From Erysipelotrichales bacterium (lineage in GTDB: Bacteria; Bacillota_I; Bacilli_A; Erysipelotrichales; Erysipelotrichaceae), in the NCBI GenBank assembly GCA_017532345.1, contig JAFXJJ010000070.1, positions 1-53,490 on the forward strand: 53,490 nucleotides of DNA, in the 5' to 3' direction. A model generated the notes under the pieces. It had not been told where the DNA came from. It did no database searches and worked only from the letters and a program-made list of their open reading frames with translations. Shown in pieces: positions 1 through 53,490 of the stretch. How positions within the stretch are numbered: position 1 is the stretch's first letter; every line of letters starts with the position of its first letter. A program made the translations under genes and the position numbers.

Positions 1-2
1 AA

Positions 3-78
<76 letters not shown>

Positions 79-81
79 AAA

Positions 82-157
82 TGGTGGAGGTTAACGGGCT
101 CGAACCGCTGACCCTCTGCTTGTAAGGCAGATGCTCTCCCAACTGAGCTAAACCTCC
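82..157 (-). tRNA. tRNA-Val (anticodon UAC)
   Basis: A complete 76-nt tRNA on the minus strand. The acceptor GGAGGTT pairs with AACCTCC, with discriminator A and an encoded CCA. The anticodon stem TCTGC/GCAGA encloses loop CTTACAA, giving anticodon UAC (Val). It is the first gene after the promoter at 176-204, and tRNA-Thr follows after 3 nt. Confidence 0.97.
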
Positions 158-175
158 ATAACTGAATGCTTAAAT

Positions 176-204
176 AATATACCATCTTTCTTAAATGAGG
201 TCAA
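176..204 (-). promoter_or_regulatory. Promoter of the tRNA-Val/tRNA-Thr unit
   Basis: On the minus strand, -35 TTGACC (204-199) and -10 TATATT (181-176) are separated by exactly 17 bp. Transcription would start about 10-15 nt upstream of the mature 5' end of tRNA-Val. The match to the sigma-A consensus is good in both boxes. Confidence 0.75.
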
Positions 205-488
205 TACTTTTTTTCAGAAATTCAAAAGTTATTTTCTTAATGCATACAGTGAGTGTAGGATAATGAATTTAAGTCAGTTGAAAATTAGTTGTTAAATTTT
301 AAAATGTAATTATATATTTACCATAAAAATAGAATGAAATAGCATTTATTAAAGTCTCTGTAAATTTCGCGCAAATATTCTAAAATAGATGAAATAATCA
401 AGCTTTTTAAGTGGTCGATATATGTACTTTTAAATTTTATATGATATAATTTTCTTATATAACAAATGTTAAAATGAGGTGACTAATT
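205..488. other. AT-rich intergenic region with a -10 box
   Basis: No gene, repeat or RNA fold is evident here. A TATAAT at 445-450 lies 39 bp before the ATG at 489 and is the likely -10 element of that gene, but no convincing -35 box stands 16-18 bp upstream of it. The ribosome site GAGGTG lies at 477-482. Confidence 0.4.
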
Positions 489-1457
489 ATGGAAAAGTTT
501 AAAATTGATAAAGAAGCATTAAAAAGTAAATTTAATAAAGAAAAGTTTATTGATGCAGCTAATACAATTGGTGATAAAGCTAAACAGGCAGCTGATGTTG
601 CAACGAAATTTACTAAAGATAGTGGTGAGTTTTTAGAAACACAATATAAAAATGCAAAAGATGAAATAGAATTGAAAGTGTTTAGTCCTGTTTTTGAAAA
701 TGAAATTAAAGAAAAAATACAATCTAATCCTATAATGTTAAGAATAGAAGAAGATGGAGGAAAGAGAAATTCATCTGAAGTGTGTGTTGGCTCAATCGGA
801 CATATAGAATCAATCAAAGGAAAAGATATATTGACTATATATAATCAATTTGCTAATGATTATGGGTTTAATTTTTATCCAGTGCTAGTGAATACTTTTT
901 ATTTAAGTAACCCATATGTTGAGAATATGTATATTTGTATTGATGATTATTTTAATTATTTGAAGCGTGCCAAAGTTGATGAGCTAGAGCAAATTGCTTT
1001 TGCATTAGGGGCAAAACATGTAAAAGTAACATTGAAAGAGGTTCGCAAGCAAATTGTTTCAAATAGTATTAAAGGCAGTGTAAGTGGTCGATTTGGTGGA
1101 GATAGTTTAAAAGGAAATCATGCTATTTCGAATAATGTTACTGACTATTCTGAACTAGAAGTAGCTAAGGATGTTGAATTTGAAGGAAACGATAATCCAA
1201 TTTATCCTGAATTAGTTTATTTTAAAGAAGAAAAAGATATTTTAAATTTAATTCAAATGCGACTTGATAAAAATATTAATCAAATTAAATCTAAAACATA
1301 TACTTTAAATTATGTTAGTAGTAAAGATATTCGTGAAGAAACAGCAACATCAATTGATGCTGTTTTAAAGCACTTGCATCTTTCAGGAAATGCATCAGTC
1401 GCTAGTGAAGTTGAGGCTAAAAATAGAATAGTATTTGAATATACAATTAAATTTTAA
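489..1457 (+). CDS. Hypothetical protein, helical N-terminus
   Basis: The product is 322 residues and I do not recognise the family. Residues 1-65 are a Lys/Asp/Glu/Ala-rich amphipathic helix. The rest is a soluble alpha/beta-like region, including an IAFALGAKHVKVTLKE stretch near residues 168-183 and a beta-rich C-terminus ending in FEYTIKF. There is no signal peptide or clear membrane segment. The ATG at 489 has GAGGTG 6 nt upstream and a TATAAT box at 445-450. A hairpin terminator at 1483-1508 follows, so the gene looks monocistronic. It could be a cytoplasmic or membrane-peripheral protein; no function is assigned. Confidence 0.8.
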   Translation: MEKFKIDKEALKSKFNKEKFIDAANTIGDKAKQAADVATKFTKDSGEFLETQYKNAKDEIELKVFSPVFENEIKEKIQSNPIMLRIEEDGGKRNSSEVCVGSIGHIESIKGKDILTIYNQFANDYGFNFYPVLVNTFYLSNPYVENMYICIDDYFNYLKRAKVDELEQIAFALGAKHVKVTLKEVRKQIVSNSIKGSVSGRFGGDSLKGNHAISNNVTDYSELEVAKDVEFEGNDNPIYPELVYFKEEKDILNLIQMRLDKNINQIKSKTYTLNYVSSKDIREETATSIDAVLKHLHLSGNASVASEVEAKNRIVFEYTIKF

Positions 1458-1482
1458 TCGAAACGACTTTAATAGATAATTA

Positions 1483-1508
1483 GGTAGCCAATCGGCTACC
1501 CTTTTATT
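1483..1508 (+). terminator. Rho-independent terminator after the 489-1457 gene
   Basis: The 7-bp stem GGTAGCC/GGCTACC has loop AATC and is followed by CTTTTATTT. Confidence 0.8.
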
Positions 1509-1550
1509 TGTAAAATAAAACTAGAAATCATATAAATATAATTTCTAGTT
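1505..1550 (-). terminator. Terminator of the oxidoreductase pair (minus strand)
   Basis: A perfect 10-bp inverted repeat AACTAGAAAT/ATTTCTAGTT (1519-1528 and 1541-1550) has a 12-nt AT loop. On the minus strand it is followed by TTTATTTT. It lies 10 nt past the stop codon of the minus-strand gene at 1560. Confidence 0.65.
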
Positions 1551-1559
1551 TATGCTGAT

Positions 1560-2453
1560 TTACACTTTCGATACTTTTAATACTTCATTAGCATTATGAA
1601 TATCATTGATATTTGTGACTTTATTTTCATATAAGTCTAAAATATAATTCATTTCATTAATGTACATATCTTCATCTTCTGCTTTGATACTAGCTTTTGA
1701 TGAACGTAATTCCTTATTAGTAAAGTCTAATACAAATGTATCATCATTTGTATATAATTCAATTTCACGTTTTGTGATACGTCCAAAATAGTCTAAATGT
1801 AATTCTACACATTTACTATCATATTGTGCAATGTATGTTGCGAAGTCATTAGAATTAATTTGTAGTGATGATAATTTACTTGCTAGTTTAATAACTTCAT
1901 TAGGCATACCTAAGAATGCTGTGATATAGTCAAATTCATGAATTAAATCTAAATCTACACCACCACCTAGTTCACTATTAGCACTATAAGAAGTAGTATA
2001 GTCACTACCTTTACGCCAATTAGGTAAATACGATGAACAAATAGCACGAGCAGCTATTACTTTACTGGCATCGACAAATTCAGTTAATAGCTTATATACT
2101 GCTGAATGACGTAGTGGACAGTTTACATAATATGTAGTATTTGGATTTAATTTACTTTCATCAATTTCTGAAATAGACACTGGTTTCTCAATGACCATAA
2201 GCTTTGTGTGATCTTGGAATTTAAGAATTGTTTCTTCATGAAGCGAAGTAGGGTTAGTAATGAATACGATATCGTAATTCTCATATACTTTATCACTATT
2301 TAAGAATTGCTTCTCAATACCATTTAGTTTACCAGTGATTTTTTGTCTGAAAGCATGAACTTCTAATGGTATTTGACGTTCTGTACATAGCGTACGTAGA
2401 TTTGTAAGGTGTCGATTTCCAATACTACCTAGTCCAATAAATGCTACCTTCAT
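1560..2453 (-). CDS. Gfo/Idh/MocA family oxidoreductase (EKP intact)
   Basis: This 297-residue protein has an N-terminal Rossmann NAD(P) motif GLGSIGNRH (residues 7-15) and the family EKP motif at 89-91, whose lysine is catalytic in the family. The C-terminal half has the usual alpha/beta substrate domain. I place the start at the ATG at 2453, not the TTG at 2468: a strong GAGGAGG (2466-2460) lies 6 nt before the ATG, and the upstream gene stops at 2455, so the two are separated by 1 nt and translationally coupled. Substrate is unknown. It is the paralogue and operon partner of the gene at 2455-3423, which lacks the EKP lysine. Confidence 0.88.
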   Translation of the reverse strand: MKVAFIGLGSIGNRHLTNLRTLCTERQIPLEVHAFRQKITGKLNGIEKQFLNSDKVYENYDIVFITNPTSLHEETILKFQDHTKLMVIEKPVSISEIDESKLNPNTTYYVNCPLRHSAVYKLLTEFVDASKVIAARAICSSYLPNWRKGSDYTTSYSANSELGGGVDLDLIHEFDYITAFLGMPNEVIKLASKLSSLQINSNDFATYIAQYDSKCVELHLDYFGRITKREIELYTNDDTFVLDFTNKELRSSKASIKAEDEDMYINEMNYILDLYENKVTNINDIHNANEVLKVSKV

Positions 2454-2454
2454 A

Positions 2455-3423
2455 TTATGCCTCCTCAATAGTATTAATGATTTGTTGTGTATATAAGTCT
2501 TCTTTAAAACTATAATGAATATTAGTATTTGTTTCTAATGTATTTAAGAATGCCAAGATTTCATCTACATAAGCATTCTCAATGATATTATCAGAATAGT
2601 TAGGATTCTTATTAATATCAGTATATAAAGAAACAGTATCTAATTCTTTGGTTTCAAAGTTATATTCTTGCAGGCTATTAGGTTTACCTTGCCAGAAATA
2701 ATGATAATTTTCATGTATTACTTCTAATGTACGAATAGCCTTTCTTGATGCAAGATCAATTGTGATAATACCACTATTGTTGTTTTCATGCTCTAGAATT
2801 AGTTGATATGTATCATCATAATCAATATCTAATGTTGTAGTTTTACGCTTTACAATATGCATATTCGTAATCTTACCAAAAGTAGTGATAATCCATGGTA
2901 ATTCAATACCAAGTAATTCTCGACATCCATTACTCTTCTTATCATTGACAAAGAAATTTTTATAATTTTCCCATGGGTGCCAGTCAGGTAAATATTGACC
3001 TACATGATAAGTATAAGTGTTGTTAGCTAGTTCTTTATGTTCTTTGATGTATTGTAGTTCTTTACGATACAGCATTGTTGAAGACAAGAATAAGTGTAGG
3101 TTCTTTGCTTCCGCAAGCTTCATATTTTCTTCATATCCATCATCTGTTAAGTTGATTTCCGTAAATACATGAAGATTATGTAGTAAACATTCTTTAATAA
3201 TACTTGCATGTACTAATGGCGATGTACATACAAAGGCTGCATCAACATGTGGAGCAGCTTCATTAATAGAAGAATATGTAGTTACATTAAATGTTTCTTC
3301 AACATCTTTTCTTCGTTCTATATTTGCATCAACACCAATAATATTTACATCAGGCATCACTTGTTTTAAAAGTCGTAAACGTCTTTTTCCCATTGATCCT
3401 AAACCGATAATCATGAATTTCAT
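2455..3423 (-). CDS. Gfo/Idh/MocA-like protein, EKP motif degenerate
   Basis: This 322-residue protein has a Rossmann motif GLGSMGKRR (residues 7-15). The position of the family EKP motif reads E89-I90-N91, so the catalytic lysine is absent. That suggests a non-redox or altered role, or a subunit supporting the intact paralogue encoded just downstream. The ATG at 3423 is preceded by GGAGG with suitable spacing, and both genes share one operon ending at the hairpin at 1505-1550. Pairs of this family often act on sugars or nucleotide sugars, but nothing nearby fixes the substrate. Confidence 0.85.
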   Translation of the reverse strand: MKFMIIGLGSMGKRRLRLLKQVMPDVNIIGVDANIERRKDVEETFNVTTYSSINEAAPHVDAAFVCTSPLVHASIIKECLLHNLHVFTEINLTDDGYEENMKLAEAKNLHLFLSSTMLYRKELQYIKEHKELANNTYTYHVGQYLPDWHPWENYKNFFVNDKKSNGCRELLGIELPWIITTFGKITNMHIVKRKTTTLDIDYDDTYQLILEHENNNSGIITIDLASRKAIRTLEVIHENYHYFWQGKPNSLQEYNFETKELDTVSLYTDINKNPNYSDNIIENAYVDEILAFLNTLETNTNIHYSFKEDLYTQQIINTIEEA

Positions 3424-3500
3424 AGTTATACCTCCATAACTAATAATATGTTACCACAATATTAAGTTTTGTGCTATACTGTAAGTCTAGGAGGTGTTTT

Positions 3501-3920
3501 ATGAAGATTTATAATACACATGCTTTAACTCGTAATCAAAGATTTATGAATGCAGTAATTGCGGGCAGTATCGCAACAGTATTATCTGGTATTGTATTGG
3601 GGTATGTATTGCGTTTTGTTCCTATTGCTTTTGATATTTTCTATTTGGCAGTTGGTTATGCGATTGGGTATGCCATTCGTACTTATGGTAGAGGTGTACA
3701 ACCACGCTTTTCAGTACTTGGGGCAGTTATGACTTTCATTGCGTTAGTAATTGCTGACTCTGTTCGTTTTGTTGGTTTATTAGGTGTTGTGAATCCTGCA
3801 GTATGGATTATGGTGATTAATTATTATTTTACTTCATTATCTTCGATCTCAGGTATTATTAATATTATCTTCCGTGTGTGTGCGGTAGTATTAGGGTATG
3901 AACAAAGTAGAATTGTGTAG
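3501..3920 (+). CDS. Small integral membrane protein, function unknown
   Basis: The product is 139 residues with about four hydrophobic segments (roughly residues 17-40, 44-62, 72-100 and 108-133) and short polar loops. I do not recognise the family. The ATG at 3501 is chosen because AGGAGG (3490-3495) lies 5 nt upstream; the frame is open to 3471 but those codons precede the ribosome site. A TATACT at 3475-3480 is a plausible -10 box. The gene ends 8 nt before alr and is probably co-transcribed with it. Confidence 0.8.
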   Translation: MKIYNTHALTRNQRFMNAVIAGSIATVLSGIVLGYVLRFVPIAFDIFYLAVGYAIGYAIRTYGRGVQPRFSVLGAVMTFIALVIADSVRFVGLLGVVNPAVWIMVINYYFTSLSSISGIINIIFRVCAVVLGYEQSRIV

Positions 3921-3928
3921 GTGTTAAT

Positions 3929-5053
3929 ATGAATTTTTATAGAGATACATTTGCGCAAATTGATTTAACGCAATTTGAAGAAAATATTAAGCGTATCAAA
4001 AATGTAAATGGTAAACAAATGATAGCTGTTATTAAGGCTAATGCGTATGGGCATGGAGCTAGCTATATCGCTAGAAAAGTAATGGAATTAGGTGCTGTTA
4101 TGTTAGCTGTATCATCGCTTGATGAGGCTATCACATTACGTCATGATGGCATTGATGCACCAATTTTATGTGTAGGTTATACTAGACCTAGAGATGTATC
4201 GTTAGCGATGTTTTATGATATCACATTAACAGTTCCTTCACTTGAATGGTGTAATGAATTAGAAAAGATTAAACCAGAAGGTAAATTAAAAGTACATCTT
4301 GCTTATGATACTGGTATGAATCGTATTGGTATGAAAACGATAGATGAATTAAAGGAATGTATAACTACATTACATGGTAAATATGTATGTATTGATGGTA
4401 TTTTCACGCACTATACTATGAGTGATGCGGATGATGAGATTATGACGAATGATCAGTATCGAAAGTTTAAAGAAGTGGTTGTTGAACTACAAAACTTATG
4501 TAACTTTACATACATTCATGCATCAAATAGTGATGCGACAATGCACTATAAAGAAGATATTACGAATGCAGTAAGAATCGGACTTGTGATGTTTGGAATT
4601 TCATCGTTTGATACTGAAGTAAAACCAATCTTATCATTATATACTAGATTATCTAGAGTTAAGAAGGTTAATAAAGGAGAGGGTATAGGATATTCTCAAA
4701 CTTATACGATGAGTGAAGATGGCTATATCGGTACTATACCGATTGGTTATGCTGATGGATGGATTAGAAAAAATCAAGATCGTTCATGTTACATCGGGAA
4801 AGAAGCGTGTCGTTTTGTTGGTAGAATTTGCATGGACCAAGCAATGATACTATTGGATAAAGAATATCCTGTAGATACACCAGTTGAACTAATAGGACCA
4901 CATGTTTCACTAGTGGAAATGGCTAAAGAATTAGATACAATTCCTTATGAAATCATGTGTTTATTAACTGATCGTGTGCCTCGTGTATATTTAGAAAATG
5001 GTGAAGTGGTAGCTATTGATAATCCACGTATGAGATATTCGGAAGCAAAATAA
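3929..5053 (+). CDS. alr: Alanine racemase
   Basis: This PLP enzyme interconverts L- and D-alanine and supplies D-Ala for peptidoglycan. At 374 residues it has normal length. The PLP lysine is K36 in AVIKANAYGHG, and the second catalytic base is the tyrosine in GIGYSQTY (Y255). The C-terminal beta domain contains GRICMDQ. It is cytoplasmic and homodimeric in the family. The ATG at 3929 lies 8 nt after the membrane-protein gene, with TAGGTG overlapping that gene's stop. A bidirectional terminator follows at 5052-5075. Confidence 0.97.
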   Translation: MNFYRDTFAQIDLTQFEENIKRIKNVNGKQMIAVIKANAYGHGASYIARKVMELGAVMLAVSSLDEAITLRHDGIDAPILCVGYTRPRDVSLAMFYDITLTVPSLEWCNELEKIKPEGKLKVHLAYDTGMNRIGMKTIDELKECITTLHGKYVCIDGIFTHYTMSDADDEIMTNDQYRKFKEVVVELQNLCNFTYIHASNSDATMHYKEDITNAVRIGLVMFGISSFDTEVKPILSLYTRLSRVKKVNKGEGIGYSQTYTMSEDGYIGTIPIGYADGWIRKNQDRSCYIGKEACRFVGRICMDQAMILLDKEYPVDTPVELIGPHVSLVEMAKELDTIPYEIMCLLTDRVPRVYLENGEVVAIDNPRMRYSEAK

Positions 5054-5075
5054 AAGGCATAATAGTGCCTTTTTT
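5052..5075. terminator. Bidirectional terminator between alr and the YihY-like gene
   Basis: The stem AAAAGGCA/TGCCTTTT (loop TAATAG) is followed by a T-run on the plus strand and by TTTTATTTT on the minus strand. It sits between two convergent genes and overlaps both stop codons. Confidence 0.85.
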
Positions 5076-5832
5076 AGTTATGAGTCATTTTAAAGTACGT
5101 TTCATTAATAATGTGACATATATGTAAGATACTTGATATTAGTTTAATAGCTAGTAAAATAATCATAATAGATGCAAGACTACCATAAATATCATTATAA
5201 TTAGTGAAGTTATTTATATAAAAGAAAAACAAATTAGATAGTATTGTAAGACAAATGGAGAATGTCAAGGTACCTGGTATTATATCTTTTATGTGATGTC
5301 TAGGATAAGAAATAATTGTAAAGAAAATTAATGCTAGGATAATATAGAGTACCATGGTTATTAATGAATTTAAGATAATTGGTAGAGTAGGAATCATAAT
5401 CTTAATAATACTATTGGCAGATATGGTAATCATAATTAAGATGATGAAAGCTAGTGGAGCTAATAAGGAATGTATAGTATAAAGAATTGTTGGATGATTA
5501 TCAACTTCTTCATAAGAAAAAGCGATAATGATACTATAGAAGCTTCGAGAAGCGGTATAATATGAGATTCCTAGAGTGACGATAAATGAGAGGAATCCTA
5601 AATCACGGGTGTGTAATCCTACATTGATTATTTCTTGAATAATATGAATTGGTATAAAGCCAGATAATAATTCTTTAATCCATTCTGTAGACTCAATTAA
5701 GTGTAATGATGCAATACTTAATAGGGCTATTAAGGGAATGATTGACATTAGTATCGCGAAACTAATACTATTACGAATTAATGAAGATTCGGGTTTGAAA
5801 TATTGTTTAATGATAGTAATAATAAAGTGCAT
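5074..5832 (-). CDS. YihY/BrkB-family membrane protein
   Basis: This 252-residue integral membrane protein has about six hydrophobic segments. The C-terminal block NDIYGSLASIMIILLAIKL followed by an ICHIINE tail resembles the conserved YGS...NE region of the YihY/virulence factor BrkB family (the old RNase BN misannotation). The molecular role of the family is not firmly established. The ATG at 5832 has TAGGTG upstream. The gene converges on alr and shares its terminator. Confidence 0.82.
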   Translation of the reverse strand: MHFIITIIKQYFKPESSLIRNSISFAILMSIIPLIALLSIASLHLIESTEWIKELLSGFIPIHIIQEIINVGLHTRDLGFLSFIVTLGISYYTASRSFYSIIIAFSYEEVDNHPTILYTIHSLLAPLAFIILIMITISANSIIKIMIPTLPIILNSLITMVLYIILALIFFTIISYPRHHIKDIIPGTLTFSICLTILSNLFFFYINNFTNYNDIYGSLASIMIILLAIKLISSILHICHIINETYFKMTHN

Positions 5833-5900
5833 AATTCACCTACTTTCCTTATTCGACAAAATTAAATGACAGTTTTGAAGTATAATATAGCCAGGTGATA

Positions 5901-6383
5901 TTATGAACGTAACGATTGATGCTTTGTTAGCTTTATTTTTGATATTAGTTGTTTTATATGTTGCTTATTTGGTAGATAATTTAATTGATGAAGTTTAAAT
6001 AAGCAAAATATTGTTAGTATAACTGAGATAAAGTATAGTATGATGCTAAGTGCTTTAAAGGGAACGTGAAAAGGCAGGATAAAAAGGACTTTTCCAATAT
6101 AAGCAGAATAGGGCATTTGATAAGAAGTTGTAGTGATGCGATAATTACATATATCCTTAGATAGATATGTATCGATATGGTACATATCTTTTTCTTTGAA
6201 AATGATAGTATCATTAGGCTCTAATTCACTAACTAATGAGTGGTAGTTTATTGATGTGCGGTTATCTATTTCAATGATAGAAAGTTTATATTCTAGATTA
6301 AAAGTAATGGCTAATAAAATGGCGATAGAACAAAATAGAAAACTTGTGAAATTTAAAACATAATTTATTTTTTTTATTGTCAT
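5901..6383 (-). CDS. Membrane protein, weakly signal-peptidase-I-like
   Basis: The product is 160 residues with a membrane segment near 8-28, an extracytoplasmic beta-like stretch, and a second membrane segment near 107-130. The block ELEPNDTIIFKE followed by IGKVLFILPF recalls archaeal/SipW-type signal peptidases, whose cores read LxxGDxIxxK and IGKVxFxIPY. However, no catalytic serine block before the first strand is recognisable, so activity is doubtful. The ATG at 6383 has AGGAG upstream. The 3' third overlaps a 31-codon open frame on the plus strand. Confidence 0.65.
   Translation of the reverse strand: MTIKKINYVLNFTSFLFCSIAILLAITFNLEYKLSIIEIDNRTSINYHSLVSELEPNDTIIFKEKDMYHIDTYLSKDICNYRITTTSYQMPYSAYIGKVLFILPFHVPFKALSIILYFISVILTIFCLFKLHQLNYLPNKQHIKQLISKIKLTKHQSLRS
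5903..5998 (+). CDS. Possible 31-residue single-TM peptide
   Basis: The frame reads ATG to TAA. It encodes a short polar start, a roughly 17-residue hydrophobic helix (residues 8-24) and an acidic end (DNLIDEV). A TATAAT at 5881-5886 and a CAGGTG ribosome-like site (5892-5897) precede the ATG. The spacing from -10 to start codon is very short, and the frame lies antisense to the end of the gene at 5901-6383. It is therefore only a candidate. Confidence 0.25.
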   Translation: MNVTIDALLALFLILVVLYVAYLVDNLIDEV

Positions 6384-6548
6384 AAAATATCATCTCCTGT
6401 CAGTTATCGTAACAGCCGGAGATTGCGAAATTTGTCGGAAATAAGTGGAAATTAACTAGTCGTGAAAAGATAGGGTAATATTTATGTAAACTAGGTTACA
6501 ATTGTGTGAATTTAACTATATTTTATACTATTACATTTTAAAGTATTG

Positions 6549-6557
6549 TGTTATAAT
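6549..6557 (+). promoter_or_regulatory. Extended -10 promoter of the rnf operon
   Basis: TG-T-TATAAT, an extended -10 element, lies 52 bp before rnfC. The -35 region is poor (ATTACA at 6530-6535 with 16 bp spacing). An AGGAAAGG ribosome site stands before the ATG at 6610. Confidence 0.6.
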
Positions 6558-6609
6558 TATGTTGTTGAATTGAGTTTAAATTATCAATTTAGGAAAGGAT
6601 GAAACAAAT

Positions 6610-7899
6610 ATGTCAATTTTTACAGGACCTATGCGCCAACATCTTGATGGTAAGAAAGAACTTACTGCACATGAAGAAGTTGTCGTACTTGAAACACCTG
6701 AGAAAGTTTACATTCCTCTTTACCAAGGAAATTCAACAAAGTTTGAAGTTTTAGTAAAAGAGGGAGATAAAGTTAAGGTTGGTACAAAAGTAGCTTATCG
6801 TAATGATAATTTTATCGTGCCAGTATTCTCAAGCGTTTCTGGAACAGTTGGTAAAGTAGAAAATGTAATGTCTACTACTTTAAAACCACTTCCACATTTA
6901 GTTATTGTTAGTGATGGTTTAAATGAAACTGAAAAATCATTTGAAACAATCGATTACAAAACTGCTAGTCGCGAAGAATTAGTTGCATTCACTAAGGATG
7001 CTGGTATTGTTGGTTGCGGTGGAGCTGGATTCCCAACATACGTTAAGTATCAATTTGCTAAAGACTGTCACACTATTTTAATTAATGGTGTTGAATGTGA
7101 ACCTTACATTACAGCTGATGCAGCTATGATGGAAAAGTACACAAAAGAATTAATCATTGGTACTGATGCAATGATTAAAATGGCTGATGCAAAAGCTGCT
7201 ATTATCGCAATTAAGACTACTAAAGTAGAATTAATTAAGAAAGTACGTGAAGCATTAGCTGGTTATTCAAATATTACAGTACAAGAAGTTCCTGATGTAT
7301 ATCCAATGGGGTGGGAAAGAACTGTAGTATATGAAGTATTCAAAAAACGTTATGATCGTTTACCTGGTGAAGTAGGCGTAGTTGTTAACAATGCTACTAC
7401 TGCTATTTCTTTAGCTCAAGCAATGCTAGAAGGTCATGGTATTACTCATAAGATGGTAACTGTTAGTGGTGAAGCTGTTAAGACTCCACGTAACGTATGG
7501 GTACCAGTTGGAACAAAAGTTAAAGAAGTTGTGAAAGCATTAGGTGGATACACTTGTGAAGATGTATTATGTATTGCTGGTGGTCCAATGATGGGTAAAG
7601 CAATTATCAATGATGAATGGGTAATTAGTGCTAGCTCAAATGCTGTTACAGTTTTAGAAACTAAACCAATCGATTCAGTAGCATGTTTACGTTGTGGTCA
7701 ATGTAGTGAACATTGTCCTGCTGGATTACAACCAGTACGTATTCGTCAAGCTGAAAAGGCTGGAGATATTGAAACAATTAAAGCTAATGATGTTAACAGT
7801 TGTATTGAATGTGGTATGTGTACTTACATTTGTCCATCTAAGCTTGATGTTACAGAAAGTGTGCGTCGTGCAAAACGTCGTGTACAATTATTAAAATAG
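6610..7899 (+). CDS. rnfC: Rnf complex subunit RnfC
   Basis: This is the NADH-binding peripheral subunit of the ion-translocating ferredoxin:NAD+ oxidoreductase. At 429 residues it contains the N-terminal RnfC barrel, the glycine-rich VGCGGAGFPTYVK block (about 134-146) that binds flavin/NAD in the family, an SLBB-like region, and two [4Fe-4S] motifs. These are CLRCGQCSEHCP starting at residue 359 and CIECGMCTYICP starting at residue 398. All eight cysteines are present. It is the first gene of rnfCDGEAB, and rnfD follows after 15 nt with a GGGAGGA ribosome site. It acts on the cytoplasmic face. Confidence 0.97.
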   Translation: MSIFTGPMRQHLDGKKELTAHEEVVVLETPEKVYIPLYQGNSTKFEVLVKEGDKVKVGTKVAYRNDNFIVPVFSSVSGTVGKVENVMSTTLKPLPHLVIVSDGLNETEKSFETIDYKTASREELVAFTKDAGIVGCGGAGFPTYVKYQFAKDCHTILINGVECEPYITADAAMMEKYTKELIIGTDAMIKMADAKAAIIAIKTTKVELIKKVREALAGYSNITVQEVPDVYPMGWERTVVYEVFKKRYDRLPGEVGVVVNNATTAISLAQAMLEGHGITHKMVTVSGEAVKTPRNVWVPVGTKVKEVVKALGGYTCEDVLCIAGGPMMGKAIINDEWVISASSNAVTVLETKPIDSVACLRCGQCSEHCPAGLQPVRIRQAEKAGDIETIKANDVNSCIECGMCTYICPSKLDVTESVRRAKRRVQLLK

Positions 7900-7914
7900 G
7901 GAGGAACTAATAAA

Positions 7915-10020
7915 ATGAAATTTACATTTAGAGCAGCTCCAAACTATCGTCAACCACGTAGTACAAAACAAATTATGAAGGAATTAACATTAGCGTTATT
8001 AGTTGTATGTTTATTCGCTGTTGCATTCAACTTTATGTATTATGGTAGTGCTTATGCTGTGAAAGCTGCATTAATGTTAGTTGTTTCTTGTGCAGTTGCT
8101 GCTGTAGTTGAAGTAATTTGGGCTAAAATATGTAAAAAAGATATCAAAGAACATATAGCTGGTTCATTTCCATTTGTTACTGCATTAATCTTTGCTTTAA
8201 CATGTCCTATCGGAACACCTTTATATGCTGTTGGTGTTGGTAGCTTCTTTGCTATTTTCTTTGGTAAATTAATTTTCGGTGGCTTTGGTCACAATATCTT
8301 TAACCCTGCTGGTATTGGACGTGCTGTATTATTCTCAGCATTCTCTTCTCAAACAGTTGGTTATTTAGCTGGTGCTACTGCTACTAATCCAGTTGTTGCT
8401 GATGCAGTTTCTACTGTAACTCCTACAACTTATATGGCTGGTACATTAGGTTGGGTAGTAGAATCTGGTGAAGTAATGACTACATTCTTAGAACAATATG
8501 GTGGTTTATCAAACTTATTATTTGGTTTCTACCAAGGTGCTTTAGGTGAAACTTCAGCAATCTTATTAATTGTTATTGGTGTAGTATTAGCAATCCGTAA
8601 GGTTATTGACTGGAGAGTACCAACTATTTATGTTGGAACTGTATTTGTATTAGCATCTATTATTAGTGCTATGCATGGATTCGATATTCGTTATCCATTA
8701 TTCCACGTATTAACTGGTGGTTTATTATTTGGTGCAGTATTCATGGCTACAGACCCTGTTACAAATCCAATTAATCCTGCTGGACGTGTTGTTTATGCTT
8801 TAGGTTTAGGTATCTTAACAGTATTAATTCGTGTTAAGGCTAACTTACCTGAAGGTGTATTATACTCAATCTTATTAATGAATATGTTATCACCATTAAT
8901 TGATTCTGCTATGGATGGTAACCAAATTAAGAATTTAAAACGTAATATCACTATTAGTGGTGTTGTTGCTGCTGTTGGTGTTGCTACTGTTGCTGGTGTT
9001 GCAGGTGGCTTAGAAGCTAAAGAACCTGTTACAGCTATTACTGGTGGTGCTACATTAACAGTTGAAGATGCAACTAGCTCATTCCCTGCTACAGGTATTG
9101 AAACAAATGGTAATACTCATGTAGTTACAGTTAAGGGCTTCGCTGGGCAAAACGTAGTAACTGTTGAAACTGATGGTACTAAAGTAACTAAGGTATCTAT
9201 GACTGAAATCGGTGATACTCCAGGTATTGGTGATTTAGTTGATGATCCAGTATTCTTAGGACAATTCGTTGGTGTTGATGCTTCTGCTGACTTCACAGTT
9301 GATGCTGTAACAACAGCTACAAATACTTCTAAATCAGTTATGAGTGCTGTTTATGCTGCATTACATCCAGAAACAGTTGGGGCTGCAAGCAAAACTCCTG
9401 CTTCTGATTATTTCCCAGCTACAATTGATTCAGTAGATGGTAATGTTTATACAGTATCTGTACAAAGCTTTATGGGTACAAACGTATTAAAGATTACTTT
9501 AGATGGTTCTAAAATTACTTATGTTGAATTCGTTGAAATGGGAGATACTCCTGGATTTGTTGATAACTGTAATACTAATGACTTCTTAGGTCAATTTGAA
9601 GGTCAAGATGTATCAGCAGTTGAAGTTGATACAGTAAGTGGTGCTACTAAGTCATCTGAATCTGTATTAGCTGCTGTTTATGCAGTTGCTCAACAAGCTG
9701 GTGCTTCTGGTACTCCTGCTTCTGACTACTTCCCAGCTACAGTTGATTCAGTAGATGGTAATGTTTATACAGTATCTGTACAAAGCTTTATGGGTACTAA
9801 CGTAGTTAAAGTTACATTAGATGGTACAACTATTTCAAGTGTTGAATTTGTATCAAAAGGTGATACTCCTTCATTTGTAGATAACTGTGATACAGCTGAT
9901 TTCTTAGGTCAATTTGCTGGTCAAGATGTTAAGTCTGTAGCAGTTGATACAGTAAGTGGTGCTACAAAATCATCAGAATCTGTGCTTAGTGCAGTATATG
10001 CAGTAAGCCAACAAAATTAG
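7915..10020 (+). CDS. rnfD: RnfD fused to three FMN-binding-like repeats
   Basis: Residues 1-340 are a normal multi-pass RnfD. The family FMN-attachment segment here reads VSTVTPTT rather than SGATP, but keeps a threonine. The protein is 701 residues, about twice the usual size. After one extra hydrophobic helix (about 344-362) come three tandem units (about 384-480, 494-590 and 600-701). Each resembles an RnfG/FMN_bind domain, with a GDTPG/GDTPS block and a flavin-attachment motif. Units 2 and 3 carry canonical VSGATKSS (T578, T684); unit 1 has TTATNTS (T469). Units 2 and 3 are 106 codons apart and nearly identical in DNA, so duplicated recently. The added helix would place the repeats outside the cell, beside RnfG. 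Confidence 0.92.
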   Translation: MKFTFRAAPNYRQPRSTKQIMKELTLALLVVCLFAVAFNFMYYGSAYAVKAALMLVVSCAVAAVVEVIWAKICKKDIKEHIAGSFPFVTALIFALTCPIGTPLYAVGVGSFFAIFFGKLIFGGFGHNIFNPAGIGRAVLFSAFSSQTVGYLAGATATNPVVADAVSTVTPTTYMAGTLGWVVESGEVMTTFLEQYGGLSNLLFGFYQGALGETSAILLIVIGVVLAIRKVIDWRVPTIYVGTVFVLASIISAMHGFDIRYPLFHVLTGGLLFGAVFMATDPVTNPINPAGRVVYALGLGILTVLIRVKANLPEGVLYSILLMNMLSPLIDSAMDGNQIKNLKRNITISGVVAAVGVATVAGVAGGLEAKEPVTAITGGATLTVEDATSSFPATGIETNGNTHVVTVKGFAGQNVVTVETDGTKVTKVSMTEIGDTPGIGDLVDDPVFLGQFVGVDASADFTVDAVTTATNTSKSVMSAVYAALHPETVGAASKTPASDYFPATIDSVDGNVYTVSVQSFMGTNVLKITLDGSKITYVEFVEMGDTPGFVDNCNTNDFLGQFEGQDVSAVEVDTVSGATKSSESVLAAVYAVAQQAGASGTPASDYFPATVDSVDGNVYTVSVQSFMGTNVVKVTLDGTTISSVEFVSKGDTPSFVDNCDTADFLGQFAGQDVKSVAVDTVSGATKSSESVLSAVYAVSQQN
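9394..10017 (+). repeat. Two near-identical 318-bp coding repeats in rnfD
   Basis: The unit starting at 9394 recurs at 9712, an offset of 318 bp or 106 codons. Over long stretches the copies are identical at the DNA level, for example the block around 9427-9480 against 9745-9798. Each encodes one FMN-binding-like domain. The first, more diverged copy begins near 9065. This can misassemble and could change copy number by recombination. Confidence 0.9.
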
Positions 10021-10033
10021 GAGGTAACAACAT

Positions 10034-10543
10034 ATGAAGAAAAGTTTATATTTAGCGTTATTCCTAGCTTGGATTTGTGTGTTATCTGGTGGATTATTAG
10101 CTCTTGCTAATGATGTTACTGCTCCTGTTATTGCGAAAAATAAGGCACAAGCTGAAGCAGCTAGCTTCGATGAATTATTCGGTGCAGGTACAGAATATGT
10201 TGAAGTTACATTTGACCAAGCAACATATCCTCATGTTGAAAAAATCTTCCAAGCTGGTGCTGATAACTATGCTTATAAAGCAACTATCTATGGTTTCCAA
10301 AGCGACATTACATTCATCGTTGGTGTAGATGCTAGTGGAAATATTATGGGATTTGCTACATTAGCAAATGCTGATACTCCAGGTTTTGGTCTTCGTGTTA
10401 GTGATCAAGAATATGTAGACTTAATCATGGGTAAAGATATTACTAAAAATGTAGATACATTAGCTGGTGCTACTGTTTCTTCTAAAGCTGTTCAATCTGC
10501 TTTAGCTGAAGTTGGGCAACATTATGCTAATGAAGTTAAATAG
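10034..10543 (+). CDS. rnfG: Rnf complex subunit RnfG (covalent flavoprotein)
   Basis: This is the membrane-anchored extracytoplasmic electron carrier that holds covalent FMN. At 169 residues it has one N-terminal membrane helix (about 5-25) and an FMN_bind domain with ADTPGFG. The attachment motif DTLAGATVSS has flavin-acceptor threonine T147, with A in place of the usual S before GAT. The ATG at 10034 has GGAGG at its ideal distance, 13 nt after rnfD. Its FMN domain matches the repeats found in RnfD. Confidence 0.95.
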   Translation: MKKSLYLALFLAWICVLSGGLLALANDVTAPVIAKNKAQAEAASFDELFGAGTEYVEVTFDQATYPHVEKIFQAGADNYAYKATIYGFQSDITFIVGVDASGNIMGFATLANADTPGFGLRVSDQEYVDLIMGKDITKNVDTLAGATVSSKAVQSALAEVGQHYANEVK

Positions 10544-10554
10544 GAGGGGACACA

Positions 10555-11262
10555 ATGAACAGATGGAAAAACTTTACATCAGGGTTTGTTCGTGAAAACC
10601 CTGTATTCGGACTATACTTAGGTATTTGTTCAGTATTAGCTGTTTCTACAACAATTAACAATGCACTTGGTATGGGTGTTTGTGTTATCATTACATTATT
10701 ATTATCTAACGTTATTATTTCAGTAATGCGTGATATCGTTCCTAATGATATTCGTATCCCTGTATATATCGTTATTATCGCATCATTAGTTACAGTTGTT
10801 GAAATGTTAGTAAATGCTTTCTCACCTGCATTAGCAGAAAGCTTAGGTACATTCATTAGCTTAATCGTAGTTAACTGTATTATCTTAGGTCGTGCTGAAG
10901 CATTCGCATCTAAGAATGGTGTAGTAGATTCAATTTTAGACGCATTGGGTATGGGTTTAGGTTACACAGTATCATTATTAGCTATGGCTTTAATTCGTCA
11001 AGTTATTGGTACAGGTGTATTAGAATTTACTAATCCATTTGATGCTTCACAAATTATTTTCTCATTCACTATTATTCCTAGTGACTTTACAGTTTCATTA
11101 TTCTCTTCTGCACCAGGTGCTTTCTTAACATTCGGTATCTTAGCAGGTTTACTTGCTATGTATAATGGTAAGAAACAAGAAAAAGCAGAAGCTGAAGCAA
11201 AAGCAGCAAAAGCTGCAGCAGCTAAGGCAGCAGCTGAAGCTAAATTAAAGGAGGCTAAATAA
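10555..11262 (+). CDS. rnfE: Rnf complex subunit RnfE with Lys/Ala tail
   Basis: This integral membrane subunit, paired with RnfA, holds an intramembrane [2Fe-2S] cluster through the conserved cysteines C25 and C108 (the latter in VVNCIILGRAEAFA). The 235 residues include the core of about 204 residues and a tail of roughly 30 residues made almost only of Lys, Glu and Ala, a likely free helix or coiled coil on the membrane surface. The ATG at 10555 has an AGGAGGGG site. rnfA starts 2 nt after the stop. Confidence 0.95.
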   Translation: MNRWKNFTSGFVRENPVFGLYLGICSVLAVSTTINNALGMGVCVIITLLLSNVIISVMRDIVPNDIRIPVYIVIIASLVTVVEMLVNAFSPALAESLGTFISLIVVNCIILGRAEAFASKNGVVDSILDALGMGLGYTVSLLAMALIRQVIGTGVLEFTNPFDASQIIFSFTIIPSDFTVSLFSSAPGAFLTFGILAGLLAMYNGKKQEKAEAEAKAAKAAAAKAAAEAKLKEAK

Positions 11263-11264
11263 TT

Positions 11265-11840
11265 ATGGGAGAACTATTCACATTATTTATTTCAGCAGCA
11301 TTAATTGACAACATTATCTTATCTAAGTTTACAGGTATGTGTCCTTTCTTAGGTGTATCTAAGAAATCTAGTAGTGCAGTTGGTATGGGTGCTGCAGTAA
11401 CATTCGTTATCTTTGCGGCAGCTTTAGTAACTTATGGTCTTTACTATATGGTATTAGATCCACTTGATATTGAATATATGAAGTTAATCACATTTATCTT
11501 AGTTATTGCTTCATTAGTACAATTCGTAGAAATGGTAATTAAGAAATTCTCACCACCTTTATATAAGGCATTAGGTATCTACTTACCATTAATCACTACT
11601 AACTGTGCAGTATTATACGTAGTTCTTGAAAATATCGCTCAAAACTATAATTTCATTGAAATGGTAGTTTATTCATTAGGTGTTCCAGTTGGATTTATGT
11701 TAGTCATCGTAGTATTCTCAAAAATCCGTGAACGCTTAGAAGCTGCTGATACTCCTAAGTATTTCAAGGGGAATCCAATCGGTTTAATCACTTGTGCATT
11801 AATGGCAATGGCATTCAGTGGCTTAGCAGGATTAGTTTAG
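11265..11840 (+). CDS. rnfA: Rnf complex subunit RnfA
   Basis: This integral membrane subunit of 191 residues has six hydrophobic segments. The cysteines expected to ligate the shared [2Fe-2S] cluster are C26 in GMCPFLG and C114 in ITTNCAVLY. The length is standard. The ribosome site AAAGGAGG lies inside the end of rnfE. The next frame, a 57-residue Cys-rich peptide, starts 4 nt after the stop, before rnfB. Confidence 0.96.
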   Translation: MGELFTLFISAALIDNIILSKFTGMCPFLGVSKKSSSAVGMGAAVTFVIFAAALVTYGLYYMVLDPLDIEYMKLITFILVIASLVQFVEMVIKKFSPPLYKALGIYLPLITTNCAVLYVVLENIAQNYNFIEMVVYSLGVPVGFMLVIVVFSKIRERLEAADTPKYFKGNPIGLITCALMAMAFSGLAGLV

Positions 11841-11844
11841 AATT

Positions 11845-12018
11845 ATGAATAATATTGGTTATGCTTTAATATTTATGGCTATCATGGTTGGGATATTTAT
11901 TCTTACATATCTAGGTAATAAAAATACTCCAAAACCTGAAGGTTGTGAAGATTTAAAGGCTGATTGCGGAGGATGCCATGACATTAGTTGTGGACATCAT
12001 CCAGCGCATACAGAATAG
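11845..12018 (+). CDS. 57-residue Cys/His-rich membrane peptide in the rnf operon
   Basis: The frame lies between rnfA and rnfB and is easily missed. Residues 4-24 form one membrane helix, followed by KNTPKPEGC and a soluble tail with C34, C41, C44 and C49, plus H45, H51, H52 and H55. The CGGC segment echoes the NCGGCGYAGC cluster motif of RnfB. Single-TM Cys-rich peptides of this kind accompany FeoB and some redox complexes, but I cannot assign this one. Start ATG is 4 nt after rnfA's stop with no strong ribosome site, so it is probably translated by coupling. An AGGAGG for rnfB overlaps its stop codon. Confidence 0.8.
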   Translation: MNNIGYALIFMAIMVGIFILTYLGNKNTPKPEGCEDLKADCGGCHDISCGHHPAHTE

Positions 12019-12030
12019 GAGGATGAAGTC

Positions 12031-12348
12031 ATGACAAGTTTAATTAGTGCTGTAGTAGTAATGCTTGTTATCGGTGCTTTATTAGGTTTATTATTAGGTG
12101 TTGCTGATAAGTTCTTAGCTGTTCCTGTTGATCCTCGTGTTGAAACAGTATCAGGAATGCTTCCTAACTATAACTGTGGTGGATGCGGATATGCTGGTTG
12201 TTCTGGTTTAGCTGAAGCCCTAGTAAATGGTGAAGTTAAGAAAGTTTCTCAATGTAAACCAAGTAAAGAAGAAGCTCGTCAAAATATCGTTAAGTATTTG
12301 GCAGAGACTCCTGGTCCAGATGGCAATACAGTTACTGTAACAATGTAA
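12031..12348 (+). CDS. rnfB: Minimal RnfB lacking ferredoxin domains
   Basis: RnfB normally accepts electrons from ferredoxin and has an N-terminal anchor, a four-Cys [4Fe-4S] domain and one or more 2[4Fe-4S] ferredoxin modules, often 180-330 residues in total. This one is 105 residues. It has the membrane helix (about 7-27) and the four-Cys domain (C49, C52, C57, C75), then ends after a short APGPDG-like linker (TPGPDG). No CxxCxxC motif occurs downstream in any frame, and a strong terminator starts 11 nt after the stop, so this is a genuine end rather than a frameshift. Confidence 0.9.
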   Translation: MTSLISAVVVMLVIGALLGLLLGVADKFLAVPVDPRVETVSGMLPNYNCGGCGYAGCSGLAEALVNGEVKKVSQCKPSKEEARQNIVKYLAETPGPDGNTVTVTM

Positions 12349-12358
12349 TTACAAAAAG

Positions 12359-12391
12359 AGCTGTTGATAGATATATCAGCAGCTTTTTATT
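12359..12391 (+). terminator. Terminator of the rnf operon
   Basis: An 11-bp stem AGCTGTTGATA/TATCAGCAGCT with one G-U pair and loop GATA is flanked by A5 and followed by TTTTTATTT. Confidence 0.9.
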
Positions 12392-12512
12392 TCACATAAT
12401 TCAACATAATCATTACATAATTAAATGTAATATATTGAGTATACTAAGATTGTACAAAATAATAGTGTACATAAAGAATAAATAGAATAATTTGTCTTAA
12501 TCTCTCTCTACT

Positions 12513-12540
12513 AAAAATACCGTTAGTAAACGGTATTTTT
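12513..12540. terminator. Bidirectional terminator beside merR
   Basis: A perfect 12-bp stem AAAAATACCGTT/AACGGTATTTTT has loop AGTA. It lies 2 nt past the merR stop on the minus strand. The interval 12392-12512 upstream holds only two inverted repeats (ATTACAT/ATGTAAT at 12412-12431 and TGTAC/GTACA at 12451-12471) and a weak promoter-like pair (TTGAGT-17-AATAAT). Confidence 0.85.
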
Positions 12541-12542
12541 AT

Positions 12543-13283
12543 TTAGTCAGATACTTTAGTTGATAGACGAATTAAATAATCATCATAACTATTGGCGATA
12601 ATGTCACCACCAACAATATCAATATATAAATCAGATAATGGTTCTTTTACATGGTCAATTAACATATCGACATAAGGTTCAATCTTGTTTGGACTACCAT
12701 GATAATATAAAACAGCATAAGTACCTTTGGGTTGAATGATACAATTCTTATGCTTCTTTTTGATTTTCTTAAACCATACTCTTTTAATATTTTCTTCTTT
12801 AGCTAATATCTTTTCTTTGGGGTAATATGCACCAAAGAAGTATCCACTATTTAAGAAGTTGTAGAAGCCTTTTTTACTTTCTAATAGTTCTAGATACTCT
12901 GTATTTTGCTTTTCATATACAATCACATTCGTTTCATTGCTTAAAGCTTTCTCTATTTGAATTCTTGATGCTTCTAAGTAATAGGAAACGTTCTTTAGTT
13001 CTTCTAACTGTTTATTTACAGCTTCTTCTTGTTGCTTTAGATAATCGTGGTAGGTTTTTATATCACGGTTTTGAATGAAGGTACGGATATCTTCTAACGA
13101 CATTTTAAGGGCCTTTAATGCTTGAATAACAGCAAATGTATCTAGTTGGAAAATAGTGTAATAGCGATATCCATTTTCCTCAATTTTCTCTGGTTTAAAT
13201 AACCCGATTTCATCATAATAGAATAAAGTTCGTTTCTCAACGTTACATAATTTCGCAAATTCTCCTGTAGTATAATATTTCAT
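12543..13283 (-). CDS. MerR-family regulator with GyrI-like effector domain
   Basis: The 246-residue protein has an N-terminal MerR winged helix ([25 protein letters not shown], split across residues 3-27), the ENGYRYY wing, and a dimerisation coiled coil (about 75-120). A C-terminal region of about 125 residues resembles BmrR/GyrI drug-binding domains ([16 protein letters not shown]). Such proteins activate promoters with a 19-bp spacer in response to hydrophobic or cationic compounds. The ATG at 13283 has AGAGGT upstream. A MerR operator and matching 19-bp-spacer promoter at 13295-13325 point away from this gene. Confidence 0.92.
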
Positions 13284-13294
13284 AAAAATACCTC

Positions 13295-13325
13295 TTGACT
13301 ATCACGTTACGTTATAGTTTATCAT
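13295..13325 (+). promoter_or_regulatory. MerR-type promoter and operator (19-bp spacer)
   Basis: On the plus strand TTGACT (13295-13300) and TATCAT (13320-13325) are 19 bp apart, the hallmark of MerR-activated promoters. The spacer holds a dyad at 13299-13317, CTATCACGT-T-ACGTTATAG, with one mismatch in nine pairs. The same DNA lies just upstream of merR, so binding should also control merR. The plus-strand promoter faces 13326-13507, which holds no substantial reading frame. Confidence 0.75.
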
Positions 13326-13507
13326 AATAAATGTAAAGAGGCAAGGGCTTTGACTGGGGAGTTAAAAAGCTTTCTCTTACAATAAACATAATGGCAGAAA
13401 AAGAATTGAGAATATCTTGATACTACGGGAAAGCAGGTTACATTTTAGTATCAGACCTTGTTTCTAAACTGCAAAGGTAAGGATAAGTTTACTTATCCTT
13501 TTTTCTT
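13326..13507 (+). ncRNA. Candidate structured transcript under MerR control
   Basis: The stretch from the MerR-type promoter to a strong terminator (13479-13507) is about 165 nt and has no credible coding frame; the best is a 9-codon ATG frame without a ribosome site. It contains a split stem near 13335-13380 (AAGAG/CTCTT plus GCTTT/AAAGC), a perfect 8-bp stem TGATACTA/TAGTATCA (13418-13425 and 13446-13453), and the terminator hairpin. It does not match any RNA family I know. It could be a regulatory RNA, or a leader of the 13584 gene. Confidence 0.35.
13479..13507 (+). terminator. Terminator upstream of the secreted-protein gene
   Basis: The stem GGATAAG/CTTATCC with loop TTTA is followed by TTTTTTCTT. 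It separates the MerR-driven stretch from the gene at 13584. Confidence 0.85.
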
Positions 13508-13524
13508 ATTGTATATAAAAAGTG

Positions 13525-13553
13525 TTTTCAATTTTTAAAATTTATAGTATTAT
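13525..13553 (+). promoter_or_regulatory. Promoter of the secreted-protein gene
   Basis: TTTTCA (13525-13530) and TATTAT (13548-13553) are separated by 17 bp, 30 bp before the GTG start at 13584. Confidence 0.55.
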
Positions 13554-13583
13554 CAAAATATACATATTAATGGAGATGATGTT

Positions 13584-14198
13584 GTGAAAGGGATAGTTAA
13601 ACTATTAGTGATTTTTCTTAGTTTATTCATGATGAGTGTAAATGTATATGCTTCTACAGTTGATGTAACATTATATGATATCGTGAAGACTGGTGAAATT
13701 AAGATATACTATGATGATAGTGAAGATATATATGTGACAACTACATACCGTTTAAGAGAATTAAAGGATGATGGGGATGAAGCATATGACTATTATATAT
13801 TAGAAACTAATTCTTACTTTAATACAAATGGTAATGAATTAGAAATTACGCATTCCACTAATAATGCTGCAATTATTTTTGAAAGTGCTGATTTTGATGT
13901 GACTCGTTTAATGGGGAATGAAAATCGCTTTTTAACGTTCTTCTCAAAATTTAATAATTATACGAAAGTGAATTGTCGTATGATTGAAGATAGTGAAAAC
14001 ATTTGGACTTATACTCGCCAAATTTATGCTGTGAATCGATATTTTGATAATTCCTATACATTTAAGAATATGACTGCTTTTAGAGTAATGGAGAACAAAG
14101 AGGTACATATAAACTTAAAGGTGGACGGATCATTTAGTGAAGGTGATTTTAAGCATGTTAGTGAATCTATTGTTTATGATTCACTAAAGCAATATTAA
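13584..14198 (+). CDS. Secreted protein of unknown function
   Basis: The product is 204 residues. The N-terminus is a Sec signal peptide: KGIVK, a hydrophobic core to residue 22, then a VYA|ST-like cleavage site near residue 24. The mature part is rich in Tyr, Asp, Glu and Asn and looks beta-rich; no family is recognised. The start is GTG at 13584, with GGAG 8 nt upstream (13572-13575). The gene has its own promoter and stands alone; the terminator at 14311-14344 may end its transcript. Confidence 0.75.
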   Translation: MKGIVKLLVIFLSLFMMSVNVYASTVDVTLYDIVKTGEIKIYYDDSEDIYVTTTYRLRELKDDGDEAYDYYILETNSYFNTNGNELEITHSTNNAAIIFESADFDVTRLMGNENRFLTFFSKFNNYTKVNCRMIEDSENIWTYTRQIYAVNRYFDNSYTFKNMTAFRVMENKEVHINLKVDGSFSEGDFKHVSESIVYDSLKQY

Positions 14199-14310
14199 TC
14201 ACATATTATCACATAATCTAAACATATTTTAGTGAAAGTATTAATGTACTATAATATCAGCAAGTAAAAGACTTGCTTGATAATCCCTAAACAATAATAT
14301 TTATCCTCTC

Positions 14311-14344
14311 GAAAAACACCGGCCCCTACGGTGTTTTTCATTTA
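14311..14344 (+). terminator. Strong terminator before the toxin-antitoxin locus
   Basis: An 11-bp perfect stem GAAAAACACCG/CGGTGTTTTTC has a 7-nt loop and is followed by ATTTATTT. It lies 113 nt after the previous stop. Upstream, 14250-14255 TATAAT and a small hairpin (GCAAGT/ACTTGC at 14260-14276) leave open a short independent transcript. Confidence 0.8.
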
Positions 14345-14354
14345 TTTGATATTG

Positions 14355-14383
14355 TTGATTTATTGATATAGATATTGTATTAT
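14355..14383 (+). promoter_or_regulatory. Promoter of the Panacea/MazF-like locus
   Basis: TTGATT (14355-14360) and TATTAT (14378-14383) are separated by 17 bp, directly after the terminator at 14311-14344. Confidence 0.55.
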
Positions 14384-14437
14384 TTATCTAACATATGCAA
14401 GATAGAATGGAGATGAAAGAATACGTCTATAATTGAA

Positions 14438-14896
14438 GTGGCGGGATATGTGGTAAATTGGTATTATCAGAATCATGGGGTAATGATTGATGAGATACGT
14501 TTACATAAGTTACTTTATTTTATACAAAAAGAAAATTATAAATTATTCAATGAACCAGCATTTGATGAAGATTTTGTAGGTTGGGTACATGGACCTGTTT
14601 CGCTTGATGTTAGGCATAATATTGATAAGATAGTTAAGAGAGAGTGTACTAATTTAGAATTACGTGAGGTACTAGCAAATGTCTATGAGCGCTATGGAAA
14701 GTGTAGTGTTGAAGAACTAATTCAAGAAACACATAATGAAGTGCCTTGGCTTAAATCACGTAAGAATCATTTTAAAAATGATATTGGAAGTACAGTTATC
14801 TTAAAGAGTGATATAAGTGAATCAGTTATAGATAATGAACCATTTGACGAAATATGGGGTATGAGATATGAAGATCATGAAACCTATAATGAATAG
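14438..14896 (+). CDS. Panacea-domain (SocA/DUF4065-like) antitoxin
   Basis: The 152-residue frame carries the family core: VVNWYYQN, then LHKLLYFIQKENYKLF and DEDFVGWVHGPV. Panacea proteins neutralise diverse toxins encoded beside them, and here a MazF-like gene overlaps the 3' end. The start is uncertain. The frame has only a GTG at 14438, yet the codons just before it read K-N-T-S-I-I-E, the expected N-terminus of the domain. An ATG at 14413 with flanking GGAG is out of frame by one base, in an AAA run. Either a non-ATG start is used, or a one-base insertion or sequencing error has displaced the real start. Confidence 0.8.
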   Translation: MAGYVVNWYYQNHGVMIDEIRLHKLLYFIQKENYKLFNEPAFDEDFVGWVHGPVSLDVRHNIDKIVKRECTNLELREVLANVYERYGKCSVEELIQETHNEVPWLKSRKNHFKNDIGSTVILKSDISESVIDNEPFDEIWGMRYEDHETYNE

Positions 14897-15287
14897 CCAA
14901 ATTGGTAAGATTTATAATGTGATAGTACCTTATTATGAAAGAAAGACGAATCGTACTTTAGTTAAGGCTAGACCTTGTATGATATTAGCTGAGCCTCAAG
15001 GTAATGATAAGGAATATGTGATACTACCAATATCTTCATCTTTAAATAAGACATATTATGATGAGCGTTTTGATATTCTACTATGTAAAGAAGAATATCC
15101 CAAACTAGAATTAATGAAGGATTCTTATTTAAGAACTCATAAGCAGACCACAGCATATGAAGCAAATATAGATTTTAAGCACTGCTTAGGTGATTTAAAG
15201 AATGAATATCCTGATATGTTTAGTATTATTTTAGATAAAGTAAAGGAATATGATGATTTTAAAATAGAAAGTAGCAGATTTTTATAA
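14868..15287 (+). CDS. MazF/PemK-like toxin
   Basis: The 139-residue product has the start of a MazF/PemK fold: GKIYNVIVPY, then VKARPCMILAE with the conserved Arg-Pro, and YVILPISSSLN. The family cleaves mRNA at specific sites. The gene overlaps the 3' end of the Panacea antitoxin by 29 nt, implying coupled translation. Start codons at 14868, 14877 and 14889 are possible; 14868 is preferred because GGGG stands 8 nt upstream, though family alignment would also allow MNSQIGK at 14889. The stop lies inside a hairpin shared with the convergent tmcAL gene. Confidence 0.8.
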   Translation: MKIMKPIMNSQIGKIYNVIVPYYERKTNRTLVKARPCMILAEPQGNDKEYVILPISSSLNKTYYDERFDILLCKEEYPKLELMKDSYLRTHKQTTAYEANIDFKHCLGDLKNEYPDMFSIILDKVKEYDDFKIESSRFL

Positions 15288-15300
15288 TCTGCTACTTCTT
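15269..15300. terminator. Shared terminator of convergent toxin and tmcAL genes
   Basis: A perfect 12-bp stem AAGTAGCAGATT/AATCTGCTACTT has loop TTTAT. It contains the stop codons of both convergent genes, which are only 4 nt apart. CTTTATG follows on the plus strand and a weak T-run on the minus strand. Confidence 0.75.
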
Positions 15301-16341
15301 TATGTATGGGAATTGTAATTCAATATTTAAATCTTGTTCGTTTCTGTTATGTATTAAAGCTTCTGCTTTCATTAGATAATTACGGTAATTTAATGGTAAT
15401 TTATTAAACTTAGAAATACGTATTTCTTGCGGTATTTGTTTTAAATAAGCTAATCCCTTTTTATTAGTGGCTAGAATACGTATAAAGCTTTCGTTTTCTA
15501 ATGCGACTGCATCTTCCTTTGTTGTTTGAAGAAGAATGTGGGTTAACGTTCTCATAATACGTGATTTCGTATATTTTTTGGTAACTACATGATTCAGAAA
15601 ATCTTCATAGTTATCATATGTACTTGCAGCTTTATATAGTAGATTCTCAATTCCTTCATCAACCAATAAAATTGATTTAAGATAACTTAAAGGTAATGTT
15701 AATAGAAGAATACGAAGATATGGATAATAATCTTCTAAGCATGGGTTATTCATATACTCTGATAGATTTGTGTAAGAAGAAATATCTATCTTATTATGTT
15801 GAGCTTGACGTAAGGCAGAGGCTGATGCAAATTCGTTTAAATTTGTATCATGATAACCTGAAGTTCTTTTTATTGTGATTGGAGTGATAGAAGAGCCTGC
15901 TAGTTGTTTTAGGTAACTAATTGCGAGAATGTCGTTACTATTTGTTGAGATATTTTGACTTGCCAATGATTTTGAAGTGGCCTTGGGTGTCTTTCTCTTT
16001 GAAGCTTTCACTAATAGTTCAATATCTCCACACTCACTACCGAATGATAGGTAGTCTACGTTTAATAACTTGGCAATCTTTATAGCACCTTCAGCATACT
16101 TATCTGCAGCTTGTACTGAATATGGATAAGGCAATTCAACAACAGCATCTAAGCCGTTACTTAGCGCTTCTTTTGCTCGTTCTAAGGCATTTGCGCAAGC
16201 AATATCACCGCGTTGAACGAAATGATTACACATAATACCAATATATATATCAGCATCAATTAGCTTTTTGGTTTCTGCTATTTGATATGCATGTCCTGTA
16301 TGAAATGGATTATATTCGCAGATAATTGCACAAGCCCTCAT
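15292..16341 (-). CDS. tmcAL: tRNA(Met) cytidine acetate ligase TmcAL
   Basis: TmcAL (formerly YlbM) forms acetyl-AMP from acetate and ATP and N4-acetylates the wobble cytidine of elongator tRNA-Met. The nucleotidyltransferase HIGH-like motif is HTGH (residues 14-17) within CEYNPFHTGH. FVQRGDIA and GLDAVVELPYPYSVQAADKYAEG follow (split here across residues 41-87). At 349 residues it is shorter than the roughly 400 usual, the difference lying in the C-terminal tRNA-binding part. The ATG at 16341 has AAGGAGGTGA, and TGTTATACT at 16367-16359 is an extended -10 promoter. Confidence 0.93.
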   Translation of the reverse strand: MRACAIICEYNPFHTGHAYQIAETKKLIDADIYIGIMCNHFVQRGDIACANALERAKEALSNGLDAVVELPYPYSVQAADKYAEGAIKIAKLLNVDYLSFGSECGDIELLVKASKRKTPKATSKSLASQNISTNSNDILAISYLKQLAGSSITPITIKRTSGYHDTNLNEFASASALRQAQHNKIDISSYTNLSEYMNNPCLEDYYPYLRILLLTLPLSYLKSILLVDEGIENLLYKAASTYDNYEDFLNHVVTKKYTKSRIMRTLTHILLQTTKEDAVALENESFIRILATNKKGLAYLKQIPQEIRISKFNKLPLNYRNYLMKAEALIHNRNEQDLNIELQFPYIKK

Positions 16342-16358
16342 ATTCTCACCTCCTTATT

Positions 16359-16367
16359 AGTATAACA
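16359..16367 (-). promoter_or_regulatory. Extended -10 promoter of tmcAL
   Basis: Minus-strand TG-T-TATACT lies 17 nt before the tmcAL ATG. There is no clear -35 box. Confidence 0.5.
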
Positions 16368-16420
16368 AGTTTCTTTAAATTATTAAATAGTTTTAATTTC
16401 TAAAAAGAATATCATGTTTC

Positions 16421-16449
16421 TTGATGATATTATAAATTTCTTATATAAT
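16421..16449 (+). promoter_or_regulatory. Promoter of the alpha/beta hydrolase gene
   Basis: TTGATG (16421-16426) and TATAAT (16444-16449) are separated by 17 bp, 21 bp before the ATG, with an AGGAGG site in between. Confidence 0.75.
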
Positions 16450-16470
16450 TTAAATAGGAGGAATTGATAT

Positions 16471-17406
16471 ATGAATGTTGAATATAATAAGATGTTTGTA
16501 TCATCAGTAGATGGATTAGAAATTCATTATAATGTGTATGAACCAGGTGATAACGATAAAGGTATTGTGATTCAAGGAATGCATGGTATGGCTGAACACA
16601 AGGAACGTTATGATGCATTTGGTAAGTATCTAGCTGAAAATGGTTATACATTCGTAATGTGTGCTCATCGTGGTCATAAGGGGGCTGTGAAATCACCTGA
16701 AGATTATGGCTATATGGGTGTAGATGGCTTAAATAATGCGAGAGAAGATGGTAATACATTAACAGGTATTATTAAACAACAATACCCTAATAAAAAGTTA
16801 ATCTTATTCGGTCATAGCATGGGAAGTCTAATCGCAAGACTATATTTCCAAAAATATGCTGATAATTTAGATGGTTTAATCTTGTGTGGTGCACCTGCTG
16901 ATAATCCAGCAAGTAAAGCTGGTGTAATGATGGCTAAGCTAGTGAAAACATTAAGAGGTGCTAGACATCGCAGTAATTTGCTTAATGGACTAGCATTTGG
17001 GAATAATAATAGTAGAACAGAAAAACGTACAGTATATGACTGGTTAAGTGTTAATCAAAAGAATGTAGATGAGTACATTAAAGATGATGCTTGTGGCTAT
17101 ACATTTACTGCCCAAAGTTTTGTAGACTTAATGCAAGGTATGGTAGATGTTTATTCTGATTATCCAAAACCATTAAAGAATGAGAACTGTCCTGTATTAT
17201 TTATCGCAGGTAAGGAAGATCCATGCGGTAATTATGGTGATGGTGTTGTGGCTGCGAAACAACATATGGAGAATCAAGGTGTTAAGCATGTTGAGATAAA
17301 ACTATATGATAATATGCGTCATGAAATCTTAAATGAAGAGAATTGGGAAGATGTTTTAAAGGATATTGTTGATTTTATTAATAATACTGTAGCAGTCAAT
17401 GCTTAA
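16471..17406 (+). CDS. Alpha/beta hydrolase, monoacylglycerol-lipase-like
   Basis: This 311-residue cytoplasmic serine hydrolase of the Hydrolase_4 type has the nucleophile elbow FGHSMGS with S116. The likely acid is D250 (AGKEDPCG) and the base H284 (DNMRHEIL). The oxyanion region is GMHGMAEHKERY near residues 36-47, typical of monoglyceride lipase and lysophospholipase relatives. Substrate is not fixed by sequence. It has its own promoter and an AGGAGG 8 nt before the ATG. Confidence 0.88.
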   Translation: MNVEYNKMFVSSVDGLEIHYNVYEPGDNDKGIVIQGMHGMAEHKERYDAFGKYLAENGYTFVMCAHRGHKGAVKSPEDYGYMGVDGLNNAREDGNTLTGIIKQQYPNKKLILFGHSMGSLIARLYFQKYADNLDGLILCGAPADNPASKAGVMMAKLVKTLRGARHRSNLLNGLAFGNNNSRTEKRTVYDWLSVNQKNVDEYIKDDACGYTFTAQSFVDLMQGMVDVYSDYPKPLKNENCPVLFIAGKEDPCGNYGDGVVAAKQHMENQGVKHVEIKLYDNMRHEILNEENWEDVLKDIVDFINNTVAVNA

Positions 17407-17451
17407 TTTAAAAGAAAATTGAAAAAGAATTCGTAAAAAGTATCATTTTGA

Positions 17452-17480
17452 TTGACTTTACAATTACTTTTTCATATAAT
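17452..17480 (+). promoter_or_regulatory. Promoter of yceD-rpmF
   Basis: TTGACT (17452-17457) and TATAAT (17475-17480) are separated by 17 bp, one of the best sigma-A matches in the window. Confidence 0.8.
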
Positions 17481-17508
17481 AATTACGTTAACTTGTGGGG
17501 TGATGACT

Positions 17509-18027
17509 TTGAAGTTTTCAAGAAGTGAATTAAGCAAAAAAGGCATAGAGCCTTTCGACTTTGAAGAAAGTGTTACATTTCCGCCTGAAGCGTTTACTTC
17601 GCTTAGTGGACTAAGAGGTCTTAAAGATGTACGCGTTTTTGGAAACGCTCAATTCTATGTGAATGAAGAACGATTACTAGTTAACTTCACAGTAGAAGGT
17701 ACGATGATTCTTCCATGCGCGTTAACGAATGTCGATGTGGATTATCCTTTCAGTGAAGAGCGAGAAGTTATATTCTCATTTATGAAAGAGAAGGATGTCG
17801 ATGATGACATCATTGAGGCAAAGAAAGGTATTGCCGATTTGATGCCTGTGGTATTTGAAACCATTATCTGTGAAGTTCCACTTAAAGTTGTGAGTCCAAA
17901 CGCGGAGATTAAACGTAAGGGCAATGGCTGGGAACTCATCAGTGACGAGGACTTAGCCAACCAAACAGAAGAATTTGATCCACGTTTGGCAAAACTCAGA
18001 GAGTTATTAAAAAATGAAGATGAATAA
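17509..18027 (+). CDS. YceD/DUF177 family protein
   Basis: This 172-residue protein belongs to the YceD family, encoded next to rpmF in most bacteria. Plant and bacterial members are linked to 23S rRNA/L32 handling. The C-terminal DPRLAKLRELL tail and the CALTNVDVDYPF block are family-like, but the usual CxRCL cysteine motif is reduced to a single Cys. The start is uncertain: TTG at 17509 is preferred because GGGGTG ends 6 nt upstream, whereas the ATG at 17503 abuts that site. The rpmF gene follows after 18 nt. Confidence 0.88.
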   Translation: MKFSRSELSKKGIEPFDFEESVTFPPEAFTSLSGLRGLKDVRVFGNAQFYVNEERLLVNFTVEGTMILPCALTNVDVDYPFSEEREVIFSFMKEKDVDDDIIEAKKGIADLMPVVFETIICEVPLKVVSPNAEIKRKGNGWELISDEDLANQTEEFDPRLAKLRELLKNEDE

Positions 18028-18045
18028 ATAGTAGGAGGTGCTATC

Positions 18046-18213
18046 ATGGCTGTTCAACAAAGAAGAAATTCTAAAACAAGAAAAGCAAAGAGAAGAACAC
18101 ACTTCAAACTTGCTGCTCCAACATTAACAAAATGTCCTGCATGTGGTGCTTATAAACAACCACACCACGCTTGCCCAAGCTGTGGCGACTATAACGGTAG
18201 AAAAGTTGCTTAA
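18046..18213 (+). CDS. rpmF: 50S ribosomal protein bL32
   Basis: A 55-residue ribosomal protein. The basic N-terminus [18 protein letters not shown] is followed by a zinc ribbon with C30, C33 and C43, C46 in two CxxC pairs. That makes it the zinc-binding form rather than the Cys-less form induced by zinc starvation. AGGAGG lies just before the ATG at 18046. It is the last gene of the unit, and a terminator overlaps the stop. Confidence 0.97.
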
Positions 18214-18238
18214 AAAGAGTTTTCAAAACTCTTTTTTT
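18212..18238 (+). terminator. Terminator of yceD-rpmF
   Basis: AAAAAGAGTT pairs with AACTCTTTTT around loop TTCAA, then Ts continue. It overlaps the rpmF stop. Confidence 0.8.
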
Positions 18239-18285
18239 GTTTTCTTAAGTAACTATATGATATACTAGTATAGGGAGGTAATTTT

Positions 18286-19599
18286 ATGTATTTATTAGCC
18301 ACAATTATTGGGAAAATAAGTAAATTTCTTTTGAAGTTGATTCACCGTGGTGGATCATTACCAGGAGAAATTGTACTTCGTATAAATAAAGATTTTTTAA
18401 AGCATTTAAAATATCCCAAAGATATTATTTTGGTAACAGGTACTAATGGGAAATCAACAGTAACTAATCTTACATATCGTATTTTAAGTAATAGCGGTAA
18501 AAAGGTTATTTGTAACTTAGCAGGTAATAACTTGAAGATGGGGGCTGTTTCTTTATTATTAGATAATATGAGCTTAACTGGTAAGGTACATGGTGATGTA
18601 TTATTATTAGAGGTTGATGAATTGAGTATGCCTCGTATTATGGAGGATATTACGCCTAATTATATAGTTATTAATAATTTCTTCCGTGATCAACTAGATC
18701 GTGCTGGTGAAATGGAAAACATTGTTCGTAAGATTGAAGGTTGTGTTAAGGATTATAGTGGTACGTTAATACTAAATGGTGATGATCCTAGTGTTGTTCG
18801 TATTGCACTAGCTGCCAATGGCGCAAAGGTATATTACTATGGATTTGAGGAATATGAAGGCAGTGTGAAACAAACTACAGAAGCAAGTGAAGGTCGATTC
18901 TGTCCTGTTTGTGGTAAGCCTATTGAATATGATTATTACCAATATTCACATATTGGTCGATTCCATCATGATAATCATTTTGGTAATTATGATATCGATT
19001 ATTTAGGTAGTGTTGTTAGTGTTAATGAAGGGAAATATTGTGTTAATGGTGAACAGTTTAATTCACCATATCGTGCTTTATATGCGTTTTATAATGAATT
19101 AGCTACTATTAGTATAGCTAAGTTATTTAATGTGTCATATGACGTGATACATAGTAGTATTGAATCATTTAAGATGAATAATGGTCGTATGGAACAATAT
19201 TCATTAAAGAATGGTAAGGAATGTGTATTAAATCTAGCTAAGAATCCTGCGGGCTTCAATGAAAGTCTGAAGTTCATTATTCAAAGTAATAAGCCTTGTG
19301 TAGTAGGTTTAGTACTTAATGATTTAGAAGCTGATGGTCAGGATGTAAGTTGGATTTATGATGCGCAAATGGAAATACTATGTAATTCAAATATTGAAGA
19401 AGTAGTTACATGTGGTACTAGATATTTAGATATGGCTTTACGTATGGAATATGCAGGATATCAAGGTAAAATTGTACCAATTTTAGATTATGATGAGTTT
19501 GTAGCGTATTTCAACGCACAAGCTAAGGATGTATTTGTAGTTGCTAACTACACAAGCCTGCAGTTAACTAGAGCTGCATTAAAGCGAGGTTCACTATGA
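18286..19599 (+). CDS. murT: Lipid II isoglutaminyl synthase, MurT subunit
   Basis: MurT activates the alpha-carboxyl of D-Glu in lipid II, so that GatD-supplied ammonia converts it to D-isoglutamine. The 437 residues carry the Mur-ligase P-loop TGTNGKSTVTN (51-61) and the C-terminal DUF1727 domain. The inserted zinc ribbon is unusual: the first pair is C206/C209 (CPVCG), but the second CxxC of known MurT proteins is replaced by H228-D-N-H231, giving a C2H2 set. The gene ends in TGA inside an ATGA overlap with gatD, the only TGA stop in the window. A TATACT lies at 18260-18265. Confidence 0.94.
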   Translation: MYLLATIIGKISKFLLKLIHRGGSLPGEIVLRINKDFLKHLKYPKDIILVTGTNGKSTVTNLTYRILSNSGKKVICNLAGNNLKMGAVSLLLDNMSLTGKVHGDVLLLEVDELSMPRIMEDITPNYIVINNFFRDQLDRAGEMENIVRKIEGCVKDYSGTLILNGDDPSVVRIALAANGAKVYYYGFEEYEGSVKQTTEASEGRFCPVCGKPIEYDYYQYSHIGRFHHDNHFGNYDIDYLGSVVSVNEGKYCVNGEQFNSPYRALYAFYNELATISIAKLFNVSYDVIHSSIESFKMNNGRMEQYSLKNGKECVLNLAKNPAGFNESLKFIIQSNKPCVVGLVLNDLEADGQDVSWIYDAQMEILCNSNIEEVVTCGTRYLDMALRMEYAGYQGKIVPILDYDEFVAYFNAQAKDVFVVANYTSLQLTRAALKRGSL

Positions 19600-20327
19600 G
19601 AGAATTAACAATAGCGTGGATGTACCATGATATCATGGACTTATATGGCGATAAGGGGAATATTATTGTTTTCAAGAAGCGTTGTGAAGATCGAGGGATA
19701 AAGTGTAATGTAGTTAATGTAGGAATTGATGAACCATATGATTTCAAAAACTGTGATATCTTATTTATTGGCGGTGGTGCCGATAAAGAGCAAGGTGTTA
19801 TGTATGATGATTTAGCAGGTCGTAAGGAATCGATTGTAGCTGCAATGAATGATGGTATGCTAGTACTACTAATTTGTGGAGGATACCAATTATTTGGTAA
19901 GTATTATGAAGATGCTGATGGAAACAAATTAGAAGGATTAGGTATCTTTGATTACTATACAGTAAGTGATGGAAAGACTAGAAGTATTGGGAATTTAGTG
20001 GTGGAAGCAACACTTAATGGTGAAACTATCAAAGTAGTTGGCTTTGAAAACCATGGTGGTAAAACATACAATGTTTCTAAGCCTTTTGGGAAAGTGCTAT
20101 ATGGAAACGGTAATGAAGCGAATGGCTATGAAGGTTATTTCGATGGAAGAACATTAGGTACATATATGCATGGACCATTACTACCGAAAAATGTCTTGAT
20201 AGCTGACTATTTCATTAGTGAAGCACTGAAGCGTCACGGTGATGATGGTGTACTATCGCAGCTTAATGATGAATTATCAATTAAAGCTAGAGATTATATG
20301 ATTGCGAAATGTTTAAAGAATAAATAA
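19596..20327 (+). CDS. gatD: Lipid II isoglutaminyl synthase, GatD glutaminase
   Basis: This class I glutamine amidotransferase of the CobB/CobQ type forms ammonia from glutamine for MurT. In its 243 residues the nucleophile is C94 (LICGGYQLFG) and the catalytic histidine is H192 (GTYMHGPLL). The start overlaps murT by 4 nt (ATGA), so the subunits are made in a coupled way, as expected for a heterodimer. The terminator at 20327-20352 ends the two-gene operon. Confidence 0.95.
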   Translation: MRELTIAWMYHDIMDLYGDKGNIIVFKKRCEDRGIKCNVVNVGIDEPYDFKNCDILFIGGGADKEQGVMYDDLAGRKESIVAAMNDGMLVLLICGGYQLFGKYYEDADGNKLEGLGIFDYYTVSDGKTRSIGNLVVEATLNGETIKVVGFENHGGKTYNVSKPFGKVLYGNGNEANGYEGYFDGRTLGTYMHGPLLPKNVLIADYFISEALKRHGDDGVLSQLNDELSIKARDYMIAKCLKNK

Positions 20328-20352
20328 AAGTCACACTTATGTGTGGCTTTTT
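20327..20352 (+). terminator. Terminator of murT-gatD
   Basis: AAAGTCACAC pairs with GTGTGGCTTT (one G-U pair) around loop TTAT, then TTG and further Ts. The interval 20353-20476 beyond it shows nothing of note. Confidence 0.85.
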
Positions 20353-20476
20353 GCTTTTATTAGAGCTTTTTATTAGAAAATGTAGAAAATATGTAAGGGA
20401 ATACATTACTGCTTGATAGAGTATGTTGTATTTATAAAAAGAAGATAAATTTCCTCCATAAAATGTGTAGTTTCTA

Positions 20477-20505
20477 TTGTAGTTTCACCTAAAATAGGAT
20501 ATAAT
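20477..20505 (+). promoter_or_regulatory. Promoter of the mraZ/dcw operon
   Basis: TTGTAG (20477-20482) and TATAAT (20500-20505) are separated by 17 bp. The expected start site lies within the MraZ repeats immediately downstream. Confidence 0.7.
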
Positions 20506-20506
20506 T

Positions 20507-20540
20507 GTGGTAGAAAGTGGTGATAAGTGGCGGAAAGTGG
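20507..20540 (+). promoter_or_regulatory. MraZ operator: four GTGG repeats, 10-bp period
   Basis: GTGG occurs at 20507, 20517, 20527 and 20537, exactly one helical turn apart, each followed by an A/G-rich hexamer. MraZ octamers bind tandem direct repeats of this kind upstream of their own gene in other bacteria. Here the array covers the presumed start site and runs to within 10 bp of the mraZ ATG, so binding would repress initiation and the leader would overlap the ribosome site. Confidence 0.8.
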
Positions 20541-20549
20541 GTGATTGAC

Positions 20550-20981
20550 ATGTTTACAGGTGAGTTTCATCATAACCTAGATGCAAAAGGTCGATTAATA
20601 TTGCCATCTAAATTTCGCGATGAACTACAAGAAACAGTCATGATCACTATAGGTCTTGATGGATGCTTAAAAGTATATACAATGGCATCTTGGCAAAAGA
20701 TTTATGAAAAGCTTATGACACTGCCAACCACTAGCAGAGATGCACGTATCTATGTACGTATGATTATCGGTAAGGCTTGTGAGTGTACATTTGATTCACA
20801 AGGTCGTATCTTATTACCTGCTAACTTAATTAAAGAAGCATCAATCACAAAAGAAACAGTTGTTGTTGGTGTTGGTGATTGCTTAGAAATTTGGTCAGCA
20901 GACAGATGGAATGCAACATTAGAAGAAGGAATAGAAAACTTCGAGGCTATTGCAGAACGCCTTTCAAGTTTTGGGATATAG
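20550..20981 (+). CDS. mraZ: Transcriptional regulator MraZ
   Basis: This 143-residue AbrB-like regulator of the dcw cluster has two SpoVT-AbrB-type repeats with the DxKGRxxxP motif: N-terminal LDAKGRLILPSKFR and C-terminal FDSQGRILLPANL. The start at ATG 20550 gives the canonical MFTGEFHHNLD; the frame is open further upstream, but that part overlaps the operator array. rsmH starts 3 nt after the stop. Family members form ring-shaped octamers that bind the direct repeats at 20507-20540. Confidence 0.96.
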   Translation: MFTGEFHHNLDAKGRLILPSKFRDELQETVMITIGLDGCLKVYTMASWQKIYEKLMTLPTTSRDARIYVRMIIGKACECTFDSQGRILLPANLIKEASITKETVVVGVGDCLEIWSADRWNATLEEGIENFEAIAERLSSFGI

Positions 20982-20984
20982 TAT

Positions 20985-21911
20985 ATGGAACATGTATCAA
21001 TTTTACTTAAAGAAACTGTAGATGGTTTAGATATTAAGCCAAATGGTATATATGTAGATGGTACACTTGGTAGAGGTGGACATAGTAGTTATTTACTAGG
21101 TCAATTAGAAAATGGAATGCTTTATGCATTTGACCAAGATGAAACAGCTATTAAAGAAAGTCGTGAACGACTACAAAAAATTTCAAATCAATTTGAGCTA
21201 ATACATACAAATTTCAAGAATATTAAAAGTGAATTACTTAAACGTGATATTCAAGAGGTTGATGGTATGATGTTTGATTTAGGGGTTTCATCTCCACAAT
21301 TTGATGATGGTGCTAGAGGCTTTAGTTATCATCAAGATGCACGATTAGATATGCGTATGAATCAAGAACAAGAGAAAGATGCATATATGGTTGTGAATGA
21401 ATATAGTGCGAAAGATTTAAGTAATATATTCTTCAAATATGGTGAAGAAAAGTTCTCTAAACAAATAGCCAATAAGATTGTTGAAAAGCGTGCTATTAAG
21501 CAAATTGAAACAACTTTAGAATTAGTAGATGTAATTAAGGAAGCGATGCCTAAGAAATTTCAAATAGGCAAGCATCCAGCACGTAAAGTGTTCCAAGCTT
21601 TACGAATTGAAGTAAATGATGAATTAGGTGTACTTGAAGAAATGTTAGATGAATGCTTAGGAATGTTGAAGGTTGGTGGACGCATGAGTGTCATCACATT
21701 CCATTCATTAGAAGATCGCATCGTAAAAGAACATTTCGCAGAATTAAGTGAACCTAAGAAAATGCCTAAAGGGTTACCTGTAATGGCAAAGGATTTAGAA
21801 AGTGATTATAAACTTGTGAATAAGAAAGTAATTGTTCCAAGTGATGAGGAAATTGAAAGTAACGCAAGAGCAAGAAGCGCAAAGCTAAGAATTATAGAAC
21901 GGATACGTTAA
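20985..21911 (+). CDS. rsmH: 16S rRNA (cytosine-1402-N4)-methyltransferase RsmH
   Basis: RsmH (MraW) N4-methylates C1402 in the decoding centre. Its 308 residues include the SAM-binding DGTLGRGGHS (about 25-34), FDLGVSSPQFDD, and the C-terminal FHSLEDRIVK block, all typical. Classical second gene of dcw, 3 nt after mraZ and 17 nt before ftsL. The start ATG at 20985 lies close behind mraZ and lacks a strong ribosome site, suggesting coupling. Confidence 0.97.
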   Translation: MEHVSILLKETVDGLDIKPNGIYVDGTLGRGGHSSYLLGQLENGMLYAFDQDETAIKESRERLQKISNQFELIHTNFKNIKSELLKRDIQEVDGMMFDLGVSSPQFDDGARGFSYHQDARLDMRMNQEQEKDAYMVVNEYSAKDLSNIFFKYGEEKFSKQIANKIVEKRAIKQIETTLELVDVIKEAMPKKFQIGKHPARKVFQALRIEVNDELGVLEEMLDECLGMLKVGGRMSVITFHSLEDRIVKEHFAELSEPKKMPKGLPVMAKDLESDYKLVNKKVIVPSDEEIESNARARSAKLRIIERIR

Positions 21912-21928
21912 TGTAGGAGGATAAGGCC

Positions 21929-22234
21929 ATGACCAAGATTGTTAAAAAGACACGAAAGATTAAATTATTAAATATTTCATTTACATTATTCTTAGTGTTA
22001 GGTACAGCCTTTATATTCTCAACTACATTATTACGTTCATATAATGTAGCTTTAAGTGCAAAAGTATCAAAAATGAATGCTGAAATTGCAGAATTAAGCA
22101 AAGAAAAAGAAACTTTAAAACTTCAAATTAGTGAATTAAGTTCATACAACCGTGTCACTGCCATCGTTGGTGATGAATTATCATATGATTCTGGTAATTT
22201 TGTGACAGTAGTGGAAACAAATGAAGAAGAGTAA
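21929..22234 (+). CDS. ftsL: Cell division protein FtsL
   Basis: This 101-residue single-pass protein has a basic cytoplasmic N-terminus, one membrane helix (about 15-35) and an extracytoplasmic leucine-zipper coiled coil (about 43-70). Sequence is poorly conserved in this family, so the call rests on topology, size and position between rsmH and the first PBP. GGAGG precedes the ATG. It overlaps the downstream PBP gene by 14 nt. It would form a complex with DivIB and a DivIC-type partner. Confidence 0.88.
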   Translation: MTKIVKKTRKIKLLNISFTLFLVLGTAFIFSTTLLRSYNVALSAKVSKMNAEIAELSKEKETLKLQISELSSYNRVTAIVGDELSYDSGNFVTVVETNEEE

Positions 22235-24407
22235 TAGAACTATAGGTGTTATATTCTTTGCTTTTGTTTGTGTTTTTATAGTGCTTTGTTTAAATGTAGT
22301 ATGCGTATCTGTATTAGGTGTGCATGTTAATAGTGGTGAAAATATCTCTAATTATTCGACAGGTGTTAATATTTATAAGAAAACATTGTCAGCAAGAAGA
22401 GGTTACATATACGATCGCAATAAGGAAATAATCGCGCAAGATTCCTCCACGTACAACATTTATGCGATTATTGCTGAGCGACTAAATAATGACAAAACTC
22501 CCGCTTATGTTGTAGATTATGAAGCAACAGCTGAAGCAGTTGCTCCGTATTTGAATATGACTACAGAGGAGTTTTTGTCGTATCTTACAGCAAATCCTAA
22601 GGCATATCAAGTCGAATTTGGTAGTAGAGGTAGAAATCTTTCCCAAGCTACAAGAGATGAAATAGCTGCCTTAAATATGCCTGGTATTGAGTTTTTAGAA
22701 AATTCTGGAAGAGTATATCCTAATGGTACATTTGCTTCACACTTAATTGGTTTTGCACAGTTTGATGCAGCATCTAATAGTATTGTTGGGAAGACAGGAA
22801 TTGAATCACAATACAATAAATACTTGTCAGGTACTGATGGATATCTTGAATATCAAGGTACTAGTGACGGACTACAATTAATAGGTACAGATGCAAAGAT
22901 TGTTAATGCGGAAAATGGATATGATATTTATCTTACGCTAGATGCAAGTATTCAAAAGTATTTAGAAAATGGTTTATATGAAACACTTCAAACCTTTGAA
23001 GCAGAAGCAGCTTGGGGTGTGATAATGGAAGTTAAAACAGGCAAAATACTTGGTTATGCTGGATATCCTTCATATGATTTGAATAAGAAGGATATTGTGA
23101 GTTATATGGATGCGAATCTAGGAAATGCTTTTGAGCCAGGTTCTACAATGAAACCATTCCTTATTGCTGCTGCAATGGATACTGGCATTTATGATGGTGA
23201 GGAAACTTTAAGGTCTGGTTTATACCATGTAGGTATGGTTAATGGTGAATTTGTACGTTTATCATCCAAAGGACAACGAGGATATATCGGTACAATTCAA
23301 GACTTCAACAGTGGTAAAGGTTGGGGTGAAATCACAATTAATGAAGGGTTAATACGTTCTTCTAATACGGCAATGGTACATTTATTTATTGAAGAACATA
23401 TGGCAAGTACATATCGTGATTACTTGACAAAATTCGGTTTCTTTAAACCAGTTGATTTTGATGTTGATGGAAGTATTAGTGGAAACATCAACTATACATA
23501 TGGCATGGAAAAAATTACTTCTACATTTGGTCAAGGTCTAACAGTTAATACACTACAGTTACTTCAAGCATATACTGCATTATTCAATGATGGTACAATG
23601 GTGAAACCATATGTCATTGATACAATTCGTGATTCTTATGATGATAGTATTATTTACCAAGGAGAAACAACAGTACTTGGACAACCAATAACTGAACAAA
23701 CAGCTGATTCACTTATGCAATTATTAACTGAAGTAATTGAAAATAATGAATATGGCTCTGGTAGATTCTATAAGATTCCAGAAGTACAAATGGCAGGGAA
23801 AACAGGTACTGCCGAAATCGCTGGTGGTAGTGGTAGTTATTTAGAAGAAAAGGGACAAAACCTTTATTCAATCATGGCAGCAGCACCTGCTAATGATCCA
23901 GAAGTTATGATTTTCTACGCAGTTAAGGAACCTAAAGTTTCTACAGTGCATACTAGTACTACGATCTTCAAACAAATCTTTAGAAGTACAATTATGTATC
24001 TAAACATTTCAGATGAAGAGGAAGTAGAAGAAAATACAGTTATCGAAGCAATCTTTGAAGAGCATAAGTTAGATAACTATGCCAATAAGGATGTTGATGA
24101 AGTTGTAAACGAGTTAACTGAAAAGGGCTTTAAAACATTAGTTGTTGGTAATGGTTCAGATGTAGTGAGTCAATATCCACTAGCTAGTACTAAAGCATTT
24201 ACTTCACAAACAGTATTCCTTTATACTGGTGGAGATACTGTATTAATGCCTGACATGAAAGGCTGGTCAAGAAAGGATGTATTATCCTTCTGGTCATTTA
24301 CAGATATTCCTGTACAATCAGTCGGTGATGGTTATGTTGTCGAGCAAAATATCGAAGCGGGTGAAAGCATAGGAGAGAATGATACTATATATGTAGTATT
24401 TGAATAG
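22221..24407 (+). CDS. Class B penicillin-binding protein with PASTA domains
   Basis: This septal transpeptidase of the PBP2B/FtsI type has 728 residues. It has a membrane anchor (about 8-32), a dimerisation domain starting with RRGYIYDRN, and the transpeptidase domain. Active-site motifs are S308-T-M-K (EPGSTMKP), SSN (IRSSNTAM) and K527-T-G-T. Two PASTA-like domains end the protein (about 600-728). It overlaps ftsL by 14 nt and is closed by a terminator, so the first dcw transcript is mraZ-rsmH-ftsL-pbp. Confidence 0.94.
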   Translation: MKKSNRTIGVIFFAFVCVFIVLCLNVVCVSVLGVHVNSGENISNYSTGVNIYKKTLSARRGYIYDRNKEIIAQDSSTYNIYAIIAERLNNDKTPAYVVDYEATAEAVAPYLNMTTEEFLSYLTANPKAYQVEFGSRGRNLSQATRDEIAALNMPGIEFLENSGRVYPNGTFASHLIGFAQFDAASNSIVGKTGIESQYNKYLSGTDGYLEYQGTSDGLQLIGTDAKIVNAENGYDIYLTLDASIQKYLENGLYETLQTFEAEAAWGVIMEVKTGKILGYAGYPSYDLNKKDIVSYMDANLGNAFEPGSTMKPFLIAAAMDTGIYDGEETLRSGLYHVGMVNGEFVRLSSKGQRGYIGTIQDFNSGKGWGEITINEGLIRSSNTAMVHLFIEEHMASTYRDYLTKFGFFKPVDFDVDGSISGNINYTYGMEKITSTFGQGLTVNTLQLLQAYTALFNDGTMVKPYVIDTIRDSYDDSIIYQGETTVLGQPITEQTADSLMQLLTEVIENNEYGSGRFYKIPEVQMAGKTGTAEIAGGSGSYLEEKGQNLYSIMAAAPANDPEVMIFYAVKEPKVSTVHTSTTIFKQIFRSTIMYLNISDEEEVEENTVIEAIFEEHKLDNYANKDVDEVVNELTEKGFKTLVVGNGSDVVSQYPLASTKAFTSQTVFLYTGGDTVLMPDMKGWSRKDVLSFWSFTDIPVQSVGDGYVVEQNIEAGESIGENDTIYVVFE

Positions 24408-24435
24408 AAAAAGCCGATAGAAATATCGGCTTTTT
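24408..24435 (+). terminator. Terminator of the mraZ-rsmH-ftsL-pbp operon
   Basis: A perfect 12-bp stem AAAAAGCCGATA/TATCGGCTTTTT is capped by a GAAA tetraloop, directly after the stop codon. Confidence 0.95.
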
Positions 24436-24471
24436 AGTTATGGTCATATTACTAAGACCATATATATTAAG

Positions 24472-24529
24472 TGTCGCTTTATGTAAAGGGGAAGGTTATT
24501 TGGCGACAATAATAGTATTTCCTCTTTAC
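24472..24529. other. Interleaved inverted repeats, possible pseudoknot
   Basis: TGTCGC (24472-24477) pairs with GCGACA (24503-24508), and GTAAAGGGGAA (24483-24493) pairs with TTCCTCTTTAC (24519-24529, one G-U). The order A-B-A'-B' is that of an H-type pseudoknot. A further TATGGTC/GACCATA repeat lies just upstream, near 24440-24461. The element sits between the pbp terminator and the stop of the convergent deacetylase gene, so it would be in the 3' end of the latter's transcript. Confidence 0.45.
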
Positions 24530-24535
24530 TTATGT

Positions 24536-25570
24536 TTATTCACGTATTTCTAATAATTCTTCAACAGTAACAAATTCGTATCCTGCTTCTAATAAGTCGG
24601 GAATGAGTCGTTTCACAGCTTCATAAGTACTCTCATACATATCGTGCATTAGTATAATGTCATTGTTTTTGACTTCAGACATTACTTTTTTATATACCTT
24701 ATTGGCATCAAGTAGCTCCCAATCTCTTGAATCTAAATCCCATGTAATCACAGTTTTCGAGATATCAGATACACATTCTTTAGTATATGAACCATAGGGT
24801 GGTCTAAATATGGTAGGAGTATAATTTAACTTTGATAATGCTTCATCTGTTTTCCTAAGTTCAGCTAGTATTTCATCATCAGATAGCTTCAAAATATTAT
24901 GATGTGTGAATGTATGATTACCTATTTGATGACCGCTAGCTAGCATTCTTTCAACAATCTCTTGATTTTCATCAATCTGCTTTCCTATTAAAAAGAAGGT
25001 TGCTTTAATATTATATTCATCTAATAAGTCTAATATTTTTGGAGTGATACGACGATTAGGACCATCATCAAATGTTAACGCGATAACTTTAGAGGTAGTT
25101 TTTGATACTTCATTAGTGTAAGGAATAACTTGAAGCTCATTATTTTCAACATAATAAATATTAGTACCATTAAAATAGTAGTCATAGTTATTGTTAAGAC
25201 CAATATCTTGTAAAGTTTTAAAGGTCTTATTTAGATAGTCATAAGTAAAGGGATAATAATTTGTTTCTTCATTATTAGTTGATTTAAAATATGATGTACC
25301 CAAGAAAGATAAAGTAGTTTCTTGTTCATAATAATCAAATGTTATTTGGAGTTCATAAACAGTATCACTTTGAAATGTATCATGATATTTATTCGTTATA
25401 GATAGTATTAATTCATCAATGTACCTATTCAATTCTTTATATGGAGTAACTGGATACGTAATACGTTCGTAAACATCATTATCCATTGATAGATTTTGCT
25501 TGATGTATATTTCATTACGATTGCATGAACATAATATGAATAGAAAGAAACAGATAATAAATCTCTTCAT
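24536..25570 (-). CDS. Polysaccharide deacetylase lipoprotein
   Basis: The 344 residues include a lipoprotein-like signal (FLFILCSC, lipid on C17 or nearby), a poorly conserved region (20-160) and a C-terminal NodB domain. NodB motifs are complete: LTFDDGPN (metal Asp and catalytic Asp), IGNHTFTHHN (the two metal His), RPPYGSYT, and IILMHD. Members remove acetyl from peptidoglycan GlcNAc or MurNAc, giving lysozyme resistance. The gene is inverted inside the dcw cluster, diverging from the second PBP gene 48 bp away; GGAAAATG stands before the ATG. Confidence 0.92.
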   Translation of the reverse strand: MKRFIICFFLFILCSCNRNEIYIKQNLSMDNDVYERITYPVTPYKELNRYIDELILSITNKYHDTFQSDTVYELQITFDYYEQETTLSFLGTSYFKSTNNEETNYYPFTYDYLNKTFKTLQDIGLNNNYDYYFNGTNIYYVENNELQVIPYTNEVSKTTSKVIALTFDDGPNRRITPKILDLLDEYNIKATFFLIGKQIDENQEIVERMLASGHQIGNHTFTHHNILKLSDDEILAELRKTDEALSKLNYTPTIFRPPYGSYTKECVSDISKTVITWDLDSRDWELLDANKVYKKVMSEVKNNDIILMHDMYESTYEAVKRLIPDLLEAGYEFVTVEELLEIRE

Positions 25571-25618
25571 AACATCATTTTCCTTTCTATTTCATCATAT
25601 GGTTATAGTGGTGGTGTT

Positions 25619-27532
25619 ATGCGTAGAAAGTCTTGGAATAGGCTTAAGATTATTGAATATGCAGGGTATTTACTGTTTGGTGCTATAATATGTAAGTTAA
25701 TGTACTTACAAAGCTATAAGCAAGCCGAAATAGGAGAAAAAGCATTAGATTTGTGGGAGCGTTCATTTCCAATCGCTGCAAGTAGAGGTAGTATTGTGGA
25801 TCGCAATTTTGGAGTACTAGCATATGATATTCCATCTACTTCGGTAATGGTAGTACCATCACAAATTGATAATAAGGAAACTACTGCAATGACGCTTAGT
25901 AATATACTTAATGCTGATTACCAAACGATATTAACAAAAATATCGAATCATGTATCCACGCAAAAGCTTAATCCGGAAGGCCGATTACTAACGGAGGAAG
26001 AGGAATTAGCAATTAAGAATGCCAATTTAGGTGGGGTATATTTAGTTAGGGACGTGAAACGGCATTATCCAAATCATTTCTTTTTATCGCAAGTACTTGG
26101 GTTTACTGGTGTTGATAACCAAGGATTAAGTGGATTAGAGTTAGCTTATGATGAGATTCTACAAGGAAGTAGTGGCTCTTTAAATATTCCATTTGATGCG
26201 AAAGGTAATAAGATTGATATTGTGGAAGAAAGCTGGACAAGCAGTGGTAGTGGAAATATCTTAATGCTTACTATCGACTCAACTATACAAGGAATTATTG
26301 AACGTGAATTAAATAATGCGATGCTGACATATGAACCTGACCAAGCATGGGCAATTGCGATGAACCCCAATACTGGCGAAATCCTAGCGATGGTATCAAA
26401 ACCAGACTTTGATCCTAATGATTATCAAGCATATGATATTGAAGTAATTAATCGTAATTTGCCAATCTTCAATTCTTATGAACCAGGTTCTACCTTTAAG
26501 ATAATATCCTTTGCGGCAGCTTTAAATGAGAATGTGATTGATATGGAAAATGAAACATATATGGATATTGGATATGAAATAGTAAATGGTGCAAGAATTA
26601 AATCGTGGAAGGCTGGGGGACATGGGCTACAGACATTTCTTGAAGTACTTCAAAATTCATCTAATCCAGGCTTCGTTGAGATATCTAGACGTTTAGGTAT
26701 TGAAACATTATATAACTATGTAAAGGCTTTTGGTTTTGGTGATAAGACGAATATTGATTTAGTAGGTGAAAGCAGTGGGATATTCTTTAGCTTAGATAGA
26801 ATGAGTGAATTAGAGGCTGCGACAACTGCTTTTGGCCAAGGAATATCACTTACAGCCATTCAATTAGTTAGTGCAGTATCAGCAACAGTTAATGGAGGAT
26901 ACTTATATGAACCATATATTACGAAAGCTATTCTTCATCCATTAACTTATGATGTTTTATATGAAAATGAACCTAAAGTTGTCAGGCAAGTTATTAGTGA
27001 AGAAACAAGCTTTAAGATGCGTTATGCACTCGAGCATGTTGTTGCACTAGGTGGTGGAAGACAAGCCTATATTGAAGGGTATCGAATCGGTGGGAAGACT
27101 GGTACAGCTCAGAAGGCAAAGAATGGCGCATATATGGAGAATGAATATATACTATCGTTTATTGGTGTGGCACCTATTGATAATCCACAAATAGTGCTGT
27201 ATATCGCAATGGATAATCCAACGAACAATATTCAATATGGTGGTACTGTTGTAGCTCCAATTGCCAAGAAATGTTTAACTGATATACTACCATATATGAA
27301 TATACCTACGGTTACTGAGCAATTACCTAAAACATATAATTGGAATGAGATAAAAAGCTATATGGTAGATAATTATATAGGATTATCAGTAGATGATGTA
27401 GATAGTAAGCATTTTAAATTTGTATTTAATGGAGAGGGAGATTATGTAGTATCTCAACTACCCATGTCAGGAACATATATGAAAAGTGGAGGCGAAATCT
27501 GGCTGTACTTAGGCAATGATGAAATTAAGTAA
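25619..27532 (+). CDS. Class B penicillin-binding protein, SpoVD-like
   Basis: This 637-residue transpeptidase starts a second dcw transcript. It has a short cytoplasmic start, a membrane anchor (about 13-30), a dimerisation domain (ASRGSIVDRN) and the transpeptidase with S291-T-F-K (EPGSTFKI), SSN (NSSNPGF) and K493-T-G-T. A C-terminal PASTA-like domain follows (about 575-637). Its place just before murE is that of spoVD in spore formers, but a second division PBP is equally possible. It overlaps murE by 17 nt. Confidence 0.92.
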   Translation: MRRKSWNRLKIIEYAGYLLFGAIICKLMYLQSYKQAEIGEKALDLWERSFPIAASRGSIVDRNFGVLAYDIPSTSVMVVPSQIDNKETTAMTLSNILNADYQTILTKISNHVSTQKLNPEGRLLTEEEELAIKNANLGGVYLVRDVKRHYPNHFFLSQVLGFTGVDNQGLSGLELAYDEILQGSSGSLNIPFDAKGNKIDIVEESWTSSGSGNILMLTIDSTIQGIIERELNNAMLTYEPDQAWAIAMNPNTGEILAMVSKPDFDPNDYQAYDIEVINRNLPIFNSYEPGSTFKIISFAAALNENVIDMENETYMDIGYEIVNGARIKSWKAGGHGLQTFLEVLQNSSNPGFVEISRRLGIETLYNYVKAFGFGDKTNIDLVGESSGIFFSLDRMSELEAATTAFGQGISLTAIQLVSAVSATVNGGYLYEPYITKAILHPLTYDVLYENEPKVVRQVISEETSFKMRYALEHVVALGGGRQAYIEGYRIGGKTGTAQKAKNGAYMENEYILSFIGVAPIDNPQIVLYIAMDNPTNNIQYGGTVVAPIAKKCLTDILPYMNIPTVTEQLPKTYNWNEIKSYMVDNYIGLSVDDVDSKHFKFVFNGEGDYVVSQLPMSGTYMKSGGEIWLYLGNDEIK

Positions 27533-28877
27533 ACTATTAAAACCAATTACATCAGTATGTAGAGAAGCAGACTTTGAAGTAGTGAATGTTACTAGTGATA
27601 TTGATATGGTAACAAGAAATAGTGTTTTTATCCCAATAAAGGGTGAAGCTTTTGATTCACATATTTATATTGATGAAGCATTAAAGAGGGGGGCTTTTGT
27701 GGTAAGATATACAAATAATCATCAGATTAGCGGGATTTTGAAGCAACGCTTTATTGGTAATCCATGTGATTCAATGAAATGTATAGGCGTAATAGGAACA
27801 AATGGGAAAAGCAGTGTTGTTCATTATCTAAAGTCTTTTTTAGATACCTATAAAGTAGGAGTAATTGTAAATGCGACATTCTATATTAATGATGAGAAAT
27901 TAATGAAGTTTAAAAATACGACCCCAAATTCCGAAGACTTAATGAAGGTTATGCAAATGTGCAAGGATGCCAAATGCGATTATTTTATTATGGAAATAAG
28001 CTCACATGCCATCAAGCAAGAGCGTATTGCGGGATTGAAGTTTGATACCTTAATATACACTAACATCTCACAGGATCATTTAGATTACCATAAATCAATA
28101 ATGGAATATACTTCAACTAAGATTATGGGGAATTCATATTTAAAGAAGAATGGCTTTATTTTATGTAATGATGAAGATATTCGTGAGATGCTAGAGCGAT
28201 ATTATAAACGTGTGATTAATCTTAAAATGAAATATCCGTACCATAGTTATTTAGATTCATATCGTAGAATTCTAGATATTGATACGAAACATATTGCTTT
28301 AAGAGTATTAAGTAAATTTGATGTCGATAATATGATGTTTGCGTATGCTTATATGCGTGAATGTGATTTTGATTTTATGGATATATATAAACATATGATG
28401 AATGTGAAAGGACTGCAAGGCAGAATGGAACTCATCTATAATGACTCCTTTAAAATAATTATAGATTATGCCCATACGTATATGGCATATTATGAACTAT
28501 GCCAATATGTAGCTAACATTGAAGCCCATAAAGTATTAGTATTTGGCTTAGGTGGAAATCGTGATGAATATAAACGCGAAATGATTGGAAAGCTAGTAGG
28601 CAAATATTTTGATTTAGTTATTGTAACAACAGACAATGCTAGAAATGAGAACCCAGAAAAGATCTGTAGTGAAATAGTATCAAGTATGAATAATAACTAT
28701 ATAATTATCTTAAATCGTGAAGAAGCTATTAGAAAAGCTATTTCAATTATTGAAAATAATGGTATAATAATTATCGCCGGAAAGGGAAATGAAGAATTTC
28801 AAATTATCGGTGATCAGAAAATTCCTTTTAAGGATAAAGATATAGTTTATAAAATTTTAAATAAAGAAGAGGTGTAG
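27516..28877 (+). CDS. murE: UDP-MurNAc-tripeptide synthetase MurE-like
   Basis: This cytoplasmic ligase adds the third residue of the stem peptide. The 453 residues contain the ATP P-loop GTNGKSS (94-100), the carbamylated lysine K202 (EYTSTKIM) and a C-terminal recognition loop. This loop reads D373-N-A-R in place of the DNPR that binds meso-diaminopimelate; the arginine is retained, so diaminopimelate is possible but not certain. It overlaps the SpoVD-like gene by 17 nt and precedes mraY by 2 nt. Confidence 0.92.
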   Translation: MMKLSKLLKPITSVCREADFEVVNVTSDIDMVTRNSVFIPIKGEAFDSHIYIDEALKRGAFVVRYTNNHQISGILKQRFIGNPCDSMKCIGVIGTNGKSSVVHYLKSFLDTYKVGVIVNATFYINDEKLMKFKNTTPNSEDLMKVMQMCKDAKCDYFIMEISSHAIKQERIAGLKFDTLIYTNISQDHLDYHKSIMEYTSTKIMGNSYLKKNGFILCNDEDIREMLERYYKRVINLKMKYPYHSYLDSYRRILDIDTKHIALRVLSKFDVDNMMFAYAYMRECDFDFMDIYKHMMNVKGLQGRMELIYNDSFKIIIDYAHTYMAYYELCQYVANIEAHKVLVFGLGGNRDEYKREMIGKLVGKYFDLVIVTTDNARNENPEKICSEIVSSMNNNYIIILNREEAIRKAISIIENNGIIIIAGKGNEEFQIIGDQKIPFKDKDIVYKILNKEEV

Positions 28878-28879
28878 CT

Positions 28880-29830
28880 ATGGAGTTTAAGAACTATTTA
28901 GTAGGTTTTATGATTGCTTTAGGTATGTGCCTAGTGGCTTATCCACTATTCATACCTTTCTTACATAAATTAAAATATGGTCAAACAGTAAGTGAATATA
29001 TGCCTTCACAAGCTAAAAAGACAGGTACTCCTACAATGGGAGGAGTTATCTTTATTATTGTACCTTTATTAGTAAGCTTAGTATTCTTTAATCATATTTG
29101 GGCTGATCCAAAGGTAATGCTAGTAGGGCTAGCATTTATTGGTTATGGTATTATTGGGTTTATTGATGATTATATTATTGTAGTTACTAAGAATAATGAT
29201 GGCTTAAGTCCTAGAAGTAAATTATTAATGCAAATTATTCTATCAGTAGTATTTTATTTAATCTATCAAAGTAACGTATCTACTGAAATATCTATTTTTA
29301 ATTTCTCAATCGATTTAGGTATCTTCTATGTTTTATTAGTAGTATTACTATTTGCATCTTCATCTAATGCAGTTAACTTAACAGATGGTATGGATGGATT
29401 AGCTGGTGGTACAGTCTTTATTTCGTATATTCCATTTGTTTTATTTGCCCTTGAACAAGGTGAATATAATGTAGCATTACTAGTTGTAATTATCATGGGA
29501 GCTATTCTAGGATATTTATTCTTTAATCGTCATCCTGCTAAGATTTTCATGGGTGATGCTGGGTCACTAGCTTTAGGTGGTGTACTTGCAGCATTAGGCT
29601 TAGTTTTAAAGAAAGAATTACTAGTTATTGTGATTGGTATGGTATTCGTTATTGAAACGGCAAGTGTTGTGCTTCAAATTGCATCTGTAAAGTTACGTGG
29701 TAAGCGTATCTTCAAATGCTCTCCAATCCACTATCACTTCGAACAATCTGGCATGAAGGAAGAGCATGTAGTATTAATGGAATATATCTTTGGTGCTATC
29801 TGTGCATTAATTGGATACTTAATTGGGTAA
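28880..29830 (+). CDS. mraY: Phospho-MurNAc-pentapeptide transferase MraY
   Basis: MraY makes lipid I by transferring phospho-MurNAc-pentapeptide to undecaprenyl phosphate. The 316 residues have about ten membrane helices and the family signatures TPTMGG, FIDDYI (Asp pair), NLTDGMDGLAGG and FMGDAGSLALGG. Length is normal. It ends in two successive terminators (29826-29848 and 29863-29898), so the genes after it are expressed separately. Confidence 0.97.
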   Translation: MEFKNYLVGFMIALGMCLVAYPLFIPFLHKLKYGQTVSEYMPSQAKKTGTPTMGGVIFIIVPLLVSLVFFNHIWADPKVMLVGLAFIGYGIIGFIDDYIIVVTKNNDGLSPRSKLLMQIILSVVFYLIYQSNVSTEISIFNFSIDLGIFYVLLVVLLFASSSNAVNLTDGMDGLAGGTVFISYIPFVLFALEQGEYNVALLVVIIMGAILGYLFFNRHPAKIFMGDAGSLALGGVLAALGLVLKKELLVIVIGMVFVIETASVVLQIASVKLRGKRIFKCSPIHYHFEQSGMKEEHVVLMEYIFGAICALIGYLIG

Positions 29831-29848
29831 GCAATGCTTACCTTTTTA
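29826..29848 (+). terminator. First terminator after mraY
   Basis: GGTAAGC/GGTAAGC-complement GCTTACC with a 3-nt AAT loop is followed by TTTTTATTT. The hairpin includes the mraY stop codon. Confidence 0.8.
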
Positions 29849-29862
29849 TTTGGGTTAAACTA

Positions 29863-29898
29863 AAAATAGGCATTAATTGATGCCTATTTTCTTTTTAT
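29863..29898 (+). terminator. Second terminator after mraY
   Basis: The 11-bp perfect stem AAAATAGGCAT/ATGCCTATTTT has loop TAATTG and is followed by CTTTTTAT. Confidence 0.9.
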
Positions 29899-29924
29899 CT
29901 CATATGGTAATATGAGGCGATTTG

Positions 29925-30476
29925 ATGATTATCTTACATGCATTGTTATCTAATATTGATACTTTATGTTGTTCAGTAGTATATGGTTATCGAAGAACTA
30001 AAATGAATCTTGTATCAATGCTAACCACATCATTATTTGTTTTCTTATCTATTTATTTTATTAATACCTTGATGGATGATTATTTAATGGTAATAAATAC
30101 GAATGTAGCAAGTAGTCTTAGTACATTCATTTATTTAATGTTAGCTTATGTCACATATAAGGAATATCATAAGAAGAATATAGCCAATAGTAGTAATGTT
30201 AGTGATTTAAACCATGATAATGTGATTAATGTAGTAGAAACAATATATTTAGGAATATACTTTAGCTTAGATAATTTCTTATTAACTTTACCACTTATTT
30301 TCCAAGGATATAGTCCTATTGAAATCGCAACTACCTTTGGCTTTACTACATTTATAACGCTACAATTAGGTAATCAAATAGGCATTACTCTTAATGAACG
30401 ATACTATAAAGCATATTTTATGAAGTATGCATGGTTATTATTTATTATATTAAGCTTAATTCATATTTATTTTTAA
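29925..30476 (+). CDS. YtaF/MntP-like membrane protein
   Basis: This 183-residue protein has six hydrophobic segments in two related halves. Each half starts with a Ser/Asn-Asp motif: SNIDTLCCSVVYGYR (near residue 9) and FSLDNFLLTLPL (near residue 112). That arrangement matches the MntP/YtaF family; MntP exports Mn2+, while YtaF is named from sporulation loci and has no proven transport role. The ATG at 29925 is chosen over the TTG at 29922, with GAGG 7 nt upstream. It lies 27 nt upstream of ftsW and could be co-transcribed with it. Confidence 0.75.
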   Translation: MIILHALLSNIDTLCCSVVYGYRRTKMNLVSMLTTSLFVFLSIYFINTLMDDYLMVINTNVASSLSTFIYLMLAYVTYKEYHKKNIANSSNVSDLNHDNVINVVETIYLGIYFSLDNFLLTLPLIFQGYSPIEIATTFGFTTFITLQLGNQIGITLNERYYKAYFMKYAWLLFIILSLIHIYF

Positions 30477-30503
30477 ATATCATACAGTAGTAATGGTGGT
30501 AGA

Positions 30504-31499
30504 ATGCTTCATTATCGAAATCGTAAATTTCTATTAATTGTTTCTATATTATTGATTATTGGAATACTAGCTATTTATTCAGCTAGTAGTGTATGGGCTA
30601 ATTTGAAGTTTAATGATGAGTTTTATTATATGAAACGGCAAGTAATATTTGCGACGATTGGCGTAATAGTGATGTATATTGTGAGCTATTATGATGTTAG
30701 TAAGCTAAGGAAATATGCATATTGGTTCTTTAGCTTTTGTATCATTCTAATGGTTTTAGTATTAATTCCAGGCATTGGCAGTGAAAGAAATGGCTCTATG
30801 TCATGGTTTAAAATAGGACCAGTGTTATTCCAACCTTCAGAGTTTTTGAAGCTCGCCCTTATTATGGTAGTATCAGATAAACTCTCTAAGAAACGGAAAA
30901 TACGTAAGCTTAAAGATGTATATGATATTATGGGATTATGTTTATTAAGCTTTGGATTAATTATGCTGCAACCTGATTTTGGTAGTGGTGTAGTAATGCT
31001 TTCGGCTATTGTGATTATGGTGATAGTGGCAGGTATACCAATGAAGTATTTTGTTTATGTGGTGATCATTGGAAGTATTGCGATTGTTTTCCTAATTATG
31101 AGTGCACCATATCGTATGAGCCGTATATTAGCATTTATTGATCCATTCAGTGATCCATTAGGAGCAGGATTTCAAAGTATTCAATCACTATATGCGATTG
31201 CACCTGGTGGTATTATGGGCATGGGATTTCAGAATTCAATGCAGAAGCAGTTTTATTTACCTGAACCACATACTGATTTTATTTTCGCGATAATAGCAGA
31301 AGAAATGGGCTTTATTGGTGGTGGATTCTTAGTTTTAGTATTTGGCTTATTATTTAAAGAAGGCTTACGCATTATCAAAAATGTAGAGGATAAATATTTA
31401 AAATATATAGTGATTGGTATCATGGCATTATTTATTATTCAAGTTATTATCAATTTATGTGTTGTAGTTGGTCTATTTCCAATTACAGGTGTAACTTAG
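30504..31499 (+). pseudogene. ftsW: ftsW 5' part, split by a serine-recombinase element
   Basis: This is a SEDS-family glycosyltransferase (FtsW/SpoVE/RodA) that polymerises lipid II. The 331-residue frame carries most membrane helices and the SEDS landmarks QPSEFLKLALI and YLPEPHTDFIFAIIAEE. It stops two codons after the FPITG segment, where FtsW proteins go on with (L/I)PLPFISYGGSS. Residues 1-329 are native; the last two, V-T, and the TAG come from the inserted element. The missing 31 codons lie at 34590-34685, in frame. Excision of 31489-34588 would restore a 360-residue protein. GGTGG stands before the ATG. Confidence 0.95.
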
Positions 31500-31509
31500 T
31501 ATTAGTGAT
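31483..31509. other. Left attachment site of the element (attL)
   Basis: The common core TTACAGGT (31483-31490) recurs at 34582-34589. Just inside the element, 31490-31509 reads TGTAACTTAGTATTAGTGAT, the inverse complement (17 of 19-20 bases) of the arm at the opposite end (34567-34586). The crossover dinucleotide is most likely GG at 31488-31489. Confidence 0.88.
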
Positions 31510-31510
31510 A

Positions 31511-33067
31511 CTACTTAATTAAATCTTCAATATCTACTTTAAAGAATATCTCAATTTCTTTATCTTTACTAATTTCTATATGGTCAATTAGCTCATGCAT
31601 TAGTTCATACGTAGGATTATTAAATAACATGAAATCATTAATTAAATCCTTATAATCATAAGTAGTATTAGCTTTATTATGAAGTTTTTTTTCTTTGTAT
31701 ATTAAATCATTCAGTAAGGAATTATACTTATTAGACATTGTTTTATACTGGTTTTCATTAATAATACCATTTAGTTTATCATCATAGATTTGATTTAAGA
31801 TTTTCTGGTATTTGCTTATTTCATTATTAAGTTGTTTAGTAAGTGTAGTATCATTACTTTTTATATGATTTGTATATTTTTTTAAAAGCAGTGAATTATC
31901 ATAGTTCTTCGTTAGTTTAAGTGCCGCTTTTTTAAGTAAATCAATCACATGATTCTCGATTATCGTATAATTAGTGAAATGACTCGAACAACAACCATAT
32001 TTACTATATTTCGCATAGTAATTACATTCACAGAAATACGATGTTCCTTTCTTATTTTTTCGCGTGATAATACTCATGTTGTGACCACACTCTTTGCATA
32101 TTAGTAGTCCTTGAAGTAAGTGGTTATTCTGTCTTTTATTAGTATAACGCTTTTTCTTACTAAGTTCTTTTTGGACTTCATCAAAGAGATCTTTTGAGAT
32201 TATGGGGTCATGGGTATTCTCTACAATAATCCATTCAGCTTTTGGTGTTTCAACTAGTCTACTAGAGTTATAGCTCATTTTTTTCCAGCGTCCTTGTACC
32301 ATGTGTCCTAAATACATCATATCGGTTGCGATGTTCTTTACTGTTTGTGGTCGCCAGATACCATTTCCATGACTTAATGTAGTGTCAGAGTAAACTCTAT
32401 TTTCATTCTTGTAGATAGAAGGTATAGGAATACCTTGGCTAGTTAATTTACTTGCCACCATCGTTGTACCGATGCCAGTAGCTAGTAGTTCATATATTTG
32501 CTTGACAATAGGGGCAGTTATAGGGTCGATTATTAAGTGATGATTATCGCTAGGATCTTTCTTGTATCCATACTTAGGATAAGTTGCGATATAGTCACCA
32601 TTTTTTCGTTTCGCATCTAAGCTACTTCTAATTTTCTTAGAGGTGTCGCGTAAATACATATCATTGACACTTAATCGAATGCCTAGCATAGAATCACCGA
32701 TTTGTGAATCGTAACCATCATTAATAGCGATGAATCGAATGTTTTTATTTAGAAAGTACTCTTCAATATATGTTCCAGTTTCATATAATTCTCTACCAAG
32801 TCGTGATAAGTCCTTTACAATAACACAGTTAATAATACCTTTCTCAATATCTCTTTTTAAAGTATCAAAAGCAGGACGATTGAAATTAGAACCTGTAAAT
32901 CCATCATCAATGTAATGCTTGTAGATATTAAGACCATTGAATCTTGCAAATGATTCAATAATCATCTTTTGACTCTCAATAGATGAACTGCTTTCTTGTC
33001 GCTCATCTTCTTTAGATAGTCGTTCATATGCAGCAACAACATAGCTTGTATTATAAGGATGTTTCAT
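31511..33067 (-). CDS. Large serine recombinase
   Basis: The 518 residues begin with a resolvase-type catalytic domain: Y-E-R-L-S18-KED with the nucleophile serine, DDGFTGSNFNRPAF, and KDLSRLGRE (85-93). Next come the recombinase domain (about 160-270), a zinc ribbon with C324, C327, C346, C348 and C359/C360, and a C-terminal coiled coil (about 395-470), which in integrases controls direction. Members integrate or excise DNA between attP and attB. The stop is 2 nt inside attL. The start overlaps a small upstream gene. It is the probable agent of both insertion into and excision from ftsW. Confidence 0.96.
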   Translation of the reverse strand: MKHPYNTSYVVAAYERLSKEDERQESSSSIESQKMIIESFARFNGLNIYKHYIDDGFTGSNFNRPAFDTLKRDIEKGIINCVIVKDLSRLGRELYETGTYIEEYFLNKNIRFIAINDGYDSQIGDSMLGIRLSVNDMYLRDTSKKIRSSLDAKRKNGDYIATYPKYGYKKDPSDNHHLIIDPITAPIVKQIYELLATGIGTTMVASKLTSQGIPIPSIYKNENRVYSDTTLSHGNGIWRPQTVKNIATDMMYLGHMVQGRWKKMSYNSSRLVETPKAEWIIVENTHDPIISKDLFDEVQKELSKKKRYTNKRQNNHLLQGLLICKECGHNMSIITRKNKKGTSYFCECNYYAKYSKYGCCSSHFTNYTIIENHVIDLLKKAALKLTKNYDNSLLLKKYTNHIKSNDTTLTKQLNNEISKYQKILNQIYDDKLNGIINENQYKTMSNKYNSLLNDLIYKEKKLHNKANTTYDYKDLINDFMLFNNPTYELMHELIDHIEISKDKEIEIFFKVDIEDLIK

Positions 33068-33179
33068 GATTAATTTTATTTAAATAGATAAGACAGTGTT
33101 TTTCTAGTACTGCTTTAAAATCCTGATCAGTTGATTTGTAGTTATAAAGGAAGTGATACTGCTTATTCTTTCTATTCAT
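33051..33179 (-). CDS. 42-residue small protein upstream of the recombinase
   Basis: The frame runs from ATG at 33179 to TAA at 33051 and overlaps the recombinase start by 17 nt in another frame. A strong GGAGGAA lies 6 nt before the ATG, better placed than any site for the recombinase itself, so the recombinase is probably translated by coupling. The peptide is basic, with a Tyr-rich block (QYHFLYNYKS) then STDQDFKAVLEKHC. I do not recognise a family. Position and size fit an accessory factor such as a recombination directionality factor; this is inference. Confidence 0.7.
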   Translation of the reverse strand: MNRKNKQYHFLYNYKSTDQDFKAVLEKHCLIYLNKINHETSL

Positions 33180-33228
33180 TATGTTCCTCCTCATATAACT
33201 ATATGTTTTTCAAACTTTTAAAATGTCA

Positions 33229-33256
33229 GAAAAAAACTGCACCATAAGATGCAGTT
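33229..33256 (-). terminator. Terminator of the gltD-like gene
   Basis: On the minus strand AACTGCA/TGCAGTT (loop of 8 nt) is followed by TTTTTTT. It lies 5 nt after the gltD-like stop and isolates the recombinase unit from it. Confidence 0.9.
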
Positions 33257-33261
33257 AATTA

Positions 33262-34488
33262 TTAATCTTCTAAGCCTTGAATGTAACGATGCATTTCTTC
33301 AGCTACAACTTTACTATGAGCTACAGCTTCAACAACTGTTCTTGCTCCATTTACTGCGTCACCACTTGCGAAGATACCAGGGCGAGTTGTTTTTCCAGTT
33401 TCATCAGCAATTAATAAACCACGATTATTTGTATCAAGACCTTCAGTAGTTGCAGCAATAGTGTTACGAGGACCTTGGCTAATTGAGATGATTACACTAT
33501 TTGCAGGGTATAGCTTTTCACTACCTTCAACTTCAGTTAAGTTACCATTTTCATCTTCTAGTACATCCTTGAAGATAACACCATCATCTGTAATTTCAAC
33601 AGGCTTTTTATTGTATTCAAATTCTACACCTTCAAGCTTAGCATAACTAAATTCATAGTCACTAGCAGCAACCTTCTTAGTTAACGAGAAGCATGTTAAT
33701 TCTCGAGTTCCTTTACGTAAAGCAGTACGCGCAACGTCCATTGCTGCATTACCAGCCCCAATAACAACAACCTTTTCTCCAAGTTTATAGCTATCAGGAT
33801 TATTTAAATAGTCAATACCGAAATGTACATGTCCAAAGCTTTCACCCTTAATATGTAAAGCATTTGGTTGCCATACACCAGTACCGATAAATACAGCTTT
33901 ATAGCCATCTCTAAATAAATCATCTACAGTAATCGCATGACCGATACGTGTGTTAGGACGAATCTTAATTTTCTTCATTTCTAAATGACGATATTGAATA
34001 TCATCAATTACACTCTTCGGTAATCTAAACTCAGGGATACCATAGCGTAATACACCACCAATTTGATCTCTACCTTCAAATATTGTTACATCATAGCCAT
34101 AGCGAGCCATTAAAATCGCAATTGTAATACCAGCAGGACCACTACCAACAATCGCAACCTTCTTACCATTAGAAGGATGAGGTCCTTGAACCATCTTAGA
34201 AGCATATGTACTTGAAATATAGTTTTCAATGGTAGAGAAATGTACGGGAGCACCTTTAATACCTAATACACAGTGTCCTTCACATTGCTTTTCATGATTA
34301 CAAACAATACTACAAACTGTTGTAAGTGGATTGTTTTCAAACAACATTCTACCAGCTTCATCTAGTTTATTATCCTTTAATAATTTAATAACTTCAGGAA
34401 TTGGTGTTTTAATAGGACATCCCTTTTGACATTGAGGTACTTTACATCCTAAACAACGATTCGCTTCATTCATTACATGTAATGCCAT
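33262..34488 (-). CDS. GltD-like NAD(P)-dependent oxidoreductase
   Basis: This 408-residue flavoprotein resembles the small subunit of glutamate synthase and SudA/NfnB-type proteins. The N-terminal Fer4 domain has C12, C15, C20, C24 and C59, C63, C69, C73, enough for two [4Fe-4S] clusters. An FAD Rossmann motif IVGSGPAG (about 110) and an NAD(P) motif VIGAGNAAMD (about 241) follow. A C-terminal GDAVNGARTVVEA is standard. It lacks a GltA large subunit nearby. AGGAGG precedes the ATG, and TGG-TATAAT upstream is an extended -10 box. It is cargo of the element in ftsW. Confidence 0.9.
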   Translation of the reverse strand: MALHVMNEANRCLGCKVPQCQKGCPIKTPIPEVIKLLKDNKLDEAGRMLFENNPLTTVCSIVCNHEKQCEGHCVLGIKGAPVHFSTIENYISSTYASKMVQGPHPSNGKKVAIVGSGPAGITIAILMARYGYDVTIFEGRDQIGGVLRYGIPEFRLPKSVIDDIQYRHLEMKKIKIRPNTRIGHAITVDDLFRDGYKAVFIGTGVWQPNALHIKGESFGHVHFGIDYLNNPDSYKLGEKVVVIGAGNAAMDVARTALRKGTRELTCFSLTKKVAASDYEFSYAKLEGVEFEYNKKPVEITDDGVIFKDVLEDENGNLTEVEGSEKLYPANSVIISISQGPRNTIAATTEGLDTNNRGLLIADETGKTTRPGIFASGDAVNGARTVVEAVAHSKVVAEEMHRYIQGLED

Positions 34489-34567
34489 AGTATACCTCCT
34501 AGAACTATTTAGTAAATTATACCATCATTATTTAGATATTTCTATTAACAATTACTTTTTTTTAATC

Positions 34568-34589
34568 TCACTAATTCTACGTTACAGGT
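34568..34589. other. Right attachment site of the element (attR)
   Basis: The arm TCACTAATTCTACGTTACA (34568-34586) is followed by core bases GG (34587-34588) and T. The core TTACAGGT (34582-34589) is shared with attL. From 34590 the sequence is again ftsW. Confidence 0.88.
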
Positions 34590-34685
34590 ATCACTCTTCC
34601 ATTCATTTCCTATGGAGGTAGTTCATTAGTATTAATGATGCTTTGTATGGGAGTAATAATGAGTGTTAATCGAAAATCTTTGTAA
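34590..34685 (+). pseudogene. ftsW: ftsW 3' fragment (31 codons and stop)
   Basis: Translation in the frame set by the core (GTT ACA GGT at 34581-34589) gives ITLPFISYGGSSL followed by a hydrophobic helix and a VNRKSL tail. This is the conserved last part of FtsW/SpoVE, including the FISYGGSS motif near the active site. It has no start codon or ribosome site. It only makes sense as the continuation of residue 329 of the frame ending at 31499, across the inserted element. Confidence 0.95.
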
Positions 34686-34709
34686 TGGAGTATGATAGTA
34701 TGGTATAAT
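34680..34709 (+). promoter_or_regulatory. Promoter of murG
   Basis: TTGTAA (34680-34685) and an extended TGG-TATAAT (-10 at 34704-34709) have 18 bp spacing. It overlaps the end of the ftsW fragment and lets murG-murB-divIB be expressed regardless of the insertion. Confidence 0.6.
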
Positions 34710-34732
34710 CTAAGAAGGAAAAGAGTGATAGT

Positions 34733-35818
34733 ATGCGAGTTGTTTTGGCTGCAGGAGGTACTGGTGGACATGTATTTCCAGCAATTGCATTAGGTGAATA
34801 TATACGTGATGAAAAACAAGGAGAAATCTTGTTTATAGGTGTTAATGGTAAGATGGAGGCTAATGAAGTACCTAAACATAATCTTCCGTTTATGGGAGTA
34901 GAGGCTAGTGGATTTGTTGGCTCTATTAGTAATCGAGTGAAGTGTTTACTTCAAGTAGAAAAGAATATCCGTTTAATTAAAAAGAAATTAATTGAATTTA
35001 AGCCAGATGTTGTAATGGGATTTGGTGGATATGTATCTGTACCAGTACTAATTGCTGCGAAAGAGTTACGTATTCCAATTATGATTCATGAACAAAATAG
35101 TGTAGCTGGTTTAGCGAATAAACTGCTAGGAAAATTAAGTGATGGTAATGTCATTTGCTTTGAACATGCACGTTCGTTCTTCCCTAGTAATAAGGTGAGA
35201 TTTTTAGGTTCACCAAGAGCATATACCTTAGCGAAAGCTCCTAAGGATTCAAATATCCTTAAAGAATTAGGTATTACTTCTAGTTTACCTTTATGTTTAA
35301 TTGTAATGGGATCATTAGGTAGTGAAAGTGTCAATGCAGCGATGGTTGATGTGCTTAAACATTTTAGTGAGAATAAGAATATTGAAATTGTATATGTAAC
35401 AGGTCCAAAGCACTATGAGGATATGAAGAATGCTTGTGGTACATTAAATGATAATATTCATTTATGTTCATTTGTTGACCAACAACGATTATTACCACAT
35501 TTAGATTTCATGGTATGACGAGCAGGAGCAACTACAATTGCTGAGCTAACAGCAATCGGTGTACCATCAATTGTGATACCATCTCCATATGTTGCACATA
35601 ATCATCAAGTATTAAATGCTAGTGAAATTAGTAATAGTAATGCTTGTATAATGATTGAAGAAAAAGATTTGACAGCAAGTGGAATGATTGGTAAAATGCT
35701 AACGTTGTCAAATGATGACGCATGTAAGAAGATGTTACATGAGAATGCATTACGCTTTGGTAAGATTAATGCATGTGAAGATATTTATGAATATATGTTA
35801 GAGATTATAAATAAGTAA
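34733..35818 (+). pseudogene. murG: murG interrupted by one in-frame TGA
   Basis: MurG adds GlcNAc to lipid I to form lipid II. The frame has the N-terminal GGTGGHVFPAIAL loop and GGYVSVPV. Codon 262 is TGA (35516-35518), then RAGATTIAELTAIGVPSIVIPSPY continues (split by family motif, residues 263-286) to a normal end. Read through, the protein is 361 positions long, the usual size. The TGA sits where homologues have Ser or Cys ([S/C]-R-[A/S]-G). No other lesion is seen. It may be a point mutation, a sequencing error, or read-through or recoding. murB follows after 14 nt. Confidence 0.88.
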
Positions 35819-35832
35819 GATGGGTGAGCTTA

Positions 35833-36747
35833 ATGAGTATTAAGAAGCAATTACAGGAATTTGGGGATGTTCTAGTCAACCAAGAAATGAAATATCACAC
35901 TTCATTTCGTATTGGGGGTAAGGTGCGTTATTCTTTTTATCCATTTAATTTAGAAAGTTTAAAAAATGGTGTTGAATTTTTAAAACAGAATAATGTTCCT
36001 TTTAAGGTTGTTGGAAAAGGTAGTAATCTATTATGGACTGATGATGATTTAGAAATGGTAGTTATTTTCTTAGATCATTATTTATGTAATTATGAATTCC
36101 AAGGTAATCGATTAGAAGCTGAAGCTGGGTGTTCTATTATTCAGCTAGCTGTACAAGCTAAGAATTGTGAATTGTCTAATTTGGAGTTTGCTAGTGGAAT
36201 TCCTGGTAGTGTTGGTGGTTGTGTATTCATGAATGCTGGTGCTTATAAAATGGCTATGAGTGATGTAGTTAGTGAAGTAATGGTACTGCGCGATGGTGAA
36301 TACGTTTGGTTAAGCAACTATGATTGCGAATTTGATTATCGTTATAGTATCTTTAAAAAGCATCCTGATTGGATTATTGTAAAGGTTCGAATGAACTTTA
36401 TAAGTAAAGATAAAAATGATATTGAAGAAGTTATGCAATCAAGAAGAGAGAGAAGAATCGCTTCTCAACCACTAGATAAACCATCAGCTGGTAGTACTTT
36501 TAAGAATCCAGAAGAAAAGCCTGCTTGGCAATGTATTGAAGAATGTGGATTACGTGGGTATACTATTGGTGGTGCGAAGATTAGTGATAAGCATTGTAAT
36601 TTCATTATCAATGAAGGAAATGCTACAGCGAAAGACGTTAAAGAATTAATTGAACTTGTACAAAGTAAGGTTAAAGAAAAATTCGGTATTGAATTAAAAA
36701 CAGAGGTTGAAGAATATACATGGCAAGAGAAAAGGACGATGAACTAA
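35833..36747 (+). CDS. murB: UDP-N-acetylenolpyruvoylglucosamine reductase
   Basis: This FAD enzyme reduces UDP-GlcNAc-enolpyruvate to UDP-MurNAc. The 304 residues carry the FAD-binding VVGKGSNLLW, ASGIPGSVGG and MNAGAYKMAM blocks. The proton donor is S221 in SAGSTFKNP, and the C-terminal block IGGAKISDKHCNFIIN is typical. Lacking the tyrosine loop, it looks like a type II enzyme of Gram-positives. The ATG at 35833 is preferred to the GTG at 35824, with GGGTGAG just upstream. It overlaps divIB by 28 nt. Confidence 0.95.
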   Translation: MSIKKQLQEFGDVLVNQEMKYHTSFRIGGKVRYSFYPFNLESLKNGVEFLKQNNVPFKVVGKGSNLLWTDDDLEMVVIFLDHYLCNYEFQGNRLEAEAGCSIIQLAVQAKNCELSNLEFASGIPGSVGGCVFMNAGAYKMAMSDVVSEVMVLRDGEYVWLSNYDCEFDYRYSIFKKHPDWIIVKVRMNFISKDKNDIEEVMQSRRERRIASQPLDKPSAGSTFKNPEEKPAWQCIEECGLRGYTIGGAKISDKHCNFIINEGNATAKDVKELIELVQSKVKEKFGIELKTEVEEYTWQEKRTMN

Positions 36748-37565
36748 TATTCACGAATAACGTGGATAAAATGTACATGTTAGAGAAACGAAGAAAGGTG
36801 CGTCTTGAGAAAAGAATTCAATCCAATGCTTGGATATTGCGCCTTCTTTTCGTGTGTCTGTTCATTGCTTATCTAGCAAGTGATTTCTCTAAAATAAAAT
36901 GTATTAGTGTAGAAGGTAATTCTATTTATTCTAAAGACTATGTTGTAGAGAGTAGTGGATTATCATTTGATAGCTACTATTATGGGTTTGCTCCTTCCCT
37001 AGCAGAACATCGCATTAAACAAGCAACGCTAGTTGATAGTGTTGATATTACTAGAAAAGGAGACAATATTGTATTAATTAGTTTAGAAGAAAAACAGGTT
37101 GTAGGTTCATTTCAAAAGGATAGTGAGCTTTATTACTTATGTTCTGATGGTGAGTTCGTAAAGGTTACTAATGAATCATTGTCATATATGAGTAAGGTAC
37201 CGTTTATTGTTGATTTAGAAGAAGATGAAGAATTATTAAAGAAATTAGCTAAACCACTAAGTAAGGTTGATGAAGATGTATTATCAATGATGAGTGAAAT
37301 AGTGTGGTATCCATTAACTTATGATGAAATGCAGTTAAAAATCAATATGATTGATCGTAACTATGTGTTTATCTCAATCTATGATGTCGAGTTGATTAAT
37401 GATTATCGTAGAATAACGGCATCACTAGGAGGTAGTGGTGAATGTGTATACTTTGATTCTAAAGCTACTCATCCATATACAAGTGAATGTTTATTTGATA
37501 TGGTTGATGAGGAAGGTATCTTAGAAGATGGTGTTGATTCTGGAGAAAATATTAAAAATGAATAA
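36720..37565 (+). CDS. divIB: Cell division protein DivIB/FtsQ
   Basis: This bitopic divisome protein has 281 residues: a charged cytoplasmic N-terminus, one membrane helix (about 38-56), a POTRA domain starting IKCISVEGNSIYSKDYV, and a beta domain to about 255, then an acidic tail. It works with FtsL/DivIC to regulate the septal synthase FtsW-PBP. It overlaps murB by 28 nt. In this window the cluster stops here: murD, ftsA and ftsZ do not follow. Confidence 0.9.
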   Translation: MAREKDDELIFTNNVDKMYMLEKRRKVRLEKRIQSNAWILRLLFVCLFIAYLASDFSKIKCISVEGNSIYSKDYVVESSGLSFDSYYYGFAPSLAEHRIKQATLVDSVDITRKGDNIVLISLEEKQVVGSFQKDSELYYLCSDGEFVKVTNESLSYMSKVPFIVDLEEDEELLKKLAKPLSKVDEDVLSMMSEIVWYPLTYDEMQLKINMIDRNYVFISIYDVELINDYRRITASLGGSGECVYFDSKATHPYTSECLFDMVDEEGILEDGVDSGENIKNE

Positions 37566-37605
37566 CGGCATTGATTATCAAAGTATAGAAATTTTTAAAT
37601 AAATG

Positions 37606-37614
37606 TGTTATAAT
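37606..37614 (+). promoter_or_regulatory. Extended -10 promoter of asp23-fakA
   Basis: TG-T-TATAAT lies 42 bp before the ATG, with AAGGAGG in the leader. There is no strong -35 box. Confidence 0.6.
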
Positions 37615-37656
37615 TACGTAGATATCTATAGGATATATTAAGGAGGTCTATTCGAT

Positions 37657-38016
37657 ATGAGTATTAATAAGACTAATACATTAGGCAAAATTAACGTTTC
37701 AGTTGAAGCTATCGCATCACTTGCAGGTGCTGCTGCAACAGAATGCTATGGTGTTGTTGGTATGGCAAGTCAAAAAGTTGTACGCGATGGATTTACTGAG
37801 TTATTAAGAAGAGAGAATTATTCAAGAGGTATCGTAGTTCGTGAAACTAACGAAGGCCTTGAAATCGATTTGTATATTATTGTTGCATATGGTATGAAGA
37901 TTTCAGAAGTAGTGGAATCAGTGCAAAAGAAAGTTAAATATGTTTTAGGAAAAACATTAGACTTAGAATTTAAAGCTGTTAATATTTATGTGCAAGCTGT
38001 TAAGATGATTGGATAA
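37657..38016 (+). CDS. Asp23/Gls24 family protein (YloU-like)
   Basis: This 119-residue protein belongs to the alkaline-shock Asp23 family: GKINVSVEAIASLAGAAA at the start and the C-terminal VNIYVQAV. Its position just before fakA is the conserved yloU-yloV arrangement. Members are envelope-stress-related or associate with the membrane through a partner; this member has no membrane helix. AAGGAGG precedes the ATG and fakA starts 14 nt after the stop. Confidence 0.93.
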   Translation: MSINKTNTLGKINVSVEAIASLAGAAATECYGVVGMASQKVVRDGFTELLRRENYSRGIVVRETNEGLEIDLYIIVAYGMKISEVVESVQKKVKYVLGKTLDLEFKAVNIYVQAVKMIG

Positions 38017-38030
38017 AGAGAGGATTAGAC

Positions 38031-39656
38031 ATGGAGAAAATTCAAGGTTCGACATTTAAAGCAATGCTTGAAAGTGGTGCTAATAACCTTAGTAACAATT
38101 ATCAAATGATTGATGCTTTAAATGTATTCCCTGTACCAGATGGAGATACAGGAACAAATATGAATCTTACATTCTCAAGTGGTGTTAAAGAAGTTAAGAA
38201 TACTACGCTTGATAATGTGGGTGATATTGCGAAGGTATTAAGTAAAGGTTTATTAATGGGAGCAAGAGGTAACTCAGGTGTTATTCTTTCCCAAATCTTT
38301 AGAGGCTTTGCCCAAGGTGTTGAAGGTAAGAATGATATTGATGCATTAACATTCGCAAAAGCATTTGTTAAGGGATCTGAAATTGCTTATAAAGCAGTTA
38401 TGCGTCCAGTTGAAGGTACTATTCTTACAGTTATTCGTGAAGGTTCAAAAGCTACATTAACAAGAACAACTAAAGAAAAGATTACTGAAATTGAAAAGGT
38501 TATGAACATTCTAGTTGAAGAATGTAAATTATCTTTATCAAGAACACCAGATTTATTACCAGTATTAAAAGAAGTAGGTGTAGTAGATAGTGGTGGTACA
38601 GGTCTTACAACTATTTTAGAAGGGTTCAAGGCTTGCTTAGATGGTAATCCAATTGAAGCTACTGAAGTTACTGTAGTTGCAAATTCTACTGCTAGTGCAT
38701 TAGAAAGTGAAGAATTTGGTTATTGTACAGAATTTATCCTTCGTTTAAATAAAGATGTTATGGATACATTTAATGAAGATAAATTACGTAACAAATTAGC
38801 ACGTATTGGTGAATCTTTAGTAGTAGTTCAAGATGAAGATATCGTTAAGGTGCATGTACATACATTAATGCCTGGTGAAGCATTAAATATGGGGCAAAAA
38901 TATGGTGAATTCTTAAAGTTAAAGATTGAAAACATGTCAGAACAACATGAAAACTTATTAGTTAGCGGTAAGGAACCTGGTAAACCAGCTGCTCCTGCTA
39001 AGGAATATGGTATCATTGCTGTTGCTGCTGGTGAAGGTCTTGAAGAATACTTTAAGGACTTACGTGTTGACTTAGTTGTAAGTGGTGGTCAAACAATGAA
39101 TCCATCAACAGAAGACTTCGTTGAAGCAGTTAAGAAAGTAAATGCTAAGCATATTATTATTCTTCCAAATAACTCAAATATCGTAATGGCTGCTAATCAA
39201 GCTGCAGATATTTGTGATGATAAGGATGTTAAGGTTATTCCTACTAAGACAATTCCTCAAGGAATTAGTGCTTGTATCATGTTTAATCCTGATATTACTG
39301 TAGAAGAAAACTTGGAGAATATGAGTGAAGCAGTTGCTAATGTGAAGACTGGTCAAGTAACATATGCAATTAAAGATACTACATATGATGGTTTAACAAT
39401 CAATGCTAACGATTATATGGGTATTAAAGAAAAAGATATTATTGTAAGTGAACCAAGCAAAATGGAAGTTACTAAGAAATTATTAGATTCTCTAGTAGGT
39501 AATGATGCTGAGTTAGTTACATTAATTATCGGTGAAGGTGTAAGTGAAGAAGAACAAAGTGAAATTGAAGCTTACATTGAAGAAGAATTCGATGTTGAAT
39601 GTGAAACTGTAATGGGTGGACAACCTGTATATAGCTTCTTCATTGGTGTAGAATAA
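38031..39656 (+). CDS. fakA: Fatty acid kinase subunit FakA (YloV)
   Basis: FakA phosphorylates fatty acids bound to FakB proteins so that exogenous fatty acids enter phospholipid synthesis. The 541 residues have the N-terminal DhaL-type kinase domain with FPVPDGDTGTNM (metal aspartates) and MGARGNSGVILSQ, a middle domain, and a C-terminal EDD/DegV-like domain with GGQTMNPSTEDF and LPNNSN. No fakB gene is within the window. Terminator at 39662-39700. Confidence 0.94.
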   Translation: MEKIQGSTFKAMLESGANNLSNNYQMIDALNVFPVPDGDTGTNMNLTFSSGVKEVKNTTLDNVGDIAKVLSKGLLMGARGNSGVILSQIFRGFAQGVEGKNDIDALTFAKAFVKGSEIAYKAVMRPVEGTILTVIREGSKATLTRTTKEKITEIEKVMNILVEECKLSLSRTPDLLPVLKEVGVVDSGGTGLTTILEGFKACLDGNPIEATEVTVVANSTASALESEEFGYCTEFILRLNKDVMDTFNEDKLRNKLARIGESLVVVQDEDIVKVHVHTLMPGEALNMGQKYGEFLKLKIENMSEQHENLLVSGKEPGKPAAPAKEYGIIAVAAGEGLEEYFKDLRVDLVVSGGQTMNPSTEDFVEAVKKVNAKHIIILPNNSNIVMAANQAADICDDKDVKVIPTKTIPQGISACIMFNPDITVEENLENMSEAVANVKTGQVTYAIKDTTYDGLTINANDYMGIKEKDIIVSEPSKMEVTKKLLDSLVGNDAELVTLIIGEGVSEEEQSEIEAYIEEEFDVECETVMGGQPVYSFFIGVE

Positions 39657-39661
39657 GAAAG

Positions 39662-39700
39662 AAAGTCTTGATTAAATGATACGTTTAGTCAAGACTTTTT
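39662..39700. terminator. Bidirectional terminator of fakA and the HxlR gene
   Basis: A 15-bp stem AAAGTCTTGATTAAA/TTTAGTCAAGACTTT (one G-U) with loop TGATACG has a T-run on the plus side. It lies between convergent genes. Confidence 0.9.
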
Positions 39701-39703
39701 ATA

Positions 39704-40033
39704 TTAATCTTTGTAATTTTCTAAATAATCTATTCCCCAAGCTTCTAGTGATTTGATTATTGGACGCATTGATTCGCCTAATTCTGATAAAGCATATTCA
39801 ACTCTTGGTGGAACTTCAGGGTATACAGTTCGTGTAAGAATTCCGTCTTTCTCCATTGCACGAAGATTATCAGTTAAAACCTTCTGGCTAATGTTTAAAG
39901 ACTTTTGGAGTTCATTAAATCGCCATGGTCTTACTAATAAGTTTCTCATGATAAGTAGTTTCCATTTAGTACCTATCAGCTGTACAGTTGTTGCTACTGG
40001 ACATTCAGGTAATGATTCTGTTTTAGTTTTCAT
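39704..40033 (-). CDS. HxlR-family redox/aldehyde-sensing regulator
   Basis: This 109-residue winged-helix regulator has the HxlR start ECPVATTVQLIGTKWKLLIM, with the conserved sensing cysteine C11, and the wing RTVYPEVPPRVEYALSELG. Members such as YodB and HypR sense quinones, diamide or aldehydes through that cysteine and control neighbouring oxidoreductases. It diverges from a nitroreductase gene 143 bp away. GGAG stands before the ATG at 40033. An inverted repeat in its promoter (40086-40105) is a candidate operator. Confidence 0.92.
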   Translation of the reverse strand: MKTKTESLPECPVATTVQLIGTKWKLLIMRNLLVRPWRFNELQKSLNISQKVLTDNLRAMEKDGILTRTVYPEVPPRVEYALSELGESMRPIIKSLEAWGIDYLENYKD

Positions 40034-40074
40034 TGTAAATTTCTCCTTGATTTTATTTAGAGTGTTATATTCAA

Positions 40075-40102
40075 ATTATAATGTAGTATTCGTATATTTC
40101 AA
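40075..40102 (-). promoter_or_regulatory. Promoter of the HxlR gene
   Basis: On the minus strand TTGAAA (40102-40097) and TATAAT (40080-40075) have 16 bp spacing. The inverted repeat GTATT/AATAC (40086-40090 and 40101-40105) covers the spacer and -35 box, suggesting autorepression. Confidence 0.7.
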
Positions 40103-40127
40103 TACATAGTTACCGAAAAGTGCGTAC

Positions 40128-40155
40128 TTGTAAAGAAATTTTTCTATCTTATAAT
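40128..40155 (+). promoter_or_regulatory. Promoter of the nitroreductase gene
   Basis: TTGTAA (40128-40133) and TATAAT (40150-40155) have 16 bp spacing. A short palindrome-like AAGTGCGTACTT (40118-40129) overlaps the -35 box and may be a regulator site. Confidence 0.65.
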
Positions 40156-40176
40156 AATATATATGGAGGATGAATT

Positions 40177-40767
40177 ATGGAATTATTAGAATTAATAAAA
40201 ACTAGAAGATCAATTAGAAAATATTTAGATAAACGAGTAGAAAAGGATAAACTTGAGAAAATTGTGGAAGCAGGTATTTATGCACCTAATCCTGGAGGTA
40301 GGCAAGGTACTAAAATTATTATGCTAGATAATCCGAAGCTAATTGAAGAAATTGGAATTGTGAATGCCAACTGTGAGAATCGTAATTGGTGCGGCAGAGT
40401 AGTTTCTAATGAACAGCCATCGATAATTGATGACTTATCAATTAAAAGTGGTTTCTATGGTTGTACTGCATTAGGGATAGTATGTGTGCCAAAAGAAAGA
40501 AGAACATTGGTCAATGTGATTGGTTCTGCCTTTGTATGTGCTGAAAATATGGTGCTTGAATCATATGATTTAGGAGTATCAAGTTGTATTGTTGGGAGAG
40601 CTGAAGCTACGTTTGAAAATCCTCAGATGAATGAATTACTTTCTAAGTGGGGATTAGATGACGAATATATGCCGTTAGTATTTGTATGCTTAGGATATAT
40701 TAATGGTGAATATCCTAAGATTAAGGCAAGAAATGAAGGAAGAACAATGTATATTGCAGAAGAATAA
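40177..40767 (+). CDS. Nitroreductase-family flavoprotein
   Basis: This 196-residue FMN oxidoreductase has the FMN-binding start KTRRSIRKYLDKRV and APNPGGRQ, then the C-terminal LGYINGEYP. Cysteine is frequent for the family (about eight residues). Members reduce quinones, nitro compounds or other electrophiles with NAD(P)H. Divergent pairing with an HxlR regulator suggests induction by electrophile or thiol stress. GGAGG stands 9 nt before the ATG. Confidence 0.9.
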   Translation: MELLELIKTRRSIRKYLDKRVEKDKLEKIVEAGIYAPNPGGRQGTKIIMLDNPKLIEEIGIVNANCENRNWCGRVVSNEQPSIIDDLSIKSGFYGCTALGIVCVPKERRTLVNVIGSAFVCAENMVLESYDLGVSSCIVGRAEATFENPQMNELLSKWGLDDEYMPLVFVCLGYINGEYPKIKARNEGRTMYIAEE

Positions 40768-40802
40768 TTAATAGTTGTTAATAAAAATTCATATATGCTA
40801 GT

Positions 40803-40833
40803 AAAGGAGTTCACTTATGTTGAACTCTTTTTT
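40803..40833 (+). terminator. Terminator of the nitroreductase gene
   Basis: GAGTTCA/TGAACTC with a 7-nt loop, extended by A-T pairs and one G-U, is followed by TTTTTT. Confidence 0.8.
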
Positions 40834-40867
40834 AGTATATTATTCAGTAGAGTTCGTCAAGAAAAAA

Positions 40868-40876
40868 TGGTATAAT
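40868..40876 (+). promoter_or_regulatory. Extended -10 promoter of recG
   Basis: TG-G-TATAAT lies 28 bp before the GTG start of recG. There is no clear -35 box. Confidence 0.5.
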
Positions 40877-40904
40877 TATTATATTGTGAGGAAGGAGTGG
40901 TATA

Positions 40905-42908
40905 GTGGATTTAAAGCTAATCACAAAATCTGAGAAGAAATTAGCTGTACTACATGAATTAGGTATTCATGATGTGAAAGATGTATTGCTACATTATCCA
41001 TTTCGCTATACTGATAATGTATTAACTCCTTATGATGAATTTCAAGTAGGTGAAAAGGTATTCTTTGAAGCTACTCTAGCATCAGCATTTAAAACTAGCT
41101 ATTATGCAAAGAATCGTAGTGTAACACGATTTGATGTTGTATATGAAGAAGAATTAATACAAGTAACCATCTTTAATAGACCTTACTTAAAGATGAGAGA
41201 AGAAGATAAGATTGTTATTAGTGGGAAGTATGATGGTAAGAATAAAGTTACAGCGACGACTGTAAACTTTAAAGAGATAGATGAACAGCTAGGAATATTC
41301 CCTGTATATAATTTAAAAGAAGGTATTACTCAAAATGAAATGAGTAAGTATGTAAAGAAAGCACTAGCGCTAATGGAAGGAAAGATTGTTGATGTTATTC
41401 CATTAAGTTATATTAATAAATATCATATGATGAGAAAGAGTGAAGCATTAAAAGAAATTCATTTCCCATCATCTAAAGAAAATTTAAAATACGCACTTCA
41501 TTATCTTAAGTATGAAGAATTCTTGAAGTTTAATGTTACGATGTTATTAATGCGTCATCATAACCAAATGGTGGTAAAGAAGCAGCCAAAGGTTTTTGAT
41601 TCACGTAAAATAAAGAAGGTTATTGATTCATTACCATTTACTTTAAGTGATGATCAAATGCAAGTACTTAATGAGATAATGAGTGATTTAAAAGATGAAA
41701 AGGTAATGTATCGTTTACTACAAGGTGATGTAGGTAGTGGTAAAACGATTGTCGCAATACTAGGAATGTATGCCAATGTGCTAGCTGGTAAACAGAGTGT
41801 TATTATGGCACCAACGGAAATACTGGCAAAACAACACTATGATTCAGTTGTGAAGCTATTACCTGATGTTCGTGTAGTATTACTTAGTGGTTCTTTGAAA
41901 AAACAAGAACGTGAGGCATTACTTGAGGAGATTGCTACGCATAAAGTGGATATTATTGTAGGAACTCATGCGCTATTCCAAGAGAGTGTTACGTATGCTG
42001 ATTTAGGTATGGTAATTACCGATGAACAACATCGCTTTGGTGTTGAACAACGCAAGAAATTAAAAGACAAGGGTGAAGGTGTTGATGTATTATTAATGAG
42101 TGCTACACCAATACCTCGGACACTAGCATTATCACTTTATGGTGATATGGATGTATCAACCATTCATCAAATGCCTAGTGGCAGAAAACCAATAAAAACA
42201 ATGCTGATACGTAAGAATTCATTTACTGATGTCTTTGATGAAATCGTGGAATTATTAAATCAAGGTAATCAAATGTACGTCATTACCGCAATGATTGAAG
42301 AAAATGAAGATTTCAAGATTAAGCATGCAGAAGGTATATATGCAGCTTTAAAGAAAGCAATGGCACTATATGCGAATGTTGGCTTACTGCATGGTAAGAT
42401 GAATGCAGATGATAAAGAAAGTATTATGAAGCAATTTGCAGACAATGAAATTCAAATCCTAGTGTCTACGACAGTAGTTGAAGTAGGAGTAAATGTACCT
42501 AATGCTAATATTATGGTGATTTATGATAGTGATCGTTTTGGACTTAGTCAACTACATCAATTGCGTGGAAGAATTGGACGTGGTGATAAGCAAGGATATT
42601 GTTACTTACTTACAAAGAGTAAGGATGCTGATAGCTTAAAACGTTTAGAAGTCTTAACGCAAACTAATGATGGCTTTGAGATTGCACGACAAGATTTATT
42701 GCTAAGAGGAGCTGGAGATATTCTTGGGAAACGCCAAAGTGGTGCTAGTGGCTTCGTATTGGGTGATATTATACTTGATACTACAATATTAGAGATTGCA
42801 AGAGAAGATGCAAGAACAATTGTCGATAATTTTGATGCTGAAGAAAATAAAATGATTCGAACTTGGATTGCACTTTATCAGCAAAATAATGTAAGTTATG
42901 TAGATTAG
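40905..42908 (+). CDS. recG: ATP-dependent DNA helicase RecG
   Basis: RecG remodels stalled replication forks and branched DNA. In the 667 residues a wedge/OB domain occupies about 1-220. It is followed by Walker A GDVGSGKT (274-281), DEQHRFGVEQR (from 373), SATPIPRTLAL, and the motif VI region QLRGRIGRG. Length is normal. The start is GTG at 40905 with AAGGAG upstream. rnc follows 77 nt later under its own promoter. Confidence 0.97.
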   Translation: MDLKLITKSEKKLAVLHELGIHDVKDVLLHYPFRYTDNVLTPYDEFQVGEKVFFEATLASAFKTSYYAKNRSVTRFDVVYEEELIQVTIFNRPYLKMREEDKIVISGKYDGKNKVTATTVNFKEIDEQLGIFPVYNLKEGITQNEMSKYVKKALALMEGKIVDVIPLSYINKYHMMRKSEALKEIHFPSSKENLKYALHYLKYEEFLKFNVTMLLMRHHNQMVVKKQPKVFDSRKIKKVIDSLPFTLSDDQMQVLNEIMSDLKDEKVMYRLLQGDVGSGKTIVAILGMYANVLAGKQSVIMAPTEILAKQHYDSVVKLLPDVRVVLLSGSLKKQEREALLEEIATHKVDIIVGTHALFQESVTYADLGMVITDEQHRFGVEQRKKLKDKGEGVDVLLMSATPIPRTLALSLYGDMDVSTIHQMPSGRKPIKTMLIRKNSFTDVFDEIVELLNQGNQMYVITAMIEENEDFKIKHAEGIYAALKKAMALYANVGLLHGKMNADDKESIMKQFADNEIQILVSTTVVEVGVNVPNANIMVIYDSDRFGLSQLHQLRGRIGRGDKQGYCYLLTKSKDADSLKRLEVLTQTNDGFEIARQDLLLRGAGDILGKRQSGASGFVLGDIILDTTILEIAREDARTIVDNFDAEENKMIRTWIALYQQNNVSYVD

Positions 42909-42930
42909 AGTGATTTTTATATGAAGTTTG

Positions 42931-42959
42931 TTTCCAATTGGTGGAAACTGTGATACAAT
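42931..42959 (+). promoter_or_regulatory. Promoter of rnc
   Basis: TTTCCA (42931-42936) and TACAAT (42954-42959) have 17 bp spacing. TTTCCA also pairs with TGGAAA (42942-42947), a palindrome within the promoter that could be a protein site. Confidence 0.5.
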
Positions 42960-42985
42960 CATACAGTACAGAAAGAAGGGGTAAA

Positions 42986-43672
42986 ATGAATGAAACAATC
43001 TATGATTGGTTAAGAGATTATGGATTTGATATGGTGCCTAATATTACGATGGATACCGCTTTTATTCATTCATCATATGTAAATGAGAATAGGAATGTGC
43101 ATGCTGATAATGAACGTTTAGAGTTCATGGGAGATGCAGTTCTTCAAATATATTCATCTACTAAGTTATTCTCAATTAAACCTATTTTAAGTGAAGGTAA
43201 AATGACTTTATTCCGTGCTAAGTTAGTTAATGAACAAGCATTATCTTCTTATGTAAGAGAATATGGTTTAGCGAAATATCTAAAGCTTGGTGTAGGAGAA
43301 GAAAGAAGTGGTGGTAGAGATAGAGATTCTATTCTAGCCGATATGTTTGAAGCATTTATTGGTGCATTCTATGTGTTACGTGGATTTGATGATACATGTG
43401 CACTTCTTGATAAGATGATATCTAAATACTTCGAAGTACATGAATTAGAGAATTTAGAAGATTTTAAAACACGACTACAAGAGTTCGTACAAGCTGATAC
43501 AAGAAAGACTGTTACTTATGAAGTAATTAATACTACTGGTCCAAGTAATGCTCCAGTATTTGAGGTTGTTGTTAAGCTGGAAGAACTAATCTTAGCCAAA
43601 GGTGTTGGAACAAGTAAGAAACGTGCTGAACAAGATGCAGCTAGAAATGCACTTGATAAAATGGCTGTGTAA
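42986..43672 (+). CDS. rnc: Ribonuclease III
   Basis: RNase III cleaves double-stranded RNA in rRNA and mRNA maturation. The 228 residues have the catalytic signature NERLEFMGDAVL (about 38-49), DMFEAFIGAFY with the second set of acidic residues, and a C-terminal dsRNA-binding domain (about 155-226) with GTSKKRAEQDAARNAL. The ATG at 42986 follows GAAGGGG; the open frame upstream overlaps the promoter. In many relatives rnc is next to smc; here a surface-protein gene and pepF intervene. Confidence 0.96.
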   Translation: MNETIYDWLRDYGFDMVPNITMDTAFIHSSYVNENRNVHADNERLEFMGDAVLQIYSSTKLFSIKPILSEGKMTLFRAKLVNEQALSSYVREYGLAKYLKLGVGEERSGGRDRDSILADMFEAFIGAFYVLRGFDDTCALLDKMISKYFEVHELENLEDFKTRLQEFVQADTRKTVTYEVINTTGPSNAPVFEVVVKLEELILAKGVGTSKKRAEQDAARNALDKMAV

Positions 43673-43706
43673 TCTTAACTTTCCAGTATATACTAGTTAA
43701 AAAAAC

Positions 43707-43735
43707 TTGTAGAATTAAGAAAATTACGCTATTAT
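43707..43735 (+). promoter_or_regulatory. Promoter of the Ig-like surface-protein gene
   Basis: TTGTAG (43707-43712) and TATTAT (43730-43735) have 17 bp spacing, followed by AAAGGAG and the ATG at 43766. Confidence 0.65.
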
Positions 43736-43765
43736 AGATAGGTATTGAAAGGAGTTATACTCATT

Positions 43766-45019
43766 ATGAACAAAATGGTTAAAGCGTTATGCTCTCTTGT
43801 GGCAGTTGCAGCATTATCATTAAATATGGTAGTAGCTAGTGTAGCAGCAGCTCCAACAGTAGTAGCAAAAGTAAATAAAAATGGTTCTTTAGTAACTTTA
43901 GGTAGTAACGAAACAGCTACTAGTGTAGTAACATTAGTATCAGATACTGCTTGTACTTGGTATTCAGGTGGTCAATCAATTTCTGATGGTTATTCAACTA
44001 CTAAGGAAATCACTAAAGGTTATGGTACATTCACATATTACTGTGTGGATCAATCAGGTCAATCTTCAAACACAATAACAGTTAAATTAGATGTTAATCA
44101 ACCAACAGTATTAACATTAGCTAACAGTGTTTTTGAAGGTGCTACTGAAGTAACAGTATTATCAATGAAGGATAATGTTACTTGGTATGTAGATGGTGTA
44201 CAAAAATCAACAGGTAAATCAATTACTGTAACAGGTAATGGTAAGCATACTGTTTATGCTAAGGGTGCTGATGGATTACAATCTAATACATTATCATTCT
44301 CTATTCCTTATACTACAAATACAAATCCAGTAGTAACAACTACAACTAGAAAACCAGTAGTTACAAATAAACCTTCAACTACAACTACTTCTTATAGAGG
44401 TTCTACATCTATTGCGTTAGCATTAAAGGATTTACAAGAAGGTGCTATCACTAATAAAGAAGTAGTATTAGAAGCTGATCAAAATGCTTATTTCGTAATC
44501 AATGGTAATAAGCAAGTTAAAGCTGCTAAGACTTATACTATCGTTGAAGAAGGTACTTATACAGTTTATGCTACTAATGCAACTAATACTGTTAACAGTG
44601 TTACTTTCAACTTCACAATCGATAAGACTGCTCCTACAGTTGCGTTAAAGGTTAATAACGTTGAAGTAGAACCAGGCGTATTAGAAGATGCAGTTACAAT
44701 TGTAACTAATGAAGTTGGTTTCTTCTATGTAAATGATGAACAAGCTAATATTCGTGAACAAAGTGAATTAGTAATCTCTGAAAGTGGTACTTACGCTATT
44801 GAATTCAAGGATATGGCAGGTAATAGTTCAATGGTTAACTTCGTGGTAGATATGCCTGAAGCTGAAACTCCAACTCAAACTCCATCGTCAAATGGTAATG
44901 CATTCTTATACATGATTGGTGGTGCTGTGCTAGGTGGTGCAGTAATGGCAATCATCATGGTTATCATTAACCGTAAGAAGAATGAAGAAGTTGACGAAGA
45001 CGACGAAGACGAAGAATAG
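43766..45019 (+). CDS. Membrane-anchored surface protein with Ig-like repeats
   Basis: The 417 residues begin with a signal peptide (hydrophobic core about 8-25, cleavage near VAAAPT). Three or four beta-sandwich-like repeats follow, each containing a W/F-Y-x-(D/N)-G or YxVNG block (for example TWYVDGVQKS and AYFVINGNKQ). A Thr/Pro-rich linker near residues 195-212 separates the second and third. A hydrophobic helix (about 380-402) and an acidic tail EEVDEDDEDEE end the protein. There is no LPxTG motif, so it is tail-anchored in the membrane. Function unknown; display or adhesion is plausible. Confidence 0.85.
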   Translation: MNKMVKALCSLVAVAALSLNMVVASVAAAPTVVAKVNKNGSLVTLGSNETATSVVTLVSDTACTWYSGGQSISDGYSTTKEITKGYGTFTYYCVDQSGQSSNTITVKLDVNQPTVLTLANSVFEGATEVTVLSMKDNVTWYVDGVQKSTGKSITVTGNGKHTVYAKGADGLQSNTLSFSIPYTTNTNPVVTTTTRKPVVTNKPSTTTTSYRGSTSIALALKDLQEGAITNKEVVLEADQNAYFVINGNKQVKAAKTYTIVEEGTYTVYATNATNTVNSVTFNFTIDKTAPTVALKVNNVEVEPGVLEDAVTIVTNEVGFFYVNDEQANIREQSELVISESGTYAIEFKDMAGNSSMVNFVVDMPEAETPTQTPSSNGNAFLYMIGGAVLGGAVMAIIMVIINRKKNEEVDEDDEDEE

Positions 45020-45025
45020 TAAATT

Positions 45026-45056
45026 AGCCTCGTATCAAAATACGGGGCTTTTTTTC
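45026..45056 (+). terminator. Terminator of the surface-protein gene
   Basis: AGCCTCGTA/TACGGGGCT (one G-U) with loop TCAAAA is followed by a run of T. Confidence 0.88.
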
Positions 45057-45074
45057 TGCATTGAATGATTATAA

Positions 45075-45114
45075 GAACATAAGAAAAGCAACTTACCATT
45101 ATGATAAGTTGCTT
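45075..45114 (-). terminator. Terminator of pepF
   Basis: The perfect 10-bp stem AAGCAACTTA/TAAGTTGCTT (45086-45095 and 45105-45114) is followed on the minus strand by TTCTTATG, just past the pepF stop. Confidence 0.7.
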
Positions 45115-45120
45115 CTTTGC

Positions 45121-46818
45121 TTATTTTATATTACCTTTAGAGAATTCATCAATCTTAGGTTGAATTTTTTCCATTGTTTCTTTAATTGTACCATCGATGA
45201 ATGGATTCTTTAGATTAGCTTCCTTAACTAAGCCTAAGAATGATTTAGTACCACCTTGTTTACATAAATGTAAATAGTCATTCCATGCAGCTTGGTAATC
45301 TTCATTCATCTTAGCGAAGAATTGTAAAGCACATACTTGTGCTAATGTGTAATCAATATAGTAGAATGGTGAAGCAAAGATATGTCCTTGTTTAAACCAC
45401 CAATTACCTCTTTCTAAGAAGTCACAGCCTTCATAGTTTTTATGTGGTTGATACATCTTTTCTAGCTTTCTCCATACAGCTTTACGTTCAGCTGGTGTAT
45501 ATTCAGGATGCTCATATACTTCATGTTGATAGTGATCGACTAATACACCATATGGTAAGAATTTAAGAGTATTTGTAAGGTGATGATAATAGTATTTATC
45601 AATATCTTCCTTAAAGAATAGCTTCATCCAAGGATATGTGAAGAATTCCATTGACATTGAGTGAATCTCACATGATTCCATTGTTGGCCATTGTAAATCT
45701 GGAATAGTGATATATCGAGAAGAATAGATTTGGAAGGCATGACCAGCTTCATGCGTTAATACATCGATATCTCCACTAGTACCATTGAAGTTAGAGAAGA
45801 TAAATGGTGCTTGATAGTCTGGCATGAAAGTACAGTATCCTCCACCTTCTTTTCCTGGTTTACTTAATAAATCCATTAATTCATTATCCATCATATGATT
45901 AAAGAATTCTGATGTTTCTTTAGATAATTCATTATACATTATTTTCCCATTCTCTAAAATCCATTCAGGAGTTCCTTGAGGCTTAGGCATACCAGTTTCG
46001 AATTCATAGTTTTCATCATAGTAATGAAGTGTATCATATCCTAGACGTTCACGTTGTTCATCAAATAGTTTTGAAACAGCAGGAGTAACACTTTCTAGGA
46101 TTTGTTTACGATAGTTGGCAACATCATTAGCATTATAGTCACTACGACTCATTCTCATATAACCAAGCTCTACATAATTCTTAAAGCCTAATTTCTTTGC
46201 CATCTTATCACGCAATTTAACTAAGCTATCATAGATTTCATCGATTTCTTGTTCGTGTTCAGTATAATAGTTATAAGTTGCGATACTAGCCTTTTCACGA
46301 ACTTCTCGATCATTACTGATAGTAAATGGTTGCATACCAGGTAAGGTATAAGTATTGCCTTCATATTCAATTTGGGCAGTAGCTTTAATACGATTGTAGC
46401 GACTTACTAGCTTGTTTTCTTCTTGCATGTCTTCAATGATACATTCATCAAAGCTCTTTACACTGCATTCTAATAAAGTGAAGAATTGTGTAGGATAATG
46501 AGCCTTTAAGTCATCAATGAATTTAGATGCAAGAATAGTCTTCGCAAGTGTACTTTCTTCATTTTGGTATAGTGGACCATATTCATCCCAATAGTCATTC
46601 TCTGCATTGTAGAATTCATCATTATTGTCAATTGAGTGACGAATACTAGCTAATGTGCTTTGTGTTGAGATTTTGTTGCGTAATACATTTATTTGGTCTA
46701 AACAAGTAATTTGTTCTTCAACTGTAGTAGCAGCAATAAATCTTTCTAAACTAGAACGCATTTCCTTTTGATATTCTTCAAAGTTAGGGCGTTCATAAGT
46801 AAATTCTGAAAATTTCAT
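45121..46818 (-). CDS. M3-family oligoendopeptidase
   Basis: This cytoplasmic zinc metallopeptidase of 565 residues has the gluzincin motif HEAGH (LTHEAGHAFQIY) and a downstream SCEIHSMSMEFF providing the third zinc ligand. This compact M3 subtype resembles bacterial PepF/M3B oligoendopeptidases that degrade short peptides. The ATG at 46818 has GGAGGAA upstream, and a TGG-TATAAT promoter is at 46851-46843. It stands alone between the surface-protein gene and smc. Confidence 0.93.
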   Translation of the reverse strand: MKFSEFTYERPNFEEYQKEMRSSLERFIAATTVEEQITCLDQINVLRNKISTQSTLASIRHSIDNNDEFYNAENDYWDEYGPLYQNEESTLAKTILASKFIDDLKAHYPTQFFTLLECSVKSFDECIIEDMQEENKLVSRYNRIKATAQIEYEGNTYTLPGMQPFTISNDREVREKASIATYNYYTEHEQEIDEIYDSLVKLRDKMAKKLGFKNYVELGYMRMSRSDYNANDVANYRKQILESVTPAVSKLFDEQRERLGYDTLHYYDENYEFETGMPKPQGTPEWILENGKIMYNELSKETSEFFNHMMDNELMDLLSKPGKEGGGYCTFMPDYQAPFIFSNFNGTSGDIDVLTHEAGHAFQIYSSRYITIPDLQWPTMESCEIHSMSMEFFTYPWMKLFFKEDIDKYYYHHLTNTLKFLPYGVLVDHYQHEVYEHPEYTPAERKAVWRKLEKMYQPHKNYEGCDFLERGNWWFKQGHIFASPFYYIDYTLAQVCALQFFAKMNEDYQAAWNDYLHLCKQGGTKSFLGLVKEANLKNPFIDGTIKETMEKIQPKIDEFSKGNIK

Positions 46819-46842
46819 ATAAGTTCCTCCAATAATATATTT

Positions 46843-46851
46843 ATTATACCA
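46843..46851 (-). promoter_or_regulatory. Extended -10 promoter of the M3 peptidase gene
   Basis: Minus-strand TG-G-TATAAT lies 25 nt before the ATG. There is no clear -35 box. The remaining 46852-47032 up to the smc promoter shows nothing else. Confidence 0.5.
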
Positions 46852-47032
46852 TAACTCACTATAAATTTAATAGAAATATTAAATTATACTAAGTGAAGTT
46901 TGTTTATTGTTAATTTTGAAATGTAATATGAAACTATTGATAAGAATTAAAAAATATTAAGAGAATTCTTAAAATATATGATTTTATAAAGCAATAATTC
47001 ACTTTTTGCTTTTTGTTTTACCTATTTTACGA

Positions 47033-47038
47033 TATAAT
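47033..47038 (+). promoter_or_regulatory. -10 box of the smc-ftsY-ylxM operon
   Basis: TATAAT lies 26 bp before the ATG of smc. The T-rich stretch upstream holds only poor -35 candidates (TTTTTG at 17 bp). Confidence 0.45.
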
Positions 47039-47064
47039 ATAATAGCTTGGAAAGGGGTTTTGAA

Positions 47065-50001
47065 ATGTTTTTAAAAAGAATAGAGGCTAGTGGGTTTAAG
47101 TCATTCGCGGATAAAACAAATATTATCTTTGATTATAATGTTACAGGTATAGTAGGCCCTAATGGATGTGGTAAGAGTAATATCTCTGATGCAATCCGCT
47201 GGGTATTAGGGGAACAATCGCCTAAACAACTTCGTGGAAGTAATATGGCTGATGTTATTTTCAATGGGTCTGCAAAGCGTAAACCACTTAATAAGGCTGA
47301 GGTAACATTAGTTTTTGATAATACAAATCGCGTCTTTCCAATTGAGTATGATGAAGTAGAAGTAACACGTATCTTATATCGTTCTGGGGAAAGTGAGTAT
47401 TTATTAAATAAGGCTCATTGTCGTTTAAAAGATATCACTAACTTAATTATGGATACTGGTCTTGGTAGAGATTCATTATCAATTATTTCCCAAGATAAGA
47501 TCCAAGACTTTGCGAAGGCTAGACCAGAAGATCGCCGTGCTATTTTTGAAGAGGCGGCTGGTGTTGCAAAGTATAAGAAACGTAAGTTAGAATCAGTTAG
47601 TAAATTAGATAAGACACAAGAAAACTTAGAAAGCTTAGAACTTGTTATCGGGGAGCTTGAACAACGTGTTAATCCACTAAGAAGACAAGCTGATAAGGCT
47701 AATAAATATAAAGCTCTTAAAGGTGAATTAGAGGGTATTGAAGTATCAGTAATAGTTGATGATATTAATAACTACAATGAAGAGATTAATAGTTTAGAAA
47801 AGAATCTTACAGACTATGAAGATGAACGCCTACAAAATGAAGCCAAGATAGCTGTTAACGAAGCTAAGATAGCTGATATGCGTAAAGAAGTATCTGGCTT
47901 AGAGCGTGATGTTAATATCTATCATGAAGAATATGCTAGAGTACTTGATGAAATCAAAGTGTTAGAATCAAGAAAGTTTGAACTAGATGAAAAGCGTAAG
48001 GCTTGGTTAGAATCACATGTAGAGATGAGTGAAGAAAAAATCGCTCAAATGCAAGCAATTTGTGAAGAAGCAAGAATTGAATATTTTGACCGTCAAGAAC
48101 GTATGAATGCTTTATTAAAAGAGGCAGAAGATTTAAAGAATACGATTGTTAAGAAGCAAGATATGAAACGTCATGCTGATGAAGAATTATCTGCTATCTT
48201 AAATAAAATTAATCGTACAGAACAACGTAAAGCAGTTATTGATAACCAAATTAAATCACCACTTCAATCACAATTAGGTGTTAAATCGGTAATGGATGCG
48301 AAGAAATCATTACCTGGTATTGAAGGTGTTATCGTTGATTTAGTTAAACCTGAAGAAGGATATGAAAATGCGATTAGTACTGCGCTTGGTGGAGCATTAT
48401 ATAATGTTCTTGCAACAGATACAAATGCTGCTACTAATGCGATTAATTTCTTAAAGAAGAATGAAAGTGGCCGTGCTACTTTCTTACCATTAACAGCATT
48501 ACAAGTTAGACCAATCTCTAAAGAACATGAGATTACAGCTAGTGCTGTCAAAGGTTATTTAGGATTAGCTAAAGATCATGCTAGTATTGATAGTAAGTAT
48601 CAAGATGTAGTTGATTATTTATTAGGTCAAGTATTAGTATGCAATACCTTAGAAGCTGCAAATGAAGTTAGTAAGCTATTACGTTATGGATATCGCGTGG
48701 TGACATTAGATGGTGATGTTGTCAACAAGGGTGGTAGTATGACTGGTGGTAAGAATCGTAACCAAAGTACACCAATGGCATTACGTAAAGAACTTGAAAC
48801 TTGTGAGAATTCATTGAGTAGCTACCGTATGGAAGTTGAAACGTGGCAATCACAAAGTAAAGCATTAGAACGTGATATCACATTAGCTAATGATAGTATT
48901 ATGAATAATCGAATTAATGTTGCTCGTTTAGAGGAATTATTAAGTCGTAAGAAGGAAAAATATGAGAAATTAAGTGACGAATTAAAAGAACTTGGTCATT
49001 ATCAAAAATCTGATGAACCATTAGATAGTGATGATACTACATTAGTTAAAGAACTAAATGGTGCATATGCTAAGCGTGACAGAATTAGTTCAGAAATGAA
49101 AGCTAAGAATGAACGTCGCTATGAATTACAAAAAGAAATTGATAAATATGATGATATTAACCGTGAATTATTAAGAGGTCAACGTGGCACAACTAATGAA
49201 GCTAAAGATACTGAAATCAAGAAAGCTAAATTAGAAACTAAGCTTGAAACATTATTAGAACGTCTAAATAGTGAGTACTCAATGACTTATGAATATGCGG
49301 TTGAACACGCTAAAGAGGTTGAGAATATTTTAGAGGCTAGACAACAAGTTATCTTACTACGTGAACAAATTGTTTCACTTGGTAATGTTAATATGGAAGC
49401 TCCTGCTGAATATGAAGAAGTTAATACAAGATACATTGATCTAACAACATCTCGCGACGAACTACGTGCTGCTAGAGATCAAATCCTTGATGCTATCAAA
49501 GATATGGATAATGTAATGTCTAAGGACTTCTTGACAACATTTAACGCAATCAACGAAGAGCTACAAGGTGTATTCGCACAATTATTTGGTGGTGGACATG
49601 CACACTTATATTTAAGTAATCCTGAGGATGTACTTGAATCAGGTATTGAAATTGACGTTCAACCTCCAGGAAAAGCTGTTAAGTCAATGAGCTTATTCTC
49701 TGGTGGTGAAAAATCATTAATTGCGTTAGCGGTATTATTCTCTATTATGCGTTGTCGCCATGTGCCACTATGTATTTTAGATGAATGTGAATCAGCATTA
49801 GACCCTGCTAACGTTGAACGTTTCTCAAGATTCTTAAAGCACTTCAATGAAACGCAATTTATTGTTGTTACTCATAGACCTGGTACGATGGAACAATGTG
49901 ATTATTTATATGGTGTTACTATGCAAGACCGTGGTATCACTCAAATGTTACATGTTAAGTTAGCTGAAGCTATGCAGTTAGGCAATAAGGAGGTAAGTTA
50001 A
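47065..50001 (+). CDS. smc: Chromosome partition protein SMC (short form)
   Basis: The ATPase core of condensin-like SMC-ScpAB. The 978 residues have the N-terminal FKSFADKTN and Walker A GPNGCGKSN (about 32-40), a first coiled coil, the hinge (about 410-560, GVIVDLVKPEEGYENAI to GGSMTGGKNRN), a second coiled coil, and the C-terminal signature SLFSGGEKSL with Walker B LCILDECESALD. Typical bacterial SMC has nearly 1,200 residues, so both coiled-coil arms are about 100 residues shorter here. The ATG at 47065 follows AAAGGGG; the frame is open to 47047 but the ribosome site lies inside that. Confidence 0.96.
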   Translation: MFLKRIEASGFKSFADKTNIIFDYNVTGIVGPNGCGKSNISDAIRWVLGEQSPKQLRGSNMADVIFNGSAKRKPLNKAEVTLVFDNTNRVFPIEYDEVEVTRILYRSGESEYLLNKAHCRLKDITNLIMDTGLGRDSLSIISQDKIQDFAKARPEDRRAIFEEAAGVAKYKKRKLESVSKLDKTQENLESLELVIGELEQRVNPLRRQADKANKYKALKGELEGIEVSVIVDDINNYNEEINSLEKNLTDYEDERLQNEAKIAVNEAKIADMRKEVSGLERDVNIYHEEYARVLDEIKVLESRKFELDEKRKAWLESHVEMSEEKIAQMQAICEEARIEYFDRQERMNALLKEAEDLKNTIVKKQDMKRHADEELSAILNKINRTEQRKAVIDNQIKSPLQSQLGVKSVMDAKKSLPGIEGVIVDLVKPEEGYENAISTALGGALYNVLATDTNAATNAINFLKKNESGRATFLPLTALQVRPISKEHEITASAVKGYLGLAKDHASIDSKYQDVVDYLLGQVLVCNTLEAANEVSKLLRYGYRVVTLDGDVVNKGGSMTGGKNRNQSTPMALRKELETCENSLSSYRMEVETWQSQSKALERDITLANDSIMNNRINVARLEELLSRKKEKYEKLSDELKELGHYQKSDEPLDSDDTTLVKELNGAYAKRDRISSEMKAKNERRYELQKEIDKYDDINRELLRGQRGTTNEAKDTEIKKAKLETKLETLLERLNSEYSMTYEYAVEHAKEVENILEARQQVILLREQIVSLGNVNMEAPAEYEEVNTRYIDLTTSRDELRAARDQILDAIKDMDNVMSKDFLTTFNAINEELQGVFAQLFGGGHAHLYLSNPEDVLESGIEIDVQPPGKAVKSMSLFSGGEKSLIALAVLFSIMRCRHVPLCILDECESALDPANVERFSRFLKHFNETQFIVVTHRPGTMEQCDYLYGVTMQDRGITQMLHVKLAEAMQLGNKEVS

Positions 50002-50002
50002 T

Positions 50003-50956
50003 ATGGGCTTTTTCGATAGTATTAAGAAAAGTTTATTTAAAGAGGAAAAGGATACATATTTAGAAGGGTTAGGTAAATCTAGAAATAGTTTTGCGAATAA
50101 GATTAGAAGCTTATCACTTAACTTTAAAGGAATTGATGAAGATTTCTTAGAAAACTTAATGGAAATCTTATTAGAAGCAGATGTAGGTATTCATACTGCT
50201 AATAAGATATTAGCTAACTTTGAGAAGAAGGCTGGTAAGTTATCTAGTAAGGATTTTAATTCACAAATTGAATGTTTAATTGAGGTTATGGCTGAAATGT
50301 ATGGTGAAAATCAAACATTAAGTCCTGATTATCCTAAAGTAATTTTACTTGTAGGAGTTAATGGTAATGGGAAAACTACTACAGCTGCAAAATTAGCTCA
50401 TATGTTTAAAAATGAAGGTAAGAGTGTAATGGTAGCTGCTGCCGATACATTTAGAGCTGGTGCAATGGAACAATTAGATAATTGGGCTAAGCGCTTAGAG
50501 ATTGAATGTGTCAAGGGTAGAGAAAATGGTGATCCAAGTAGTGTATTAGTAGATGCATGTCGTAGAATGAAGGAAATTAATGCAGATGTATTGATTGGTG
50601 ATACGGCAGGTCGCTTACAAAATAAAACTAACTTAATGAATGAGCTTAATAAAATGAAACGTGTTACAGCACGTGAGATTGAAGGAGCTCCGCATGATGT
50701 TTTATTAGTATTAGATGCTACTACTGGTCAAAATGGTATTGAACAAGCAAAAGTATTTATGGAAACTGCTGCTGTAGATGGTATTGTCCTTACAAAGATG
50801 GATGGTACTGCTAAGGGTGGTGTAGTATTAGCTATTAAAGATATTCTAGGAATTCCTGTTAAGTATATTGGCTTTGGTGAGAGAATGGAGGATTTACGTC
50901 CATTTGATATTAATGCTTACTTAGTAGGTTTGTGTGAAGGTATTGTAAATGAGTAA
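50003..50956 (+). CDS. ftsY: Signal recognition particle receptor FtsY
   Basis: This SRP-receptor GTPase targets ribosomes to the membrane. The 317 residues have an N domain (about 10-100) and G domain with GVNGNGKTTTAAKLA, DTFRAGA, DTAGRLQ and TKMDGTAKGG. The acidic A domain is minimal, as in many Gram-positives. Its AAGGAGG overlaps the end of smc, and its 3' end overlaps ylxM by 8 nt. Confidence 0.97.
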   Translation: MGFFDSIKKSLFKEEKDTYLEGLGKSRNSFANKIRSLSLNFKGIDEDFLENLMEILLEADVGIHTANKILANFEKKAGKLSSKDFNSQIECLIEVMAEMYGENQTLSPDYPKVILLVGVNGNGKTTTAAKLAHMFKNEGKSVMVAAADTFRAGAMEQLDNWAKRLEIECVKGRENGDPSSVLVDACRRMKEINADVLIGDTAGRLQNKTNLMNELNKMKRVTAREIEGAPHDVLLVLDATTGQNGIEQAKVFMETAAVDGIVLTKMDGTAKGGVVLAIKDILGIPVKYIGFGERMEDLRPFDINAYLVGLCEGIVNE

Positions 50957-51281
50957 TGAATTAATTCAAAAGATGCAAGAGAATCTTAAACTATTAGATG
51001 TATATGGCTCTTTATTAACAGATAAGCAACAGGATATCTTCCGCTATGTTTACGAGGATGATTTATCATTCTCTGAAATTGCAGAGAATCTAGGTATCTC
51101 TAAGGCTGCTGTTAGTGATACAATTAAGCGTACAACAGCTATTTTAAATGAATATGAAAGTAAGCTTAGAATTATTGAAAAGCAAGAAAAACGCCATAAA
51201 TTATTAATAGAACTTAAAAATTATCCAGAAAATATTGAAAAAATTTTAGAAGAATTAATTAAAATAGATGAAGATATTTAA
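50949..51281 (+). CDS. ylxM: YlxM (UPF0122), SRP-associated HTH protein
   Basis: This 110-residue protein with a sigma-70 region 4-like helix-turn-helix (LSFSEIAENLGISKAAVSDTI, split here by motif) is encoded with ftsY and usually ffh. In streptococci it modulates SRP-RNA/Ffh GTPase activity. It overlaps ftsY by 8 nt and ends the operon here; ffh does not follow. Confidence 0.93.
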   Translation: MSNELIQKMQENLKLLDVYGSLLTDKQQDIFRYVYEDDLSFSEIAENLGISKAAVSDTIKRTTAILNEYESKLRIIEKQEKRHKLLIELKNYPENIEKILEELIKIDEDI

Positions 51282-51291
51282 TTCATGTTGT

Positions 51292-51297
51292 ATAATA
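51292..51297 (+). promoter_or_regulatory. -10 box of ackA
   Basis: TATAAT lies 30 bp before the ackA ATG, followed by AAGAAGGAG. No good -35 box is present, and read-through from ylxM is possible because no terminator separates them. Confidence 0.45.
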
Positions 51298-51327
51298 ATG
51301 AGAGAAAAGAAGGAGTAATTATATTTT

Positions 51328-52524
51328 ATGACAAAAGTAATTTCAGTTAATGCAGGTAGTTCATCTTTAAAATTCCAGCTTTACAATATGCCGGAAGAAG
51401 AAGTATTATGTTCTGGACAATTCGAAAGAATTGGTTTAGAAGATGGTATCTTCACAATCAAAGTTAATGGAGAAAAACATGTTTCTACTCCAGTACTTCC
51501 AGACCATGAAGTAGCAGTAGATATGTTATTAAAGGCTTTAGTAGACTATAAAGTAGTTGAAAGCTTAGACGAAATTAAAGGTGCTGGTCACCGTGTAGTA
51601 CAAGGTGGAGCATATTTTGATGGTTCAGTAGAATGTACTGATGATAGTGCTGCTAAGGTTAAAGAATTAGCAGAATTAGCTCCATTACATAACAATGCTA
51701 ACTTAGGTGGTTATTTAGCGTTTAAGAAGGCTTTACCAAACTGCGGTAATATCTTCGTATTCGATACAGCATTCCACCAAACAATGACACCAGAAAGCTA
51801 TATGTATGCAGTACCATATGAATGGTATACAGACTTAAAAGTACGCCGTTATGGTGCTCATGGTACTTCTCATAAATATGTAGCAGAAAGAACTGCTGAA
51901 TTAATGGGTAAAGACGTTAAAGATTTAAAGATTATCACATGTCACTTAGGTAATGGTGCTTCTATTACTGCTGTTGATGGTGGTAAGTGTGTTAATACAT
52001 CAATGGGATTCACACCTTTAGGTGGTATTATGATGGGTACTCGTTGTGGTGATATCGACCCAGCTATCGTTCCTTACGTTATGAAGAAAACTGGTATGAC
52101 TCCACAAGAAATGGATACAGCTTTAAATAAGAAATCTGGTATGTTAGGTGTATCTGGTATCTCTAGTGATGCTCGTGATATCGAAGCTGCAGTACAAGAA
52201 GGTAACGAAAGAGCTATCTTAACAAGAGCTATCTATGTTAACCGTGTAATTAACGTAATTGGTGGTTACTACATGCAAATGGGTGGCGTTGATGCTATCG
52301 CATTCACAGCTGGTTTAGGTGAAAATGATGTTAACTTACGTCATGAAATCTGCGAAAAATTAGAAGCTGGTTTAGGTATCAAGATGAACTATGAATTAAA
52401 TGATACTACACGTGGAAAAGAAGTTGAAGTTTCTACAGCTGATTCTAAGGTTGCTGTATGGATCGTTCCAACTAATGAAGAATTAATGATTGCACGTGAT
52501 ACAGTTAGAATTTTAGGTTTATAA
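51328..52524 (+). CDS. ackA: Acetate kinase
   Basis: This enzyme makes ATP from acetyl phosphate and ADP in fermentation. The 398 residues have NAGSSSLKFQLY at the start, FDTAFHQTMTP, the phosphate loop THLGNGASITAV-like CHLGNGASITA, and TAGLGEN near the end. It is cytoplasmic and homodimeric in the family. In this window pta is absent. nrnA begins 1 nt after the stop. With Rnf it suggests an acetate-forming anaerobe. Confidence 0.97.
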   Translation: MTKVISVNAGSSSLKFQLYNMPEEEVLCSGQFERIGLEDGIFTIKVNGEKHVSTPVLPDHEVAVDMLLKALVDYKVVESLDEIKGAGHRVVQGGAYFDGSVECTDDSAAKVKELAELAPLHNNANLGGYLAFKKALPNCGNIFVFDTAFHQTMTPESYMYAVPYEWYTDLKVRRYGAHGTSHKYVAERTAELMGKDVKDLKIITCHLGNGASITAVDGGKCVNTSMGFTPLGGIMMGTRCGDIDPAIVPYVMKKTGMTPQEMDTALNKKSGMLGVSGISSDARDIEAAVQEGNERAILTRAIYVNRVINVIGGYYMQMGGVDAIAFTAGLGENDVNLRHEICEKLEAGLGIKMNYELNDTTRGKEVEVSTADSKVAVWIVPTNEELMIARDTVRILGL

Positions 52525-52525
52525 G

Positions 52526-53473
52526 ATGTTTAAAGACATAATTGAAGCAATTGAAGCAGAACCAATTATCACAATATATCCTCATACAAGTCCTGATGGA
52601 GATGCATTAGGTTCATGCTTTGGTTTTAGAGAATTATTAAAGGCTAAATATCCTTCTAAAGAAATCTATGTATTAGGACAACATAGTAAAGATGAAGGTG
52701 AATATTTTCCTTGCTTTGATGATGTAGATGATGAAACTATTAAGAAGTCGCTTGCATTATCATTGGATACTGCTAATTTTGGGCGTGTTGATGAACCACG
52801 TATCAAACTAGCAAAGAAAATCATTAAGATTGATCATCATCCTGATAGAGAGCCATTTGGTGATATTTCCTATGTAGATGATACTATGAGTTCTTGCTGT
52901 GAGATTATCGCATTAATCGGTAAAGAATTATATGGAAATGAAAAGTTCCCTTATGATGCTGCTAGATATTTATATAGTGGTTTATTAACTGATACAATGG
53001 GCTTCTCAACATCGAATTCTAATGCACATTCATTAGAAACAGGAGCATTCTTAGTAAGTCACGGATTAAATATGAATGAAATTTCATATCAGTTGACATC
53101 AAAAGATATTACTATTTATAACTACATTACTAAAGTACGTAGCGCTGCAGTTATCGAAGGAAAGTTCTTATCTGCTGTGATTAAGAAGGAATTATACCAA
53201 GAATCAGGTTTATCATTTGATGAAGCTAAAAACTGTGTAAGTGAATTTGTGAAGGTTCGTGGATTAACAGTTTGGTCATTATTTGTTGAGAATGATAATC
53301 CTAATGATGATTACAAGTATCAAGGTAGTCTTCGTAGTCGTGATGTGATATGTAATGATATTGCATATAATCATAATGGTGGTGGACATTTAGTTGCTGC
53401 TGGTTGTAAGATTAAAGATGATGAAGAACTTGAAGTTATCTTAAAGGAATTAAGAGAAAGAGCTAATGGTTAA
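52526..53473 (+). CDS. DHH-family phosphoesterase, NrnA-like
   Basis: This 315-residue phosphoesterase has DHH motifs: HTSPDGDALGS (about 20-30), D in LSLDTANFGR, IDHHPDREPFG (DHH), then the DHHA1 domain with NGGGHLVAAGC. NrnA-type proteins degrade nanoRNA and dephosphorylate 3'-phosphoadenosine 5'-phosphate. Length matches NrnA (about 313). It starts 1 nt after ackA, so the two are co-transcribed, and ends in a terminator at 53460-53485. Confidence 0.92.
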   Translation: MFKDIIEAIEAEPIITIYPHTSPDGDALGSCFGFRELLKAKYPSKEIYVLGQHSKDEGEYFPCFDDVDDETIKKSLALSLDTANFGRVDEPRIKLAKKIIKIDHHPDREPFGDISYVDDTMSSCCEIIALIGKELYGNEKFPYDAARYLYSGLLTDTMGFSTSNSNAHSLETGAFLVSHGLNMNEISYQLTSKDITIYNYITKVRSAAVIEGKFLSAVIKKELYQESGLSFDEAKNCVSEFVKVRGLTVWSLFVENDNPNDDYKYQGSLRSRDVICNDIAYNHNGGGHLVAAGCKIKDDEELEVILKELRERANG

Positions 53474-53485
53474 TTAGCTCTTTTA
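53460..53485 (+). terminator. Terminator of ackA-nrnA
   Basis: The 8-bp stem GAGCTAAT/ATTAGCTC has loop GGTTA and is followed by TTTTATT. It contains the stop codon of the DHH gene. Confidence 0.88.
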
Positions 53486-53490
53486 TTATG

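Follow-up and report, generated by a model that had tools for sequence, protein, structure and literature searches.

A serine recombinase element interrupts a likely spoVE gene at a recurrent codon in the Erysipelotrichales

Results

The window analyzed here is the whole 53,490-nucleotide stretch of contig JAFXJJ010000070.1 from the Erysipelotrichales bacterium assembly GCA_017532345.1. Within it, a SEDS gene starting at position 30504 is interrupted by a 3.1-kb element that carries its own recombinase gene. The gene breaks off just after its ITG motif, where the open reading frame 30504-31499 ends in ...GLFPITGVT* with the stop two codons past ITG, and it takes up again at 34587. The split gene is located in a cluster of division and wall genes, and the adjoining murG carries an in-frame stop. 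The features of the locus are:

25619..27532, forward strand: spoVD-like penicillin-binding protein upstream of the split gene (best model TIGR02214 spoVD, 654 bits, cut-off 688)
29922..30476, forward strand: ytaF-like sporulation membrane protein (TIGR02840, 58 bits, well under the cut-off of 149.6)
30461..30488, forward strand: sigma-E-type promoter of the split gene, TCATATT - 13 bp - CATACAGT, 15 bp upstream of the ATG
30504..31499, forward strand: likely spoVE, 5' part (331 aa; PF01098; best NCBIfam model TIGR02615 spoVE by 4 bits)
31465..31513, forward strand: attL, comprising host arm, core TTACAGGT (31483-31490, central GG at 31488-31489) and element arm
31511..33067, reverse strand: large serine recombinase (518 aa; Resolvase PF00239, Recombinase PF07508, zinc-ribbon PF13408)
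33051..33179, reverse strand: 42-residue protein, candidate recombination directionality factor, overlapping the start of the recombinase gene
33262..34488, reverse strand: cargo GltD-like oxidoreductase (408 aa; PF07992, PF14691)
34563..34605, forward strand: attR, comprising element arm, core TTACAGGT (34582-34589, central GG at 34587-34588) and host arm
34587..34685, forward strand: likely spoVE, 3' part (PF01098 remnant with the conserved ISYGGSS motif, without its own start codon)

The core TTACAGGT is present exactly at both junctions, and when the 3,099 bp were taken out and the flanks joined by script, 360 codons without an internal stop resulted. The break after ITG, the shared core and the length of the restored gene, all claimed in an earlier sequence-only reading of this DNA, are thereby confirmed. 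An intact relative of the split gene aligns with the FtsW structure chain 25hr_A across the region of the 3' part. Like skin-type elements, then, the insert splits a gene whose frame is restored by precise removal, and it brings its own site-specific recombinase together with attL and attR sites that share a short core. The Resolvase, Recombinase and zinc-ribbon domains are those of large serine recombinases, as is an inverted-repeat attP around a central dinucleotide: the two element-side arms form an imperfect palindrome centered on GG, with 20 of 24 positions in agreement (20,000 shuffles; printed p 0.0000). Because the arms form this inverted repeat, and because the same codon is cut in eight other genomes that carry recombinases of the same family (see below), the split goes beyond chance; for the same two reasons misassembly at either junction, which the sequence-only reading had named as a possible undoing of its claim, is unlikely and was set aside.

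The likely genes between the halves are the recombinase, the small open reading frame and one oxidoreductase only, with no relaxase or transfer genes of the kind that would mark an integrative conjugative element. The small protein had escaped the sequence-only reading. A profile built from three seeds, the window's included, found relatives in four further elements (E 2e-7 to 2e-6), so that such a protein lies near the recombinase clearly in seven of the nine elements described below, with weak matches in the remaining two. Compared with Pfam, six of the small proteins gave a best E of 0.017, under the cut-off, and so matched no known family; the protein adjoining the recombinase is a candidate directionality factor. 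Relatives of the cargo oxidoreductase occur in seven other genomes among 60 relatives (E<=1e-90; the best 68% identical), in none of which do they lie on a contig carrying a spoVE half. The circular (attP) junction, a product that the sequence-only reading had proposed to look for, was sought in assembled contigs and was found neither in the genome's own (20 bases, up to 2 mismatches) nor, as an exact match, in viral contigs. A phage origin of the element was considered and rejected, the best 80 of 284 viral-contig relatives all being 31-37% identical.

Comparison with related genomes, likewise proposed in that reading, revealed that the arrangement recurs. Of 315 genomes from the order, nine encode a close recombinase, the window's own counted, and all nine have the spoVE-like gene broken at one and the same codon. 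In a set of 60 relatives, cuts affect 6 of the 24 genes in the split-gene class and 0 of the 108 rows for other SEDS matches (p 2e-5; tally made by eye). The att arms are above chance in eight of the nine elements (shuffle p <= 0.006), two of which have identical arm letters; the exception is G019 (p 0.055). In all nine genomes the 5' part reads open as far as the cut and the 3' part is recognized. Besides the window's own, the 60 relatives include five cut genomes, and these retain SpoIVA.

The smallest insert measures 3 kb and the largest 35 kb or more. The Massilimicrobiota An134 element, a conjugative version, encodes a relaxase together with a type IV coupling protein. Two of the nine genomes carry an almost identical element: in the two Massilimicrobiota genomes the compared element genes are 97.7-99.8% alike, versus 80.5% for the front of spoVE, which indicates that the element arrived recently in this pair and need not be domesticated. 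Over 37 codons, the 3' parts of the pair show 10 synonymous differences and 3 non-synonymous ones; since the element is younger than the split between the hosts, these substitutions tell little about selection after insertion. In one single-contig genome the gene halves are inverted and lie 48 kb apart.

The split gene had been called ftsW, with SpoVE admitted as an alternative product, and it is the alternative that fits better, by a narrow margin of the NCBIfam models (spoVE 340 bits, ftsW 336 bits). For five of five intact relatives the spoVE model likewise ranks first, with a lead of 4 to 21 bits; all five score above the ftsW cut-off and none above the spoVE cut-off, which counts against the spoVE name. 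A search for other SEDS genes, as the sequence-only reading had advised, yielded two further full ones in the genome, one ftsW-like and the other rodA-like, the former scoring best as ftsW. That reading had also stated that it would be refuted if an intact paralogue rendered this copy dispensable; the paralogues found look like vegetative enzymes and leave the idea standing. Across the 60 relatives, SpoIVA and the split-gene class occur together in 22 genomes, the class alone in 2, SpoIVA alone in 1 and neither in 35 (p 4e-13), so that of the 37 genomes in which SpoIVA has no strong match, 35 also lack the class. Spo0A and SpoIIP were found in the window's genome. No SpoIVA match was found in this 89%-complete genome, which counts against a sporulation reading and leaves the host organism a presumed spore former. 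SpoIIID was found in 0 of 6 genomes and is thus an uninformative marker here.

Twenty spoIVA upstream regions taken from relatives were used to build a promoter matrix, by which the site before the split gene scores 15.1; of 190 upstream regions serving as controls, 1.1% reach that value (shuffle p 0.002). For 15 genes of the class, whose starts were placed by alignment, the -10 of the best site lies 14-22 bp from the start, and 11 of the 15 score above the controls' 95th percentile; under a cruder start-codon rule the promoter scores low for three class genes (G014, G063 and G058). The window's recombinase has no sigma-E-type site upstream (1.6), and its small open reading frame has a weak one (8.0, reached by 10.5% of controls), leaving this operon with no convincing sporulation promoter. 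Sites before the recombinases or small open reading frames of the other elements are also low, except in G080 (9.5, 3.7% of controls, 5 bp from the approximate start), and sigma-E sites before recombinases are not conserved across the elements compared. Taken together, the small model margin, the spoVD-like gene upstream, the sigma-E-type promoter of the split gene, the two other full SEDS genes and the co-occurrence with SpoIVA favor the conclusion that the gene is likely spoVE, encoding the spore-cortex SEDS polymerase, rather than a vegetative ftsW.

Discussion

Our favored explanation, offered with moderate confidence, is that the likely spoVE gene is split by an integrated element that its serine recombinase would excise in the sporulating mother cell, restoring spoVE. 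The recombinase would remove the 3,099-bp insert at the two GG cores. The mother cell dies, so the spore would retain the element and hand it on, like skin in sigK. The wider family includes a conjugative element with the spoVE codon as its attachment site, of which the window's element may be a reduced relative that kept the recombination unit and one cargo gene. Related genomes would likewise lose the insert on spore formation, with flipping instead in one of them. We infer both that excision occurs and that sporulation sets its timing.

The most serious alternative, which we consider unlikely but worth weighing, is that a mobile element merely landed in spoVE, so that sporulation is knocked out or strongly lowered and excision is rare and tied to transfer rather than to spore development. 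The relaxase and coupling protein of the An134 element, the near-identical An134-type copies in two species whose own genes diverge far more, and the lack of a clear sporulation promoter upstream of the recombinase are all as this alternative would have it. Against it, the window has no transfer gene between the halves and yet keeps a full-length recombinase and matching att arms, SpoIVA persists in the other five cut genomes of the 60-relative set, and the 5' part stays open as far as the cut in every one of the nine.

A reversible switch on vegetative division or shape, acting through FtsW or RodA, seems most improbable to us. The ftsW model falls just 4 bits below spoVE, the tested intact relatives exceed the ftsW cut-off and the gene lies within a division and wall cluster, but two further full SEDS genes, ftsW-like and rodA-like, are present in the genome, the split gene has a sigma-E-type promoter and its class is absent from nearly all genomes that lack a strong SpoIVA match. 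A decayed insertion, with spoVE dead and the element stuck, might be suspected from the missing SpoIVA and the in-frame stop in murG, but has very little to recommend it when both halves up to the cut and the recombinase are free of stops and frameshifts and the att arms match.

The earlier proposal of a programmed or reversible switch can accordingly be narrowed. Its core is supported: on the model of sigK, a SEDS polymerase gene would be made whole by exact removal of a serine recombinase element. "Programmed" is our inference as well, and a switch on vegetative division is unlikely. The spoVE-favoring models, the sigma-E-type promoter, the SpoIVA co-occurrence and the additional ftsW-like and rodA-like genes make it likely instead that the mother cell undergoes a one-way developmental rearrangement.

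Intervening elements are on record, in the passages of the literature cited, for sigK, spoVFB, spoVR, spsM, gerE, kamA and yabG (PMC5025042, PMC6957869, PMC5595907, PMC4191935, PMC10747680). None was found in spoVE in the open-licence PMC literature, and a skin-type element in spoVE, a target not found there, is the best reading of these sequences. If excision is shown, a wall polymerase would join the targets of intervening elements, and the phenomenon would reach the Erysipelotrichales. The nine genomes, with related recombinases and inserts of such different size, may represent stages from a conjugative element to a minimal switch. More speculatively, and as a doubtful extension of the above, the spoVE codon might serve conjugative and reduced elements throughout this gut-bacterial order as their dedicated landing site, with the need for a cortex preserving the recombination units, down to a 3-kb minimal switch, and with the switch acting in at least one species through a 48-kb inversion (mraY, murD and the spoVE front half) rather than excision. 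The inverted case predicts a developmental gene restored through a large chromosomal inversion. Genome annotation would read such split spoVE genes as broken.

Integrative conjugative elements with serine integrases are a familiar kind, which the An134 relative resembles in its relaxase and coupling protein; the window's element has neither. A close parallel is skin in sigK of Bacillus subtilis and Clostridioides difficile, described in the cited passages as having a large serine recombinase, an in-frame split and restoration in the mother cell, with a 72-residue directionality factor under sigma-E required in C. difficile (PMC5025042, PMC6957869). The recombinase type and in-frame split are alike, whereas the window's target is a wall polymerase gene rather than a sigma factor gene, phage genes are absent and excision is predicted. 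The gin element in gerE of Bacillus cereus ATCC10987 is likewise a non-phage element with a serine recombinase, reported together with a helper protein and a 9-bp common sequence; in contrast to its 28.6 kb and three recombinases (PMC5595907, in the part cited), the window's element measures 3.1 kb and has a single recombinase and a single cargo gene. SPbeta in spsM, vfbin in spoVFB, vrin in spoVR, phi12-5 in kamA and yin in yabG are, as far as the passages cited describe them, prophages or prophage-like elements in other genes of other bacteria, and are like the window's element in interrupting sporulation genes (PMC4191935, PMC6957869, PMC10747680).

Structure of the interrupted gene

The window carries an element within a SEDS gene that is likely spoVE:

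30504-31499, 5' part of the SEDS gene (likely spoVE), 331 aa, ending two codons past ITG
31511-33067, minus strand, large serine recombinase, between the gene halves
33051-33179, minus strand, 42-residue ORF, overlapping the recombinase start
33262-34488, minus strand, GltD-like oxidoreductase, between the gene halves
34587-34685, 3' part of the SEDS gene, holding the conserved ISYGGSS stretch

The sequence-only reading, that removal of the element would restore the gene exactly, holds: each junction carries TTACAGGT, and fusing the flanks yields 360 codons. The usually essential murG (34733-35818) has an in-frame TGA at 35516-35518, with the frame open onward to 35818; this may be a genuine stop or an error of sequencing or assembly. 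The same genome (G000) also encodes a second, distant large serine recombinase (C121:1913-3244; 34% identical).

Recurrence in related genomes

The recombinase was found at E <= 1e-110 in nine of 315 genomes of the order, the window's own included, and in all nine it directly adjoins a cut SEDS gene of the same class, at the 3' part in seven and at the 5' part in two; this tally equates G060/G061 of one survey with G063/G078 of another, which agree in contig numbers and places. Comparison with relatives, proposed earlier as a check, thus revealed the same gene cut in eight other carriers. The 5' parts in carriers stop at profile positions 324-328. Named close records are two Massilimicrobiota, Longicatena, Thomasclavelia, uncultured Firmicutes and Erysipelotrichaceae bacterium; Massilimicrobiota and Longicatena belong to Erysipelotrichales.

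Four of the nine carriers have both halves on one contig. Three of these are directly oriented, with inserts of 3.1 kb (the window, the smallest), 6.6 kb (G059) and 35 kb (G078, the Thomasclavelia record), and in the one-contig genome G037 the halves are inverted and 48 kb apart (C1:861835-909941; L071-L073, L035). The remaining five have their halves on separate contigs. Homologues of the front half number 6,849; among 120 listed, 108 are full and 12 end 2-10 residues past the motif. Contig ends could explain some of these 12. Two of them are the window protein and a version of it on another contig that differs by one residue and may or may not come from an independent sample. The nearest full protein among the matches listed is 86% identical to the window protein.

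Identity of the split gene

The gene had been read as FtsW or SpoVE; SpoVE is now favored, though the five intact relatives tested clear the cut-off of ftsW but not that of spoVE. Among NCBIfam models, the window gene scores best with spoVE (340 bits), followed by ftsW (336) and rodA (285). Five intact relatives, chosen from the listed homologues of the front half, all score best as spoVE, by 4 to 21 bits; all exceed the ftsW cut-off (337.5) and none reaches that of spoVE (448.8). The best model for the upstream PBP is spoVD (654 bits vs a cut-off of 688), and 29922-30476 matches ytaF, far under cut-off. The suggested search for other SEDS genes in the genome yielded two full ones, one best as ftsW and the other best as rodA, both below cut-off. 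Of 60 relatives, counting the window's own genome, 24 have a gene of this class and 23 a SpoIVA match above cut-off. The two coincide in 22; G000 and G058 carry the class alone, and G007 has SpoIVA alone.

Promoters were scored with a matrix derived from the upstream regions of 20 spoIVA genes, which themselves scored 2.9 to 17.9 when left out one at a time. The window SEDS gene scored 15.1, a value equalled or exceeded by 1.1% of 190 controls. For 15 class genes (nine cut, six intact) with starts set by alignment, the -10 of the best site lies 14-22 bp from the start, and scores ranged from 8.2 to 15.1, with 11 over the controls' 95th percentile. The scores obtained for four of six other SEDS genes were 0.4-3.2.

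Because of the best model, the spoVD neighbor, the other SEDS genes, the co-occurrence with SpoIVA and the promoter, the split gene is likely the mother-cell cortex polymerase. SpoVE-deficient mutants of B. subtilis are described as making spores without cortex (PMC3906833). SpoVE of C. difficile is reported to be active also in asymmetric division (PMC12713402), so its role in this group could precede cortex synthesis.

Recombination sites and a small adjacent protein

The element-side arms around the central GG form an inverted repeat. Arm agreement is 20/24 in the window, 18/24 in G078, 17/24 in G037 and G080, 16/24 in the two Massilimicrobiota (identical arm letters), 14/24 in G014, 12/24 in G059 and 11/24 in G019, with p 0.006 or lower in every carrier save G019 (p 0.055). 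The arms of G037 match despite its inverted sites; recombination there would therefore be predicted to invert a segment that holds the front of spoVE together with mraY and murD (both identified by eye).

For the window, G037 and G059, a small ORF next to the recombinase was chosen by eye, and a profile of the three was searched against 4,070 ORFs (25-200 residues, six-frame translation). This gave four more matches (E 2e-7 to 2e-6), in G038, G063, G014 and G080, two of them identical; in G038 and G063 another gene separates the ORF from the recombinase, which is ~1.9 kb away. Weak matches in G078 and G019 (E 0.002-0.05) appeared in a second round, that in G078 overlapping the recombinase start. 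A Pfam search of the small proteins matched no family. A natural candidate role for this protein would be that of a directionality factor.

Element content and movement

In Massilimicrobiota An134, the contig continues for 55 kb past the 5' part and ends before the 3' part is met; this stretch encodes a relaxase and type IV coupling protein, ParA/ParB-like proteins (by eye) and a weak TrbL-like match under cut-off. Within the Massilimicrobiota pair, identity is 97.7-99.8% for the recombinase and two further element genes, as opposed to 80.5% for the front of spoVE and 84.8% for murG; therefore the element moved recently. The 35-kb G078 element (L177/L178) holds, by eye, a polysaccharide-like cluster with glycosyltransferase-type and peptide-modification-type genes. 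Trees of the recombinase and SpoVE, covering eight of nine carriers (G080 left out), are partly discordant, the G000 recombinase pairing with that of G078, of another family, yet across all pairs the identities of the two proteins are correlated (r 0.68). These comparisons thus allow for both shared descent and transfer.

An AAA-ATPase and PD-(D/E)XK protein recurs by eye in several elements (L036 6167-7723; L046 7419-8999; reverse complement of L177+L178 2640-4208), with domains tested for L036 only. Bacillota records L057-L061, L063, L067 and L070 contain distant relatives of the recombinase (~26-37% identical) as runs of three consecutive matches.

Proposed mechanism and known elements

The presence of Spo0A and SpoIIP supports sporulation of the window organism. 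SpoIVA was not found in its assembly (89% complete), and SpoIIID had no match in any of six genomes examined (G000, G001, G014, G019, G058, G059), all of which have SpoIIP; the mother-cell programme in this group may be different. We consider it reasonably probable that this is a skin-type element in a likely spoVE, restored in the sporulating mother cell, our confidence being slightly tempered by the intact relatives, which clear the cut-off of ftsW but fall short of that for spoVE. The recombinase, aided by the small protein, would unite the two GG cores in the mother cell, and the restored spoVE would allow the polymerase to be produced; the excised circle would be lost along with the mother cell, while the spore would retain the element. 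The presumed timing of excision is the least supported step, because the small ORF in the window has a weak promoter match (8.0, reached by 10.5% of controls).

In open-licence literature, with few subscription papers covered, the word spoVE occurs in the available text of PMC4028888 and PMC517825 and is absent from that of PMC4191935, PMC5025042, PMC10747680, PMC5595907 and PMC6957869. These last five describe known elements within sporulation genes, in sigK, spoVFB, spoVR, spsM, gerE, kamA and yabG.
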